Shown here: positions 1 through 64,000 of the stretch, one piece after another
How positions within the stretch are numbered: position 1 is the stretch's first letter
Layout: each line of letters starts with the position of its first letter
Source: Flammula alnicola
Taxonomy: Eukaryota > Basidiomycota > Agaricomycetes > Agaricales > Strophariaceae
Direction of reading: 5' to 3'
Length of the DNA stretch: 64,000 nucleotides
Assembly: GCA_015499995.1 (NCBI GenBank)
Contig: JADNRV010000033.1
Location: forward strand, 186,001 to 250,000
Notes under the pieces: generated by a model
What the model saw: only the letters and a program-made list of their open reading frames with translations
The model's database searches: none
What the model was told of the DNA's origin: nothing
Translations under genes and position numbers: made by a program

Positions 1-1685
1 GCGTATTGCGATATCCCGAAGAGACTTGACGACTGCATCATCATGAGCTACTTGACCGTCATCTTCTTGGGTCTCCTCTGCCTCGATTGACGCTTGTTCA
101 GTGGCTGCGGAATCCTCCTCACCCTCATCTGATCCATCCCCAGGATCCACAACCAGCTCTACCTCTTCGTTGCGATGGTCTGATGCAATCGTGATAGATT
201 TCTTTACTTTCGGTTTCTTAAAGAAGAAAGAAATAAAGATCTAAATAGAAACAATTAGCTAATTGCTCAATGGATATTGTTGCAGTTACCTTTGCGACAA
301 GGTTGATTATATGAGCCAAGCATCGCAGGCGTGCATCCATACCCCAGAATGTGGGAATATAGTCCGACAGCAATTCTGCAAGCTTGTCGCAATTACTGGC
401 ATTGTCCATACATAGACCAAGTAGCTATATAAATGCAGACATTATTATCTATTTTGAAAGATTATATTTATTTTACTTACCTGTTGATCAAGACCAAACC
501 GTTTCAAACATTCGGATGTAACTGTGGCCAGATACCGCCCATCATGTTTTTTAGTCAAGCTATCAAAATAAAAGGAACTGAGAAATAGAGAATATATATC
601 ACAGATTTGCCACACACCGAATGAATTCCAGAATTGCACGATGAATTACTCCCTGATCAAACCAAACAACCACAAGGCCAAGATATGAAGAAACAAGCGG
701 AGAAGTCCACCCATCAAGAACAAGGTGAATTGTACTGTTTAGTTGCTACATTTAACGTATAAGCACTTTCTAAATCTTATAATGCAAATTAACATACCAA
801 AAAATAGTTCTTTACTGCAATGGAGGCCTGTTCATAGATGTAAAGGAGATCCCGTTGAACAGTCATTGGACTCGGAAGCTTGGTCCCAGGTCGTAGCATT
901 TCGACCTCAAGTTTATAGTCTTCATCAAGGACAGAATTGATCGGACGTGCGTTTTTAGCGCAACGAAGGGCAATAAGAGCACGATGAGCTGCCTCAGAGT
1001 AAGGAATAGCTGCTGGTGCTGGCTTTACACGTTCACGGCCTTGCTTTCTCAAGCAAGTATCAACATCCTTCTGCAAATTGCTTGTCCCATCGCCCGATTT
1101 CCCCCGGAGGCGAGTCCGGACAGACGTGTGATTCTGCGGATGTGTTTTGCAAGTGAATATCAAAGTCATAGAAAGAGGCTCTTGGGCCTCAGTAAAATTC
1201 CGTCGCAGTGTGACGTCATAGTGATCGTAGACTTCAGATCTCCACGACATTCGTGCAGCATCTTAAAGAATTTATTTATTTATCATTACTTGTTAATTTT
1301 GTTGAATATACTCACCAACAATCTCTTCGTCACTCATGTCCCAGACCTCGAGATCAGTGAGACGGTTGATTGTAGGAGCAGCTTGCCTCTGGCGACGCTT
1401 GATGGGTGATATAAGAACAGGAGGAGCAAAAACATCCCCAGCAGCAGCAGTGTCAGTATCTTCATCACTTGAGTCTGGAGATACTGGTGGAAATTGCTCC
1501 CCTGGCGTCTCAAAACCACGCAGACCTGCCCGCCCTCGTGGCCTTGGAGGGGGAGTTACAGGTGGATCCGGTGGTGCAGGAGCTGCAGGAGCTGCAGGAG
1601 CTGCAGGGGCAGCAGCAACAGCCTTGCTGCCCTTGCGGGGCTTGGGAGCAGCCTTGGGAGCCTTGGGCGCGGCCTTGGGAGGCAT
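1..1685 (-). CDS. hAT family transposase, C-terminus beyond window
   Basis: Cut-and-paste transposase on the minus strand. The first ATG, at 1685, opens a Pro/Ala/Lys-rich leader (MPPKAAPKAPK). After an intron near 1260-1312 comes a BED-like zinc-finger region with CKTH and a later TSNLQKDVDTC motif. The next exon (about 600-745) carries HLVLDGWTSP, the first catalytic Asp region of hAT transposases. Further exons hold DNASNCDKLAELL and LRCLAHIINLVAK, both hallmark hAT blocks. The final visible stretch is very acidic (Glu/Asp-rich), a usual inter-domain spacer. The hAT dimerisation domain is not in the window. No internal stop was needed to join the exons, so this copy may be recent. A longer open frame upstream of 1685 depends on a non-ATG start and was not used. 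Confidence 0.85.
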
Positions 1686-1918
1686 AACAAGAAGGCGGGG
1701 AGGGAAGAAACCGTTGGGATGCTCGCAGCGGTTAGTTAACGCGGCGAAAACCACGCTATCCTTGCTTGACGTCGGAGATTGAAAATATATCTATATATGG
1801 CTATTTATATCCGTGGTATCCACGGTTCGCTATAAATAGTCACGGGTACCGAAAATAGTATCCGGATATAAACGGTCACGGGTAGCAACCGGATCTCGTC
1901 GGTCCGTGTTAGTCCCTA
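1..1918 (-). mobile_element. hAT DNA transposon, right end, truncated by window edge
   Basis: The element covers the hAT transposase gene plus about 230 bp of AT-rich, CGGGTA-containing subterminal DNA. I place its end at 1918 because the reverse complement there reads TAGGGACTAACACGG, resembling the TAGGGAAATGC and TAGTGATGG ends of the hAT-type MITEs elsewhere in this window. Immediately outside, the open WD40/NLR reading frame resumes. The left end and the second copy of the 8-bp target duplication (expected GGGCTGAT) lie outside the window. The exact end is inferred. Confidence 0.6.
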
Positions 1919-3916
1919 GGGCTGATAGATGTAAAGGGGAGTGCGGTGGAGCATTGGCCAAGTGCAGCTATTGGAATATGGAAAACAGATTCAGAGGTCA
2001 TGTCGGTTGCATTCTCTCCCGACGGCACCCGCATCGTCTCTGGTTCCAGGGATCAAACCATCCAAGTATGGGATGCACGCACTGGCGACACCGTCGCTGG
2101 ACCATTCAAAGGGCACACACGTGGAGTCGAGTCAGTTGCATTCTCTCCTGACAGCACGCGCATCGTCTCTGGCTCCGATGATGAAACCATCCGAGTATGG
2201 GATGCACGCACTGGCAACACCGTCGCAGGACCATTCAAAGGGCACACTCGTGGAGTCGAGTCAGTTGCATTCTCTCCCGATGGCACCCGTATCGTCTCTG
2301 GCTCCAAAGATCAAACCATCCGAGTATGGGATGCACGCACTGGCGACATTGTCGCTGGACCGTTCGAAGGGCACACAAATTCGGTCAGGTCAGTTGCATT
2401 CTCTTCCGACGGCATGCGCATCGTCTCTGGCTCCGATGATAAAACCATCCGAGTATGGGATGCATGCACTGGTGACACCGTCGCTGGACCATTCAAAGGG
2501 CACACAGCTTGGGTCAATTCAGTTGCATTCTCTTCTGACGGCACGCGCATCGTCTCTGGCTCCTCAGATGAAACCATCCGAATGTGGGATGCACGCACTG
2601 GCAACACTGTTGCTGGACCATTCAAAGGGCACACACAAAGGGTCAATTCAGTTGCATTCTCTCCCCACGGCACACGCATCGTCTCTGGCTCATCAGATCA
2701 AACCATCCAAGTATGGGATGCGCGCACTGGTGACACTGTTGCTGGACCATCCAAAGGACACACAGATTCAGTCTGGTCAGTTGCATTCTCTCCTGATGGC
2801 ACGCGCATTGTCTCTGGCTCCTCAGATGAAACCATCCGAGTATGGGATGCACGCACAGGCAACACCGTCGCTGGACCATTCAAAGGGCACACTAGTTGGG
2901 TCAGGTCAGCTGTGTTCTCTCCCAATGGCACCCGCATCGTCTCTGGCTCCGAGGACCGAACCATCCGCATATGGGATGCACACACTGGCAACACCGTTGC
3001 TGGACCATTCAAAGGGCACACACATTGGGTCAGGTCAGTTGCATTCTCTCCCGATGGCACATGCATCGTCTCTGGCTCCTCAGATGAAACTATCCGAATG
3101 TGGGATGCGCGCACTGGCAACATCGTTGCTGGACCATTCAAAGGGAACACACAAAGGGTCAATTCAGTTGCATTCTCTCCTGACGGCACGCTCATCATCT
3201 CTGGCTCTGATGATGAAACCATCCGAGTATGGGATGCACGCACTGGCGACACTGTCACTGGACCATTCAAAGGGCACACAGGTTCAGTCACATCAGTTGC
3301 ATTCTCTCCTGATGGCACACACATCATCTCTGGCTCCTCAGATCAAACCATCCGAATGTGGGATGCACGCACTGGTGACACCGTCGCTGGACCATTCAAA
3401 GGACACACAAATTCGGTCATGTCAGTTGCATTCTCTCCCGACGGCACGCGCATTGTCTCTGGCTCCAAAGATCAAACCGTCCGAGTATGGGATGCACGCA
3501 CTGGCGACACTGTAGCTGGATCATTCAAAGGGCACACACGTTCTGTCAATTCAGTTGCATTCTCTCCCGACGGCACACGCATCGTGGCTGGCTGCCAGGA
3601 TCGAACCATCCGAGTATGGGATGCACGCACTGGCGACACCGTCGCTGGACCATTCACTGACATCTCAGTCAACGCTTCTCTATTATCTCATTATGTACAC
3701 AGTGATATTCTGTCCGTGGAAAATTTCACATTCGAGCAAGATGGATGGATAACTACTAACAATGTCCTCTTTTTTTGGATATCACCCCACTTTCGTACCC
3801 AGCTGCCCCAGCCCCGTAACACACTTGTTATCGGTCCCGAAGGCACCACTCTCATTGATTATTGCCGCCACCTTTCCATTGGCAAGGCATGGTTTGAGTG
3901 TTATTCTCCTAAATAA
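1919..3916 (+). pseudogene. NLR-type WD40 repeat C-terminal fragment, cut by hAT element
   Basis: The open frame encodes one degenerate plus twelve complete 43-residue WD40 units (129 bp each, about 2105-3652). Each unit has GH, SVAFSPDG, SGS-D and a WDA core. It ends with about 85 residues including DGWITT and LVIGPEG, the usual tail of basidiomycete NACHT-WD40 NLR proteins. Such proteins are STAND receptors in which the WD40 propeller senses a ligand and a NACHT module signals. Here the NACHT and effector parts are absent: the hAT end lies at 1918 and the coding frame (LIDVKGSAVEHW) starts directly after it. No convincing start codon precedes the repeats; the first in-frame ATG is inside the first blade. 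Units are almost identical at DNA level except at a few fixed positions. I infer a gene disrupted by the transposon. Confidence 0.8.
2105..3652 (+). repeat. Twelve tandem 129-bp WD40 units
   Basis: Direct tandem array with a constant 129-bp period and high inter-unit identity. Variation concentrates at unit residues 6, 7, 9, 25, 27 and 31 (for example RG, NS, AW, QR, DS, SW and HW at 6-7). The rest is nearly invariant, which suggests unit exchange or gene conversion. Confidence 0.9.
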
Positions 3917-4527
3917 ATACTCTGATGTATTTTTTTGCTACAGTTTCCATTATTTATCGCAGTACCTATGATGTTTTACGAAGGCGCTTTTCGGCCGCTT
4001 TTCACTTCATTTTGGTGCAGCTTTTCATTCCGCTTTTCTCAAAAAATTGGATCGAAAGCGGCTCGAAATCAAGCCCAATTAATGTTAAATGGTTCCATTA
4101 CCAACTTCGTGTCCTCCCCGAGACCCACTCCTGGAGAAAATTAACTGATTCCCCATTTTTAGGAGTGATAGTCCCCACGACCGGATGCCTGTGGCAGAGC
4201 AGATTGCGATAGCTAGCTATCTTTCGGTTTGGAAATTTCGGCTATAGCTCGTGTTGCCTCCAAGACTCAGTGTTTCTGTCGGTTGTGGGTCCTCGTCGCT
4301 GGGCGAACTTACGGCGAGCATGATGGGTTACGCGAGGTACTGGAAGTAGTCGAGGCCGCTGTCCTGGTGTTTCCGTGTTAGCATGTGAAGGCACAGCGAG
4401 AGTGAGTGAGGGAGTGGCGGACACATTGATGGTTGGTTGGAAGAAGCTAAACACACTGGTAATAGTAAGTTTTGATATTACTACTATTCGAGTTTGAAGA
4501 ATTGGGGCACCTGTCGTCGCTTTCCAC
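3917..4527. other. Intergenic, no gene recognised
   Basis: AT-rich start, then mixed sequence between the WD40 stop codon and the 2.09-kb repeat. Short frames on both strands show no recognisable motif. Confidence 0.5.
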
Positions 4528-6612
4528 CTTCTACTCCCTCTCCGTCATCCGTGCGCATCGAAGTCCGGCCATCGAGAGTTTGTGGGGTGGCGAGTCTGAG
4601 GGTTGCGGGCTTGTGAATTCGGCTCATACGCTTTGATTATGACGGGCGTGAGACGTGGGCAGGTCTCTGCTCCACCAGACACCGTGCGGCAGGCTTTTCA
4701 CCAGGCTGTGGAGAAGTTAGACGCTGCATATTCATATTCATCCAAGGCGAGCCTGGGCAGTGCTTTCACAGTGTGAGATGGTGTTTGAAGTCGACGTCGA
4801 CGCATTCGTGTTCTGCTGGCGAAAGCTAGGTAGGGTTTCCATTGCTTTCAGATGCGATAGCGGGGCCTTGCAAGCTTTGAAAGTGCTTTTCTTCTTTGAT
4901 CTGGGGTGGGAATGGGACTTACTAGCGACGAGGCGTGCACGTGAGCACGAAAAGAAACGACGAATGAACAAGGATACCCGACCTTCCTTTCGATTTGGAG
5001 CAGACGATGGTGATGTCAATCGGCCCGAGCTCGAGGTTGGGATTTGTTTGTTTCGAAAACTCTTATTTGTTGAAATGGCTAACTTTTCTCTTTCTGCACG
5101 CTGTGGGTATGACTCGCAACAAGTCGTCACCCACCTTGCCAGGTCTCTACTTCGCCTACTCGTTATCCCTCCTCTCTGTGGCTCTTTCTCAACGGTTTGC
5201 CCGGGTTTTGTCTTCACGAATGCGCTCGTCTTGTAAGTTCGTTGTTTCTCTTCTCAACCCCCTGAACTCAAGTATTAATTTCAGCTTTCCACAGTCTAGA
5301 TGTTCATATCGGATGCTGCCTGCTTGCAGTAGCCCACGCCCATTGGTGCCCACCTGCTGGGCCGCTTCTTTTCGCCTCGCACTGCGATAAAGGAGATGCA
5401 TCATTGAATGAGTGGGTGACGGCTATTCAGGAGGTATGTACATGTCATGTTTTCGATTCCGTATACCCTATTTACGCCTCTATCTAGACTATTTACTCCC
5501 TTGTTTCCACCCCTCCGTCGACACCTTGCCGTCCTCACCGCCGGCCTCTCTAGACAGATGGTGATAACCGAGGAAGGTCGAGTCACTTTCGTACATCTGC
5601 TGGATCGACGGCGCTGTTGCCATCGACTTTCAAGCCTGATATGTGGGAGCAGGAGCGAGATAAGGGGGATGTGCCATCTGAAGGAGATGCCGAGTAGGAC
5701 GACGGAGAGGATGAGGCGCCAGCCCGATGGTTGCTCGTAATCACTCACCAAACTACATCTTAACACTTCCACTGAAGACAGACTTACGCAACCGATACCC
5801 CGTATTCACCCTTCCCAAAGTTCGCTTTCGTGCACGACCCATGCCCAGGTTTCACGTAGACGCCTGAGGGTTAGCTCCCGCTATCGATTATCGAGCATGA
5901 TGCTGAGCAGGAATAGGAGAAGGCTGCGTCCGTGGCTGGAGAATGTGAGGAGGGTGATCCGGCAGATACACAGTTCCCTGTCATCGCCAACAACATAGCT
6001 GCCGCTCATTATGACCCTCATGACACGAGTTCGCTGGCGAGCGTCACTTATCGCATGATGACGACGACGACTATGACCAGAAAGGGCTCGAGTGTCTGCC
6101 CTCAGTCGTCTGCTTCCTCCATTCACTAGGAGATCCGTTGCCACCTCGGAGTCATCCTCACCTTTCATCCGCGCCGGCGCCGGCGTTTGGCATCGAACCG
6201 GAATTCGCCTCAACTCAGTGCAGCACTCGCCACCCTGCACTCGCCTCTCATAACTTCACTTTCAAGGCATGCTCGACCTACGTCTAATGTCTCTACCACA
6301 CTCAGCGCCCTGACCGGCCCTCCTTTCACCCACGACTCCGGATCCTATGCGAAGGCGAAACGGCAACCACATTCGCGTCCACCACTTCTCTTCCTTTCTA
6401 TAGTCTCTCAAGCCGAAAACCAACCTACACCCCGCCCACACTCCTCCGCGTCCTCCTTCCGTGGGCACCATGACGATCATTTTTCCAACCAATCTCATCA
6501 CCATCACCAATCCCATCGCTCAAACCAACCCCCTTAACCAAACGCAAACGCACACGCAGGCATAACCCCTCATCAAAACAACTGTAGCTCAACAACAGTT
6601 TCTTCTCCTTCA
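4528..6612 (+). repeat. 2.09-kb direct repeat, copy A
   Basis: This segment reappears at 14749-16834 in the same orientation (offset 10,221-10,222 bp) with few single-base differences and a 1-nt indel (GAAATGGCT here, GAAAATGTCT there). Similarity starts abruptly at CTTCTACTCC and stops after TTTCTTCTCC. It contains short exon-like pieces (for example a GTAAGT..TTCAG intron near 5233-5283) and a Ser/Pro/His-rich frame at 6187-6537, but no recognisable domain. It looks like the 5' part of the degenerate gene that continues after copy B. Confidence 0.9.
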
Positions 6613-6921
6613 CGCAAGCACATTGGACGAAAATGCGCACTGTGTGAATTCTCTCTGAATTTTGACAATTCTCAGACAATCCCACGGGAATGCAAAGAAA
6701 AAGCAGGGATTTCTGCTTTTTCCTGTTTTTCCTCAAATGCAAAGGTAATCCGCAACAATCCAGCCAAGAATCTACGGAGAATTTACATGAATCATAATCC
6801 TGTACATTTTTGCTTCAGGATATAAATACATTCCGTTAGAAAACAAATTTTATTATATGAATTACGGTGTAGTACAAGCCTCGCAAGAGGTATATGTGTG
6901 GTTGGTGCATAGCGCCGTAAC

Positions 6922-7929
6922 TAGTGAATGACTCGGGTAACCCCCAGGTAAAATTTTCGGACCCGTACCCGTACCCGTCAAAACCCGTACCCGTACCTCA
7001 CGGGTACGGGTTTACACGGGTGAGGGTGAGGGGTATGTGAATACCCGAGGTCAAAAAAACCTGTGGTCGGGATAGGGACTGACAGATGGGATGTTGGCAA
7101 AACGGACCTCGCCGATGCACCCAGGACGTCGATTGACGTGAGGGCGACCATCTGCGAGGGTCTATGCTCTGCCCCGAATGAGGATAATGCTCGGGTAACC
7201 TCTGCTGTGAAGACAAGAGGGTGACGTGGCGTTTGTTTGCAGCTGCAAACCATGTCAGGCGATCGCCACTGCTCCGACTGTTGGGCACGGCCCTCACAGG
7301 TCAAGCATCACCGTAGCAGCGTCGACATCGTCAACGTCGTGGTGCTCAGAAGGGAGAGTGGCATGTTGGTGTGTGATCGCCGGGGACCCAGGAAGCGGCG
7401 GGATTGTCAGACCCTCGGAAATAGCTGACAACGAGGGTGTTGGCAGTGTGCGTACTATCGAGAAGCTGTGTCGGTGAGTCGTGACATGATGGAGCAAAGA
7501 AAACATGCCGCACAGGAGGGCTATGAGAACTTTTCTGCACGGAAAATAAGGGGGTAGTGAGTAGTTGTCCCGTGTATGCAGACTGTCACGTACTTGCAAC
7601 CTCTTTCGCGTTGTGCCCTGCTAAACTGCCACCATACTACGTGTCGTGGTTCGGAAATTGTTGTTGTTGTTGTTGTCGGCTGGGGCAGAGGTTGGGTTCG
7701 AGGAGGTAAGTGGTGGTGGTGGGAGGAAAGGAAGTGGGAAAGCTCGTTTCACCCCCGATCTGCCACCAATATTCGTTTCAAACTCCGATGCCGCAGTGCC
7801 GAGTGGTACCCTCATACCCCCCTCATGGGTACGGGTTCAGTGGGGGTACAGATTCTCGTACCCGTACCCGTACCCCCGCTTACCCGTGGCTCATACCCGC
7901 GCGGGTTTCCATACCCGTGTCGATCACTA
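6922..7929. mobile_element. hAT-type non-autonomous element (1008 bp)
   Basis: The ends read TAGTGAATGACTCGGGTAAC at the left and GTGTCGATCACTA at the right. A perfect 8-bp target duplication GCCGTAAC flanks it (6914-6921 and 7930-7937). The interior has CCCGTA-rich arms and a (TTG)n run near 7659-7675, with no transposase. It sits inside the CACTA element, so it is younger than that insertion. Confidence 0.9.
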
Positions 7930-8077
7930 GCCGTAACGAAAATGTCATATTATCAATAAAATCCAAAATAGGCCAGCACGTGAGCGACAGCTGTCGCGTC
8001 CCGGTCATTTCTTCTCGTCTCTCCTCATCCATCACCCTAATAGAAAACAAGAAACCGTCAGCGTTCACCATAGAATA

Positions 8078-10213
8078 ATGGCAGAACAACCTACAAATAT
8101 CCACCCAGAAGGACATTACCCCGTGTCCTCAACACTCTTCCAAGGAAACGCGCATATATCCAACACTTCCAACCCCTACACGAGCCTCCGCGCCCCACAG
8201 AATCCATACGCCGCTTACGTTACGCCACATTTTCCTACCACACCTAGTACCTATTATCATCAGAGCATACCCACACAATGGCAAGGAAACACACCTCAGC
8301 AACCCGAAACAGCTCGGAGGCCATTCCCCGTTCTCTCGCATCCACCACCGCTTCCCCAAATGCCAAATCTCTTACGGCCAACTTCCAAAATACAGGCTGA
8401 CCTCGTTTGTCGCGAGTTTGTAATGGTCGAAAACCAGGTCGCAGTCCTACAACACCAAGTGCAGATATTGATAAGTCAGAATGTGTGGCAGCAAGAGGAG
8501 ATCACGCGCATACAAACGGAGACAGCGCAATGCATACATGAGCTTGAAACGCGATTTAATGAACGCGTTACATTGCTGGCCGCCAATTGACCTACTCGTG
8601 ACGAGGCGAGCGAGGGTGACGATGATGAAGATTCCAGTCTCGAGGGTTCACGAGACGAGGCTGAGGAAAGTAGAGCTGCTGGAAAAGGGAAGTCATATGC
8701 AAACCATTCAATCATCAATGTACGTACTCTGGCAAGATTGAGGAATGATGTCACTAATCAGGTATCATTTAGATGCTCGTCAAGGAGACCTTCCATTTGT
8801 TCTTGGGAATATCGGTGTCCTCCAAAAAGGAACATCTTCCTGTTTTCGTCGCAGGACTCCCAGAAGAGCTACCCTTTATTAGTGATGGGCGCGGGTAACC
8901 CGCGGGCGAATTTTTGTTGACCCGCACCCGTACCCGCCAAAACCCGCACCCGTGGCCACGGGTACGGGATCCCGTGCTTGCAGGTGCGGGTTTGCAGGTG
9001 ACCCGTGGGTACAGAAACCCATGCGGGTTTGATGGGGGTGTCGTGAGAACTTATGCCAGCAGAACAATGTTGAATTAGAATTAGATTAAATTTTGGCAAA
9101 CTATATTACATAACTAATTATTCAACCTGTTTGACACATATTTCGGAGTTTTCCGTGTGCCGGCCAAAAACCCGTGACCCAGGCGCACGGGTGCGGGTTG
9201 GCTGAGGGTCACTCAAAGCCCACCCGCACCCGCACCCGCCATACCCATACCCGCAAACCCGCACGGGTATCGGAACCCGTGCCCATCACTACCCTTTATC
9301 CACGGCTCTAAAGATGTGCGTCAGCTACGATTCAATTGGGAAAAGGGGTCAAAGGGACCAGAAAATGCGCTCAAACTCAAGGTCTTGTCCTCGCACGCAA
9401 TGACCCACGGCCGCGTCATGGTAACCGGCGTTGCACCATATCTTGAACATGTCACAGCACTCGAGCTTGATAGAAAGATGAGCGCAAAGTACGACAGCCT
9501 GAGAAGGACGTGGCAGGGAAAGAATGGGCGGAGGAATACTGGTGGGATCAAAAGGGACAATCACGCTCATGGAGTAAGCCTACAGATCAAAGATATGAAA
9601 TGGACACTTACCTTGACAGCAGAAGCTTGAAGTTCGCAAACGAAAGCGCAAGGTTTTGCCAGCTGAATCAGAATGGAAACATGCAAAATACGACGCCGCA
9701 TTTGAATACCAGCAAATGTCAGATGATGAGAACACGTACGACGAACAGGGCAAATTGTTGGCGGACGTATACACTTCCCATGCTCCTGGGAGTCGCTCGG
9801 AGATTGTTAGCCAAATGTTCAGGGAGATAGACCTGTACAAGGACCCTCGACCATCTGGTCAGTATATCAAACGTGTCCAAGGAGAAGTAAAAGAAGACCA
9901 AGGACCCCCGGCTACAAAAGCCCTGAAAGGTCGGGCACGGCGTTGGATGGTGGATCCCGTATGGCTGACGAACCATCCCAGTTTCGACAATGAAAGGACC
10001 GTGGCAGAAAATGGGAAGTTGTGGGGCGATGAAACAAATCCAGAAGAGCTTGAAGAAAGGTCAGCGCAGATGATAGCAGAGAAAAAGAGACGAGCAAGTG
10101 GGGCATCAGCTGGCGGAGAGAAGAAGAAGAAGGCAAAGAAAGGAAAAGGAAAAAATCGGAAGCAAACTGAGCGAGCTGATGGTAACAATGACGACAGCGA
10201 CATCTACAACTAG
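8078..10213 (+). pseudogene. CACTA-borne hypothetical gene split by a MITE
   Basis: Starts at ATG 8078 (MAEQPTNIHPEG). The frame is Pro/Tyr/Gln-rich, then coiled-coil (EITRIQTETAQCIHELETRF). It meets TGA at 8588-8590 and continues in the same frame with an acidic stretch (EASEGDDDED); a 39-nt weak-donor intron could remove that stop. At 8880 a hAT-type MITE interrupts the reading. Joining across one target-duplication copy restores ELPFIHGSKDVRQ in frame. Later exons carry YDSLRRTWQGKNG, then RKVLPAESEWKHAKYDAAFE, RGRARRWMVDPVWL-like text and a Lys-rich C-terminus ending at 10213. I do not recognise the family. Its place beside Tnp2 suggests the second CACTA gene (TnpA-like role), which is inference. 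Confidence 0.6.
8880..9291. mobile_element. hAT-type MITE (412 bp) inside a gene
   Basis: Terminal inverted repeats TAGTGATGGGC and GCCCATCACTA, flanked by a perfect 8-bp duplication CCCTTTAT (8872-8879 and 9292-9299). GC-rich CCCGC arms surround an AT-rich centre. No coding capacity. Confidence 0.95.
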
Positions 10214-10526
10214 ACATTTTCATCATCTTCCTCCAACGCCTCGTCAGGTTCTGCGCCACCCTTATCCCGCAATCATGATCAATTTGTAAAATCAGCACAA
10301 GGTAGAACGAGTACACACATGATCAAATGAAATCGATATCCATAATTCACTTCCGGAGTTAAGAGTTACAGGAATCATGGCCAAGGGACAATCAATGTCA
10401 GAGATTGGAATGATTTCAAACGCATGATATTGCTCCGCGTAGGATGTATGAATGCCTAGAATTGAAGCGCTGGCATCGGTCAAATATCAGAGTATAATTA
10501 GAGACAAGGACGCAAACCGCAACTCA

Positions 10527-13500
10527 CTACAGGTCCCAGGGCAAGGTAGGGATATTGTCGTCGGCACGCAATCTTCGAACCAGGGCACAGGCATGTGCTG
10601 GCTGGTCACAATCGGGAATTTTTATCATAAACAAGTCTTCAATCTCGACAGGAACTCGGACACCATCTCGTTGAATAAATGCAAAGCTGTCAGTTTTTGT
10701 TCTCAAATTGGAAACACACCCATATCGAATACCATCTTTCCGAACATAAGGTAATCGACGTGCGGCAGTAGTGCCCACAAATGGCGTTCCTTCCTGTTGA
10801 ACACTATAGGCACGTCGCAAATTCAGAGCGGGCCAGCGCTGCTTGAGGTATTCAAAGAGGAGGGAGTAGAGGTCTGTTCCATCTGCTCCTTGACCACGTA
10901 GGTTGACTGCGTAAAGATTTAAAGGCTTGGGGAGTCGCTTCGGCAAAGAGACAGAATCAGTGGATGCTTCACTATGAAAAATAGCAATCTCAGCCATCAT
11001 TCCTCCACGTTTTCCTTCTGACTTGAGGATCCGTTCAATCAAAACACGTTCATGTTGATGAGCGTCGTCAGGAAGTTCTAAAAGCAATTCATAAATCAAG
11101 TGAGTTTGAACCCAGTTGCGAAGCATCGTGAGCTCAATACGTCCACCGTCATGACCATTGTGATTCACTTTCTCAAGCATGCCGTTGAATCGCTCAAAGG
11201 CAAACAGCCACCATGCATAGACAGGCCCGTAAAGGGCGATCATGTCGGCAAAGTGCATGCCTAGATGATGGTTAATTGTCAATTCAACACCTAAGAGGAG
11301 CATACGAAGACAGTAATTGGACAGGTATGTCTGCCCTGCAATCGCCTGGGCCATCGTGATTGTCTTCATGGAGAGAAGTCGGACTCCTGCACAGAGTAAC
11401 AAGGCGGCGTCGTAGAGCGACCTCATATTCCGGGAATGTTTTGTATGAATCTTCTCGCCTGGAGATACAGGAGGCTCTGCGTTAGGGATAGCGTCAGTTT
11501 CGTCCCTCCACGAGCACCACAGAACAACCGGAGTAACAGTAAGCAGGCGGCGCCACTCGTCGGCCTTCTTCAATGATTGATTCTCGCCCAACTAGAATTG
11601 AAATGTTGGTGAGAAAATCAATCAAGGTATCAACAACTTACGTTCTTAGGCAATCGAGTAACATGGGTCGGCCATCGAATAGAATTTATGACATTTTCAA
11701 ATCGACTCTTCACGGAATCTTGGCCTCCAGCACCTGGAAACATATGCGCAGCAAATAGAATCCGAGTAAAAAGAAAGGCCACAATACCAAGAAAAAGGCA
11801 GTGCATAAAGTCGAGAGGCGTTTGTTTCGATGGCCGCCATCCAGGGATCCAATCTAGAGCAGACCACTGAACACCGTGGTTCTTAAGAATGGCCGCCTGA
11901 CGTGGCAAGGGTGCGTTTTTCGAATAGAATTTCTGTTTGAGGACCTCGGCATCGGTCCGGGGAATGAAGCTTGAAGTGGTGTATCCTGCTGGTTGGTTGA
12001 TGTCAAGAGAGGTACAACGACACCATGGGCAGGGATTGAGATCGGCACTGTGGCCAGCAAATCCAGACATCTTGTGTGCTCCTGGTGTATCGCAGTTGTT
12101 GCAAGTAAAATCGCCGGCTACCTTCTCGACAACAATATTTGAGTCTTCTTCATCATACATCTCCATATCGACGCCTGAGATCAAATTTGAGACGAAGATA
12201 ATGACAAACAAGATTCAAGCATACCATTCTTAAGTATCTTGACGTCTTTAACGATTGGTTCCATACAATGATTTAGTTGTCGTGTTGTCGGCTCGCTTGG
12301 ACCGGGCGTGATAGCTGGGCATATTACATTGGTCTGGAGGAAGCGTTGCTCGTGAGGGAGATCTGAAAAAGAGATATAAAAAGGACCGGATGAGTGGGGG
12401 CGATTTTCGAGGGCTCCAAACCTGATTTAAAACGAATGAATGAGTCATAATCATCAAAACTTATGAATAACGACACACCAATCGAGGTTAATGTTCATGT
12501 GAAGGCCAAACCTATAATCTGTCAACTTCTTCTCTGAGCCCGGAGCGATGGAAACATCTCGAACGGTTCCTAAATTTCCGACCTCGCGTTTGATTCCTGT
12601 CTTCAAGTCGTGCCAGATATTTCCGTCGTACATGTCTTTCATAACGAAATTCGGATCGCTGTTTTGATCAGAAGGGGTATTCCGGCTGTCACGAACGATT
12701 CGACGAAACCCCTTTCGGCGGACCATACGGCGGACCGACTGGAGGAGGGAAACTTGAGGGATGATCTTGATAGCACGTCGTTTCACCCGATTTTTCGAAT
12801 CCGTAGTTTCTTCGTAAATGACGCCATCGCAGGAAGGAATAGGACAGGCGGGAGAGTCGAGATTAACCATCGCTTCAGGCGTGAAATGCTTCCAGCATTG
12901 AGGACAAACAGCATATTGGATGATGTATTCGTCTGGGTCGATTCCAAGCCGCCGCTTCGCACTGGCTAGCGTCCGTACAGGTCGAGGATGTTCCGGAAGT
13001 ACCCCAGCTGCATCAAGAGCATTGAGAGTGGTCGCAAGGTTGTCATCTGTCTTGTTAATGGGCATCCCCTCGAAAACATTGTTGAGTACAGCTTGTAAAT
13101 AGGCGATCCGAACGCATGAGGGTTCCTCATCTCTGTAGGCTGGGGGCAATATTGGAACAGCAGATTGACGATCTGCTTCAAGATCGGTATCGACCTCGTT
13201 TGGCATAGTTGCATGGGTCCATGTAGTGTCTGCAGGTTGAACGGGGAGAGGGGGGAATGGAACATCATTGGGCGGATCCTCAAGTCCTGGCTCATCCACT
13301 CCAAAATCTTGGTACCCCATATATACATCCTGAGCATTTCGTTCGAGTTCGAGGGGGCCCAAAGCTGGTGGTTGAGCGATGGCGTGGTTCTGTGGCGGTA
13401 TAACCAGTGGGGCTGGCCCATTTTTCGTGAGGTGTTTGCGAGCAGAAGTACGTGATATCCTTTTGAGAAGGGGTTCGAGATTGTAGCACTTGAAGCAGTT

Positions 13501-13530
13501 GCATTCGACTTTGGCGGCGGCGTTCAACAT
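10527..13530 (-). CDS. Tnp2-family transposase (CACTA/EnSpm)
   Basis: Transposase that should cut and join the ends of the surrounding element. Start ATG at 13530 (MLNAAAKVECNCFKC). Exon 1 has a CNCFKC cysteine pair and a zinc-ribbon-like block (CPQCWKHF...CPIPSCDG). Splicing near 12482 (donor GTGTGTCG) joins NLDW to FGALENRPHSSG. A second intron near 12178-12226 joins to the Tnp2 core: CNNCDTPGAHKMSGFAGH, CPWCRC, then LDFMHCLFLGI and LFAAHMFPGAGG. The last exon runs from GENQSLKKADEWRRLLTV to the TAG at 10527-10529. All exons join without internal stops, so the protein (roughly 900 residues) looks complete. Neighbours are the element's two plus-strand genes. Tnp2 identity is confident; activity is inference. 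Confidence 0.88.
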
Positions 13531-13715
13531 TTCGATGGAGAGAATAATTTGTGATGAGACGAAGGAAGTGGCTGAACGGGCTGCGGTCCCGAGTGGTCAC
13601 AGTCCTATAACTTGACGTCACGGTGATTGCTCTCTTCCTCCCCCGCGCTACCTCCTTCTCTACCTCGATACGCCACCGCGCCTCAAGTCTTCTAAACGAT
13701 ATCATAACTAGGGAG

Positions 13716-14397
13716 ATGGACCACGAAATTCTTAGTGAAACAGAGCCCGAGTCCCAGGAGATTGTACAAGAGACCCCACCCAGAAGGATGCAGGTACATT
13801 CAAGACTTTCTTGACTGATAATAAGTTTATTCACGTCAGATTTATCTGTAGAAAGTTGGAGAATGGGTAGAGAAAACTGCAGAGGCAACTCTGACTGCAG
13901 CCATGCTCCAGCAACTCGGTGTTATGACCTCGCCTGCAGCGCATTTACTCCCAAGATCTCCTTCACCGCGTACTCCCAAATCTACCGCCCTTCATCAATT
14001 CCAGCAAGGCGACAAGACATATCCCTCTCCCGGAATCGAGCTCGCGAAAACCACCGCTGCGCGTGCTCCAAGCGGATCCATCGGCCCTAATCCCATTCCT
14101 TCCCCACTCTTTCCAAACCAGAATCCTTCCGTTCACGCAACGGCAACACCACCGACGCAAGACGGTTTACTAGCAGGCACCACCTCATCAGCTTCTCCGG
14201 TCGCTCCGATATCTTCTTCTTCATCCGACTCTCCAGCACCTTTGTCTTTGTCCGAGTCTCCAACATTTCGTCGTCGCAAGAAGGATATGACCCGTATCCG
14301 ACGTGAAATAAAGGTCCTGGAAGAGATTTCCTCTCGGCTGACCTATCTCTACCCCAAGCGAGACAAGCTCAAGAAGAAATTGTGTCGTCGTGATTAA
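13716..14397 (+). CDS. CACTA-borne hypothetical protein, basic C-terminus
   Basis: Two exons: ATG at 13716 (MDHEILSETEPESQEIVQ), a 58-nt intron starting GTACAT and ending CTGTAG near 13860, then KVGEWVEKTAEATLTAAMLQ. The middle is Ser/Pro/Thr-rich and probably disordered. The end (RRRKKDMTRIRREIKVLEEI...KRDKLKKKLCRRD) is a short basic coiled coil. It is divergent from the Tnp2 gene and close to the right terminus of the element. I do not recognise a family. A DNA-binding accessory role is possible but only inferred from charge and location. Confidence 0.6.
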
Positions 14398-14748
14398 TCC
14401 ATTTCCGCTTCTATTACTTTCCTTTTCGATTTGTATACCATTTTATTCCATTCATACTGTATACCTATACATCACACATATGTACTATCTACTATCCTCA
14501 CATCTCTAGTTTCCGTCGCTGTAGCCAAGTTGGTTTGTGCCATACATCTAGCCTATGATTCACATTTTTTTCTCTAAGTCCTCACTGTCCGTGAATTTCC
14601 AGCAAATTGTCGTACATTCTGTTGTGCCGATAATCTCTCAGAATTTTGGCCTTGCATATTCTCGGTTGGTGAATTGTGTGTGAATTCCTGGGAATTGTCG
14701 GAATTGTAGAAAATTCACACAGTGCGCTTTTTCGCATAATGTGCTGTG

Positions 14749-16834
14749 CTTCTACTCCCTCTCCGTCATCCGTGCGCATCGAAGTCCGGCCATCGAGAGT
14801 TTGTGGGGTGGCGAGTCTGAGGGTTGCGGGCTTGTGAATTCGGCTCATACGCTTTGATTATGACGGGCGTGAGACGTGGGCAGGTCTCTGCTCCACCAGA
14901 CACCGTGCGGCAGGCTTTTCACCAGGCTGTGGAGAAGTTAGACGCTGCATATTCATATTCATCCAAGGCGAGCCTGGGCAGTGCTTTCACAGTGTGAGAT
15001 GGTGTTTGAAGTCGACGTCGACGCATTCGTGTTCTGCTGGCGAAAGCTAGGTAGGGTTTCCATTGCTTTCAGATGCGATAGCGGGGCCTTGCAAGCTTTG
15101 AAAGTGCTTTTCTTCTTTGATCTGGGGTGGGAATGGGACTTACTAGCGACGAGGCGTGCGCGTGAGCACGAAAAGAAACGACGAATGAACAAGGATACCC
15201 GACCTTCCTTTCGATTTGGAGCAGACGATGGTGATGTCAATCGGCCCGAGCTCGAGGTTGGGATTTGTTTGTTTCGAAAACTCTTATTTGTTGAAAATGT
15301 CTAACTTTTCTCTTTCTGCACGCTGTGGGTATGACTCGCAACAAGTCGTCACCCACCTTGCCAGGTCTCTACTTCGCCTACTCGTTATCCCTCCTCTCTG
15401 TTGCTCTTTCTCAACGGTTTGCCCGGGTTTTTTCTTCACGAATCCGCTCGTCTTGTAAGTTCGTTGTTTCTCTTCTCAACCCCCTGAACTCAAGTATTAA
15501 TTTCAGCTTTCCACAGTCTAGATGTTCATATCGGATGCTGCCTGCTTGCAGTAGCCCACGCCCGTTGGTGCCCACCTGCTGGGCCGCTTCTTTTCGCCTC
15601 GCACTGCGATAAAGGAGATGCATCATTGAATAAGTGGGTGACGGCTATTCCGGAGGTATGTACATGTCATATTTTCGATTCCGTATACCCTATTTACGCC
15701 TCTATCTAGACTATTTACTCCCTTGTTTCCACCCCTCCGTCGACACCTTGCCGTCCTCACCGCCGGCCTCTCTAGACAGATGGTGATAACCGAGGAAGGT
15801 CGAGTCACTTTCGTACATCTGCTGGATCGACGGCGCTGTTGCCATCGACTTTCAAGCCTGATATGTGGGAGCAGGAGCGAGATAAGGGGGATGTGCCATC
15901 TGAAGGAGATGCCGAGTAGGACGACGGAGAGGATGAGGCGCCAGCCCGATGGTTGCTCGTAATCACTCACCAAACTACATCTTAACACTTCCACTGAAGA
16001 CAGACTTACGCAACCGATACCCCGTATTCACCCTTCCCAAAGTTCGCTTTCGTGCACGACCCATGCCCAGGTTTCACGTAGACGCCTGAGGGTTAGCTCC
16101 CGCTATCGATTATCGAGCATGATGCTGAGCAGGAATAGGAGAAGGCTGCGTCCGTGGCTGGAGAATGTGAGGAGGGTGATCCGGCAGATACACAGTTCCC
16201 TGTCATCGCCAACAACATAGCTGCCGCTCATTATGACCCTCATGACACGAGTTCGCTGGCGAGCGTCACTTATCGCATGATGACGACGACGACTATGACC
16301 AGAAAGGGCTCGAGTGTCTGCCCTCAGTCGTCTGCTTCCTCCATTCACTAGGAGATCCGTTGCCACCTCGGAGTCATCCTCACCTTTCATCCGCGCCGGC
16401 GCCGGCGTTTGGCATCGAACCGGAATTCGCCTCAACTCAGTGCAGCACTCGCCACCCTGCACTCGCCTCTCATAACTTCACTTTCAAGGCATGCTCGACC
16501 TACGTCTAATGTCTCTACCACACTCAGCGCCCTGACCGGCCCTCCTTTCACCCACGACTCCGGATCCTATGCGAAGGCGAAACGGCAACCACATTCGCGT
16601 CCACCACTTCTCTTCCTTTCTATAGTCTCTCAAGCCGAAAACCAACCTACACCCCGCCCACACTCCTCCGCGTCCTCCTTCCGCGGGCACCATGACAATC
16701 ATTTTTCCAACCAATCTCATCACCATCACCAATCCCATCGCTCAAACCAACACCCTTAACCAAACGCAAACGAACACGCAGGCACAACTCCTCGTCAGAA
16801 CAACTGTAGCTCAACAACAGTTTCTTCTCCCTCA
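14749..16834 (+). repeat. 2.09-kb direct repeat, copy B
   Basis: Second copy of the segment at 4528-6612, starting 6 nt after the CACTA right end. Unlike copy A it runs on without a break into further sequence of what seems to be the same gene (16835 onward), so copy B keeps the original right flank and copy A the original left flank. Confidence 0.9.
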
Positions 16835-18074
16835 AGCCCCAGCTCGCCTCCTACCTCCTCTTCCAATTGTTTACTTTTTCGAGCTTCTGGCTGGGAGTCC
16901 GCGCGCTCGAGATCGGTCTAGGGTTAGGGCTGGGGTGGGCGCCGCTCCAGGAACTTTAACTGGAGGAGGACTCTCGAGTTCGTTCAGGCTTCAGTACGCG
17001 CACGACGAGAAGTGCAAAGAGCAAGAGCAGTAATAGGCAACCGGATCCAGGCCAAGGAGACGTCCCTCTGCTACCGTTCACCCTCCTTTCTCATCCAGCT
17101 TTCACGAGCCAGTTATCGTTGAATCTGCCCCCTTCTTCATCGTCGATGCAGTGTCTGCCACTGCGCAGTCCGACTTTGGGCTTGGGTGCAGCTCTGGCTG
17201 TTAGAGGAGGATCGTCTTGCACTCGAGCCAGACGAGCAATACTAGCTCTGTCCTGCCTCCGGCTGAATCGTCGGTTGCTGGGTCTATCGCCGCCCATCCC
17301 GCTCCTCCCATCGATCACGTTGCTGCCGCCGTCGCCACCCCAGATGGTCATGGCTTCTTCGCTGGTGTTCGGAGAAAGTGTATCGATCTTGGGATGGTCG
17401 AAAAGTCTCCCGACTCTGGGTTCGGCGTTGAATGTCAGCGCTACCTCAAACCCAAACAACTTGGACGCCCTTTCACCTATGACGACTACGTCTTCCGTAT
17501 TTTTCACGCCCAAGTCGTCTCCACATCAACCTTTGACACCGAGGAACAAGCTCTCGTTTACGCATTCTCCAGGAAAATGGCCTGGACAACAGTCGGCGTC
17601 GTTAGGAAGAGTATCTGCCGCTGGTGTCGCTGGTGGTAGTGGAGGTGCAGACACATGTGGAGGATTAGGTGGAGGAGCAGGGAATGGAAATGAGCTACCG
17701 CCAAGGAACTCCTAGGCGATTTGAAGATCCCTGCGAGGATTAGTCGGGCGCAGGTTGGGCTGTGGCGGGATTTAGGTATGGTTAGAGAGTTGCAAGGAAT
17801 GTGGGACGTAAGTTCATGTTTTTTCTTTTCTCTATCTGTATCTTTCGTTCCCCCTTTCTCTCGCCCGTTGTTCTCTTTCTTTCGTTCTCGTTTTCTTTTC
17901 TTTCCTTTGATGGCTAACAATTACTCTTATATGTTTCTAGAGCTCAAGGAGATGCAGCAAACGTACAATACCATCGTCTTCAAGGTGCCAACCATCCTCG
18001 ACGCCCATGCTCAACACCACGCACAACAAGCTCTCGTCCCCGCCTGTTCTCTCGCTCAAAAGAACCTTGGCTAG
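16409..18074 (+). pseudogene. Degenerate Ser/Pro/Gly-rich gene, 3' part
   Basis: A Ser/Pro/His-rich frame (MASNRNSPQLSAALATLH) in copy B is followed by frames rich in Ser, Pro and Gly, then DLKIPARISRAQVGLWRDLG. A good intron follows (GTAAGTTC near 17808, branch-like CTAAC, acceptor near 17940-17942). After it comes LKEMQQTYNTIVFKVPTILD and a stop at 18072-18074. Frame changes are needed to connect the pieces, so I treat it as broken. The KIPARISRAQ segment looks conserved-protein-like but I cannot name the family. The 5' part was duplicated to 4528-6612. Confidence 0.45.
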
Positions 18075-18755
18075 CCTCCTATAACCCGCTACAGCACAAT
18101 CGCAAGCGGTGCTTTCGGTTTTATGAGCAGTGCTATGCTCAATGTAACATCGAAGTCGACACGAAGATGGGTTCAGAACGACCATATGTCCCACTGGGAC
18201 GCATCGAATGGTGAATTGGTTTCTGGCGGGCGAGCGGCGTTGGATATTGGGAAGGCACCGTACTCTATCGTCGATAGTAGACAGACCCGCCAGGCTCCAG
18301 TAGGCCTAGCCAGCGGCAATTCTGCGTTCGCAATTCCCCCTTTCGTTACCGACAACGATATCCATACTGGCCGTTGGTGACCTCGGCTGGCTGGGTACCC
18401 AAGTGGCGTCAGTTTGAGGCATATCGCACGCACTTGAGATCTTGGAGTAGAAGAGCGCCTCCATAGGCCTTAGGATTGACAGGGATGCCGGTAGGTGCAC
18501 CTGTGGGGGGCTCATAGGTGTGGTGTGGTAAGGTTTAAGAGACACGATTGGAATTGGATGAAATTCGACTTGAACTTGGAGGACCCGTGCATCGTAGGGG
18601 CGGCAGAATCTGCTTGAGCGAAGTACAATGTCCAGCATGTACTATGTAGTAAAATATGTAGAAGTCGGCAGTTTATAACAGTCAGCTAAACAATTCCCTT
18701 CCTTCTCCATTCTTGTAATACAAGGTGCGACCAGACTTTCGAGGAACGGGAAGAA
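18075..18755. other. Intergenic, possible decayed gene end
   Basis: Short frames only. A plus-strand stretch near 18090-18200 (FRFYEQCYAQCN) could be further debris of the preceding gene. Nothing identifiable. Confidence 0.4.
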
Positions 18756-21392
18756 TCACTTTCTTAAGAGGTCGGCTGCCTGTTATGCGAGAGCACTTGT
18801 AAGGTTACTCGAATTGCTGTCAGGAATGAACCATACCTTCTCGCCTATAGCGTATGCGACAGATTGAATGTGGCAGGATAGTTCCTAGTTACAAAATAAA
18901 TATATATCCGTGAACGAATAATAAGCAAAGTGCAGGTTTGAATACCATTGGAAGAATAGAAGCATCAACCTGTACAGCAGATAACATTTAACCAACCCAG
19001 CAGATAGATATAGATAAAGCGCCCGCTAGTACTCACGACGCGTAGGTTAGTCGTCCCATAGACTTTGAGTTCACTGTCGACAACGCCTCCGTCATCACGT
19101 GGGAGCATTGCCGCTGTTCCGACAGGATGAAAGACAGGCCCGCAGTTTTCTTTCACATACTGCCTTAGTTTCTCTTCGTCCCCTACCACCTCAGGCCCAG
19201 GAAGCACATAGGAACGCACAATACCGGCCATTGGGGGCGTCGCAACGAGCTTCATCGTAAACTTGGTAATCTGGACTAGGAGATCAAGGTCAGCTTCGTT
19301 GCCGTAGTAGTTTGGGTCGATGAGAGGCGGTGTAAGAGGATCGGAGGAGCCGATATGGACCGTTCCGCGCGAGAGCGGGTGCATAACGGCGCTGACGAGG
19401 GTGGTATATCTCTTTCCTGGGACAGGGACAGAACTAGGAAGTGGCTGATGCCCGATATAGTTTAGGATCCTGGTAAGATAGAGGTTAAGCGCAAAAACGA
19501 CATCAAGAGAGCGTGCATGCTACCGACTCACTCTGCTTGGGCAAGATGTTCCTGCGTCAGCCAGCTTTTTTGTAACTCGTATTGTTTCTGGAGGCCACTT
19601 GCAAGAGCTGGCGATGTCTGGGCTTCCAAGTGATTAGTTGAATGCACGTCGGCCTTCTCTTGCCAAGCACGAATATCTTCTGGGGTGCCCAAATCTTTAC
19701 TGGAAAGGAAAATGAAACCTGGGGCAGGAACTGAAGATAGCAGTCCTTTTTGCTTCTTGCTAGTGTACAAAGTCAAAGTAAACGCATTGGTCATCGAGAC
19801 GTGAAGGATATCAAACTTACTAAAGTTCTTGCTGTTTCGCGAGCTCTTCAGGATCGGAAAGCACGTCCATCGTCTCGAACTTGGGATCTATCTCGATAAT
19901 AGATGCAACACAAACATGATCCTCTGACTCTCTGGATCAGAGAAAAGATTCGCTTAATTTTGCTGCGGTACTCACGGAGATTCTCGCCCACACCGGGAAG
20001 GTTGATTATGGGTGTAATACCCTGTACTTGTAGGATCTTGCTATTCCCGATCCCCGAAAGCTCCAATAACTGAGGCGTTTGGAAAGCTCCTGGAATTGGG
20101 AATAAGAGATGGTCAATAGTGATGTACGTTACGTTCAAGTACTACCCACCAGCAGACAAGATTATGTCCCTCTTAACTCCTTCTACAACCTGCCGTGCGC
20201 CCTGATGGGTGAATTCCACAGCGGTGGCGGTCTGCAGCCCGTTATCCCCTTTCCCAAAAATGATCTGTATAAACGACGAGCGATGAGTGATTGAACACGT
20301 TTACGATATCTTGGACGCCGTACTTTGGTGACTTGAGAATGTATAAGAACCAAGAGGTTAGGGCGACTGGCGTTAGGTTCATAATAATCGGGGGCAGCGT
20401 ACGAGCGCTTGGCAGTACGGGGGTCTACTGACGTAAACGACGACATTGAACCGACATTGGTGCCGTTAGCCTGTGGAGCGAAAGCGCCTCGTAAGTTGAT
20501 TAAAAATAAATGAAGATGAGCAACTAATTAACCATCTCGGGATTTCTTGGAATGCCAAGCGCTTTGGCAGCATCAAACAGTAGGGCATGCTGTTCCGTAA
20601 ACATTGTAGGGAATGACTTCTTGATTGGTCCTATATGACATGTCGAGAATCGGTGAAAGCGGCTTCAGCTGCGTTTACGAGACCTTACCAGTCGTTCCGT
20701 GGAAAGCAGGATCCGGTTTGGCCGCATATCTCTCCTCATCAAAGGCTGAGAGGTTGCTGGGAAACGTAGTTTCGCTCTGGAAAATACTGCTCAGCAAATA
20801 TGACGGAGTTCTGACCGGGAAATTGAATACCTTTTTCATGTACCCGAGCAGGGATTCCCAGTTCCAGCCTACATTTCCAAGCCCCTCAAGGGCGTCAAAT
20901 TCCTCTCTGGAGGGACGAGACATTCCTAAGAAATTGTTCTCGAGAGATTTCAGGGATTCATGGGAGCTGAGATGCGGGCAATGAAATCTACCAAAGAGGA
21001 TCCCCCTAATCCCTTTCCACGCGGTTGGAGGACAGGTCGACCGCCGGCTCGGGCTTGGGGACAGAGATGAATGTCCAATCATAGGCCGGGTTCGCAATAG
21101 TTCTTCCCATGAATCCTAGAAAGAAAACACATAAATTATACGTTTAGCTCAAATATTTCGAACTGCGTACCTGGGACATTGATTTCGGGAACGTTGTTGT
21201 CGTGTCCCCCGGCTTCGATCACGCCTACGACGACATCTTTATCTTCACTGAGTCTGATAGAATTGTCAGCGCGATGCAGACGCGATTTGGACTTCAATAC
21301 CTCGCAGCGAGCGTGAGACCGGCAGTACCGCCGCCTAGGATAAGATAATCGAATTTAGTTGCTTTGAATTGCTCGACGGATACAATAGGCAT
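18756..21392 (-). CDS. GMC (glucose-methanol-choline) oxidoreductase, one frameshift
   Basis: FAD flavoenzyme that oxidises an alcohol or sugar; aryl-alcohol/glucose oxidase superfamily. About fifteen exons join cleanly. ATG at 21392 gives [20 protein letters not shown] with the dinucleotide motif GGGTAG. Then come [45 protein letters not shown], the PS00624-like [40 protein letters not shown] (first catalytic His), VDASILPM and SCHIQ (second His). It ends AADLLRK at TGA 18756-18758. No signal peptide is visible, so an intracellular enzyme is likely. A one-base shortening of a C run (plus-strand G run 21057-21060) puts WTFISVP and RGKGLGGSS in different frames. That is a true mutation or an assembly error. 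Otherwise all family motifs are present. Confidence 0.85.
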
Positions 21393-21819
21393 GGTTGAAA
21401 TGAAGAAAGTTGGGGCTTACATGGGGTCAAAAGAGGAGGATATAAATATTAAATGACAGCCTATGTGGGCCGTGTGCATGACTCTGACCACAAATGGCAT
21501 GCTTCGTAATACGTTATACCAGATTTAGGTCGCAAGTCAGCCCTCTTCCAGTCTCACGTCAGCTCGCGCGGGACCTTGCGGGAATATCTCCCAGAGGGCC
21601 GCCCACAATGAATCTGAATGACAAAACGCCGACCCTGCGAGGGGCCCCAGGCCGGCCGCTTCTGTTCTAAAACCTTTTACACGCCTTCCAATATCATGAG
21701 AACCAAAGATTACGGAACCTGACTTTAGGGAGAGCAGCAAGGCAAGGCGGCGTGCGAGTAGTTCCTGATACTGTTCGTCAAAGAGATGCAACAATGCAGC
21801 AGCATGGACTGCTGCGGCC
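21393..21819. other. Upstream region of GMC gene, no gene recognised
   Basis: Probably contains the GMC promoter. No coding motif or repeat identified. Confidence 0.4.
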
Positions 21820-24670
21820 CGCTTCATGGCAGTTAGCCATCGACTCTGAGACTCTGAGTTGGCTTGGCTCCGAGGTTCGCGTCGAGGCACTGTCTGCGGA
21901 GCCTGCGGAAGTGTCTGATAAAGGCGCAACAGTCATCGTAACCGTAGTCGTCGACTTCCTGGAGTAGTATCAAGACCTGTGCTACATCCTACGCAGGCAG
22001 CTTCAGAGACCTTGAAGACCACACCATATAATCATACCACGACGAAGACGAGCCCACAGTCGAAGTTCAGGATGATGCAAGTTGCTGCTGCTGTTGAAAG
22101 TCGTTCTTGTCAGGAGAGGATTGCGACGTTGTATGAGGAGCTGCGGCTGGATCTATAGCGGCTTGTGGCAGCGGTTGGGTGGTGGATGATGACGTGGAAG
22201 GTGTGAATGATGCGCGTTCAATCGATGGTGGCACCCCTCAACCCCCCCAATATTGCCAGCACGGCAGCTCCATCGACACCAGTTGAACCCCGATTCCCAT
22301 CTAAGTAGTAGCAGAGTAGTAGCCGCAGAGGTAGATGACCTGGCAGGCGCAGGGCCCTGCGCAGGCGGCGCCGCAGAGCTCGACGCAGGCTGAGAAGTGG
22401 ACGGGAGAGGAGAAGAAGTCGGGCTCGTCGTTGATTTCGATGAAGAAGCAGCGGTAGCTGGGTCAGTAGCAGGTGTCGATGAACTGAGAGGAACAACTGT
22501 AGAGACTGAAGACGTTGAGGTTGATAAGGAATGAACGATGGAAGAGCTAAAGGAGGACGCAGCAGCTGCCAGCGGCCTTTACGTGTTATTGAGGAATCCG
22601 GTGGCGACGAGCCTGGAGATAGAGACGATGAATTAGAATCGACAAAAATGAAGTTTAAGATGTAAATAAGGACGAGAAAAAGAGAAATCCGTGAAGATTC
22701 AAAGAACGATGGTAGCATTTGAACGGCGGGGGGGAAGGTGCAAAAGACGAAAGAACGTACCCTCAGTAGTCATCGTCCGACACAGCCATGTTGCTCGAGA
22801 GGTCTTCAAATTTAGCTCTGATGAGAAAGGGTCTGCATAAGCACGATGGGTAATGACAATGAAGAGAGAGAAAGGCATTAAGAACGATATCAAGAAAGAT
22901 AAATAAAAGCCACAAAGCGCAAATAAAGAACGAACCTTGGCTACTCGAACTCTCTCTTATCCCAATACACTCCTCAGTGGCACCTTTGCTCGACTCAGCA
23001 GTAGAATGCTTAACGTGAACTGGCTTGAAGAGGGGTTGAGGGAGGTGGTAACCCCCAATTGCGGACTCGTTGAATTCGGGGGTGGCACTGGAGGCAGAGA
23101 AAGCGCTCTGTCATTGATAGAGGAGGGTAAAGGTGTCCAGTAAAAGACCTGCAGATGTCGAACTTTGCTGCTTCACAGGTGATCTAGGCATGATGGGACT
23201 CTGCACCGGCGATTTCTGGATAGCAGCCGAAATGATAATAGCATACGATTCCTCCACCTTCATAGATGGATATTCCGGGGGAGGGGTAACTGGAATAGGT
23301 CGAGGCGGAGATGGGAGGCGGCATAGGCGGGAACGAGAATCACGACCGTTTCGCAGAACGCGTAAGCTGCGTGGAGAGGACCTTTTGGGAGTAGGGGCCG
23401 AAATCGGAGACTGTGAAGGAGAAGGTATAACAGCCCTCCTGAGATACCTCAGGCGTCGGAGGCTCGATGTGCAGGGAAGGAGAATCAGCTGCCGACACTT
23501 CCTATACGACTTTAACCGCCTCCTGATTCCCTGATTCCGCTTTCTCGACCTGTGCAGCGTCAGCTGGGCCCAAAGCCGGGGTAGCGATAGCTTGATTATC
23601 TGGACCGCTACCATCCTTCGCACCCCATCCAGACCCACCAAAGTCCCATCCACAATACCAGCAGTAGTGTTAGCTGGGCAGGTAGAAGGTTGTGGTGATA
23701 TCGATTGTGGTGTTAACGACAACGATGACGTGGTTGACGTGAAGGCTGGGTTAAGTGGGGCCTTGGTGTTAACGGCTACGGCGTGGAGGGTCTAGTGGAA
23801 CGACAGGAGAGCTTGGTGACGTTGTCGAGGTTCATAAAAATATGAAGAAGTGTTGTTGTTACTGTAAGGAATCTAGCGATGAGACGATGAACCAGAATCA
23901 ACAAAATGAATGCTGATGTAAAAAATGAGAAAAAGACGAATGTTTTAATAAATTTTAAGATCAAAAAAACTAACGGTAGGCAAATCGAATGAAGAAAGAT
24001 AAAGAAAAGAGGGAAAAGAAAAAACATACCCTCAGGCCTCAGCCGTTGTCACCGAAAAGCTCATATTGCTTGAAGAAGTCTTCGAATTCACAGCTGATGA
24101 AAAGAACAACCGTCAGCATGATGCATGGCTAGGAGAAGAGACAACGCAGACGAAAAGGAAGGAAACAACGAACCTTGCGCATTACTCTGCCATACCAAAC
24201 ATACTCCCAAACGGCAGCTTCGCTCGATCCACTAATGGAATGCCCAACATAATCTGACGCCATCACGGACTTGATTCTGGTGTGCGGGCGGCGTCACTTG
24301 GGGTACTCAATCGTCGAAAGACGAGGGTAAAGAAGGCACGCGCTTATTCCTAGCATCTATCGACATGGATGCGGTGTCGAAACCTGCTGCCGGTGGGGAC
24401 ACGCGAACTTGAAGAGACACGGGTGATTCTGATTTGAAGGAAAGGAGGTGGACGGGTGGCGACTCGCGAGAATCCTGAGGACGAGTTGGACTACTACGCG
24501 GCGACGCCGAGTTGGATTTCGGCCCTGCCCATGTCCCCCGCTTGGTTTCTCAGTTTCAAAAACGAAGGCTCTCCAGAAAAGCTAGACAATAAAAGATGAT
24601 GATAAGTCAAAGAAGTGAAAAACACTCACTTGGAGCGTGCCTTTGGCCTCCTCATCGTGGCAATACTCGC
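21820..24670 (-). repeat. Repeat block I: decayed Ser/Thr/Pro-rich gene copies
   Basis: Collinear pieces recur in blocks at 34590-35760 and 35750-39270: the CTTCATGGCAGTTAGCCA stretch, CAGCACGGCAGCTCCATCGA, GATCTAGGCATGATGGGACT, and the AGCTGATGAAAAGAACAACC stretch near 24093. On the minus strand the block holds at least two gene-like modules (about 22220-23150 and 23160-24260), each with an exon followed by an intron starting GTACGT or GTATGT and a Ser/Thr-rich exon (PATAASSSKSTTSPTSS-like). A further exon near 24630 reads MRRPKARSK before a GTGAGT donor. Stops and frame changes abound. I read it as pseudogenes of one multicopy family, possibly a Ser/Thr-rich surface protein with a Pro-rich tail. 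The function is unknown. Confidence 0.55.
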
Positions 24671-24839
24671 ACCGACCGATTCTGCTTGTGTATGGAAGCA
24701 TTCTTTCCTCTTTCTAGATCCGAACCCGCCCATAACCTGGTCTTTCCGAAACGAGTATACACAATAACGTGAAATACACACAATAGCACAATAAATATGA
24801 TGTCGCGTATTGGAGGTCTGTGGGCGCTGTGTGTGATTA
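24671..24839. other. Spacer before transposon stack
   Basis: AT-rich spacer between repeat block I and the left end of the nested transposons. Nothing recognised. Confidence 0.4.
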
Positions 24840-24933
24840 CAGCGACTTGCGGTACTTAGGGCGCGTCACGATTTTTTCCAAACGCGGCGATTTTTGATGG
24901 TTTTTGGTTTGTTTTGAGTATTCGTAGAATAGC

Positions 24934-27900
24934 GTCACCAGTTCTTATTATTTTTGAATAACAACCAGACCAGTGAATTCGCAGTGAAAATTGGCATCGA
25001 TAGGTATAAGAAATATCAAGAAACAGTTGAATTTGAGTGATAGATTGAGGAACATGGATTTCACAGGATGTGGCACAATGCTCATGAAATAAAGTGTGTA
25101 ATGGTCATTCAAAATGCACAAATTTATCTCCAGTTGGCTTGGATATATGCTCTGTGCTAAATTATATATGAAAAATGAAGAGGAGGGGGCATAGCGCGGT
25201 GAAGTTGTAAGTGCTTCCTCGGGCCTCCCGGGACCACAAACACAGTGTCGAAATCTCCCCATAGAATTACTCTCCACCCATTTTTTACAGCGTATATTTA
25301 TTCTTTTATGCTATTAGAGGCTTCAACGCTTTTTTCGAGGCTTCTCAGCAGCATCTGAATGCATTGTAGCACGAAAGTTTGCTGCCACATCAGCGGAAGG
25401 TTGACCTTGGGCATCAGGAAAACGTCCAATTTGTCTTTGGCGTCTTTGTCTTTGTCACCTGGATCTTCAATGTCTTTGCTTAAATTTTTGGTCTTCGGTA
25501 TGTCTTTGGTCAGTCTCTGTCTTCAGTATCCCGTCTTTGTCTTTGGAAAATATGTCTTGATGTCTTTACTAAATTTCAACTGTCTTCAGAGTAAGAATTT
25601 CTTTGGCATCTTTGAGTTATTGAATGTCGACCTGGGACACCGAGCAAATCTAAAATCATGTAGCCTATTAAGTACACTAAGAATAGGCTACAACTAAACT
25701 TTTTATTCATTCAGTAACACGAATTTCAGGGTAGAACTAACTGCGAGCAGGTGGCAAGCATCAGACAGGTAACCTGGCTTGAAGACTACAATAAAATATT
25801 ATGCACACAACAAGTGACACTACAGTGACCATCTGGAATGTTATCGTTGAGTTTGGGTGGGTTTGGGACGTGGTAGCGGATCCAAAATTCAACGTGCCGA
25901 GCATTCACCAACAGCGTATGCTGTTCATGGGTGACTGAAGGCCGCGTCCTCTGCAGGGTGTTCACAAAAGTCGAAGACGAGGCCGCAGTGGAGAACCCAT
26001 TGAACGTTGAGCATGGAAATGAGTCTTTCAAGACTCTTTGCATTTTCACGACAAGTCAGTTCAAACTCCGATGCCCGTGACTCTGTTGATCGTGGTTGAA
26101 CTTCAACTTGAACCCGTTGATCTTCACTTCCCTTGACCACCACCTGTATCGCTCTCCGGTTTGCATCTCGATTCCTGGTCAGACGTTGACACCCGAGGCT
26201 GCCTTACTTGTCGGCGTGTCACTGGTGAGCGCTCGGTGAGCCGTCGCACACTCCTACTTGATCCTATCCCACCTCACCGCTCTGATTGTCGTCTCATATA
26301 GTGCGGGCCAACACGATTGCATCAGTCCAGGTCTGAGATGAGCTTTCACGCTGTCTAATGCTCTCCCTGCAGCGCCGTATTCCCCAATTCCTAGAGATCG
26401 TCACACATCCCCAGAGGTATGCATGTTTTCAGCCCACGCCGCAAAACCGCTGCTAAGTTCACCAGCTATCGACATTTTGAGGCTCTGGTAAGTCATTCAC
26501 TTCTATTCACCGTATCCAGCTTATGGCAACGATAGGTATATCGTGTCCTAACGACCCCTTCTATCTGTGCGCTCCGAGAACAAAACAGCGACCCCAACTA
26601 GCCAGACGCAGGACGAGACAGGCTAACCCTGATGATGACGAAGGGAGGTACAAATGGGTAAATCACACAACTCTTTTTCGTCACCGCTGACCTCGTCTTG
26701 CAGGAGATCCAACCTCTCTGGACAAAGACAGATGCCGTGGGCATGCGCCATGATAAGACTGAATGAGTATGTACCCCGAACCCATCCCTGTCCCTCTCCA
26801 CAATGTTTAACACTCAATTTTAGATTTTCCGCAGCCTCGACTTGTGAAGGATGTGACCCACGAAGACAATACACGTAGTACGTACCCGCAAACCTGTCTG
26901 CAAAATACTCAACACCTGATTACAGATCATCACTGGCCTCGGCGGGCGAAGTGTTTCTTCAGTCTTGTAGGCCGTCTGCTGTCATGACCGCTATCAATCT
27001 TCCAGGTGTGTGGCCAATGATTGTGGTTGTAAGGACCGATTATAACAATCGAAATAGCACGCTGTCGACTACCAGAATCATTGCAAATGAATATCCGTCG
27101 CTGGCGTCCCGCGTTCAAAGGCTATGTATGCCAGATGTGTTTGGAGTCTCCATCGGCACAGTGTGGTGCCACCGTAAGGTAAGCGATGAGGCTATTCCTT
27201 TTTTAAATGATTATGCCCGGGCTTTCTCTACAGTAGCCTGTAGCATTGTAATATTACTTTCTACTTAGTACTACTGCATAATAGAAGTCATTCTGCTCTA
27301 GCATTGTTCGAAAAGTGAAAATAAGCTTATTTTAATTTGCCTGAGATGGCTGCTTAACCAGAGCAAAGATGCCAAAGACGTGCTTTACAGAGACACCTAT
27401 ACATCCCTGAAAGATGAAAGTTGTCTTTGAAAGATGGGCTGCCATCTTTCGGAGACTGTACCTTGATATCCAAAGACGCTCGTCTTTGACATCTTTGGCG
27501 TCTCTACGTCTTTGCAAAGATGCCAGAGACGCCCAAAGACGAACCGGACATTTTCCTGATGGGTTGACCTCAATCTCTGCAATCCGAGATCTCTTTCTCT
27601 CCATTATATTGGCACTGTTCAGCACCTACCTATGGTGGAAATACAATAGCCCAATTTTTGTTGAAAATGTGCGAGATTTGGTGAAGCTATGATGTAGGTG
27701 TATTTCCACATCACAGCTGCTTTCTACCTCATAACCCACTACCCTTCCTTTTACAAAAATTTGGCACCATCAGATATATATATCTACTGAAAGCATTATG
27801 AGCATAAAATTGGGAGAGTTGACTAAGAAATAGATGTGTAACTTCATGAACATTGTGCCACATCATCAGAACACCTGTGAAATCTATGTTCCTCAAACTA

Positions 27901-28007
27901 TCACTCAAATTCAACTTTTTCTTGACATTCCTTATACCTATCGATGCCAATTTTCAATGTGAATTCACTGGTCTGATTGTTATTCAAAAATAATAAGAAC
28001 TGGTGAC
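24934..28007. mobile_element. Element with GTCACCAG inverted ends (3.07 kb)
   Basis: Left GTCACCAGTTCTTATTATTT at 24934 is mirrored by AATAATAAGAACTGGTGAC ending at 28007. The inverted match continues for well over 100 bp (for example CAGTGAATTC, GGCATCGATAGGTATAAG). It splits the left inverted end of the surrounding element between AATAGC and CCATCAGG; the base pair GC occurs on both sides, consistent with a 2-bp duplication. No transposase found; superfamily unassigned. Confidence 0.75.
25408..27561. mobile_element. MULE-like element with GTCTTTG arrays (2.15 kb)
   Basis: Inverted ends CATCAGGAAAACGTCC (left) and GGACATTTTCCTGATG (right), flanked by the 9-bp direct repeat GGTTGACCT (25399-25407 and 27562-27570). 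Inside each end is an array of GTCTTTG (left) or CAAAGAC (right) motifs. The centre (about 26600-27100) has exon-like pieces with plausible introns but no known domain. A 9-bp duplication is typical of Mutator-like elements. The left end has four extra bases (TGGG). Confidence 0.65.
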
Positions 28008-30341
28008 GCCATCAGGAAAATCCAGTTTTGTTAATCCCCAAAAATTATCCTGGACTAGGGACGAATAGAGACAAAAAGAGAGAAATAACCGGAAAAACAC
28101 CTCTAAGAGGATTTAGTTGGATTGGGGCATTCTAGACAGGTCCCCTCGGTTATTGACAGAAATTCTGACTTTTTTCGTAGAATAACTTTGATCAACTGGA
28201 AGGTCATGACTTATCAGCTAGATTTTCTGAGTAATATCAAATGACTTCGGGCTGTCTTCATGCAATTTCTGCTGGTATTATTCACGGTTTTTCGGGTGAA
28301 TAGGGAAATCGAATAGATAACATTCAGAGATACAGATTTATATACTTATTCTACATACATGCACTAATCAAATAGCTCGATAGGCAACATTAACTAGAAG
28401 AATACATTACAGATTCACTGCATAGGAAACACAACTGACAAGTAATCTATGGTATGGACATCGCGTAATGAATCAGACCAACCATGGTTTACCCGGGAAG
28501 GGCAGAACAGGTGATGAAATAAACAAGAGTGCTGCCAGGTTGTGAATTGGGAGAAGTATCATTCGAAAAAGGTGATGAAGCTACAGACATGCGGACAAGG
28601 AAGCGGCATCATCACCAGCAGAGAATAACATATTCAACTTACCCACGACAGCCCATGAAGACAATACCGATCCAAAAGCAACCACGAGAGATAGGCACGC
28701 GAAAGCAAGGTGCAAACAAAGGTTTAGTACATCACGCCAGGAAGCTAGTTGTTGGAAATCGTCGTGTCTGAGCAATAGTGATAGAGTCGATGATGTGCGT
28801 ATCAAATGATGAGGTGCGGCTCGATCCCAGTGGCCAGAATACTGTCGAGGAGGTAATGAGGTCAATTCTTTCATTCACAGAATAATGCGGGCTTACATGT
28901 TCCAATCCGCAGAGGGAGACGACAGAAGAGTTTGCATGTGGTAATGGAACATCGCGCATGAGGGACGGTTAAAATATGATGTGGATGTGATGATGCGGTA
29001 TGTAATACTCACTAGGGAACATCCATGGTGCATTATAAATGACGAGGTAGCTCGCGATTCACGTCCAAGCTCACTAGCCTGAGCTCGGTTAGTTAGCTTA
29101 CAGATGGATGACTTCAAAGTCAAAGCCTACTCACAGATGGACAGCGGCCTCAACTATTTCAAGTCGAGGTCCTCGTACTCGTCTGTTGGATGGACACTTC
29201 GTGGCCGTAGGTATTGCAAACTCCAGGAATGGGAGTGGAGGGAGAACAACGAGGCGTTGCAGTCTTGCAGATGTGGTGGGAAGGAAGATGAACCACATTC
29301 CGCATTTGGATCGATTCTTCGTTGAATGTTGCGCCAAGTTTGGCATTCGGAGTTTGAATGGACTTATGTGAATGAATTTGAACTTTGAACGTTTGAACGT
29401 TTGAACTTCCACCTTAAGTTCTACCTCGTTGACATTCCTCTGACCAGGGTCACCACCATCTGCACCGCTGCTCTCGACATAAGCAAATACCACTATTCAC
29501 GCCTACCGCCATCCTTTTTTTCAACCAATGCCAATGCCGAGCATGAAGCCCCATGACGATCATCTGCGACTGCATGCATAGCTGAGAAGGATCCGGAAGC
29601 AGGTGAGGAGCATAGCGTGTACCCAACAGCTAAGTTGTATATCGTTCCTTATGTTTGAATTTACTTCTCTCTTCCCCACAGGTATCAATGCTGGACGATA
29701 TTTCAACTTTCAAGGCTCACCACACTACCAGCAGAACATGGGACCGAGAGCGGCGGCGAGAGTGCGACCGGCCGCTACCACCACTGTCAGTAGGTCTGGC
29801 AAGTCAGTGAGAGCCGTTGAGTGTGTGGGGCATTCTGTTCTGTTTGTGTCCGCTTTCGCATGCGCTGGAATGGCAGTAGGGACGCGGCTGGGGAGCCTCT
29901 GTCGTCGTGTACATATCCAGCGCTCTCGTTCCCTGTACAGTGGGATGGTCTGGCTATAACCTATTTCTCCTCTGCAGATGCAGTTATTTAGTGAACCAAA
30001 TGTCGTAGATACTAATTAATCGAACTTCTTCCTAATCTCGCACTTAAGGATTTGAGATAAGATGCTATTTGAATGGCCATTTACATATTCTTATTCATTA
30101 CTTCGAATTTTCATGAATTACAAACTAGCCTCAATAATCAGCTCGAAAGCTTTTCGAAAGAGTTAGAGGCCGCAATAATTCTTGTTATTTACTGAGGATT
30201 AGTGGTTCACGAAAATAACTGCAGGTAATTCTCGAAATTACCGACCACTACTCGCATTAGTCTGAATTACCCGAAAAGAGTCAGATTTTGCTTTCGCTCT
30301 ACGAAATCTCACTAATTTCCTGGGATTAGCAAAACTGGTTT
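28008..30341. other. Interior of the TA-target element, no gene recognised
   Basis: Frames on both strands (for example minus 28581-28874, plus 29104-29325, plus 29603-29959) show no known motif. AT-rich near 28010-28500 and 29990-30300. The terminal inverted repeat begins again near 30341 (TTTTCCTGATGGCTATTC). Confidence 0.45.
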
Positions 30342-30427
30342 TTCCTGATGGCTATTCTACGAATACTCAAAACGAACCAAAAACCATCAAAAATCACCGC
30401 ATTTGGAAAAAATCGTGACGCGCCCTA

Positions 30428-32239
30428 CACCACCAACCCTGCCTGAGTTCCGTATGACCTCTGGCAAATATGTTTCCGAGAGAGAATGTAGAAATGTCCA
30501 ATAGATATTAGTGTGATATTTAAATGAGATTTTGGCCAACGACATCAGCGTGACAGCGTGATGAGATTCAATTGAGGTGCCGCGCTGATATCAACCTGAC
30601 CTCGACGGCAAATATCCGTCTGATCTATTTCACGACGTCTTTAGACTCTAAATGTCAACATCTCCAGCTAGTTCAACATCCTCTGGGGTCTATGGAATCT
30701 CTGCCTGGACATCCTCTCTGTGCGGAGTTCGAATCGACTTGTGTCCATCATCACCATCGTCTCCATCCCTCCTCTGTCCTTCATTGTCGTATTTCCTCTG
30801 CCGCCTCCACCACACCCCCTCGTTTATTTACTTTCTCTGTTGAGATGCCCTGCTATTCTGCGTAATAGCACCACAGAACTTGAACAGTTCATGTACTGTG
30901 TCCTGTGGCGGGGACATCTTTCGCGGCCTGTCGCGTTGCGTATTTCTAGGACGCCTGTGTCCATTTATCATGTTGCTTGTGCCATTGTCTTTCTGTCATT
31001 TCTTTTATCTCTTCCTTGCGTTCCTAACTTGCTCTTCTCTTTAGGTTCCGGCATGGATTCGGATGGACATCAGATTAACTTGGAGTTTCGGCTGTGGGCT
31101 CTGTTAGATTTCGGTTAGTGATGTGCCGGCTCCGGCCTGAGGCCAGAAGCCAAGCCAAGCCGGGCCCAAAGAAGCCGGGCCAAGCCGGGCCAAAGGTATT
31201 GGCCTGGAGCCGGCTTTGGCCCGGCCTGAAGTTTTGAAAAGCCCGAGCCGTCGGCCCAGGCTGGGGCTTTCTGCAGAATTTTTGTTGAATTTAAACGGAG
31301 AAAATTTGACCTTTGAGTAACCAAAACTCTTTTTTTGTACTGTACTTTCACGAAAGTTTGGTCTAATAATAGTTTTAAAGTCAGTTTGATGTTGACTTGA
31401 TCGTGTGGTAATGTGGCCATGCATTGACGGACAAGTCCGGCTGAGTTTGAAATACCATCAATGTTCATTTTGGGTGCGAAAACAGGTTGCAAGTGGTATT
31501 GCACGTTGACAACATGCCTTAGGCACCCGTATATTAGGTAAATATGTACTTTAGAGTTGCATCTACATGTAGATATCAAAATATTTTTATTATATTATGT
31601 TTTAGCTAATTTGTCAGCAAAGCCCCGGCTTGAGCCAAAGCCGGGCCGGGCCAAGCCTGATTTCCGGCTTTTGGCCCGGCTCGTGATTTGACCAAGCCTG
31701 AGCCGCCCAAAGCCGAGCCAAAGCCGGGGCTTTCAGGCCAAGCCCGAGCCGGCACATCACTAATTTCGGTATGCTCTCTCACCCTTCACATTCTCTGCAT
31801 TCGCTAATGCCTTTATATTCATCATGTTTAGCACCTTTGTACTAGCAAACCCGTAGTATACATACTCCTGTAGTATTCCTTCGTCAAATGAATACATTTT
31901 TCTGTTCATTCTAAACTTTGTGATATTCGGAAATTTTTAAGAAGAATCATCTCGTAATGTGAACTGAAAAGAGCCCTGCAAGATACCAATGATAAATGTC
32001 GTCATGACCTTGGTTTGATCTCTCATTCACGTTACAAGGGAATATCATGAAATTGGATTGAGGATGTCGTGTTGACATCCAGCGGAATATCCCCCGGATA
32101 TAGCAATCAGGAAATGATTTAAAATTCCCAGATGACTACATCCTCACGAGCTCCTGTGGGGCTCATTTTGACTCCGGACTCACATCATCTTAATCAGCTC
32201 GACCTGATATCACACGGACATCAGGCAGGTTTGGTGGTG
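30428..32239. mobile_element. TA-flanked element with CACCACC ends (1.8 kb)
   Basis: Left end CACCACCAACCCTGCCTGA and right end TCAGGCAGGTTTGGTGGTG are inverted, with imperfect similarity further in. TA lies on both sides (30426-30427 and 32240-32241). Removing the element and one TA rebuilds an exact match to the left inverted end of the host element at 24840, which shows it inserted there. No transposase. Confidence 0.75.
31116..31762. mobile_element. hAT-type MITE (647 bp)
   Basis: Ends TAGTGATGTGCCGGCTC and GAGCCGGCACATCACTA, with a perfect 8-bp duplication ATTTCGGT (31108-31115 and 31763-31770). Both arms are dense in GCCGGGCC/AAGCC motifs; the centre is AT-rich. Inserted in the 30428-32239 element, so it is one of the youngest layers. 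Confidence 0.95.
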
Positions 32240-32319
32240 TAAGTACCGCAAGTCGCTGTAAAGGACCCAAGCCGATAACACCAGATTCGGCATCATCAAT
32301 GATAACAACTGTGGGCGCA

Positions 32320-32536
32320 TTTGCTGATTATTGTCCCGATAAGTTACGGAATTGAACACACCATTGATGATGCATGCATGGTGTGGATGGCTCCAACCAA
32401 GATATACGTCGTGAGGGCCCGGTCGCTTTCTTTGTTATACTCTAACTCAGACTGATCAGTCAAAAGGTCTTCCTAGGACCGCGGTGCTGAATTCCTACTC
32501 CCATTCAATGTATCCACTTCATCTAGGACCATTATT
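32320..32536 (+). promoter_or_regulatory. Conserved upstream region of Hsp70-like copy 1
   Basis: Pieces such as TTGTCCCGATAAGTTACGGA, CGTGAGGG, GGTCGCTT, CTTCCTAGGA and CCACTTCATC..AGGACCAT recur in the same order upstream of the second paralogue (61601-61800, inverted). Retention in both copies suggests duplicated promoter sequence, with similarity starting soon after the transposon end. Confidence 0.55.
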
Positions 32537-33796
32537 ATGCCTTTCTTCGTTGGCATCGCACTGACTGGCCTTTCAGCTGGCAGCCCGATCTCTATCGAGG
32601 TTATATCTAACGAAGAGGAGAATTACACCCATTCTTTTCAAGAAAAAATCCTCGATTCGACTAATTTGGTGTCGACATTCGAAAAGATCGCCAGCTCCAT
32701 TCCAGTACCGTTCGCTTGCCCAGTCACCTTGTCTCTCCCATCCTTCCTCAGCGAGGAAGAGCGTAAAACAACCGCCAAAGCAGCCGAGACTGTTCCTGCC
32801 TTTTCCAAAATCGTGTGGACTGTGGACAACATCCACATTGTCTTGACGGTTGCGTTGAACAAAGTGCCTTATCCACCACAGAATGAGCTGGCGCTGGAGA
32901 TTGGCCCCGATGCGGCTAGTGTACGCTTGATTAGTACGCTGGTAGAGGAGGACATCCGCGAGACCACCATCGAGAAGGAAATTATCATCAGGGATATCGG
33001 GTCCTCTGATCTCATCGCACAACTTGTGGACCCAGCTCTGGCAGCACTGAAGGAACTCCCCACCCAGGCCAGATCGGACAAGTACAATGTCATTGTCGAT
33101 GACCCGTGCTTGAAACGCGTCGTCATCCTCGACTCTTCCCCTAATGTCGTCTCATCCCTCGTCGAACAACTCAAAGCCAAATTCCGAGAAAATTCACCTC
33201 CTGTGGAAATTCTCGTGGAGAGTAACTTCGCCAAGTATGCAGCTGCCCGCTCTCTCTGTCAATACACGGCGTCGCACAGCGACCATTTTGTCTTCAATGT
33301 CAATCCCCTCCGTGTGGGCATCGTCAAAGCTGATGGGTTCGTCTCGACCGTGATGGAGCGATCCTTGAGTCTCCCGCACAGAAAAAGGGCCAGTTTCACG
33401 ACTTCTAAAGACTATCAGGAGACCGCCACAATCAAGGTTGTGGTCGGTATAACCCCGAAAGCGGCAGATAACACTGTCATTGCGGAACTCGTCCTGAAGG
33501 GCCTGACGCCTCGCCCCAAAGGCGTTCCCCGTATAAAGGTTACTTTCGACGTGGAACAGATGGGGAAGACGCGGATATTTGCAAAGGAGATTGTGGAGAA
33601 CGGTGCCTCAGCAGGTTCAACTGCATCTATTGAGTTGAAGGATATTATTGGAGATACAATGACCGGGCGCGATGTGGACAATACTTATGCAATTTTTCAA
33701 GATTTTATACTTGGCAAGGCAGCGAAGGATGATGCGGCGGAGGAGTCTGAAGCTCGGTGGACAGGGAAAAAAGTCCAGGGCGACTTGCCAGAGTGA
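32537..33796 (+). CDS. Divergent Hsp70-like protein lacking ATP motifs (copy 1)
   Basis: Intronless 419-residue protein from ATG 32537 to TGA 33796. The C-terminal half aligns by eye with the Hsp70 substrate-binding domain start: NPLRVGIVKADGFVSTV matches the LSLGIETAGG...-type strand, and PRPKGVPRIKVTFDVE matches the APRGVPQIEVTFDID hallmark. The first half follows the ATPase-domain order (PVTLSLPSFLSEEERKTTAK, VVILDSSPNVVSSLVEQL) but the nucleotide-binding loops (DLGTT, DLGGGTFD and GGSTRIP type) are missing or changed. The helical lid and EEVD tail are absent. I infer a non-ATPase chaperone-like or neofunctionalised protein. A paralogue of equal length lies inverted at 60341-61600. The promoter begins within 300 bp of the transposon stack. 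Confidence 0.75.
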   Translation: MPFFVGIALTGLSAGSPISIEVISNEEENYTHSFQEKILDSTNLVSTFEKIASSIPVPFACPVTLSLPSFLSEEERKTTAKAAETVPAFSKIVWTVDNIHIVLTVALNKVPYPPQNELALEIGPDAASVRLISTLVEEDIRETTIEKEIIIRDIGSSDLIAQLVDPALAALKELPTQARSDKYNVIVDDPCLKRVVILDSSPNVVSSLVEQLKAKFRENSPPVEILVESNFAKYAAARSLCQYTASHSDHFVFNVNPLRVGIVKADGFVSTVMERSLSLPHRKRASFTTSKDYQETATIKVVVGITPKAADNTVIAELVLKGLTPRPKGVPRIKVTFDVEQMGKTRIFAKEIVENGASAGSTASIELKDIIGDTMTGRDVDNTYAIFQDFILGKAAKDDAAEESEARWTGKKVQGDLPE

Positions 33797-34589
33797 ACTG
33801 TAAATTGAATGGCTGGCATCGAGACTATTGGTATTAGTTCTCGCACTGCAATATATTTCTATAAGTTATGTATTCAGAGAACACACAAATATCACTTTGT
33901 GCAAGTAAGTACATGAAAAAAAAAGAGATCTGAGGTTACCGCAAGGCCCAAGGATGATACGCACGAGCTCCACAACCCATAACCGACTGTTGGCGGGGGA
34001 GCATCAAAAAGACCAACACAACATTTACGACTACTTAGCTTCAAGGCGCACGTTTAGATGAGAATATATACAAAGACCCCCTGAAATTCTACCCACTTCG
34101 CTTCGTCAAGCTGAAGGAGAAAGAGGACTTGGGCCGCAATTCAGACGTGATCTCGAAGAAGCAATTCCGGATCGCGTCAAGTGACGTTGGCATATGTTGT
34201 GATGACTTACGACGTGGGCGAGGAAAGAACGCTTCCATACAGAAGGCTTCAAGGGCCCCTCCCCTCCTTGAGGGATGTGGACCGACTTTTCGGAGACTCT
34301 GGATATGCGGAGAAGGTTCCGAGAGAGCCAGGGAGACCCTCAAAGACGAAAGTGGCCAGGTGCGGCACGAGTCGTTCATATGACTTGTGTTGCTATTCAA
34401 TGTTTAACGTTTAACCCTAGAAATATTTGGCCACGACCCGGTGACCGCTTCGAGATCTAAAATAGTTGTTCCCTCTCAGCGTTCTAGACGACCCAGCAGC
34501 AACATCAATAAGAGCTACAAATCACGTAAATATGCCAATAACGGCGTCTCCTATGTCAAGTGCGCTGCGAGTCCGTCGACAGGAGTATA
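33797..34589. other. Intergenic, no gene recognised
   Basis: The first 60 bp resemble the downstream flank of the paralogue (AATTGAATGGCTGGCAT versus AATTGAATGGCTAGCAT). Frames near 34089-34400 on both strands have no recognisable motif. Confidence 0.45.
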
Positions 34590-35760
34590 GCGCCCGCTTC
34601 ATAGCAGTTAGCCACCGACTGAGTTAGCTTGGCTTCGAGGTTCACGTTGCCCAGGCAACCTAGGCATAATGGGGATCTGCACCGGCAATTTCTGGGTCCA
34701 CCTTCATAGATGGATATTCCAGGGGAGAAATAGCCACGTTAGCTCTCGGCGGAGACAGAAACGGCATAGACAAAGACGAGAATCACGATCGTTTCACAGG
34801 AGGGCGGCGGTGCGGCGTAATGTGTATGCTGAGTGGCACTGGAGAGGACTTTCTTGGGAGTAAGGGGGCCACAAACGGAGGCTGTGAAGGAGGAGGCATA
34901 ACATCTTCCTCAGGTACCTCAGGCGTCGGAAGCTCGACGTGCAGGGAAGGAAGAGCAAGTATCGACACCTGCTGTACGACTTTAACCGCCTGCACCCAAA
35001 GCAGGAGTAGTGGTAGTTTGATCATCTGCACCGGCACCACCCTTCGTACCTCCATCGAGACACGCCAACCTCCCATCTACAACACCACCAGCAGCGGAAG
35101 AAGTGGTCGGTACTGCATTCCGCGCAGGAGACTTCGCAGCCCTGACGCCCAGCCTACATAATCCCATCACAATTATGAAGCTAACGCAGGATGCGGCTGC
35201 GGCTGCAGCTGCTCTAGATACTGCGTAGCCGGTCCCGAAAGGTGATTGCGAGGTTGAGATTGCGGGTACAGCAGCGCTAGCGGGGTAGACTGAAGGTTGT
35301 GATGAAAGCGATTATGGTGTTAACGAGAACAGATGTGAAGGCTGCGATAAGTGGTGATGTTAACAGCTGCGCCGCGGAGGGTCTAGTGGAACGACAGGAT
35401 AGCTCAGTGACGTTGTTGAGGTTGATAAGAAAATGAAGAACTAACGTTGTTGTTAAGGAATCTATAGTAGTGATGAGGAGACCACCGAAATTCTCATATT
35501 GCTTGAGGAAATCTTCGAATTGAGAGCTGATGAAAAAACCACCGGTCAGCTTGATGCATGGCTGGGAAAAGAGACAGCGCAGATGAAAAGGAAGGAAAGA
35601 ACGAACCTTGCGCATTACTTTACCATACCCAACATACTCCCAAGCGGCACCTTTGCTCGATCCACCAAGGAATGTTCAATATAATCCGACTTGAAAGCTT
35701 GAAGCTTGTTGAAGTGTGGTGTGCAGCGGCACGTGCCTGTTCCGCTGCCGAGGACACGCG
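34590..35760 (-). repeat. Repeat block II: decayed Ser/Pro-rich gene copy
   Basis: A shorter version of block I, starting with the same CTTCATAGCAGTTAGCCACC stretch, then the ATGGGGATCTGCACCGGCAA and CCACCGGTCAGCTTGATGCA segments. The minus strand has a Pro-rich frame (LPTPEVPEEDVMPPPSQPPF) at 34783-35076. The block I middle part is missing. Frames are interrupted; pseudogene of the same family. Confidence 0.55.
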
Positions 35761-38700
35761 AACTTGAAGCAGCACGGGTGATTCTGGCAGTTCACGGACG
35801 GATAACCCGGTAGATCATAGACGGATAACCTGGTGGAGGCGTAGACGGAATCGGCCCAGGGAGGAGACATAGGCGGGGCTCGAATTGGAGGTGTAGGAGG
35901 AGCTGCGGCCGGATCGATAGTTGCTTGCGGCAGCGGTTGGGTGGTGGATGTTGACGTGGCATGTGTGGGTGATCCGCGTTCAATCGATGGTGACACACCA
36001 TTTCGTCAGCACGGCAGCTCCATCGACACCAGTCGAACCCCGACTCCCATATGCAGTAGCAGCTGCAGAGGTGGATGACCTGGCAGCGGCAGCGCCCTGC
36101 GCAAGTGGCGACGCAGGCTCGGGACGCGGCTGCTCCAGATGCGGCGCAGCTGGGTCCTCGGAAGGTGATCAGTGATTGAGAGGTGGACGGGAGAGGAGAG
36201 GAAGTCGGGCTCGTCGTTGATATTGACGAAGGAGCAGTGGTACGCGGGTCAGCAGTAGCAGGTGTTGATGCACCGAGAGGAACGACTGTAGAGAATGAAG
36301 AAGTTGAGGTTGAGAAGGAATGAACGATGGCGGAGCTAGAGGAGGAGGCAGCAGCGATCTTGCGTGTTATTGACGAATCCGGTGGCGGTGAGCCTGAAAA
36401 TGGAGACGATGAATTAGAATCGACGAAAATGAAGTTTAAAATGTAAATAAGGACGCGAAAAGAGAAATCCGTGAAGATTCAAAGAAACATGGTAGCATTC
36501 GAACCACGAGAGAGAGAAAAAAAAGGGGGGAGGTACAAAAGACGAGAGAACGTACCCTCAGTACTCATCGACGACACAGCCATACTGCTTGAGAGAATTC
36601 AGCTCTGATGAAAAGAGTCTGCGTAAGCAAAGCACGATGGGTAATGATAAGGAAGAGAGAAAGAATGATATCAAGAACGAACCTTGGCTACTCGAACTCT
36701 CTCCTATCCCCAATACACTCCTCAGCGGCGCCTTTGCTTGAGTCAGCAGAGGAATGCTTAACGGCTTAACGTGAACCAGCTTTAAGAATTGAGGACGAAG
36801 GGATCCCCCAATTGCGGACTCGTCGAATTCTGGGGTAGAAGTTTGGTTTGCGGGTGGGGTCGGAGGTAGAGAAAGCATTCTGTCGTCGATATAGGAGTGG
36901 AGGCATAGCTGGGATAGGTCCCGGCGGAGGCAGAAGCGGCATGGGCGAGGACGAGTATCACGACCGTTTCGCAGGAGAGTAGCGCTGCGGCATAACGCGT
37001 ATGCTCGCGTGGAGAGGATTTTTTGAGAGTAGGGGCCAAAATCCGAGGCTGTGAAGGAGGAGAAAGCATAACAGCTTCCTGAGAAGTAGCCAGGCATCGG
37101 AGGCTCGATGTGCAGGGAAGGAGAAGCAGGTGTCGATACCTCCTATACGACTTTAATTGCCTCCTAAATCTCTGATTTCGCTTCCTCGACCTCTGCAACG
37201 TCAGCTTGACCAAAAGTAGCTTGATTATCTGCACCGCTACCATCCTGTGCACCTCCATCCAGACCCGCCAAAATCCCATCCACAACGCCACCAACAGTGG
37301 AGGAAGTGGCCGGTGCTGCATCCCGCGCAGGAGGCCTCGCAGCCTCAGACGCCCATCCTACATAATCCCATCACAACGGTGAAGAAGCTAAGGCAGGATG
37401 CCGCTACAGCTGCTGCCGCTGCTCCAGGTGCCGCGTAGCCGGTCCTGAAAGGTGATTGAGGTTGCGGGAGCACCAGCGCTAGCTGGGTAGGTAGAAGATT
37501 GTGGTGATAGCGATTGTGATGTTAACGACAACAATGATGTGAAAGCTGTGATAAGCGGGGTCTTGATGTTGGTCTAGTGGAATGACGGGAGAGCTTGGTG
37601 ATGCTGTCAAGGTTCATAAGAAAATGAAGAAGTGGTGTTGTTGTTAAGGAATCTAGCGATGAGGAGACGATGGATTAGAATCAACGAAATGAACGCTGCT
37701 GAGAAAAACGACAGAGAGAATGCTGTAAGATCCGAAAAAACCGACGGTGGGAAAATCGAACGAAGAAAGATACAGAAAAAGAGGGAAAAGAAAGAACGTA
37801 CCCTCAGCGCTCAGCCCCAGTGAAAACCAACTCTGCAGCATTCTGCAAGATCTGCTGATTTCTGCCGAGATCCGGCCTCGTCTGCAGTACTTCTGCAGTG
37901 GGCTGCAAAACTCAGATTTAATCTGAGCTTCGAACTCACAGCGTCCAGCGATACCAATCAAAACGACGGAGTGCGTTGAGAATTTCGTTCTAAGTCTCCA
38001 ATTTCAACAATCTCCCCCCTTCATCACATGGTCTGTATGCAGTGCGCACCTTTACCGTTACGTAGCACAATTCCTTCCACTTTGCCACTTTCTTCCCGCC
38101 ATCACTATGGTTCCTGCACCTGCCCATTCTGCCGCCCTCCCGCCCGCGCTCCTCCGTGATCACTATCCCTCCAGCACGAAGATGAAGTATTCCTTAATTC
38201 GCTGGCTTGTCCATCCTGATGAATATCTCAGATGTGTCGACTGTCGATTGTTTGCATCGGATGCTGAAATTCGGGCTGAAGGCGGGGACGGCGCGATGGT
38301 GGACATCTTTTCGTGGTGAGTAAAGATTGTCTTCATGTTCCATTTACTCTAGGTGACTCCTAGCATCATTTGATCTCCCCGGAAGTGTGTATATGCGCTA
38401 TTTATGGCTAAAACCGGGTACCACATATGGCATAAGGAGGAGTCTGCATATCAGCCCGAGGCGGGCGCCAACTCGAGTTTCTCCGCATTTAGTATTGGTA
38501 TCCCTTCCTTTCCTCGTTACTCTTTTTGCAACTAACACTCCTGGGACAGGTAATTGTGACTGGCTTTACTCTTTCTGGTACGTTTAGTCTTCTATTAATT
38601 GCATACTTTATACTTATATGATTTGTTATATAGATCTCGACAATGTGAGGAGGCGGTCCGAGATATCTGCCCCAAAGGTGTGTTATAGTGTCTTTTCTAC

Positions 38701-39270
38701 AGGCAGAGACTTTGGGACATTGGAGGGTGATGGGACTTCGTACGTAGTATAATGTGTATCTTATGTACAGAATACCAAAGTTTTCGGTCACCAGCAAAGT
38801 AATCCGATCAGTACAGAAATCAAAATTCAGTCTGCAGAATTTGCAGCTGTGATCGGATAGACGCAGACCCTTGCAGACCTTAAATCTGCAAATGTTGCAC
38901 AGGCCGCTCTGGGCCGCAATCAGCTGCTGCCACTCGGAGTTCAGATTCTCGCAGATGCCGCCAGATCCCTGCGTACCATTGCAGATATGTACAGACTCCT
39001 GCAGAGCCGGTATTCACTGGGGCTCAGCGCTCAGTACTCAGTAGTTGTCACCGATATTCTCATATTGTTTGAGGAAGTCTTCGAATTGAGAGCTGATGAA
39101 AAGAACAACCGTCAGCATGATGCATGGCTGGGAAAAGAGACGGCGCAGATGAAAAGGAAAGAACGAACCTTGCGCATTACTCTACCACACCCAAAATACT
39201 CCCAAGCGGCACCTTCGCTATGGAATGCTCAACATAATCCGGTGCTATTGTGGACTTGAAGCTTGAAGTC
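35761..39270 (-). repeat. Repeat block III: decayed Ser/Thr/Pro-rich gene copies
   Basis: Matches block I from GCGTTCAATCGATGGTG (35973) through the Ser/Thr-rich exon (minus, about 36050-36400, ASTPATADPRTT-like), the AACGTACCCTCAGTACTCAT exon junction (36549), a frame at 36558-37097, and the module ending near 39260. The last module is split by the insertion at 37815-39022. Minus frame 35676-35996 reads PPMSPPWADSVYAS and SVYDLPGYPSV, probably a conserved cytoplasmic tail piece. Several stops; pseudogenes. Confidence 0.55.
37815..39022. mobile_element. MULE-like insertion in repeat block III (1.2 kb)
   Basis: Ends CCCCAGTGAAAACC and GGTATTCACTGGGG, with sub-terminal CTCTGCAG..TCTG similarity. 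The 12-bp string CTCAGCGCTCAG flanks both sides (37803-37814 and 39023-39034), consistent with a 9-12-bp duplication. Both arms are rich in CTGCAG. A short frame (38107-38319, MVPAPAHSAALPPALLRDHY) is of unknown meaning. Joining the flanks rebuilds the module seen intact at 24020-24060. Confidence 0.65.
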
Positions 39271-39884
39271 TGGTGTGTGGCCGCGTTGGAAGTAAAATCG
39301 TCGATACTCAAGCATCACGTAGACTATGTTCTTTCATCACGTGTTTCTCACTTGACTTGTGAGTGTCGTGAGCCGAAATCTAACTCCATGTCACCGAAAT
39401 CCTTACTTCGCCTATGTCTCCTCCCGGGGCCACACCCACCCACCGGGTTATTTGTCTATGATCTACCGGGTTATCCGTCCGTTAATCTATCAGAATCACC
39501 TGTGTTGCCCTACTAATTTATCGCCGCCGCCACCACCACCACCACCACCACCACATATGACCGCATGACCTGAATCGCGCTTCTTCTATTTTCCTCTTTT
39601 TCTTCGCCGTTTTATATAAACCTTTGCCTTCATTCAACATGTGTCATTTTAATATTCCCTGTTCCCTATTCCCCACCCAGCACCTTCTTCGCTACTACCG
39701 ACCCGCTTGTGGACTCTTCTTCTCTTCTTTTCTCTGTTGTTTTATTTCTTCTATATCGATATCAACTTGCACGGTTGTTGCTCATATACGTATGGGACAT
39801 ATATATAACACATTATCACACCACATGAGAATAGGAATCGCTCGCACTGCATCACGCTCAGTTTTGAATGACATTTATGTCACG
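39271..39884. other. Intergenic with (CAC)n microsatellite
   Basis: Holds a CGC/CAC triplet run at about 39522-39554, followed by T-rich sequence. No gene recognised. Confidence 0.6.
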
Positions 39885-40203
39885 TAGGGAAATGCATGGG
39901 TTTGCAAACCCGCACGGGTCACGGGTATGGGTACTGACGGGTACGGGTACGGGTACCAATTCGCATACCCGCGACCATCAAAACAAGCCCCAGAACGTCG
40001 AAAACGGTGCAGAATTGATGGAGATACACCTAATTTCGTGAAAATCATCGAAATTGAGTGTATCTCAGCCATTTCTCCACCGTTTTCGACGTTCTGGGCG
40101 CCATTTTGACGGGTAAACCCGTGCGGGTCACGGGTATGGGTACTGGCGGGTATGGGTACGGGTAGGCGCCGGGACACCCACGGGTTACCCGTGCATTTCC
40201 CTA
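39885..40203. mobile_element. Fold-back hAT-like MITE (319 bp)
   Basis: Ends TAGGGAAATGCATGGG and CCGTGCATTTCCCTA; arms of CGGGTA/TACCCG repeats. The core is also palindromic (CAGAACGTCGAAAACGGTG near 39987 against its reverse complement near 40079). TTTATGTG follows at 40204-40211 and TTTATGTC precedes at 39874-39881, three bases from the end, so the target duplication is imperfect. Confidence 0.75.
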
Positions 40204-40499
40204 TTTATGTGTTGATTTATGGTAGGAATACTCCACCGCATGATTTACAGAGAAATTAGAGACTGCCTGGTACCCAAGGCTACCTCCCAAGCGACTCACC
40301 GAAGCACTGATCAACTGAAGCATCTCTGTCTCGAACTTATATTCCGACCATCAGTTTCTCATCCTTTCCTTTCTTGAACTTCCTATGACGACGTATCCAA
40401 TGCATCTCTTCTTTTGTTGGCATTTCGTGTTTCTTCCAAATCATCAGCAAATCAGCAGGCTGCAGCCTTCCACGGCGTCGTCGTCTTCTGCCTCAAGTC

Positions 40500-40667
40500 A
40501 AAATAGAACGAGCAATTCTACAACTTGAAGACTGTCCCGCCTCTCATCGCTTCGGGCAGATCAAGGAGGGTGTGTATAATGGGCTGCAAACGGTTGAGGA
40601 TGTGATTTTGGCAGTGCAGAAGGGGACAAATAAGGCTAAGGCGATTATTCATGTTGCAGATGATTAA
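40500..40667 (+). pseudogene. C-terminal fragment of an unidentified gene
   Basis: An open frame reads RAILQLEDCPASHRFGQIKE, then VYNGLQTVEDVILAVQKGTN and KAKAIIHVADD before TAA at 40665-40667. The end vaguely resembles the tail of a medium-chain dehydrogenase, but no cofactor motif is present. No 5' part was found. Confidence 0.3.
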
Positions 40668-41145
40668 AGGGTAATGATTAATGGGTGACTCGGAATAAGG
40701 GAAAAAGGACAACAGTGTAGATTTAGATTGGGATGTGGGATTTGAATGATAGATGATATGATTAGAATGAACTTGTAGAACGACCACGGAGCCCTTTATT
40801 CCAGGAATGGGCAAATAGCCAACCATACTATTTCGCATTTGGGGTACTAGTGTACTCGACACCGTGCTAGAAGAGCAAGTTGGGTCAAATGACCTGGTGC
40901 GAATAAGATCGCTAAGCACATTTGGATACACGGACAGCAGTGAGAAGTTCTCAGAACCCTTGTTACTGCCGACTCAACTAACTGATGATCAACGCATCTA
41001 TTTTGAACGCGACGACTTACGTGCTGCTGTCAACCCTACAGAGGGCACAAGGACTTGAAGAAGGAAGAGTAATTTAAATGAAAGTCGGCTGGACTGGCTG
41101 TGCGGATACGCGTTTTTATGCATACAACAGATCATCTTTATTAAA
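40668..41145. other. Intergenic, no gene recognised
   Basis: Lies downstream of the metalloprotease stop codon. Nothing identifiable. Confidence 0.4.
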
Positions 41146-42400
41146 TCAATACATATCTCTACTTGGCCTTCCTGACCGGGCAACAGCGTGCGAAGTGGTC
41201 TTTTTACCGCCTGCTTGTTTTGGCGCTCTTACTTTACGATGGGTGATAGTAGGAACCTTGCCCTGCATTCTAGAACCTTTGCGCACGTTCACCTGGTGCT
41301 TTCCCCCGACGGGGCCTTTCTTTGCACCTACGAATTTCTTGCCGGCATTTCGCTGGTCGGCGTGACTCTTCGAGTCCTGCTTTGCTTTTGCAGCGGCCAC
41401 TTTCGAGCGCACACAAGATTCGGCAGCACGACAGATAAGATACTCTCTCTGTAACGGAGGTAAATTATTAAGTAAAAATGCGAAACAAATTATGGGCTTG
41501 GTTCACCTTGACAGGATCACTCTCGGCCAAGGCCCGCCTCCGGAATGGAGCATGTAAACCGAGTGTGCATGTATGAGCAAGCATGCGGTACGAGTCGGCA
41601 TTCATATGCATGTTGTGAGAGTTGGTGTCTTTCAAATGTTGGAAATCTGGACTGTCTATGTCTGTCATGAAGAGAAATCAAAAATATGCGATGGTTTGGG
41701 AACGATGAACATACAGCCATTGAGTCCAGTCTGCTCAAGCACGGGGTGATAAGGAGGCACATGTTGGTTCAAATGGGGGGGCAAATGTTGGTTCGAATGG
41801 GGAGGCACAGGGACCCAATTGTCCTTGGTGTCCAACAGAGTGTGCGTCGCTTCATGGATCACTGTACCTCCTTGGGTATGCAGATTTGAGCTGTGGAATG
41901 CAGCTCCGAAAGAAACTATTCCAGTTTTAGGGATGGTCACTCCTTGCCCCAAGAAGGGAAGCTCAGTAACGGAGTTGAAATGTTCGGCATTCTGAACCTT
42001 GATTTTCCCGTTCTTGAGTGTTTGGACGTTCTGCTGGATCTGGTTCAAGTTGTAGTTGGGCCGAATGCGTTCAGGAGATGCGGGTGGGAAACATCCGGGC
42101 CTTGATTCAGTACATCCTCAACATTCTTTATTTGGTTGTGCGCTTTTTACGTCTTATGAGCTCAGTGGATTCCAAAAACTCGAGATAAATAGTAGCAGAA
42201 CTTACCGTCACCTGCCGCCTGCTTGATGGCCTTGTGCTGCTCGGGTGATGCATTTTGAGGTCCTAAAATACCCAAGGGAATGCCTGCAGAGATTACGCAA
42301 AAATTGACGTAAGCGCATTGAATGAAGCAGATGAAATGGACCTACATTGGACTATGGCAAAATGGCTCATCAGAGCGAGAAAGAAAAGGTCAGAGAACAT
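41146..42400 (-). CDS. Secreted M35-like (deuterolysin/aspzincin type) metalloprotease with basic tail
   Basis: Zinc endopeptidase. ATG at 42400 starts MFSDLFFLALMSHFAIVQ, a signal peptide. Short introns lead to LGILGPQNASPEQHKAIKQA, then a 53-nt intron (GTTTCC..CCAG) into IQQNVQTLKNGKIKVQNAEH. The catalytic segment is GGTVIHEATHTLLDTKD, with an HEATH (HExxH) zinc site. After another intron comes LNGYIDSPDFQHLKD and HMNADSYRMLAHTC, matching the NADxY/F element of the M35/aspzincin fold. The third ligand is probably an Asp in the YIDS region. Unlike typical members, the last 80 or so residues are Lys/Arg/Gly-rich (AKKGPVGGKHQVNVRKGSR). Stop at 41146-41148. A Pro/His-rich insert (SNQHLPPHLNQHVPP) follows the zinc site. 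No frame break is needed. Confidence 0.75.
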
Positions 42401-42728
42401 GGATTTTGCAGGAAACGAAGCAAAGGTATTGGTGGGCGAAGGTTACCAGAACCTAGATTGAAAATAAATTAACATTATATTCATATCAAAGCAGCAGAAT
42501 GAGGAACGCCAAACCTAGGGATGTCTGTGGAAATAGGTGTATGCAGAAGAGGAGTCGACCAGCGCACTCGTTGAGGAATATTCGTCGACTCTGGATGCCC
42601 TTTTATAACATTTTGGCCAACCTTTCATCACGAATTCGAGCGCTCAGAAGCACCCATCCATATGATGGACCTTACACCGCCAACTTGTTCCAGAAAGTTC
42701 TGTAGCTAATTACCATATATAGTGTATT
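42401..42728. other. Upstream region of the metalloprotease gene
   Basis: Presumed promoter of the minus-strand protease gene, up to the KDZ-block boundary. A short plus-strand frame (42499-42705) is not recognisable. Confidence 0.4.
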
Positions 42729-42816
42729 ACCTTGTGTGACATAAGTACCATCAGTGATGGCCTAGCCTCACGAGCTCGTGCTGCCAAAAATACCCATCCA
42801 GGATGGGCGAGCTCGT
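42729..42816 (+). repeat. Left terminal inverted repeat of the KDZ element
   Basis: Matches 59231 inward on the opposite strand, with CGAGCTCGTG palindromes at about 42771 and 42805 as likely transposase-recognition repeats. Confidence 0.7.
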
Positions 42817-42970
42817 GAGAGGCCATGCGAGCTTGTTTCAGTCCAGCGGGCAAGGCCAAGCTGCCATGTCCTGCTGGAACAGCTTTCTCAGTAGATCCCT
42901 TATGTACCATCCCCAGTAATAATGAAATATATATTAATGTTATACTGTTATACATCCTACTGTTCCTGTC

Positions 42971-44003
42971 TCACAAGCCCCTTGCCTCTCTTTGCCTCTC
43001 CATACCCTCAATTACAAGCTCAATTTGAGCAAAAAGCTCCATCAAATTGTTGAGCCGGGATCTTGATGTTCGGGTTTGCTGGTCAATATCTGCAAGATAG
43101 ACCCGGAAGAGTGACGCCGGTGATATGAGAGTGGGTGAAAGAGCGTTGAATGTGGCTATTGCAGCAGCGGATGATTGGTGTGGGGGGTTTGGAAGAATAG
43201 GCCGTGGCGGAGGTGAAAGCAAAAGCGGGGCTGGGGGTGACGGGATAGGCAGAGGCAGATGCAGAGGCGGAGGGGCAGGCATAGACAGAGGCGAAGGTGG
43301 AGGTGGAGGCGGTGGTGGAGGCAGTGGTGGAGGTGATGGTGGAGGCGGAGGCGATGGTGGAGGCGGAGGCGATGGTGGAGGCGGAGGCGATGGTGGAGGA
43401 GGCAGAGGCAGAGGCAGAGGCGAAGGTGGAGGTGGAGGTGGAGTGAGACGCACAATGTTCGTGCTGCGTTCCGCCTCGCTCTCGACGGAATCCCCATCCG
43501 CGCTACTGGCATTTAACTCCTGGAATGTTGGAATGGGGGAATCCATCTGAACATCCATGAATTCCATCAGTGCAGCTATTCCGGTGCTTTGAGAGCTCTC
43601 CTGCAGGTAAGGTATGAAACAACTGAGCTAAAAAGACAAAGAAAAACTTACAGGTTGAGTGTCCATAGACATCCCAAATCTATCTCGAGGCATATTCTGT
43701 AGTCACTAAGTACATAATCAGTAGCGGAGCAGGAGGTACTTACATGTTCCGGCCTTGCTATCATTCTGAAAATATCCGTCATGCTATCCGGAGACGGTTC
43801 CTATTTCAGAATAAGTTAACAGCTCGAAAGTAGGTAATTAGACACTTACATGTTCCGGGCTGTAGATGACATCCCACAAATTGAATTCTCTGGATGATCC
43901 CTGTCCAAAAATCAGCCTCAGAGCCAAAAGGAGGGAAAGAACTTACCGGTTGCTCGGCGGGCACTGCAGTCATTGATTCATGTTTCTCTTTCGTGATTGG
44001 CAT
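42971..44003 (-). CDS. Polyproline-rich KDZ accessory protein
   Basis: Five exons with four phase-0 introns of about 45-50 nt: MPITKEKHESMTAVPAEQP, then SSREFNLWDVIYSPEH, then EPSPDSMTDIFRMIARPEH, then NMPRDRFGMSMDTQP, then ESSQSTGIAALMEFMDVQM onward. Two exons end in PEH before the same GTAAG donor. The last exon has about 70 residues of PPPPSP repeats, then an Ala/Leu-rich helical end (SRLNNLMELFAQIELVIEG). TGA at 42971-42973. It sits just inside the left inverted repeat and is divergent from the next gene. I do not recognise a family; the clean splicing argues it is real and intact. Confidence 0.65.
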
Positions 44004-44282
44004 GGTTGCTGGGTTTCCGCCAGCTTATTATAAGCAGCTGCGAGGTCTTGAGGACCGGTATTGTAATCTTTGGTGTTCATAGCAAACAGGGGAGTGGAAG
44101 GGACCAGTGACGTGCTCGACCTTCCGGTGGGTCTTGCAACAATGGTTCCGGTGGCGGTTGCCACAACGGTCACGTGCATGATAAACTTTAGACTTGCAAT
44201 TTTGATCAACCGACGCGTTCAACATTGCTTGCGTCATTCCACACCTACCTATCACACTTACTACACTGCCCTCTAAATTACC
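44004..44282. promoter_or_regulatory. Shared promoter of two divergent KDZ cargo genes
   Basis: 279 bp between two start codons on opposite strands. A CTACCTATCACACTTACTAC stretch lies shortly upstream of the plus-strand start. Bidirectional use is inferred from the spacing. Confidence 0.4.
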
Positions 44283-47200
44283 ATGTCTCATCAAGCTACG
44301 ACCTCCGCTGCCAAGTTTGAAGATGTCAAGCAGGCTTTCGCTGACCTGCACTCTGCGGCGGAGTCACTGGTCAAACACCGCTACCGCAATGCCGACGGAA
44401 CCACAATGCAGACCTATTTGATGGCCTTCCGGCGCAAATGCGTATGTGTTTTTATTGTGTTCAAAGCAATGCTAAACCGCAAGTACAGGGGATATTTAAG
44501 CTGCTAAGCACCAACCAGGCTTACATCCAGTCCCCCGGCTATCGAGAGTTCCTACAGTCGATATTCAATGCTCCGGCCCACAAAAATGTCTCCCACGCGT
44601 TCAGATTTTTCGGTACCCACGAAGAACACGTCGACAACTTGGAACTCGACCTGGCTTGGGATGATGACATTCTGCCCAAATCCGCCCTCCCCCCCCTTCA
44701 GAGCATCTTCTCCATGATCGGGCCCCCTCCGCCTAGGCCCAGTGGAAGCAACGCACCCCGAATCGACGCCAGGCCTCAACCGGAGGAAGTGGAATGGAGG
44801 GTGAGGGTAGAAGAGACGATGGACGTGGGGAGTATTCTGGCGAAGAACAAGGGGAAGGGGAAGGATATGGGCGAGGGCATGGATGTTGATGGGGTTAGGC
44901 TGGCTGTGGAGGGTCCAAGGGAAGAGTGGATGCAGGAGAAACAGGAGGTGGTGAAGACGGAGGAGATTCCAAGGGCATCAAGGACAAGAAAACGGACGAT
45001 CAAATCCGCCGCGTACATCGAGGAGTCTGATGAGGAGGAAGACGAACTGGCGATGTCTACCCCGGATCAGCCACCACCAGCCAAGAGAGCGAAATCCATC
45101 GCAAAGGACCTGCCCGCTGCCCCGCCGAAGCTGAAAAAGGTCGCGAAAGGGAAAGCCAGCAAGAGCGCGTGTGCCGGACGCAAGGTTCCGCTCCCAGAGG
45201 CCAAGCCCACTGCTGTCCCCAGTGCACCTGTTGACGACAGAGAGGTTTCAGAGCCCACCAGGAAGTTGCGTGAGCATCCACCTCCGGAACCCCAAGTTGG
45301 CGTTTACTGGGTCGATGTCAAGAATGTGGTCACCGGGGGAAGCTGTCGGAAGTGCAAGGAAAGAGGGTTCAGGTGCCTTGTGTGCTACGAGAAGCCGTAC
45401 GACCTACCGCAGCATGCACCGAAGAAGCTGAGCGACAAGCGCCAACGCCCCTACAAGAAGGTCGCTTGCCACCAGTGCAACAAACACAAGGACAAGTGCG
45501 AGTGGGGCGCTGCATTCACGCCCTCGATAGTTGCTGGAAAGGGAAACTCGGAAGCACCACCAGCGGAAGTTGAGGAGCAGCAACAAGCAGCGTTGGCTGC
45601 GGCGGCAGCCAATTCTTCGATTCAAGTACGTCCACCGCTCCCCCCTCGCACAGGCAACGCGGCCGCAGGACCTTCGCGCACGAGTCGCAGCCGTCCCACA
45701 CCCACCATCATCATTCCACCACCACGCGACCACAAGCACCCTCCCATTACCACCATCCAAGAGGTTACAGAGACGCCATCACCGCTCATCTCAGCACTGG
45801 TGAAACCCCGACCCCTGACGCCTCTCCAGCTGCCTCCTGTCAACCCAAGGTCAACCAGACGCCCCCAGAACACAAGTTGGGTGGACGGATGACCACGTCC
45901 AAGCACATGCCTGTATGAGACATCCACACACCGGTGCCCTCGTATGCGTCGTCGTCACGCGAGACGACAAAGACTCCGTCTAAGGAGACTCTGTGTAAGT
46001 GTTCCCTCGCAGGTCTATAACATCGACTAATTCTAAACAGTTGGCTCGCCGCCTCTTTCACTCGAGGTACTCTCCCGCCGGATCGGTGAAATCGAGTCCC
46101 AGCAATCGGCCATGAGGGCCTCCACCGTCACCCACGCCATGTTCGATGATGAGGTGGAGAAGATGATGGACCGATTTACAAAGGTCGAACTGATGGAGAC
46201 TAGGGTTCCGCAGGCGTTGGACCGCCTCCTCAATTCACGTCTCTGCGACACCGTCTCGACTCACGACTTGGAAAGGCGACTCGTGGAACGCTTCGAGGAA
46301 CACAAGATGGAGGTCGACCGCAGTGTGGATGAGAAGATTGCCCAGAGTATCGTGGCAGCGGAGATGGATGTTTACCGGAACGTCGACGAGAACATGGCTA
46401 CAAGTATTGGAGCTGCGGAGGATCGACTGGGGGCCAGGATCGATGAAGTCCGGAACGAGAAGGAAGCATTGTCAGCCGGATTGGATCGTCTTCGTGAGGA
46501 GTTGCACCAGATCGACGCTGGGTGGAGGGCGCATGGGGTGGAGGTGGACGAGAGGCTGGGAGGTGTCTGGAAGGAGCAGCGTGTGGCCAACGATGGGCTG
46601 ACGACTGCTCAACGCGACCTCAAGGCTGTGGAGGGCACGGTGGAGTACATGAAGGGGGCATATGTGGATGTGCGATTAGGGAACCAGTTGGCGGAGCATA
46701 TCCGGACTCTCCAGGAGAGTCACAAGGCTTCGCTCGACCAGCACAAGAAGCACATGGATACTCATGAGGCGTTCTTGCGGAGCATCGGAGGCATATGGAG
46801 ACGCTCTACTCCCATGTCGCCTCCAGAACAGTGTTCTGCTGCATGCTGTTGGTGACGCGCTCACCGGCACTCTTCCAGTAAGTGGATGTGACTCTGTTCA
46901 GAAACCGTAACTGATACAAACATACTAGAAACACCTTACATTGGCACAGGTGATCCCACCTGCATCGTCCCGGCGGATGGTCTCAACAGCGTCCAGCACC
47001 GTCCCGCCGGAACCACTCACAGCCCCTTCGTGCGTCGCGTATCACCCCTGCCCCGCCGTGCAGTCTCCAGCCCTGCATTCATCAATCCACGATTGTTGGC
47101 CATCGACCCGCATGCACCATCGACACCATCACCAAGAATCCAGGTGATCGCTCCGACTCCGACTGGCTCTCAACAGAGTCAAGGCGATGTTCCGGATGCT

Positions 47201-47386
47201 GGTGAGTGTGCAGGTGGATCACCTCTTTTCGCTGCTCCGGCGGAGCAACCTTCATCGCCACCAAGTGGAGGTCTGACCGGAAGCCAAGAGGCTTTCCACC
47301 AGTACATTGATGCCTCCCAGTTGGATGGTCCATCTGGGTTGACCCAATACCACTCGGACGATGACATGGATGCTCGCGATGCCTGA
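44283..47386 (+). CDS. Cysteine-cluster plus coiled-coil KDZ accessory protein
   Basis: ATG 44283 (MSHQATTSAAKFEDVKQAFA). A 47-nt intron at about 44442-44488 joins RRKC to GIFKLLSTNQAYIQSPGYRE. An acidic/basic linker follows, then CRKCKERGFRCLVC and, after about 30 residues, CHQCNKHKDKCEW. These are two CxxCx6C halves like a Zn2Cys6 cluster with a stretched loop. Introns near 45840-45880, 45915-45980 and 45990-46040 would remove in-frame stops and lead to LEVLSRRIGEIE and a long coiled coil (ERRLVERFEEHKMEVDRSVD). The C-terminus is Pro/Ser-rich, ending DMDARDA. One frame change near 46793 is not explained by a usual intron. DNA binding is inferred from the cysteines. Confidence 0.6.
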
Positions 47387-47506
47387 TTTATAGTTTTTTA
47401 TATATGTACATTCCTCTTGTTGTCTTGGCCTTGTCCCCCTCGTTTATAATGCATTGGGACACTTGTATTTGCAAACAGTGTGAATCGTTATAACTAAGTA
47501 ATAAGT

Positions 47507-50116
47507 TTATCCCCGGGCTTTAGCTTTCCAAGTTGGCTTTCTCTCCCTTTTTCCCACAACTTCCGGTGGTGGAGTAGGATCCCTTGTGCGACGTTTCTTG
47601 GCCTCCGCCGGCACTACTTGATCATTCGATGCATTTCCAACCACAGAAGCGACTTCTGTGACCCTTGATCGTTTTCCAAGGGAGCCGGATAACGTTCCGG
47701 CTGGCTTGGTGCAGTTGACTGGCTTCGTGGTAGGCTTATGTGCTTTGGAGAGTGCCGCCGGAACAGTAGGCTGATCGATCACCTGTGAGTGGGCTATTGG
47801 CCGGTCTTCATTTGACACTGGTGTAGTGCTTGAGAATGCCAAAAATGTCATAGGCTGTGCGAGCGAGGGTTCCGGCAGAGTACGTGTTGATTCCGGCGGC
47901 GTTGGCTTCACTGGCGAGGTGGACTTCCTTTTCATTTTGGCCGGAAGACTTGCTCCGCCGGGGATCCACTCAGCCACATGGCTGTTAGAGGGAACTGATG
48001 TGCCTTCCGCGGTCCGCTTCCATTCGTGATGTCTGCTTTGTGTTTGCCAGGTACTCACTGCCATCAGGAGTGCTTTGATCTCGTCATGTAGATTGGGATC
48101 GAACTTGTCCAGATGTGGATTGGACGACTTGGTGGAAGACTGCGAAGTGCAGATGCAATTCCGGAAGTGCCTTGGTGTACTCCGGAGGTGTAGTGCCTTC
48201 TTGACTATGTCGCAAGCTCCCGTTCCGGATGGAGTGATAGTAGCCGGTGGAACTGCCGCTGTGCCACCATTGACTTGTCTAGGAAACTTTGAGCCCTTTT
48301 ATCGAATACTTCAGACTCCACCATATATTGGTCATAGTCGTTCAATCCGGAATCATCGCCTATGTCTTGATCCAATGGAGCCGGCTCCTCATGGATACCC
48401 TCGAAGTCGATGGAGCTCTCGCTCCCATCATCTGAGTCACCACTATCAGAGCCGAATCCGGCTCCCCATCTGATGATACACTGCCGGAGTCGCTGCAGAT
48501 CCTCTGACTCCACAGAAACCTGCCGGGCTTTACCTTTGCCCTTCCTCGTCTTGGCCTTTGGCGGTGGGTCTGCGACCGGAGTAGCATCCTTAGATGCTGG
48601 TTTAGTTCTCTGCTTCTGCTTCTGTTTTCCTTTCGCGCGTCCGGCACCACGTTTGCCTGAAGGTTTTGGCTGCGAGTTGATGGCCGGAGCTGCAGGTCCT
48701 GTGTCGGCATCATCATTGTGCTCCGGATGCGAATGCTCCTGGATTTCTGGTGCGAGCTTTCGTTCGAATGCTTCCACTAAGTCTCCATCCTTCGAGAGAT
48801 AATGTGAGAACCGGAATGCGGCGTCATCATCTGTGTTGGTTGCTTCCTGTTTCCTGTAAAGGTGTTTTAGGATTTGCAACGCCTCTCCTCCTTCAACTCA
48901 GATGGCTCCTTGAGTAACGTCAAAGTCGCATCAGACATGTATTCCGGCTTAATGCAATACCGTGCCAGCGGCAGGAATTTGGCCCAGGGAATTTTGGGTG
49001 CTTTCCCGGAAGCAAGCTCTGGATATAATCAGTCACTTTCCATGCCATGAGAGGAGGCTTGAATACCGTAATGCAATGCCAAGAAAGCCCGGAGCAGGCC
49101 TTGCCAATATGCACGACCCTTCATTCCGGATGGCACAACCTCCGGGTCTGGAAGGACTGGTTCTCCATACTGGTTCGTCGTCAACTCCATCAATCCCCTC
49201 CTCGGCCGGTAGGTACTGAAGGTCGGGACGTCCTGGTCTGGCTCGTAATATGTTGTATTGTGTTGTAGCCAGTCACGACTGGTAATTCCGGCACTCTGAA
49301 AACTGGCATTCGCAGTTAAATAACTTTTTCCGTTCCCTAGGGTGTCATTGAAATCGAGTTGGGTGCATGCGATCTTTCCATTGGGCCGTTTAAAGGAGAC
49401 GAAGAAAAGCATCCGGGCCCCATGGCTAACCACATTTCCTGCGCGAAGTCTGCGAGTTTCTTGGCCGTATGTTTTTCTGCTAATCTGAGAGAGGTCAATT
49501 TGGAATGGGAAGCGATTTCGTGGCACTCACCTAGCCTTTACCTCCGGCTTTGGGCCCTCATTATTCCACCTAGCAGCTGTTGCCCTCAAGGATGCTTTAT
49601 CTTCTTCAGACAGCTTCTTCCAGACATGAGTCAAGGCAATTTGGAAGAAGTTAAAGTCACTCTTGGGATTCTTTCCCTTCGCAACAGCAGCGTCGTATAG
49701 TTTCTTCTGTTTCTCCTGGACCGGTTCCGGTTTGAGGTCGTAAAGCACATCTCTTCCTGTCCAGTGCTTCGTAGCTTTCTTCGCTCGCTTGACTTGGGCA
49801 TGGGATGCAAGCCACTTCTTCGTTTTCAATGCCAGACCTTCCCTCTCCTGGCGCTTCAGCTTCTGGTTTGCCGGCAAGGCAAGAATGGCGTTTCGGCATC
49901 CTTAACAAGTCTCGCTCTGTCGGATTTCTTGGTGAGTGCCTGAATTTTTGCCTGGACCTCCTGGAGGATCGCCTTTTCCCTTTGAGAGAAATTTTGGACA
50001 GTAATATCGTTCCCTTCTACTTCTTCAGTGGAGGGGATGTCTTCAACTAGTTCAGTCTCTCCATCTGGGGGTTGAATGTCGACAGTGTTCGAGGTGGTGG
50101 ATGATTCAGCATTCAT
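47507..50116 (-). CDS. Basic KDZ accessory protein with HMG-box-like segment
   Basis: Start taken at ATG 50116 (MNAESSTTSNTVDIQPPDGE); an upstream non-ATG extension is possible. A 44-nt intron (GTTAAG..CCAG) gives KLKRQEREGLALKTKKW. Then comes DFNFFQIALTHVWKKLSEED and RATAARWNNEGP, which resembles helices 2-3 of an HMG box. The next exon reads RKTYGQETRRLRAGNVVSHG and FVSFKRPNGKIACTQLDFND, then a 48-nt intron into ELASGKAPKIPWAKFLPLAR. C-terminal parts are Lys-rich, then acidic (GSDSGDSDDGSESSIDFEG), then basic (KKRRTRDPTPPPEVVGKRER). Exon joins near 48880 and 48064-48205 are unresolved. Divergent from the transposase gene. A chromatin or DNA-binding role is inferred. Confidence 0.5.
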
Positions 50117-50368
50117 GGTTGGAGAAAAGAACGTTTTCAACACAGATATTGGTTTCCTTTTCTGAATGTTTGTGCCCAGGACAGGCACAGTTTTAAGCTC
50201 TGATGTCGAGGAGGTATGATCGAGATCGACATTAATGCTACATTGTGATCGATCATACCTATAAATGGCAACTGATTAGCCTGATGTGGTAATGATCAGG
50301 GCCTTGAGATAACACCAGACATAACACATGTATCTCCCTCACCCTCACCTTGTCTTTCAACCATCCAC
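50117..50368. promoter_or_regulatory. Shared promoter of HMG-like gene and KDZ transposase
   Basis: 252-bp divergent intergenic region. It contains the palindrome-like pair TGATCGAGATCGA and TGTGATCGATCA near 50217-50255. Bidirectional function is inferred. Confidence 0.4.
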
Positions 50369-53300
50369 ATGCCTAACTGGAAGGAAGCGTCACCGCCTGC
50401 AGATAGCTACGATATTACTGTCAGCCAGACCAAACGTGGACAGGTTCAACATCTCAAAAAACAAAGGCAGCCTATGAGTGAATCTTCAGGTTCCCATCGC
50501 AATCAAGCGAAGAAGGGGCAGCAGGCAACTACAACTCTGCCACCTAAGGAGTCTAGTCCAATACTTGATCAAATCCCGGATGATGCTTTCAATGTATACT
50601 TCACTCCTGAAGACTTGGTCAGGAAGGCCGCCAATGTAAGGGATGACCATCCATTGAATATAATATGCTTTTATCTTGTTCGTCAACAGACATCCCATGA
50701 GTATATGCGACAATGGCTACCTCTCCGGCGGCAATTTCTTGACATCATTCTCGAGCGTGAAGCACCCCCCTCAAATATTCTTTGTACCAAGTGCAAGACA
50801 TGAAACTTCAAGATCCGTTGTGCTGATTGTCTAGGCAATCCGGTGCTCTGCGTGCAATGCTGTCGAAACTCTCATGAAGACCACCCTTTTCATAGAATAG
50901 AAATTTGGTCCGGAACCCATTTCTCTCCTGGTTGGCTCTGGCAAACAGGAGTTGCGATTCATCTGGGACATGGGGGTAATCGCTGTCCCTCTAATCAGCA
51001 TATGGATCAAGAAGTGGAATCCCTCATAAGCACATTACCGTCCACGTTTAATGACACTGGAGCTCAAGATATGGATGAGGACGACTCAGATGTTGAAGAA
51101 CCTGATGGCGAATATGGATGGGCTGGCTCAGGCCGACCGCCTCACCGAGATCTTCACGGTGCCCCCATAGTTGTGGTTGTGCATACCAATGGTGTCCACC
51201 ATCTGCCAATTTCCCTTTGTTCATGTCCATCTGCTCCGGATCCGATCACTCAATATCTACAAATGGGATTCTATCCCTCGACATATAAGCAAATTGAAAC
51301 TGTTTTCACCTTTCAGGTTCTGGACGATTATAGGCTCGAAAACTTGGAATGTCAGACTTCTTGTCACCATTACTATTCCAAGCTCCGCCGGATGACCAAT
51401 AGTATCTTCCCTACATCTGTGCCGGTAAGCAATTCATCAAGTCTCCATGGTCCGGAAGGGTTAATTATGTGACTAAATGCAGGATCGGAAACGTGAGCTA
51501 GCCAGGGCAGAGAGACAGTGGAGAAACTTAAAGGAGTGGAAATGGTTTGGCTTTGGACACACTGATGCGATCCCGGGGGATACAGACCTTGCCCTTTTTT
51601 GCCCGACATGCCCTCAGCCCGGAGTAAATCTCCCAGATAACTGGGAGGACGATGAATACCAGTGGAAGTATTTCCGGAGCTTCGTTGTGGATGGAAACTT
51701 TGTGGCAGCTCACCAACAGCAATTGCAGACAACTGATGACGTTTGGATCAAGGATGGCGAAGGGTTTATGACCCGCCGGGCACCCTATTTTGACCATCTC
51801 CGATGCACTACAGAAATCCGAGATGTCAGTTCGACGATTCCACCTTGTGCATATGTTGATTCTAGAGTTTGAAACAGCCGTGCACATGTAATGAACATCG
51901 AGCTGTGCTGGATCGCTCGAAGCCGCACAAAGGCTGCGATGTGACCGGAATTGGTGCATTTGCTTGCCTCCGGCATGGATGTTATTGTCCCGGATCCATC
52001 GTGGACTTTCAAGTAGGTGAACGTCAGATGAACGTGGATTACGGACTGGTGCAGGCTTTCAACAATACGTGGACGGATCAAGCGCCAAAAATAATCGTCG
52101 TCTACGACATCAACTGTCAGTATTCTAAGAACCTCCGCAAGCGTGTGGAGGCCGGCCAATATCTCCATTTCCGCCCAGGACTGAACCTCGTTGCCGGAAT
52201 CGGAATGTTTCATGTTCATGGTCATCAGGATGTCTGCTATGGGCGATACGCACCACGCTTTATCCCGGGGGCAGGGCAGAGTGATGGAGAAGTACTTGAA
52301 CGTCTGTTCTCCATTCTGAATGGGATCAGCACTATCGCCCGGACTATGACTTTGGCTCATCGAACTGAAAATGTGGATGCTCATATGGGCGATAACAACT
52401 TCAAGAAAATGATTGATATGGGCGAGTTTTTCATTCCGAGGGGTCTAGATAACTGCTCATCTTCGACGATCCTCCAGTTCCAACCTTGTGCAAGAAATGG
52501 AAAAATGTCTGCTCTTCTGCAATTGACGCTCGCTCTGATTTTGAGCTCCTCAGCCAAAGTGCTACTCCGGAGCAAACTGAGTTATGGACAGCGTCTGTCC
52601 AGACAGCTGAACACCTCCGGGAGGAAGGCAATGTGGAAGCGATGGACATTTACAATGTCAAAGGCATCAAAGGTGAGCGTGAGTTACCTTGCAAGTAGTA
52701 CATTCCTGACAAAGTCGCAGTCATTCCACAGACCGAGATTCAGGCAAATCTGATGCAAGCAGAGCAAGAGGCAGACTCCGGAGTCGGTGTCACCACTTGG
52801 CTTGTAGCTGGAATGAAGATTCAGGAAGCACAGTTGAGCATCCCCGAGCTGACTCTGACTCCAACACTGATAATATATAGGGCTCAACTGGTATCATTCA
52901 TTTGCCGGCAAGGCAAAAAGCCTTCAGGGGACCAACGACTCCAAATTAACCGGAAACGTCAGGCACTGCGGAGAAAGGCTGATGAATTTCAAGACTCCTT
53001 CCAGCAGCTATTCCCCGCTGTGGCACTGGATGGTGTCGACCTTCGAGAAATCCCGTACGGAGATGATGTTCTCGGAGACGATGAGGATGAGGCATACCTG
53101 GCTGCAGTTCCACGTGGAGAAGTCGAAAAGATGGAAATCTTCCTTCCATCAACATGTCCAGGAGAGCTCCCTCGCCAATTGAAGACTGCTGCGAAAGTCG
53201 AGCTCAAGCTGCGCATTGCGCAGGCAGAAAATGCCCTCGAAGGTGTTCGCCGGGAAATTGGTCACAAGTCTTTTTTGTTCCGGAATAACATCGCACTTGC

Positions 53301-53924
53301 CATCAACAAGCAAATGAAGACGCGCGCATATAGCGCAGTGAAAGCAGCAGATGATGAAGTCCGGCAGTTCGTCAGAGTGTACAATCAGGCCCGGAATGCT
53401 ATTCTGGCCTTGGGATGCTCAGAGGAAATAGCTTCCCGGTACCAAAGATTACTCCCGGAGCAATTGGTTGCATTGAAATCCATATATGAGCCGAATGCAC
53501 GGGGAGCCGGAACATACTCCTTGCCTTGGTTTTGGATGTTGCAAGTGGGTAGCGACTCCGACTCTTCTGATACATGGATGAATGTATGTCCCCTTATCCA
53601 TTCTACAATTCTGCAGTCGAACTTTGCCACACAGTATACCGGGTCAATTGGATGCGTGCGCGTGCTAAAATGCTGCGTTGGGAAGAAGAATCCATTCTCA
53701 TTCCCTCTGAAATGAAATGGACAATGTTCTTCTTCCACAACCGTGCCAACGGATGGAAGACACGGGAAGCGATGTCACACAAGGCGGGGCATCAAGCATA
53801 TGCACGAAAACAGGTGGCGATGTGGACCGAGCTGGCGGAGCATGCTCAGACAGCCTTTACTTCCTGCCTCATACGTTACACTGTGCCGCCGTCGATGGAG
53901 GATCACCAGATGCATGGTAATTAA
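50369..53924 (+). CDS. KDZ (Kyakuja-Dileera-Zisupton) family transposase
   Basis: Transposase of the KDZ class. ATG 50369. A CxC2-like cysteine cluster follows: CTKC, RCADC, CVQCCRNSHEDHPFH, RIEIWSG. Then QLGHGG-like IHLGHGGNRCPSN, an intron at about 51424-51480, LALFCPTCPQPGVNLP, FVVDGNFVAAH and WIKDGEGF. An intron at 51825 leads to CTCNEHRAVLD, TGIGAFACLRHGCYCPG, VDFQVGERQMNVDY, IIVVYDINCQYSKNL, MFHVHGHQDVCYGRYAP and GAGQSDGEVLERLFSILNG, all core KDZ signatures. The C-terminal half is helical, ending MEDHQMHGN. TGA at 50801-50803 lies in the cysteine cluster; a 51-nt in-frame intron-like stretch (50784-50834) spans it. A frame change near 52460 is unresolved. Flanked by cargo genes on both sides. 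Confidence 0.88.
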
Positions 53925-54977
53925 TGTTTATGTAGCATCCCCCGGGCAGTTATTTTGTACCTAGTGTGCATATGAGTTACTTCTCATGAAACAAGCCTAG
54001 CACGTTCATGGCATGCATTGCTCGCCGGACGCACCCCGCCGGCAGTCCCTGCCGGCAGTATGAATGCTGCAACTGCTTGCTGCCCACTTGGTACATCAAC
54101 CATGCACTCTCATAATGCCTCCGCCGGACCCACAAATTTGGTGCATAGAGTACTATACCCTCGCAGTATTCATTTCCGTCCCCTGGTATATGCAGGGTGC
54201 AGCACGTTCATGCGAGATCCCGCCAGCAGTACGAGTCCTGTTCGCCTGATGAGCCGGCAGACCCACATCTGGTAGGATTGCAGCCTCGGGGCACAGCAGC
54301 AGGACTTGACATGCAGGCTCAGATAACAGTGGATCCCGCTGGGAGTGCGATTCCGGGGGGATTACTGCCACCGGCAGGCATTCCCGGCCGCATTGTGAGG
54401 TGCTAGCAGGGCCACATCACATCCCGCTCATGCTCCGTCGCAATGGAGAACCTATCCCGGAAATACAACTGCGGACATAAGACTGCCAGAATCGCTGCCG
54501 CCGACATCGCGAGCCTCCTGGAAATGCGACGCCGCCGGCCTAACTGCTGCCGGCAAAGCGATAGCTGGTTGCATGCCATGGTGGGGTTGCAATTGCAGTG
54601 CCATAATGGCCGCAATACCATCCCGGCGGCATTATCTCCTACTGGCAGTGCGCCAAGGACACGACTGCATCACTCACGCTGCCCTCCGGCATGCACTTCT
54701 GACTCTCCCACCAATAGGACCCGGCGGACATGCTGCTGCCAGAGTCGATATCCGGCGGCATTGCCCTCCCGCCGGCATTGGGTGTGACTGGAATTGCTAG
54801 TCCCAAATATCGCCTCCTGCTCACGCTGCTCTCTGGCAGGCAATGCCCACCGGCCAGCATACAATGGTGCAGTACCTTCCTGCCTCCACCAGCGCATGAC
54901 TCATCTGATGTGACCATCCCTGGACCTTCCAGAGCCCTCTGCTATTGTGACGCACAACTCTTTGTCTCAAAGCAACT
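53925..54977. other. GC-rich, CCGGC-dense spacer
   Basis: Unusually rich in CCGGCGG, TGCCGGCAG and CCCGGCGG words, many palindromic (for example CTGCCGGCAG around 54050), and in CpG. Frames across it are Ala/Pro/Arg/Cys-rich with no coding signature. Probably non-coding. Confidence 0.6.
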
Positions 54978-55608
54978 ATGTCCGCCTTCGACAACGATGA
55001 TTTCTTGCAAGTTGCAGCTCAATTGCTCCAAATGTCCATGGCAGATTCTCAGGCTTATCTCAATTATCTCTCAAGCAGACTTCGCGTAATGGCATCGCTG
55101 TTTTTTGGCCGGAACGTGGCCGCTCAGGATCCTGACATTTACACGTGGTTTACGGAGAACATGTTTCGGGAACTGGTAAGTGGCAACCAGCGGATGCAGG
55201 CCTGGCTTAATTTCAAGATAGACCAATGCTATCACAGTCCTGGGCTGTCTCACAAGTGGTTCCCGAGTGTTGGAGGTCCCCCAATACCTCAGACGATGCA
55301 TGCGAGGCCACCCCCACCTCTCCAAGTGTTACTCCGATAATGATTCCGACATACCAGACTCGCCCATCAATGGACTTGGCGACCATTGGTATACTCAAAT
55401 ACCGCTCCGGCTGGAAGTACCAAAAATGCACGATCTCTTGACAACATGGAGCTGCCAGAATCTCATGGTATATATACTTTACTCATTGTCATTCTATCTA
55501 CCAACTAATGAGACTGGAAAGGCTGAAATGACAACAGCATTTACACTGGCCTCCCTCTCGGATGAGGGACTTCTCAGCCTCAAGAGTGCTTATGAGAAGT
55601 ACCGCTGA
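54978..55608 (+). CDS. Small KDZ accessory protein
   Basis: ATG 54978 begins MSAFDNDDFLQVAAQLLQMS, then YLNYLSSRLRVMASLFFGRN and IYTWFTENMFREL before a GTAAGT donor. The intron ends at CTATCACAG near 55220. The following sequence fits best as VLEVPQYLRRCMRGHPHLSK and LRLEVPKMHDLLTTWSCQNL, which needs a frame change after the splice; a second intron (GTATAT..AATGAG) leads to ETGKAEMTTAFTLASLSDEG and a stop at 55608. I do not recognise a family. Helical and soluble in appearance; same strand as the transposase and 1 kb after it. Confidence 0.45.
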
Positions 55609-55871
55609 TAGGGCGCAGTGCGGTCCACCCGTGGAATTTTGCGATTTCCCAATCATTAGAACTATTACACTAGGGTATCAAGGGTAGGCAGTATACCTCG
55701 TACTGGCCAACTAAGCAGATTGCACATGGGAAACCACATAATCCAGTACAACAGAAGTAACTAGCTACGGTCCAGAGGATCTAGCTAGTAAGCTCAGAAG
55801 TACATATAAAACAAGGTTAATGTTAAAGAAGCATGACCTCTGTGTGTAGCTGTGAATCCAACAAGAGGCTT

Positions 55872-56360
55872 CAACTGGAGAAACCCGCGTAGAATGAGAA
55901 TCCCGAAGTCTTGTGGTGCACATAGTCTAAATATAGACTGGCCATTAGACGCGTCAATCTGGACATGCATGTCATGTGACCAGGAAAGCGGACATAGTCC
56001 AGATGCACCCACCTATGCATTACACGCGTAGAATGACCCATTGCTAGGCTTAGTCCAGTGACACCAGAAACCCGCGTGGAATGGGAGTCCAAAAGCGCTG
56101 TGGCGCACATAGGCTAAATATAGACCTGTCATTAAGTGCGCCTATCTGAACATGTATGTCATGCGGCCAGAAAAGCGGACACAGTGAAATGCGTGCACCT
56201 ATGCATTACACGCATAAAACGCACCTATGCATTACATGCGTAAAACGGCTCATTGCTAGGCTTAGTCCAGTTGCCGTCTAGACTCCAGAAACACGCGGAA
56301 AAGCAATTTCTGAGGAAACCATTCTGTGGCTGTGTCAAGCCGAGACGGCAGAAACCCGCG
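55872..56360 (+). repeat. About 200-bp direct repeats with GAAACCCGCG boxes
   Basis: Two long units (from about 55880 and 56068) share, in order, GAAACCCGCGT, CACATAG.CTAAATATAGAC, CATGTCATG, AAAGCGGACA, CTATGCATTACACGC and TTGCTAGGCTTAGTCCAGT. Partial units follow near 56285 and 56350, and another box lies near 57017. Confidence 0.8.
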
Positions 56361-56699
56361 CCAAATGTTAGCCACTATGGTGTCCCGCAGCCGGTGTCGG
56401 TCTCTCAGTTTCCTGCATAGACTCATAATCACGACACCATGGACCAGTAACAGTAGAGCTATTATATGCATAGAATCATATGCAACATGTAGAGGCTTGG
56501 CACACAGTAGGTATAAATACGCTTGTAACGCATGTAGTACAGTAGGAAATCCACCCCGCGTCGATCCACTATAGTGGAGGCAAAGGAGATTAAACCTCGT
56601 CTTAACCGACTAAAATTAATAGAGACCCAAGTTTGACACTTCAAAATAACTTTGTGATCAGTGCAAGTTTGAGGAGTTGGCAAAGCAAAGTTTAACGCG

Positions 56700-57000
56700 G
56701 GTTCTGTAAAGTTGTAGCGTGTGTCCGTCGTGTCCACGTGAAAGTTGTAGTGCATACCCGTCGCGGTCCCTGCATGAAAGTTGTAGCACATACTCGTCGA
56801 GGTCCCTGTGTGAAAGTTGTAGCGTGTGTCCGTCGCGGCAGCGTGAAAGTTGTAGCACATACCCGTCGCGGTCCCTGTGTGAAAGTCATAGGTTGTTAAA
56901 GTCAAGTTAAAGTTGTAGCGCATACTCGTCGAGGTCCCTGCGTGAAAGTTGTAGCGTGATCCCGTCGTGGTAGCGTGAAAGTCGGAGTGCATACTCGTCG
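56700..57000. repeat. Minisatellite, GTGAAAGTTGTAGC units
   Basis: About eight imperfect units of 30-37 bp with the core GTGAAAGTTGTAGC followed by a variable CGTCG(C/T)GG and CCCTG. On the minus strand the frame stays open through the array (56462-57109), giving a YNFHAGTATGMC-like repeat protein. Coding status unknown. Confidence 0.8.
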
Positions 57001-57201
57001 TGGTCACTGCACCCAAAAACCCGCGTAGACTTGTTTTCAGGTGTAGACTTGTTTTCAGGTCGAAGCACTTATCCTTTTTCATACATTGCCCCCGAGACTC
57101 GCAACACAAGACTACGTCTAGTCAAGTTGTTGGTTTGGTGGTTGGTTGTTTTGAGTGTAGAGTTCTTTCTGCACCAATAACCAGCTCATTTCCAACTTAG
57201 A

Positions 57202-57489
57202 CGAAACCTAGCACTTTACCGCGAGATCCTCCGGGCCGCCATCGAGCAAGAGACAGCGCGCTATAATCAGCTTATAGACGAGCGTGAGGCGGTTCAAACG
57301 GCTCTCATCGAGGCGGAACGTGTTGAACGACAGGTGATGGTTAGGAAGCTGACTGATGCCATGTTTGAAGATGTCGACTCGGATGAGTCCTCGGAGAATG
57401 ATCAAGAGATATTTGCTTCAGAGCAGCCGGTTCCTGGTGTGTCTGAAACAGCACAAGAATCCAGTTCAGAGGTAGAAATTGTAGAGTAG
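57202..57489 (+). CDS. C-terminal exon of an acidic coiled-coil protein
   Basis: An open frame follows an acceptor (TTTCCAACTTAG) with RNLALYREILRAAIEQETAR, then LIEAERVERQVMVRKLTDAM, then a Glu/Ser-rich end (SDESSENDQEIF) and TAG at 57487-57489. Heptad-like spacing suggests a coiled coil. No start or upstream exon could be assigned; the repeats before it may hide one. Convergent with the TET/JBP gene, whose stop lies 25 bp away. Confidence 0.45.
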   Translation, partial: RNLALYREILRAAIEQETARYNQLIDEREAVQTALIEAERVERQVMVRKLTDAMFEDVDSDESSENDQEIFASEQPVPGVSETAQESSSEVEIVE

Positions 57490-57513
57490 TCATTACATTC
57501 CATATTCCTCTCA

Positions 57514-58777
57514 CTATCGTCTAATTTTTGGCCTCTGGTTAACTATATCAAATTGATCCCCATGCTCTATGATTTCCCAGAATGCTCCCTGTGTCATCCA
57601 CTGCCTATACCCTTGCTCCTTGAGGCTGTCATTTCCGGCATGATGGTCCATTGGGTTTGCATGAAAATATTGAGCAAAACACACTCTTTGACCCTTTACC
57701 TTGTCAACCTTGTGTGCCAGAGCCTTTCCACACAATGCGATCATGGTTCCGGCATCATATTGGAATTTTAACCCGAGTGCCGGAACGTCGAAGGTGAGAT
57801 CAGCATACCACCCCATAGTAGTCAAAAGGTCGTAGAACTCCAGGATTCCCCTCCAATCGCGATGCTCCGGGGACTCTTTGTTAGAGATGACGGCCATAGC
57901 GGTGAAGGGAGTTGGCCAAAAACGCCGGGATTCTTCCATCCCGGTGAGTGATGATTCCTGAAGCCCTCCCTGCCGAATCCGCTCCATTACTTCACATGTC
58001 CGCCGGGCTAGCCTTGGATGCAGGAGCCATAACGTGGCTCCGAGCAGTGCCAAGCTCTCGTTTGCGTCGCGGAGGAAATGAAGACCGGTCGGCTCCTTCA
58101 AGATGGGGGATGAACTGAATGTAGGGTGTCTGACCGCATTCCAGCACGGTGACATGGACAGTTCTCCGGTGGTGATCTGGGAATCCTTTGGATAATAAAA
58201 CCCTGACTTCCGGGATGATTGGCCGGCGTCAGTATTTTGCCGGGTGGTCTGGGACAAGTGCTGGTTTAACGGGACTAGTTGTCCCATGAACGCATTCTTG
58301 ATATCAAATTCAGTCATGGAATGTGGAGAACAAGTGATTACTTACGTGTCTTCGAATTGTCAGAGCGTCCGGTAGGTACCACAATACGATATTGTCTTCC
58401 GAGTCGACAACAATACATGGCATTTTGATGAGCTGGAGTGCACCGGGGGTAAGAGGCGGAAAATCCTTCATGAGATCCGCCTCCAACTTGGCACTTCTGA
58501 CGTTCTGACATGCAGTTAGCCGACTGCTATACTCCCGGATTGACCAAGGGAGGTGAACTGTCATGTGAAGGTTATATAAAAGCTGACAACTGATCCTTTG
58601 ACACTTACTTTTGTATCGGAATGCGCTTAGGACCTTCTGCATTAGGTGGTGGCAGTCATGTAGCAATTCCGGGGATATGTGTTCCGGTTGGGTGGTTGTA
58701 TGTCTGTTATTGACCTCCAGTCAGAGAGCCCGTTGCAGATACTCTCCCAGAAGTGATGTAGACATGTTCCTTGCCAT
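57514..58777 (-). CDS. TET/JBP-family 2OG-Fe(II) dioxygenase
   Basis: Predicted nuclear dioxygenase acting on 5-methylcytosine (or thymine) in DNA. ATG 58777 (MARNMSTSLLGE). A 39-nt intron at 58742-58704 would remove an in-frame TGA; otherwise ATG 58642 is the start. Next exon HLPWSIREYSSRL, then LIKMPCIVVDSEDNIVLWYL. After an intron at 58345-58297 comes the double-stranded beta-helix: NESLALLGATLWLLHPRL, RRFWPTPFTAMAVISNKES, PEHRDWRGILEFYDLLTTMG (HRD = HxD iron site), LGLKFQYDAGTMIALCGKAL, AHKV (distal His) and GQRVCFAQYF (2OG-binding Arg). TAG at 57514-57516; about 370-385 residues. Catalytic residues are all present. Adjacent to the right inverted repeat of the KDZ element, as known for fungal TET/JBP genes. 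Substrate and activity are inferred. Confidence 0.85.
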
Positions 58778-59231
58778 GATTAATGATTATGGGCAACGTT
58801 GAAATTGAATTATGCACATTATATACTGCCTTGAGGCTGCCATGAGGGTTTTCCTGAGGAATCACCCCCGGCGGGACCCTGGATTTGCAGTCCCACTGCA
58901 AATTCTGATTGTGAAATGGCTCTGGCATAGCAATTACATATATTACTGAGCAAGAGGCTGAATCTATATAATATATGTACAAAATCCTCTCCCCCCCGGC
59001 CCAAAAACACCAATTTGACGAGCTCGTCCATCAATGGAACAAGAGCTCGTCCATGCTTCCAAGGGGTGAACAGCTCCGCCATCAGCCCTGATGGTGGGCT
59101 CATCTATTGATCTACCCCGAGCTTGCCCATCCCTTAATTAACACGAGCTCGTCCATTGTTAATGGGTAAAAATAGCCACCACGAGCTCGTGAGGCTATGC
59201 CATCAGTGATGGCACCTTAGTCACACAAGGT
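58778..59231 (-). repeat. Right terminal region of the KDZ element
   Basis: Dense GAGCTCGT(C/G) words at about 59019, 59041, 59140 and 59181, plus the inverse of the left terminus. Probably also contains the dioxygenase promoter. Candidate transposase-binding subterminal repeats. Confidence 0.65.
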
Positions 59232-60340
59232 GTCACATGGCTAGTGGGAATTTCTATTGAACGTCCTGCTTGTTCAGATCTCAAAATCAGACTTGAGCCC
59301 AAAAAGTCTTGGTGAATAGCTCGAACTTCAGCTGTATGGATATCTTGCACGCACGTATCTATCTCTGTCACTGATGATGATGAGTCAATGGCGCTCCCAG
59401 GAATCAAGCTTTCCCCGATGGTTTGGCTGTTCGTTGGATTAGTGATAGATATCTATAATTAGATATCTATTAGTATAATAAAAACTTTTCCCCTGCAAAA
59501 TATGACGGCAAAATTCAAACAACTTCCTGAGTATTTTGACCCCCTGGCAAATAGTTTGAGCACAGCAGTGTACTTGTAATTGAATGCATTAAAACAACTC
59601 GGAATAAGCTTTCTGGCTGCCTGATGGCATGTGAAGCCGAAAGCTGGGCACTCAGGCTCATGGCATGGATATGTTTTTCTGAGGTCTGTCCAGTGAGATT
59701 TTGGGCATCTATCATCAAATATGAGAAGATCATGCCCTCAATAAATAATTTGGGGATCTGTGAGGCCAATAAAATGAAAAATGAACCTTATGTGTTCAGA
59801 AATTCAATTTTATGATTTTTTTGGGTCAATAATCCAGGACCATCCTCGATGTACGCTCGAGATATGTTTTCAGTCAGGCAAAAAAGAAGCGTGATGGCGG
59901 GTTGATGGAAGCCCCCTGGCCGACAAGCTTCAGAAACAGGGCTTCTCAATAACAAAAGTTTATTTGAATGTGTGTCTCAGAGAAAGGGGGTTTCCCAGGT
60001 TTTCACAAAAATATGCAAGCGCAGTAACACATGTCACATTCTTTCATTAGAAAATCCTCGCATCATGATGCCGCTCTCTTGAAAAGTTCCTGCACCGTGG
60101 TCAAAAATTCTGAATTCTGAAAGCTGATCGCTGTGCCTGAGAGCTAGCCTGTGAGATCTCGCTCTTCCAGCAGGACGACTTTCCGATATTGAGAACTGCC
60201 AGAGATCGCAAAAATAAACAAAATGCTGAACATCAATGCGGGTCAGATCTGGCCAATCGTTTTACAATCAGCTCGTCGGCCTTGGACAATAACTTGTGAT
60301 ACCGATAACCTCAATGCTAGCCATTCAATTCACTAGGTAT
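59232..60340. other. Intergenic, no gene recognised
   Basis: AT-rich. The last 60 bp resemble the downstream flank of the other Hsp70-like copy. Short frames have no motif. Confidence 0.45.
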
Positions 60341-61600
60341 TCACTCTGGCAAGTCTCCCTGCACTTCTTTCCCTGCCCACTGAGCTTCCGACTGCTCCGC
60401 CGCGTCATGGTATGGCGCATCACCAAGTATAAAATCCCCAAACCTTGCGCAAATATCCTTCACATCGTGGGCGGTCATTGTATCGCCGATGGTATCCTTC
60501 AACTCAATAGACGCATTTAAACCCGCCATGGCACCCTGCTCCATGAGCTCCTCTGCCATGATCTGCATCCCTCCCATTTGTTCCACGTCGAAGGTAATCT
60601 TGATACGGGGAACGCCTTTGGGCCGAGGCATCAGGCCCTTCAGGACGAGTTCCGCGATGACAGTGTTATCTGCCGCTTTCGGGGGTACTCCGACGACAAT
60701 CTTGATCGTGGCGGTGCTCTGATGGTCTTTAGAAGTCGTGAATATGACGGTTTTCCTGCGCGGGAGAGTCAGGAATTTCTCCATAACTGTAGAGACGAAC
60801 CCATCAGCTTTGATGATGCCGATGCGGAGGGGATTCACATTGAAGACATGCATGGGGCTGTTCGACGTGAGGTATTGATGGAGCGAGCTGGCAGCTGCAT
60901 ACCCGGCGAGGTTACTCTCCACAAGAATTTCCACAGGGGGTGAATTTTCTCGGAATTTGGATTTGAGCTGTTCGACGAGGGATGAGACGACATTAGGGGA
61001 AGAGTTGAGGATAACGACACGTTTCAAGCACGGGTCATTGACAATGACATTGAAGTTGTCCGATCCGGCCTGGGTGGGGATTTCCTTCAGCGCTACCAAA
61101 GCCGGGTCCACAAGTTGTGCGATGAGGTCAGCGGACCCGACATCTCTGATGATAATTTCCTTCTCGATGGTTATCTCGCGGATGCCCTCCTCCACCAGTG
61201 TACTAATCAGGCGTACAGTAGCCGCGTCAGGGCCAATCTCCAGCGCCAGCTCATTCTGCGGTGGATAGGGCACTTTGTTCAACGCAACCAGCACCATGTG
61301 AATGTTGTCCACGGCCCGCACCCATATGTTGGAAAAGGCGGGAATAGCTTTGGCGGCTTCGACGAGTTCCTCCTTCTTCTCCTCTGTGAGGAACGAAGGG
61401 AGAGACAAAGTGACAGGCGAAGCGAACGGCCCTGGAATGGAGTTGGCGATCTTTTCGAATGTCGGCGTCAAAGTAGACGAATCGACGATTTCTTCCTGGA
61501 AAGAAAAGGAGTATTTCTCGTCGTCATTAGATAGAACCTCGATAGAGATTGGGCTGCCAGCTGAGAGGCTAATCAGCGAGACACCAACAACGAAAGGCAT
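60341..61600 (-). CDS. Divergent Hsp70-like protein lacking ATP motifs (copy 2)
   Basis: Intronless 419-residue paralogue of the gene at 32537-33796, same length, opposite strand. It shares MPF.VG, SLSAGSPISIEV, NKVPYPPQNELALEIGPDAA, LVDPAL.ALKE.PTQA, NPLRIGIIKADGFVSTVMEK and PRPKGVPRIKITFDVEQMG, and ends GKEVQGDLPE. As in copy 1, the beta-strand start of an Hsp70 substrate-binding domain is clear while ATPase phosphate loops and lid are absent. ATG 61600, TGA 60341-60343. Both copies being full-length and open argues that both are functional genes. Sequence differences are spread over the whole length, so the duplication is not very recent. Confidence 0.78.
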   Translation of the reverse strand: MPFVVGVSLISLSAGSPISIEVLSNDDEKYSFSFQEEIVDSSTLTPTFEKIANSIPGPFASPVTLSLPSFLTEEKKEELVEAAKAIPAFSNIWVRAVDNIHMVLVALNKVPYPPQNELALEIGPDAATVRLISTLVEEGIREITIEKEIIIRDVGSADLIAQLVDPALVALKEIPTQAGSDNFNVIVNDPCLKRVVILNSSPNVVSSLVEQLKSKFRENSPPVEILVESNLAGYAAASSLHQYLTSNSPMHVFNVNPLRIGIIKADGFVSTVMEKFLTLPRRKTVIFTTSKDHQSTATIKIVVGVPPKAADNTVIAELVLKGLMPRPKGVPRIKITFDVEQMGGMQIMAEELMEQGAMAGLNASIELKDTIGDTMTAHDVKDICARFGDFILGDAPYHDAAEQSEAQWAGKEVQGDLPE

Positions 61601-61800
61601 GATGGTCCTGGATGAAGTGGAGAGGTCGAGTAAGAATTCAATATTCAGCGCTCAGCGCTCAGGACCGTAATCCTAGGAAGTCTTTTTCACCGATCAATCT
61701 GAATCATTGTAACAAAGAAGCGACCAATGTCCCTCACGTCTGCGTATCCAATTTTGGAGCCATCATGTGTGTGCAATTCCGTAACTTATCGGGACAATCC
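61601..61800 (-). promoter_or_regulatory. Conserved upstream region of Hsp70-like copy 2
   Basis: Shares ordered blocks with the upstream region of copy 1, including (reverse complement) TTGTCCCGATAAGTTACGGA and CTTCCTAGGA. It also contains a CAGCGCTCAGCGCTCAG string near 61646. Confidence 0.5.
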
Positions 61801-61966
61801 CTTACCGGTACCCATCAGTCGACCTTCTCATTACAGACGTTTACTCACGCATTCTACTATCTGACCGCGTACCCGAATATGCACAACAAGCTCTCCGGAA
61901 TGAAGTCGAAGGGGTGGCCAGGCGAGAAGGGTAGTCCAAAGCCGGGCTAGACCAGATACTCGGGAT

Positions 61967-62275
61967 TCACAGTTTTATCAGAGTCACAAAGATTGACCCC
62001 TCTTGAGAATCGTGAGCCCACCAAGACGCATATATCGACTCATACCGCTGATTATTCTGCTCCACAGTCGTGCTCAAGGGTCCGTGGGTGTTGATTTCGA
62101 ATTCGATGTACGCTGTATCGTCCATTGGTTGCCAAAATTGAACGTTGCCTAGCTTCTTCCCGAGGTGGTGGCCGAGGAAATCTATGACTTCCATGTCCTC
62201 CCATCTTCGAGAAAACTGATTTCCAAAATGGCTGGAAGAAACTGACAAGGTCAGCTGTACATGCCGATGAGGCAA
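61967..62275 (-). CDS. Small hypothetical protein
   Basis: Frame with MEVIDFLGHHLGKKLGNVQF, WQPMDDTAYIEFEINTHGPL and ASWWAHDSQEGSIFVTLIKL before the stop at 61967. The beta-strand-rich, Trp-containing pattern looks like a genuine short protein, but I do not recognise it. Upstream sequence to about 62400 may hold another exon (MVFSSNFDIQIDFKFICLIG). Intergenic DNA follows to 62750 with no further gene seen. Confidence 0.4.
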   Translation of the reverse strand: MPHRHVQLTLSVSSSHFGNQFSRRWEDMEVIDFLGHHLGKKLGNVQFWQPMDDTAYIEFEINTHGPLSTTVEQNNQRYESIYASWWAHDSQEGSIFVTLIKL

Positions 62276-62756
62276 ATGAACTTGAAATCAATCTGGATAT
62301 CAAAGTTCGAAGAGAACACCATGGGAAGGATATCGCACACAAAACAGCCTTCCGGGCCCTTCCCAGCATCATATCTTTTTGATTCTTCCTTTGCACACTA
62401 TCGTTTGAAACGTCGCAACTGAGCTTTTCTGATCCAGTCTTATTGTCTCATCGCAAATGCCTACGACATTCTGGGTACACAGTTGTACAGAAACCTCCCT
62501 TTCCAAAAAAAAACCCCCCGTAGGATGATCTACGGACATCGGCCGCCATCAGTGGATTTTCAAACACCGCTCCGACACCCTTGTTGCTCGCTTTAAATAT
62601 CGTCATCCTCGTGCCTCTTGCGCTGCGCTCTTGAAAGCTCGAGCATTAGTATGTTATAGGCGAAAAGGTGGCTCTGAGCTCTTATATCCGACTGAGGTAT
62701 TTTTCTGATCTTCCGAACCACGAAAGGCCCCAAGAATTCTCGCTCGATCTGCCGGG

Positions 62757-63840
62757 AACAAGGACGGCTGTGTTTTCAAGTCGCCTCCTCTGGACGGTTC
62801 CTTGACTATCCCAGATATTTTCAACTGGCACGTCGTGAACAGACCCTCTCACCCGGTATTTATCTACGAATATGATGAAGGAATCGCGAATCTTCCGTTC
62901 TCTGCCGTTGTGCCTGCGGTGGACAGGGCTGCTCGATATGTGGCATCTATTGGAGATGGCAATGTGGCCAGGCCACCCGTCGCAATTCTGGCAATTACAG
63001 GTATTTGTTCACGTTCTATGACTCCGACAACATTTTCGAGCTCACCGAGCACAGATACTTCGATCTATTTCTGCATCTCGTTGGGCATGATACTTGCTGG
63101 GATACCCTCCTTTCCGATATCTCCTCGAAACCCCCCATCATCAATCGCCCCATCATCAATCGCGCACCTACTTTACACGACGAAAGTCCACCATATTCTC
63201 GTTAGCGATGATTCAAACCTTGAAGAGATTGCCAGAAAATCTATTGCAATACTCGAAAACGACGGACATGAACCACCCGTTCTGGCATCGATCCCACATT
63301 CCGTCATTTTTTTCACTGATGTCAATATGACTTCACTTCTAGAGACACGTTTTACACAGCAAACGCACGACTATGAAAGTCCAGTGGTATACGTTCACTC
63401 GTCCGGTAAGTTTCGCTCGAAGAAACTTGGCTTCTTATACCCCTGCCGTTCATGAAGGACCTTCGTCATTGCCTGAGCCGATACCATGGAATCATGCATC
63501 GCTCCTTCAAGTCGCGTTGACTCGTACGTGCCCTGCGGTGCGCGGAATTTGTTCGCCCGACATTGACATCCTAGAGCAGATCTGGGTGCATTCGACCTTC
63601 GTGGTGAAATTTGTGGGGCGCATGCGGTCCCAATGTTCCATGGGAGTGGATTGAATTTCATTCCTTGGGTCGTAAGTACAAATAGGACGATCTTCTTCCC
63701 TGCGAGTATTCTAACTCCAAATGGCAAGGCGGGCGCTGGATTTACCATGGTTATCTTCTCTCCTACTACTGCTGCGCCGACTCTTCCGATGCCGGAAAAC
63801 GTCTCATCGATTATCTTCCTCACGAGTGTGTGGATGTAGT
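62757..63840 (+). pseudogene. N-terminal adenylation domain of an NRPS-like gene, broken
   Basis: Adenylate-forming (AMP-binding) enzymes activate an acid as acyl-AMP. Visible pieces are VFKSPPLDGSLTIPDIFNWH, NRPSHPVFIYEYDEG, a GT..AG break near 63000, LGMILAGIPSFPISPRNPP, HLLYTTKVHHILVSDDSN and VYVHSSG. This is followed by PEPIPWNHASLLQV, DLRGEICGAHAVPMFHGSG and SPTTAAPTLPMPENV, all in family order. They fall in different frames and no in-frame ATG precedes the first piece. The SSG[ST]T phosphate loop is incomplete and downstream carrier/reductase domains are absent. I infer a decaying 5' fragment of an A-T-R type gene. Confidence 0.55.
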
Positions 63841-64000
63841 TGTTAGTCAAATGGATTTTATCTGACACTCCGAATATACCTGGTAAAAGATATAATTGGC
63901 GGTATGTGCGGCAGCTTCTGGGATGATCACATGCTTGAAAGCATCTTTCCTTATTTGCGTCCCTAGCTTTTTGGAGGCGAGTATATCTCTTTTTTCCTTT

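Follow-up and report, generated by a model that had tools for sequence, protein, structure and literature searches.

A TET-bearing KDZ transposon of Flammula alnicola with a family-specific CpG-containing exon motif and a possible VANC-like anti-silencing system

Results

The window, a stretch of 64,000 nucleotides from Flammula alnicola (contig JADNRV010000033.1, positions 186,001 to 250,000), contains a complete transposon with a KDZ transposase gene and a TET/JBP dioxygenase gene (Table 1). By our count the element has six genes, one of them split in the window copy by a nested repeat. An earlier note on this DNA had listed seven gene models with two divergent pairs, and five genes besides the transposase and the dioxygenase. 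Both divergent pairs were retained, the gene count was lowered to six, and the further genes numbered four.

Table 1 Features of the window copy (family A), with positions in the window.
Feature	Position	Strand	Description	Basis
Whole transposon	42691..59268	.	16,578 bp, CAGAAAGTTC...GAACGTCCTG	homology borders and target-site duplications
Target-site duplication, left	42684..42690	.	CTTGTTC	duplication comparison, sequence
Target-site duplication, right	59269..59275	.	CTTGTTC	duplication comparison, sequence
Subterminal inverted repeat, left arm	42729..42817	+	terminus in the earlier note	sequence self-comparison
Subterminal inverted repeat, right arm	59142..59231	-		sequence self-comparison
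Gene 1	42971..44006 (limits approximate)	-	low-complexity proline-rich protein	start read from sequence
Gene 2 (BDZ97DRAFT_1917929, P0004)	44283..47386	+	cysteine cluster and coiled coil; proposed motif reader
Gene 2 cysteine cluster	45343..45499	+	CX2CX6CX2C-x27-CX2CX6C	sequence and paralogue comparison
Gene 3 (BDZ97DRAFT_1917930, P0001)	47507..50116	-	HMG-like helices (presumed) and conserved region
CxC2-KDZ transposase gene	50285..53924	+		Pfam
Gene 4	54978..57489 (parts 54978-55605 and 57217-57489)	+	split by nested repeat in window copy
Nested unrelated repeat	55606..57216	.	outside the transposon proper	other copies and genome matches
TET/JBP dioxygenase gene	57514..58720	-	N-terminal exon uncertain, possibly to 59030	Pfam
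CCGGA/TCCGG sites	42971..59030	.	109 sites, nested repeat excluded; 7.3 per kb of element

The Pfam profiles proposed in the earlier note were all found, with CxC2 (PF18803) within 50804-51469 (E 5.5e-25), KDZ (PF18758) within 51866-52753 (E 9.4e-41) and Tet_JBP at E 5.4e-14. The predicted dioxygenase is related by sequence to CcTet of Coprinopsis cinerea (PDB 8jkk, 7vpn; E 8.8e-20), with equivalent metal and substrate residues. The alignment confirmed the intact HxD, His and Arg that had been noted before, and the equivalents of His326, Asp328, Gly331 and Asp337 were retained.

All seven cysteines of the gene 2 cluster were invariant among 6 paralogues. Their spacing, CX2CX6C...CX2CX6C, resembles that of Zn2Cys6 (Gal4-type) proteins, but a Pfam search with an E limit of 10 gave no Zn2Cys6 match for gene 2 of this family (A) or of a second family (B, below). 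No Pfam match of gene 2 exceeded the cut-off, the best being a coiled coil (E 0.049), PDB gave no relevant match, and the AlphaFold model was poor (pLDDT 41.4). The AlphaFold model of gene 3 was also poor (pLDDT 40.0), with three helices at 112-167. We take these helices to resemble HMG; the HMG-box profile had no Pfam match in P0001. In protein searches with genes 2 and 3, in which the best 7998-8000 candidates by shared words were scored, all hits (6 and 1, respectively) came from Flammula alnicola. Gene 4 had no Pfam match of note, and its reading frames were uninterrupted in the copies C281 and C314.

Ratios of dN/dS were 0.46 and 0.39 for the main exon of gene 1 (42971-43627) against two copies, 0.22-0.78 for the exon pieces of gene 2, and 0.52 and 0.23 for the first part of gene 4. 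Gene 3 of the window copy had more than 10 single-base deletions relative to both other long copies, so that either its frames are broken in this copy or the assembly is wrong.

Homology to other copies placed the left border at 42688-42691 in 16 of the 18 fetched loci aligning there, and the right border at 59268-59271 in 21 of 22. The ends are thus CAG and CTG, at 42691-59268. Among 13 complete copies, a set that excludes one copy (L019) with a rearranged right end, 12 had a perfect 7-bp target duplication. Across the genome there were 40 matches to the element ends, and the bounded element is therefore not due to chance. The earlier note was right about a bounded KDZ and TET/JBP element and wrong about its ends: inverted repeats as true termini (42729/59231) were rejected, since the homology borders of other copies extend beyond them. 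The repeats start 37-38 bp inward of the true ends and comprise an outer block (42729-42783/59177-59231; 55 nt, 87% complementary) and an inner block (42791-42817/59142-59168; 27 nt, 81%). They sit in full-length copies and not in unrelated MITEs. CGAGCTC/GAGCTCG sites were found near the ends, at 42771, 42808, 59019, 59043, 59144 and 59182, with one further internal site at 53199.

The stretch that interrupts gene 4 was missing from the other copies covering it and was flanked by TACCGC (55600-55605 and 57217-57222). It is a member of another repeat with 93 genome matches, and gene models within it were therefore rejected as element genes.

Above the Pfam cut-off, which left out 6 weaker hits, 16 of 26 TET/JBP hits had a KDZ domain no more than 6 kb away, and all 16 had the same tail-to-tail order. 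The condition that the earlier note set for refutation, a TET/JBP gene outside every other KDZ copy, thus did not hold. Sequence of the 16 loci was examined for three members of family A, in full or almost so, and for three of family B, with C119 nearly complete and C548 and C49 covered in their 3' half; the other seven family B loci were assigned from hit tables. Family B has no nucleotide similarity to family A in the same genome, and its gene order and strands were identical, as seen in C119, the single locus read nearly whole. The two families have homologous versions of gene 3, and gene 2 was present at 9 of 9 testable family B loci. The gene 2 proteins of the two families missed each other in reciprocal searches at E 0.001, and their shared origin thus rests on position and architecture. 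A search for the left end of family B did not find it. A second family with matching layout but without nucleotide similarity is new here.

The density of CCGGA was 7.3-8.0 per kb in the three long copies, compared with 1.37 per kb in the 47 kb window flank. In the window copy, 87 of the 109 sites lay within 9.5 kb of exon pieces. Synonymous-codon shuffling, with protein and codon usage held fixed, was applied to 15 pieces of family A and 11 of family B; K1, K5, K7 (KDZ), T1 (TET) and gene 4 were omitted. CCGGA occurred 87 times in family A exons against a shuffle mean of 32.8 (maximum 48 in 200 shuffles; z 10.2) and was the top-ranked of 512 5-mers. The exons of family B had CCGAG as their top word, with 69 occurrences against a mean of 31.0 (maximum 42; z 8.2; first of 511). 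Neither family was enriched in the other's word (11 against 19.1 and 25 against 25.3 expected). The enrichment recurred when only the homologous KDZ and TET exons of A, B1 (C119) and B2 (C49) were used, and in each of these the motif exceeded its mean in every one of the six frame/strand classes. The synonymous shuffles and the six classes led us to reject a codon-pair or amino-acid cause, and CpG decay as the sole cause was rejected by the two different words in one genome. In host ORF sets from one window the highest z was 5.1, and CCGGA scored -1.9 and -0.8. Such a private CpG-containing 5-mer in each family, running through coding exons, is also new here.

Density of CCGGA peaked mid-element, in the exons of gene 3, and the terminal 280 and 238 bp held no site. 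The earlier idea that the element marks its own ends accordingly found no support; it is the coding body that is filled. Outside the exon pieces, 14 CCGGA were counted in 3.0 kb, a stretch that includes part of gene 4 and does not give a noncoding density.

Between the close relatives C119 and C548, 49 of 55 motif sites were kept, compared with 68.3% for any 5-mer (p 6e-4); the corresponding values for the window copy and C314 were 50 of 60 and 72.8% (p 0.08). The distant pair C119 and C49 had just 16/63 and 16/66 sites in common, with similar site numbers.

Motif CpGs were retained above other CpGs in 6 of 6 directed, mutually non-independent comparisons among three live copies, with Fisher p <0.05 in four (0.004, 8e-5, 0.013 and 0.011). 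From C281 to the window copy, 88/103 motif CpGs and 495/621 other CpGs were kept (p 0.23), and from C314, 80/100 and 437/616 (p 0.07). CCGG without a following A was not favoured. In a CpG-decayed copy, L024 (CpG o/e 0.24), 8/53 motif CpGs and 73/373 other CpGs were kept (p 0.57).

Ten gene-less relatives of 5.9-7.6 kb, here called satellites, keep the element ends and a motif array. All ten had a perfect 7-bp duplication and 17.7-22.1 CCGGA per kb; the tandem motif arrays that were observed were those of a satellite, L011, and not of the autonomous copy. These motif-dense satellites are new here, as is the better retention of motif CpGs between live copies. Satellite motif CpGs were kept in 6057 of 7040 cases, compared with 34431 of 36961 for GpC, and any protection is therefore partial at best.

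Discussion

The element fits TET+ Kyakuja, the KDZ-TET elements already published from Agaricomycetes (Kojima 2025, PMC12730594), with its clade placement made by target-site duplication and host class. In the parts of that paper used here, the shared traits are the KDZ transposase with an AG-type TET/JBP, a 7-bp duplication, CA..TG ends and the fungal class. Kyakuja-1_LB and -2_LB of Laccaria are described there as having no TIRs, whereas the present element has long subterminal inverted repeats; TIR absence is stated for these two families only and was thus not taken as defining. The words 'zinc' and 'HMG' have 0 occurrences in its main text, and in the parts of that text used here we noticed no Kyakuja accessory genes, element-wide motif or motif-array satellites. 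Likewise, our search of the literature on KDZ-TET elements, with the founding PNAS 2014 paper outside its range, found no element-wide motif or accessory zinc-cluster gene. The function of transposon-borne fungal TET/JBP is described as not experimentally validated (PMC12730594, in part).

We see an even chance that this Kyakuja-type transposon carries a sequence-addressed, VANC-like anti-silencing system. Its steps of binding, recruitment and demethylation, which we infer, would be as follows. A family-specific CpG-containing 5-mer is held dense along the body, exons included (CCGGA here, CCGAG in the sister families). The cysteine-cluster/coiled-coil protein of gene 2 would most likely bind the motif, perhaps with the gene 3 protein; the gene 4 protein could be the reader instead. 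The motif-bound reader would bring the TET/JBP dioxygenase to the element, where oxidation of 5mC would keep copies unmethylated and mobile, with the host at large not demethylated. Satellites would exploit transposase and address in trans through their retained ends and motif array. The earlier suggestion that the element escapes silencing by editing methylation is thus plausible, and the motif together with the pattern of CpG decay lends it indirect support; the demethylation itself is putative.

A precedent is VANDAL/VANC of Arabidopsis, with an element-encoded anti-silencing protein and short family-specific motifs (PMC5735166, PMC10398659). In the excerpts of these papers used here, the motifs likewise differ between related families and form fast-diverging tandem repeats, and silencing control is likewise element-encoded, which for the present element is a proposal. 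VANC motifs lie in noncoding regions, whereas the CpG-containing motif of the present element lies in exons, and VANC is apparently not itself a demethylating enzyme, whereas the present element encodes a dioxygenase. The VANDAL transposase is MuDR and not KDZ. The present element may thus resemble VANC in its mode of action without being a VANDAL. In maize Spm/En, the DNA-binding protein TnpA acts on repeated CpG-bearing words in subterminal repeats and reduces methylation. There the words are confined to the ends and no dioxygenase is present, whereas the present element has its motif in the body and a dioxygenase.

Among other explanations, the transposase or a synapsis protein could bind the motif, which would then serve transposition and not epigenetic control, with satellites keeping arrays to be mobilised. 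Subterminal repeats serve transposases of other superfamilies, and the mobile satellites, with perfect duplications in 10 of 10, have the densest motif. However, no motif site lies in the outermost 280 and 238 bp, the density is highest mid-element, and the ends bear a different repeated word, GAGCTCG; we consider this role unlikely. It is less probable still that TET marks the element and does not free it, motif-directed oxidised methylcytosine being a silencing or copy-control mark. Oxidised methylcytosine has been tied to TE silencing in Laccaria and Coprinopsis (PMC8889193, in part), but the tendency of motif CpGs to be better retained in live copies, and the many insertions with perfect duplications, suit freedom from methylation better. 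Of nearly the same low probability is a motif unread by any protein, left by mutational, methylation-context or gene-conversion bias on repeated DNA. CpG decay is clearly active, as in L024, and contexts can decay unequally; against this, two families in one genome have different top words, each without the other's, the absolute motif density exceeds that of undecayed flanks, and the sites show constraint between close relatives but turnover between distant ones. That this is an ordinary TET+ Kyakuja with passenger genes and nothing past the published kind would agree with its duplication, ends, KDZ and AG-type TET residues (PMC12730594, in part), but is very improbable given the same layout in a family without nucleotide similarity, dN/dS below 1 and the family-specific motif.

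Returning to the anti-silencing system, we tentatively propose, at slightly under even confidence, that each family writes a private CpG word into its own exons as an address and carries its own reader and demethylase. The words would diverge so that each family unsilences only itself, and satellites would be parasitic address arrays.

Fungal TET/JBP genes have multiplied as cargo of transposons, and a family-specific CpG-bearing exon motif offers a concrete targeting hypothesis for the action of each enzyme on the element that carries it. Ranking 5-mers after synonymous-codon shuffling is a route to such systems from sequence alone. If the hypothesis is true, a selfish element with both address and enzyme performs sequence-addressed demethylation.

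Borders and copies of the element

The 74.4-Mb assembly containing the window (C257:186001-250000) held 40 end matches to the 92-bp left inverted repeat. Alignment of the fetched copies placed the element borders (Table) outside the inverted termini that the earlier note had taken as the ends. All 13 complete copies shared the start CAGAAAGTTC and the end CCTG, and 12 had a perfect 7-bp duplication (CTTGTTC at the window copy). Three complete copies were long (window, C281 and C314; family A). The other ten, gene-less "satellites" of 5.9-7.6 kb, had their ends alone in common with the window copy; all ten carried the duplication and therefore move.

The only complete copy without a perfect duplication was that on C281. 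Its left flank, including CTTGTTC, was shared with the window copy, its right flank differed, and its identity to the window copy was uneven, almost complete in gene 3 and about 86% in exon 1 of gene 2. It may be a recombinant, a haplotype or an assembly join.

Table. Coordinates of the element and of associated features (window positions unless a contig is named)
Feature	Position	Remarks
Element borders	42691 and 59268	Left in 16 of 18 loci, right in 21 of 22
CGAGCTC/GAGCTCG words near both ends	42771, 42808, 59019, 59043, 59144, 59182	6 of the element's 7; candidate transposase sites
Left flank shared with C281 copy	from 42366	To limit of fetched sequence
Cluster of single-base deletions, window copy	46772-49889	Within 3 kb; suggests fresh decay or a fault of assembly
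Stretch with no gene claimed	54399-54797	dN/dS 0.72 and 0.85
Nested repeat	55606-57216	TACCGC on either side
C281 copy (L009/L010)	C281:27400-42900	
Long relative L024	C201:288900-298800	CpG o/e 0.24
Piece related to nested repeat	C434:82728-83521	Adjoins lone TET hit on C434
Five top-scoring TET/JBP genes, no KDZ hit within 6 kb	C323:355796, C235:392351, C268:24478, C588:20551, C779:212696	Scores nearly equal; perhaps carried by another element type

Gene content and constraint

The window copy carried six genes, in the order gene 1 (-), gene 2 (+), gene 3 (-), KDZ (+), gene 4 (+) and TET (-), with two divergent pairs, and with KDZ and TET tail-to-tail around gene 4. Pfam domains (CxC2, KDZ and Tet_JBP) confirmed the KDZ transposase and TET/JBP gene reported earlier inside the element. 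The window TET matched CcTet (E 8.8e-20) and retained the equivalents of His326, Asp328, Gly331 and Asp337, whose roles are taken from PMC12730594.

When exon pieces of the window copy were compared with the two other long copies, dN/dS was below 1 in nearly all: 0.23-0.43 in the main TET pieces, 0.05-0.60 in the main KDZ pieces, 0.39-0.46 in gene 1, 0.22-0.78 in gene 2, 0-0.80 (where defined) in gene 3 and 0.23-0.52 in the first part of gene 4. The exception was a short overlapping piece, K5 (1.40 vs C314). Values near 0.72-0.85 say little, because the stretch without a claimed gene gives the same.

Gene 4 was interrupted by the nested repeat in the window copy and uninterrupted in C281 and C314. 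This insert was present in no other copy covering that stretch, and is a separate repeat, not transposon sequence; it had 93 genome matches and internal tandem units of 33-69 bp. Window gene 3 had more than 10 single-base deletions relative to both other long copies.

A second family with the same layout

A KDZ hit lay within 6 kb of 16 of the 26 TET hits above the cut-off, facing the TET in all 16; this pairing combined two hit tables, six weaker TET hits being omitted. Ten of these 16 loci were assigned to a second family, B, three of them read (C119, C548 and C49) and seven assigned from hit tables (C59, C77, C447, C415, C264, C9 and C590). A blastn comparison of C119 with the window element gave no match at E 1e-4, whereas the KDZ and TET proteins of C119 matched. 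Gene 3 was homologous between the two (local score 168 vs 88 in the best of 200 shuffles; BLASTP E 3e-11). Gene 2 of C119 had the same design, CX2CX6C...CX2CX6C plus a coiled coil. The gene 2 proteins of A and B did not retrieve each other at E 0.001. A minus-strand frame occupied the expected gene 1 position in C119, as did plus-strand frames the gene 4 position between KDZ and TET in C119 and C49. Family B gene 2 was found near nine of the ten loci; the contig of the remaining one, C77, starts 4.9 kb before KDZ.

A different word in each family

The window element contained 109 CCGGA/TCCGG in 15.0 kb (7.3 per kb; C281 8.0, C314 7.8, window flanks 1.37). Synonymous codons were permuted 200 times inside exon pieces, leaving protein and codon usage unchanged. 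CCGGA occurred 87 times in the 15 family A pieces (9.5 kb) against a shuffle mean of 32.8 and maximum of 48, ranking first of 512 5-mers (z 10.2). In C119 (11 pieces, 8.6 kb) the leading word was CCGAG, with 69 against a mean of 31.0 and maximum of 42 (first of 511, z 8.2). The same test gave no CCGGA enrichment in B and no CCGAG enrichment in A. Within homologous KDZ and TET exons only, CCGGA again came first in A and CCGAG in C119 and C49, CCGGA ranking 503rd of 510 in C49. The highest 5-mer z in two host control sets (26 putative ORFs of at least 140 aa) was 5.0 and 5.1. The excess was strong in most but not all pieces, counts being reached by at least 10% of shuffles in 5/15 (A) and 5/11 (C119). 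In A, C119 and C49 alike, each of the six frame/strand classes had more sites than the shuffle mean, which rules out a codon-pair effect as the source. The terminal 280 and 238 bp of the element contained GAGCTCG in place of the motif, which had no site there.

Between C119 and C548 (89% identical), 49/55 motif sites were kept, vs 68.3% for any 5-mer (p 6e-4); between the window copy and C314 it was 50/60 vs 72.8% (p 0.08). C119 and C49 (59% identical) had similar motif numbers despite sharing few sites (16/63 and 16/66; any-5-mer chance 10.6%). The sites are constrained between close relatives and turned over between distant ones, the pattern shown by functional binding sites.

Motif CpGs were better kept than other CpGs in six of six directed comparisons of live copies, with a margin of 0.057-0.180 (p values from Fisher's test 0.004, 8e-5, 0.013, 0.011, 0.07 and 0.23), these comparisons being non-independent as drawn from three sequences. 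The satellites carried CCGGA at 17.7-22.1 per kb, in a tandem array in L011, and CpG o/e outside CCGG was 0.36-0.45 in the three computed. Pooled over ordered, hence non-independent, satellite pairs, 6057/7040 motif CpGs, 8743/10964 other CpGs and 34431/36961 GpCs were kept.

Proposed mechanism

The most likely explanation is that an element-encoded protein would recognise its family's word and recruit TET to the element. VANC (PMC5735166 and PMC10398659) is the analogous case: related families have different short motifs, as A and B do, but its motifs lie in noncoding repeats. TET+ Kyakuja elements are already described in PMC12730594. In the literature searched there was no sign of an element-wide word or of its family specificity, nor of motif-array satellites or a conserved layout.

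Gene 2 is the favoured candidate reader on its sequence features. Its cysteines lie within an invariant core of six paralogues, and Gal4-type clusters bind CCG/CGG triplets. It had no Pfam match above any cut-off, and its predicted structure model was poor. Gene 3 or gene 4 could possibly be the reader instead.

The low CpG of L024 is a trace that methylation and deamination would be expected to leave. It kept 8/53 motif and 73/373 other CpGs of the window copy, a similar loss (p 0.57), and read TG or CA at 42/53 and 240/373, respectively. L024 is a natural record of CpG loss in Flammula alnicola.
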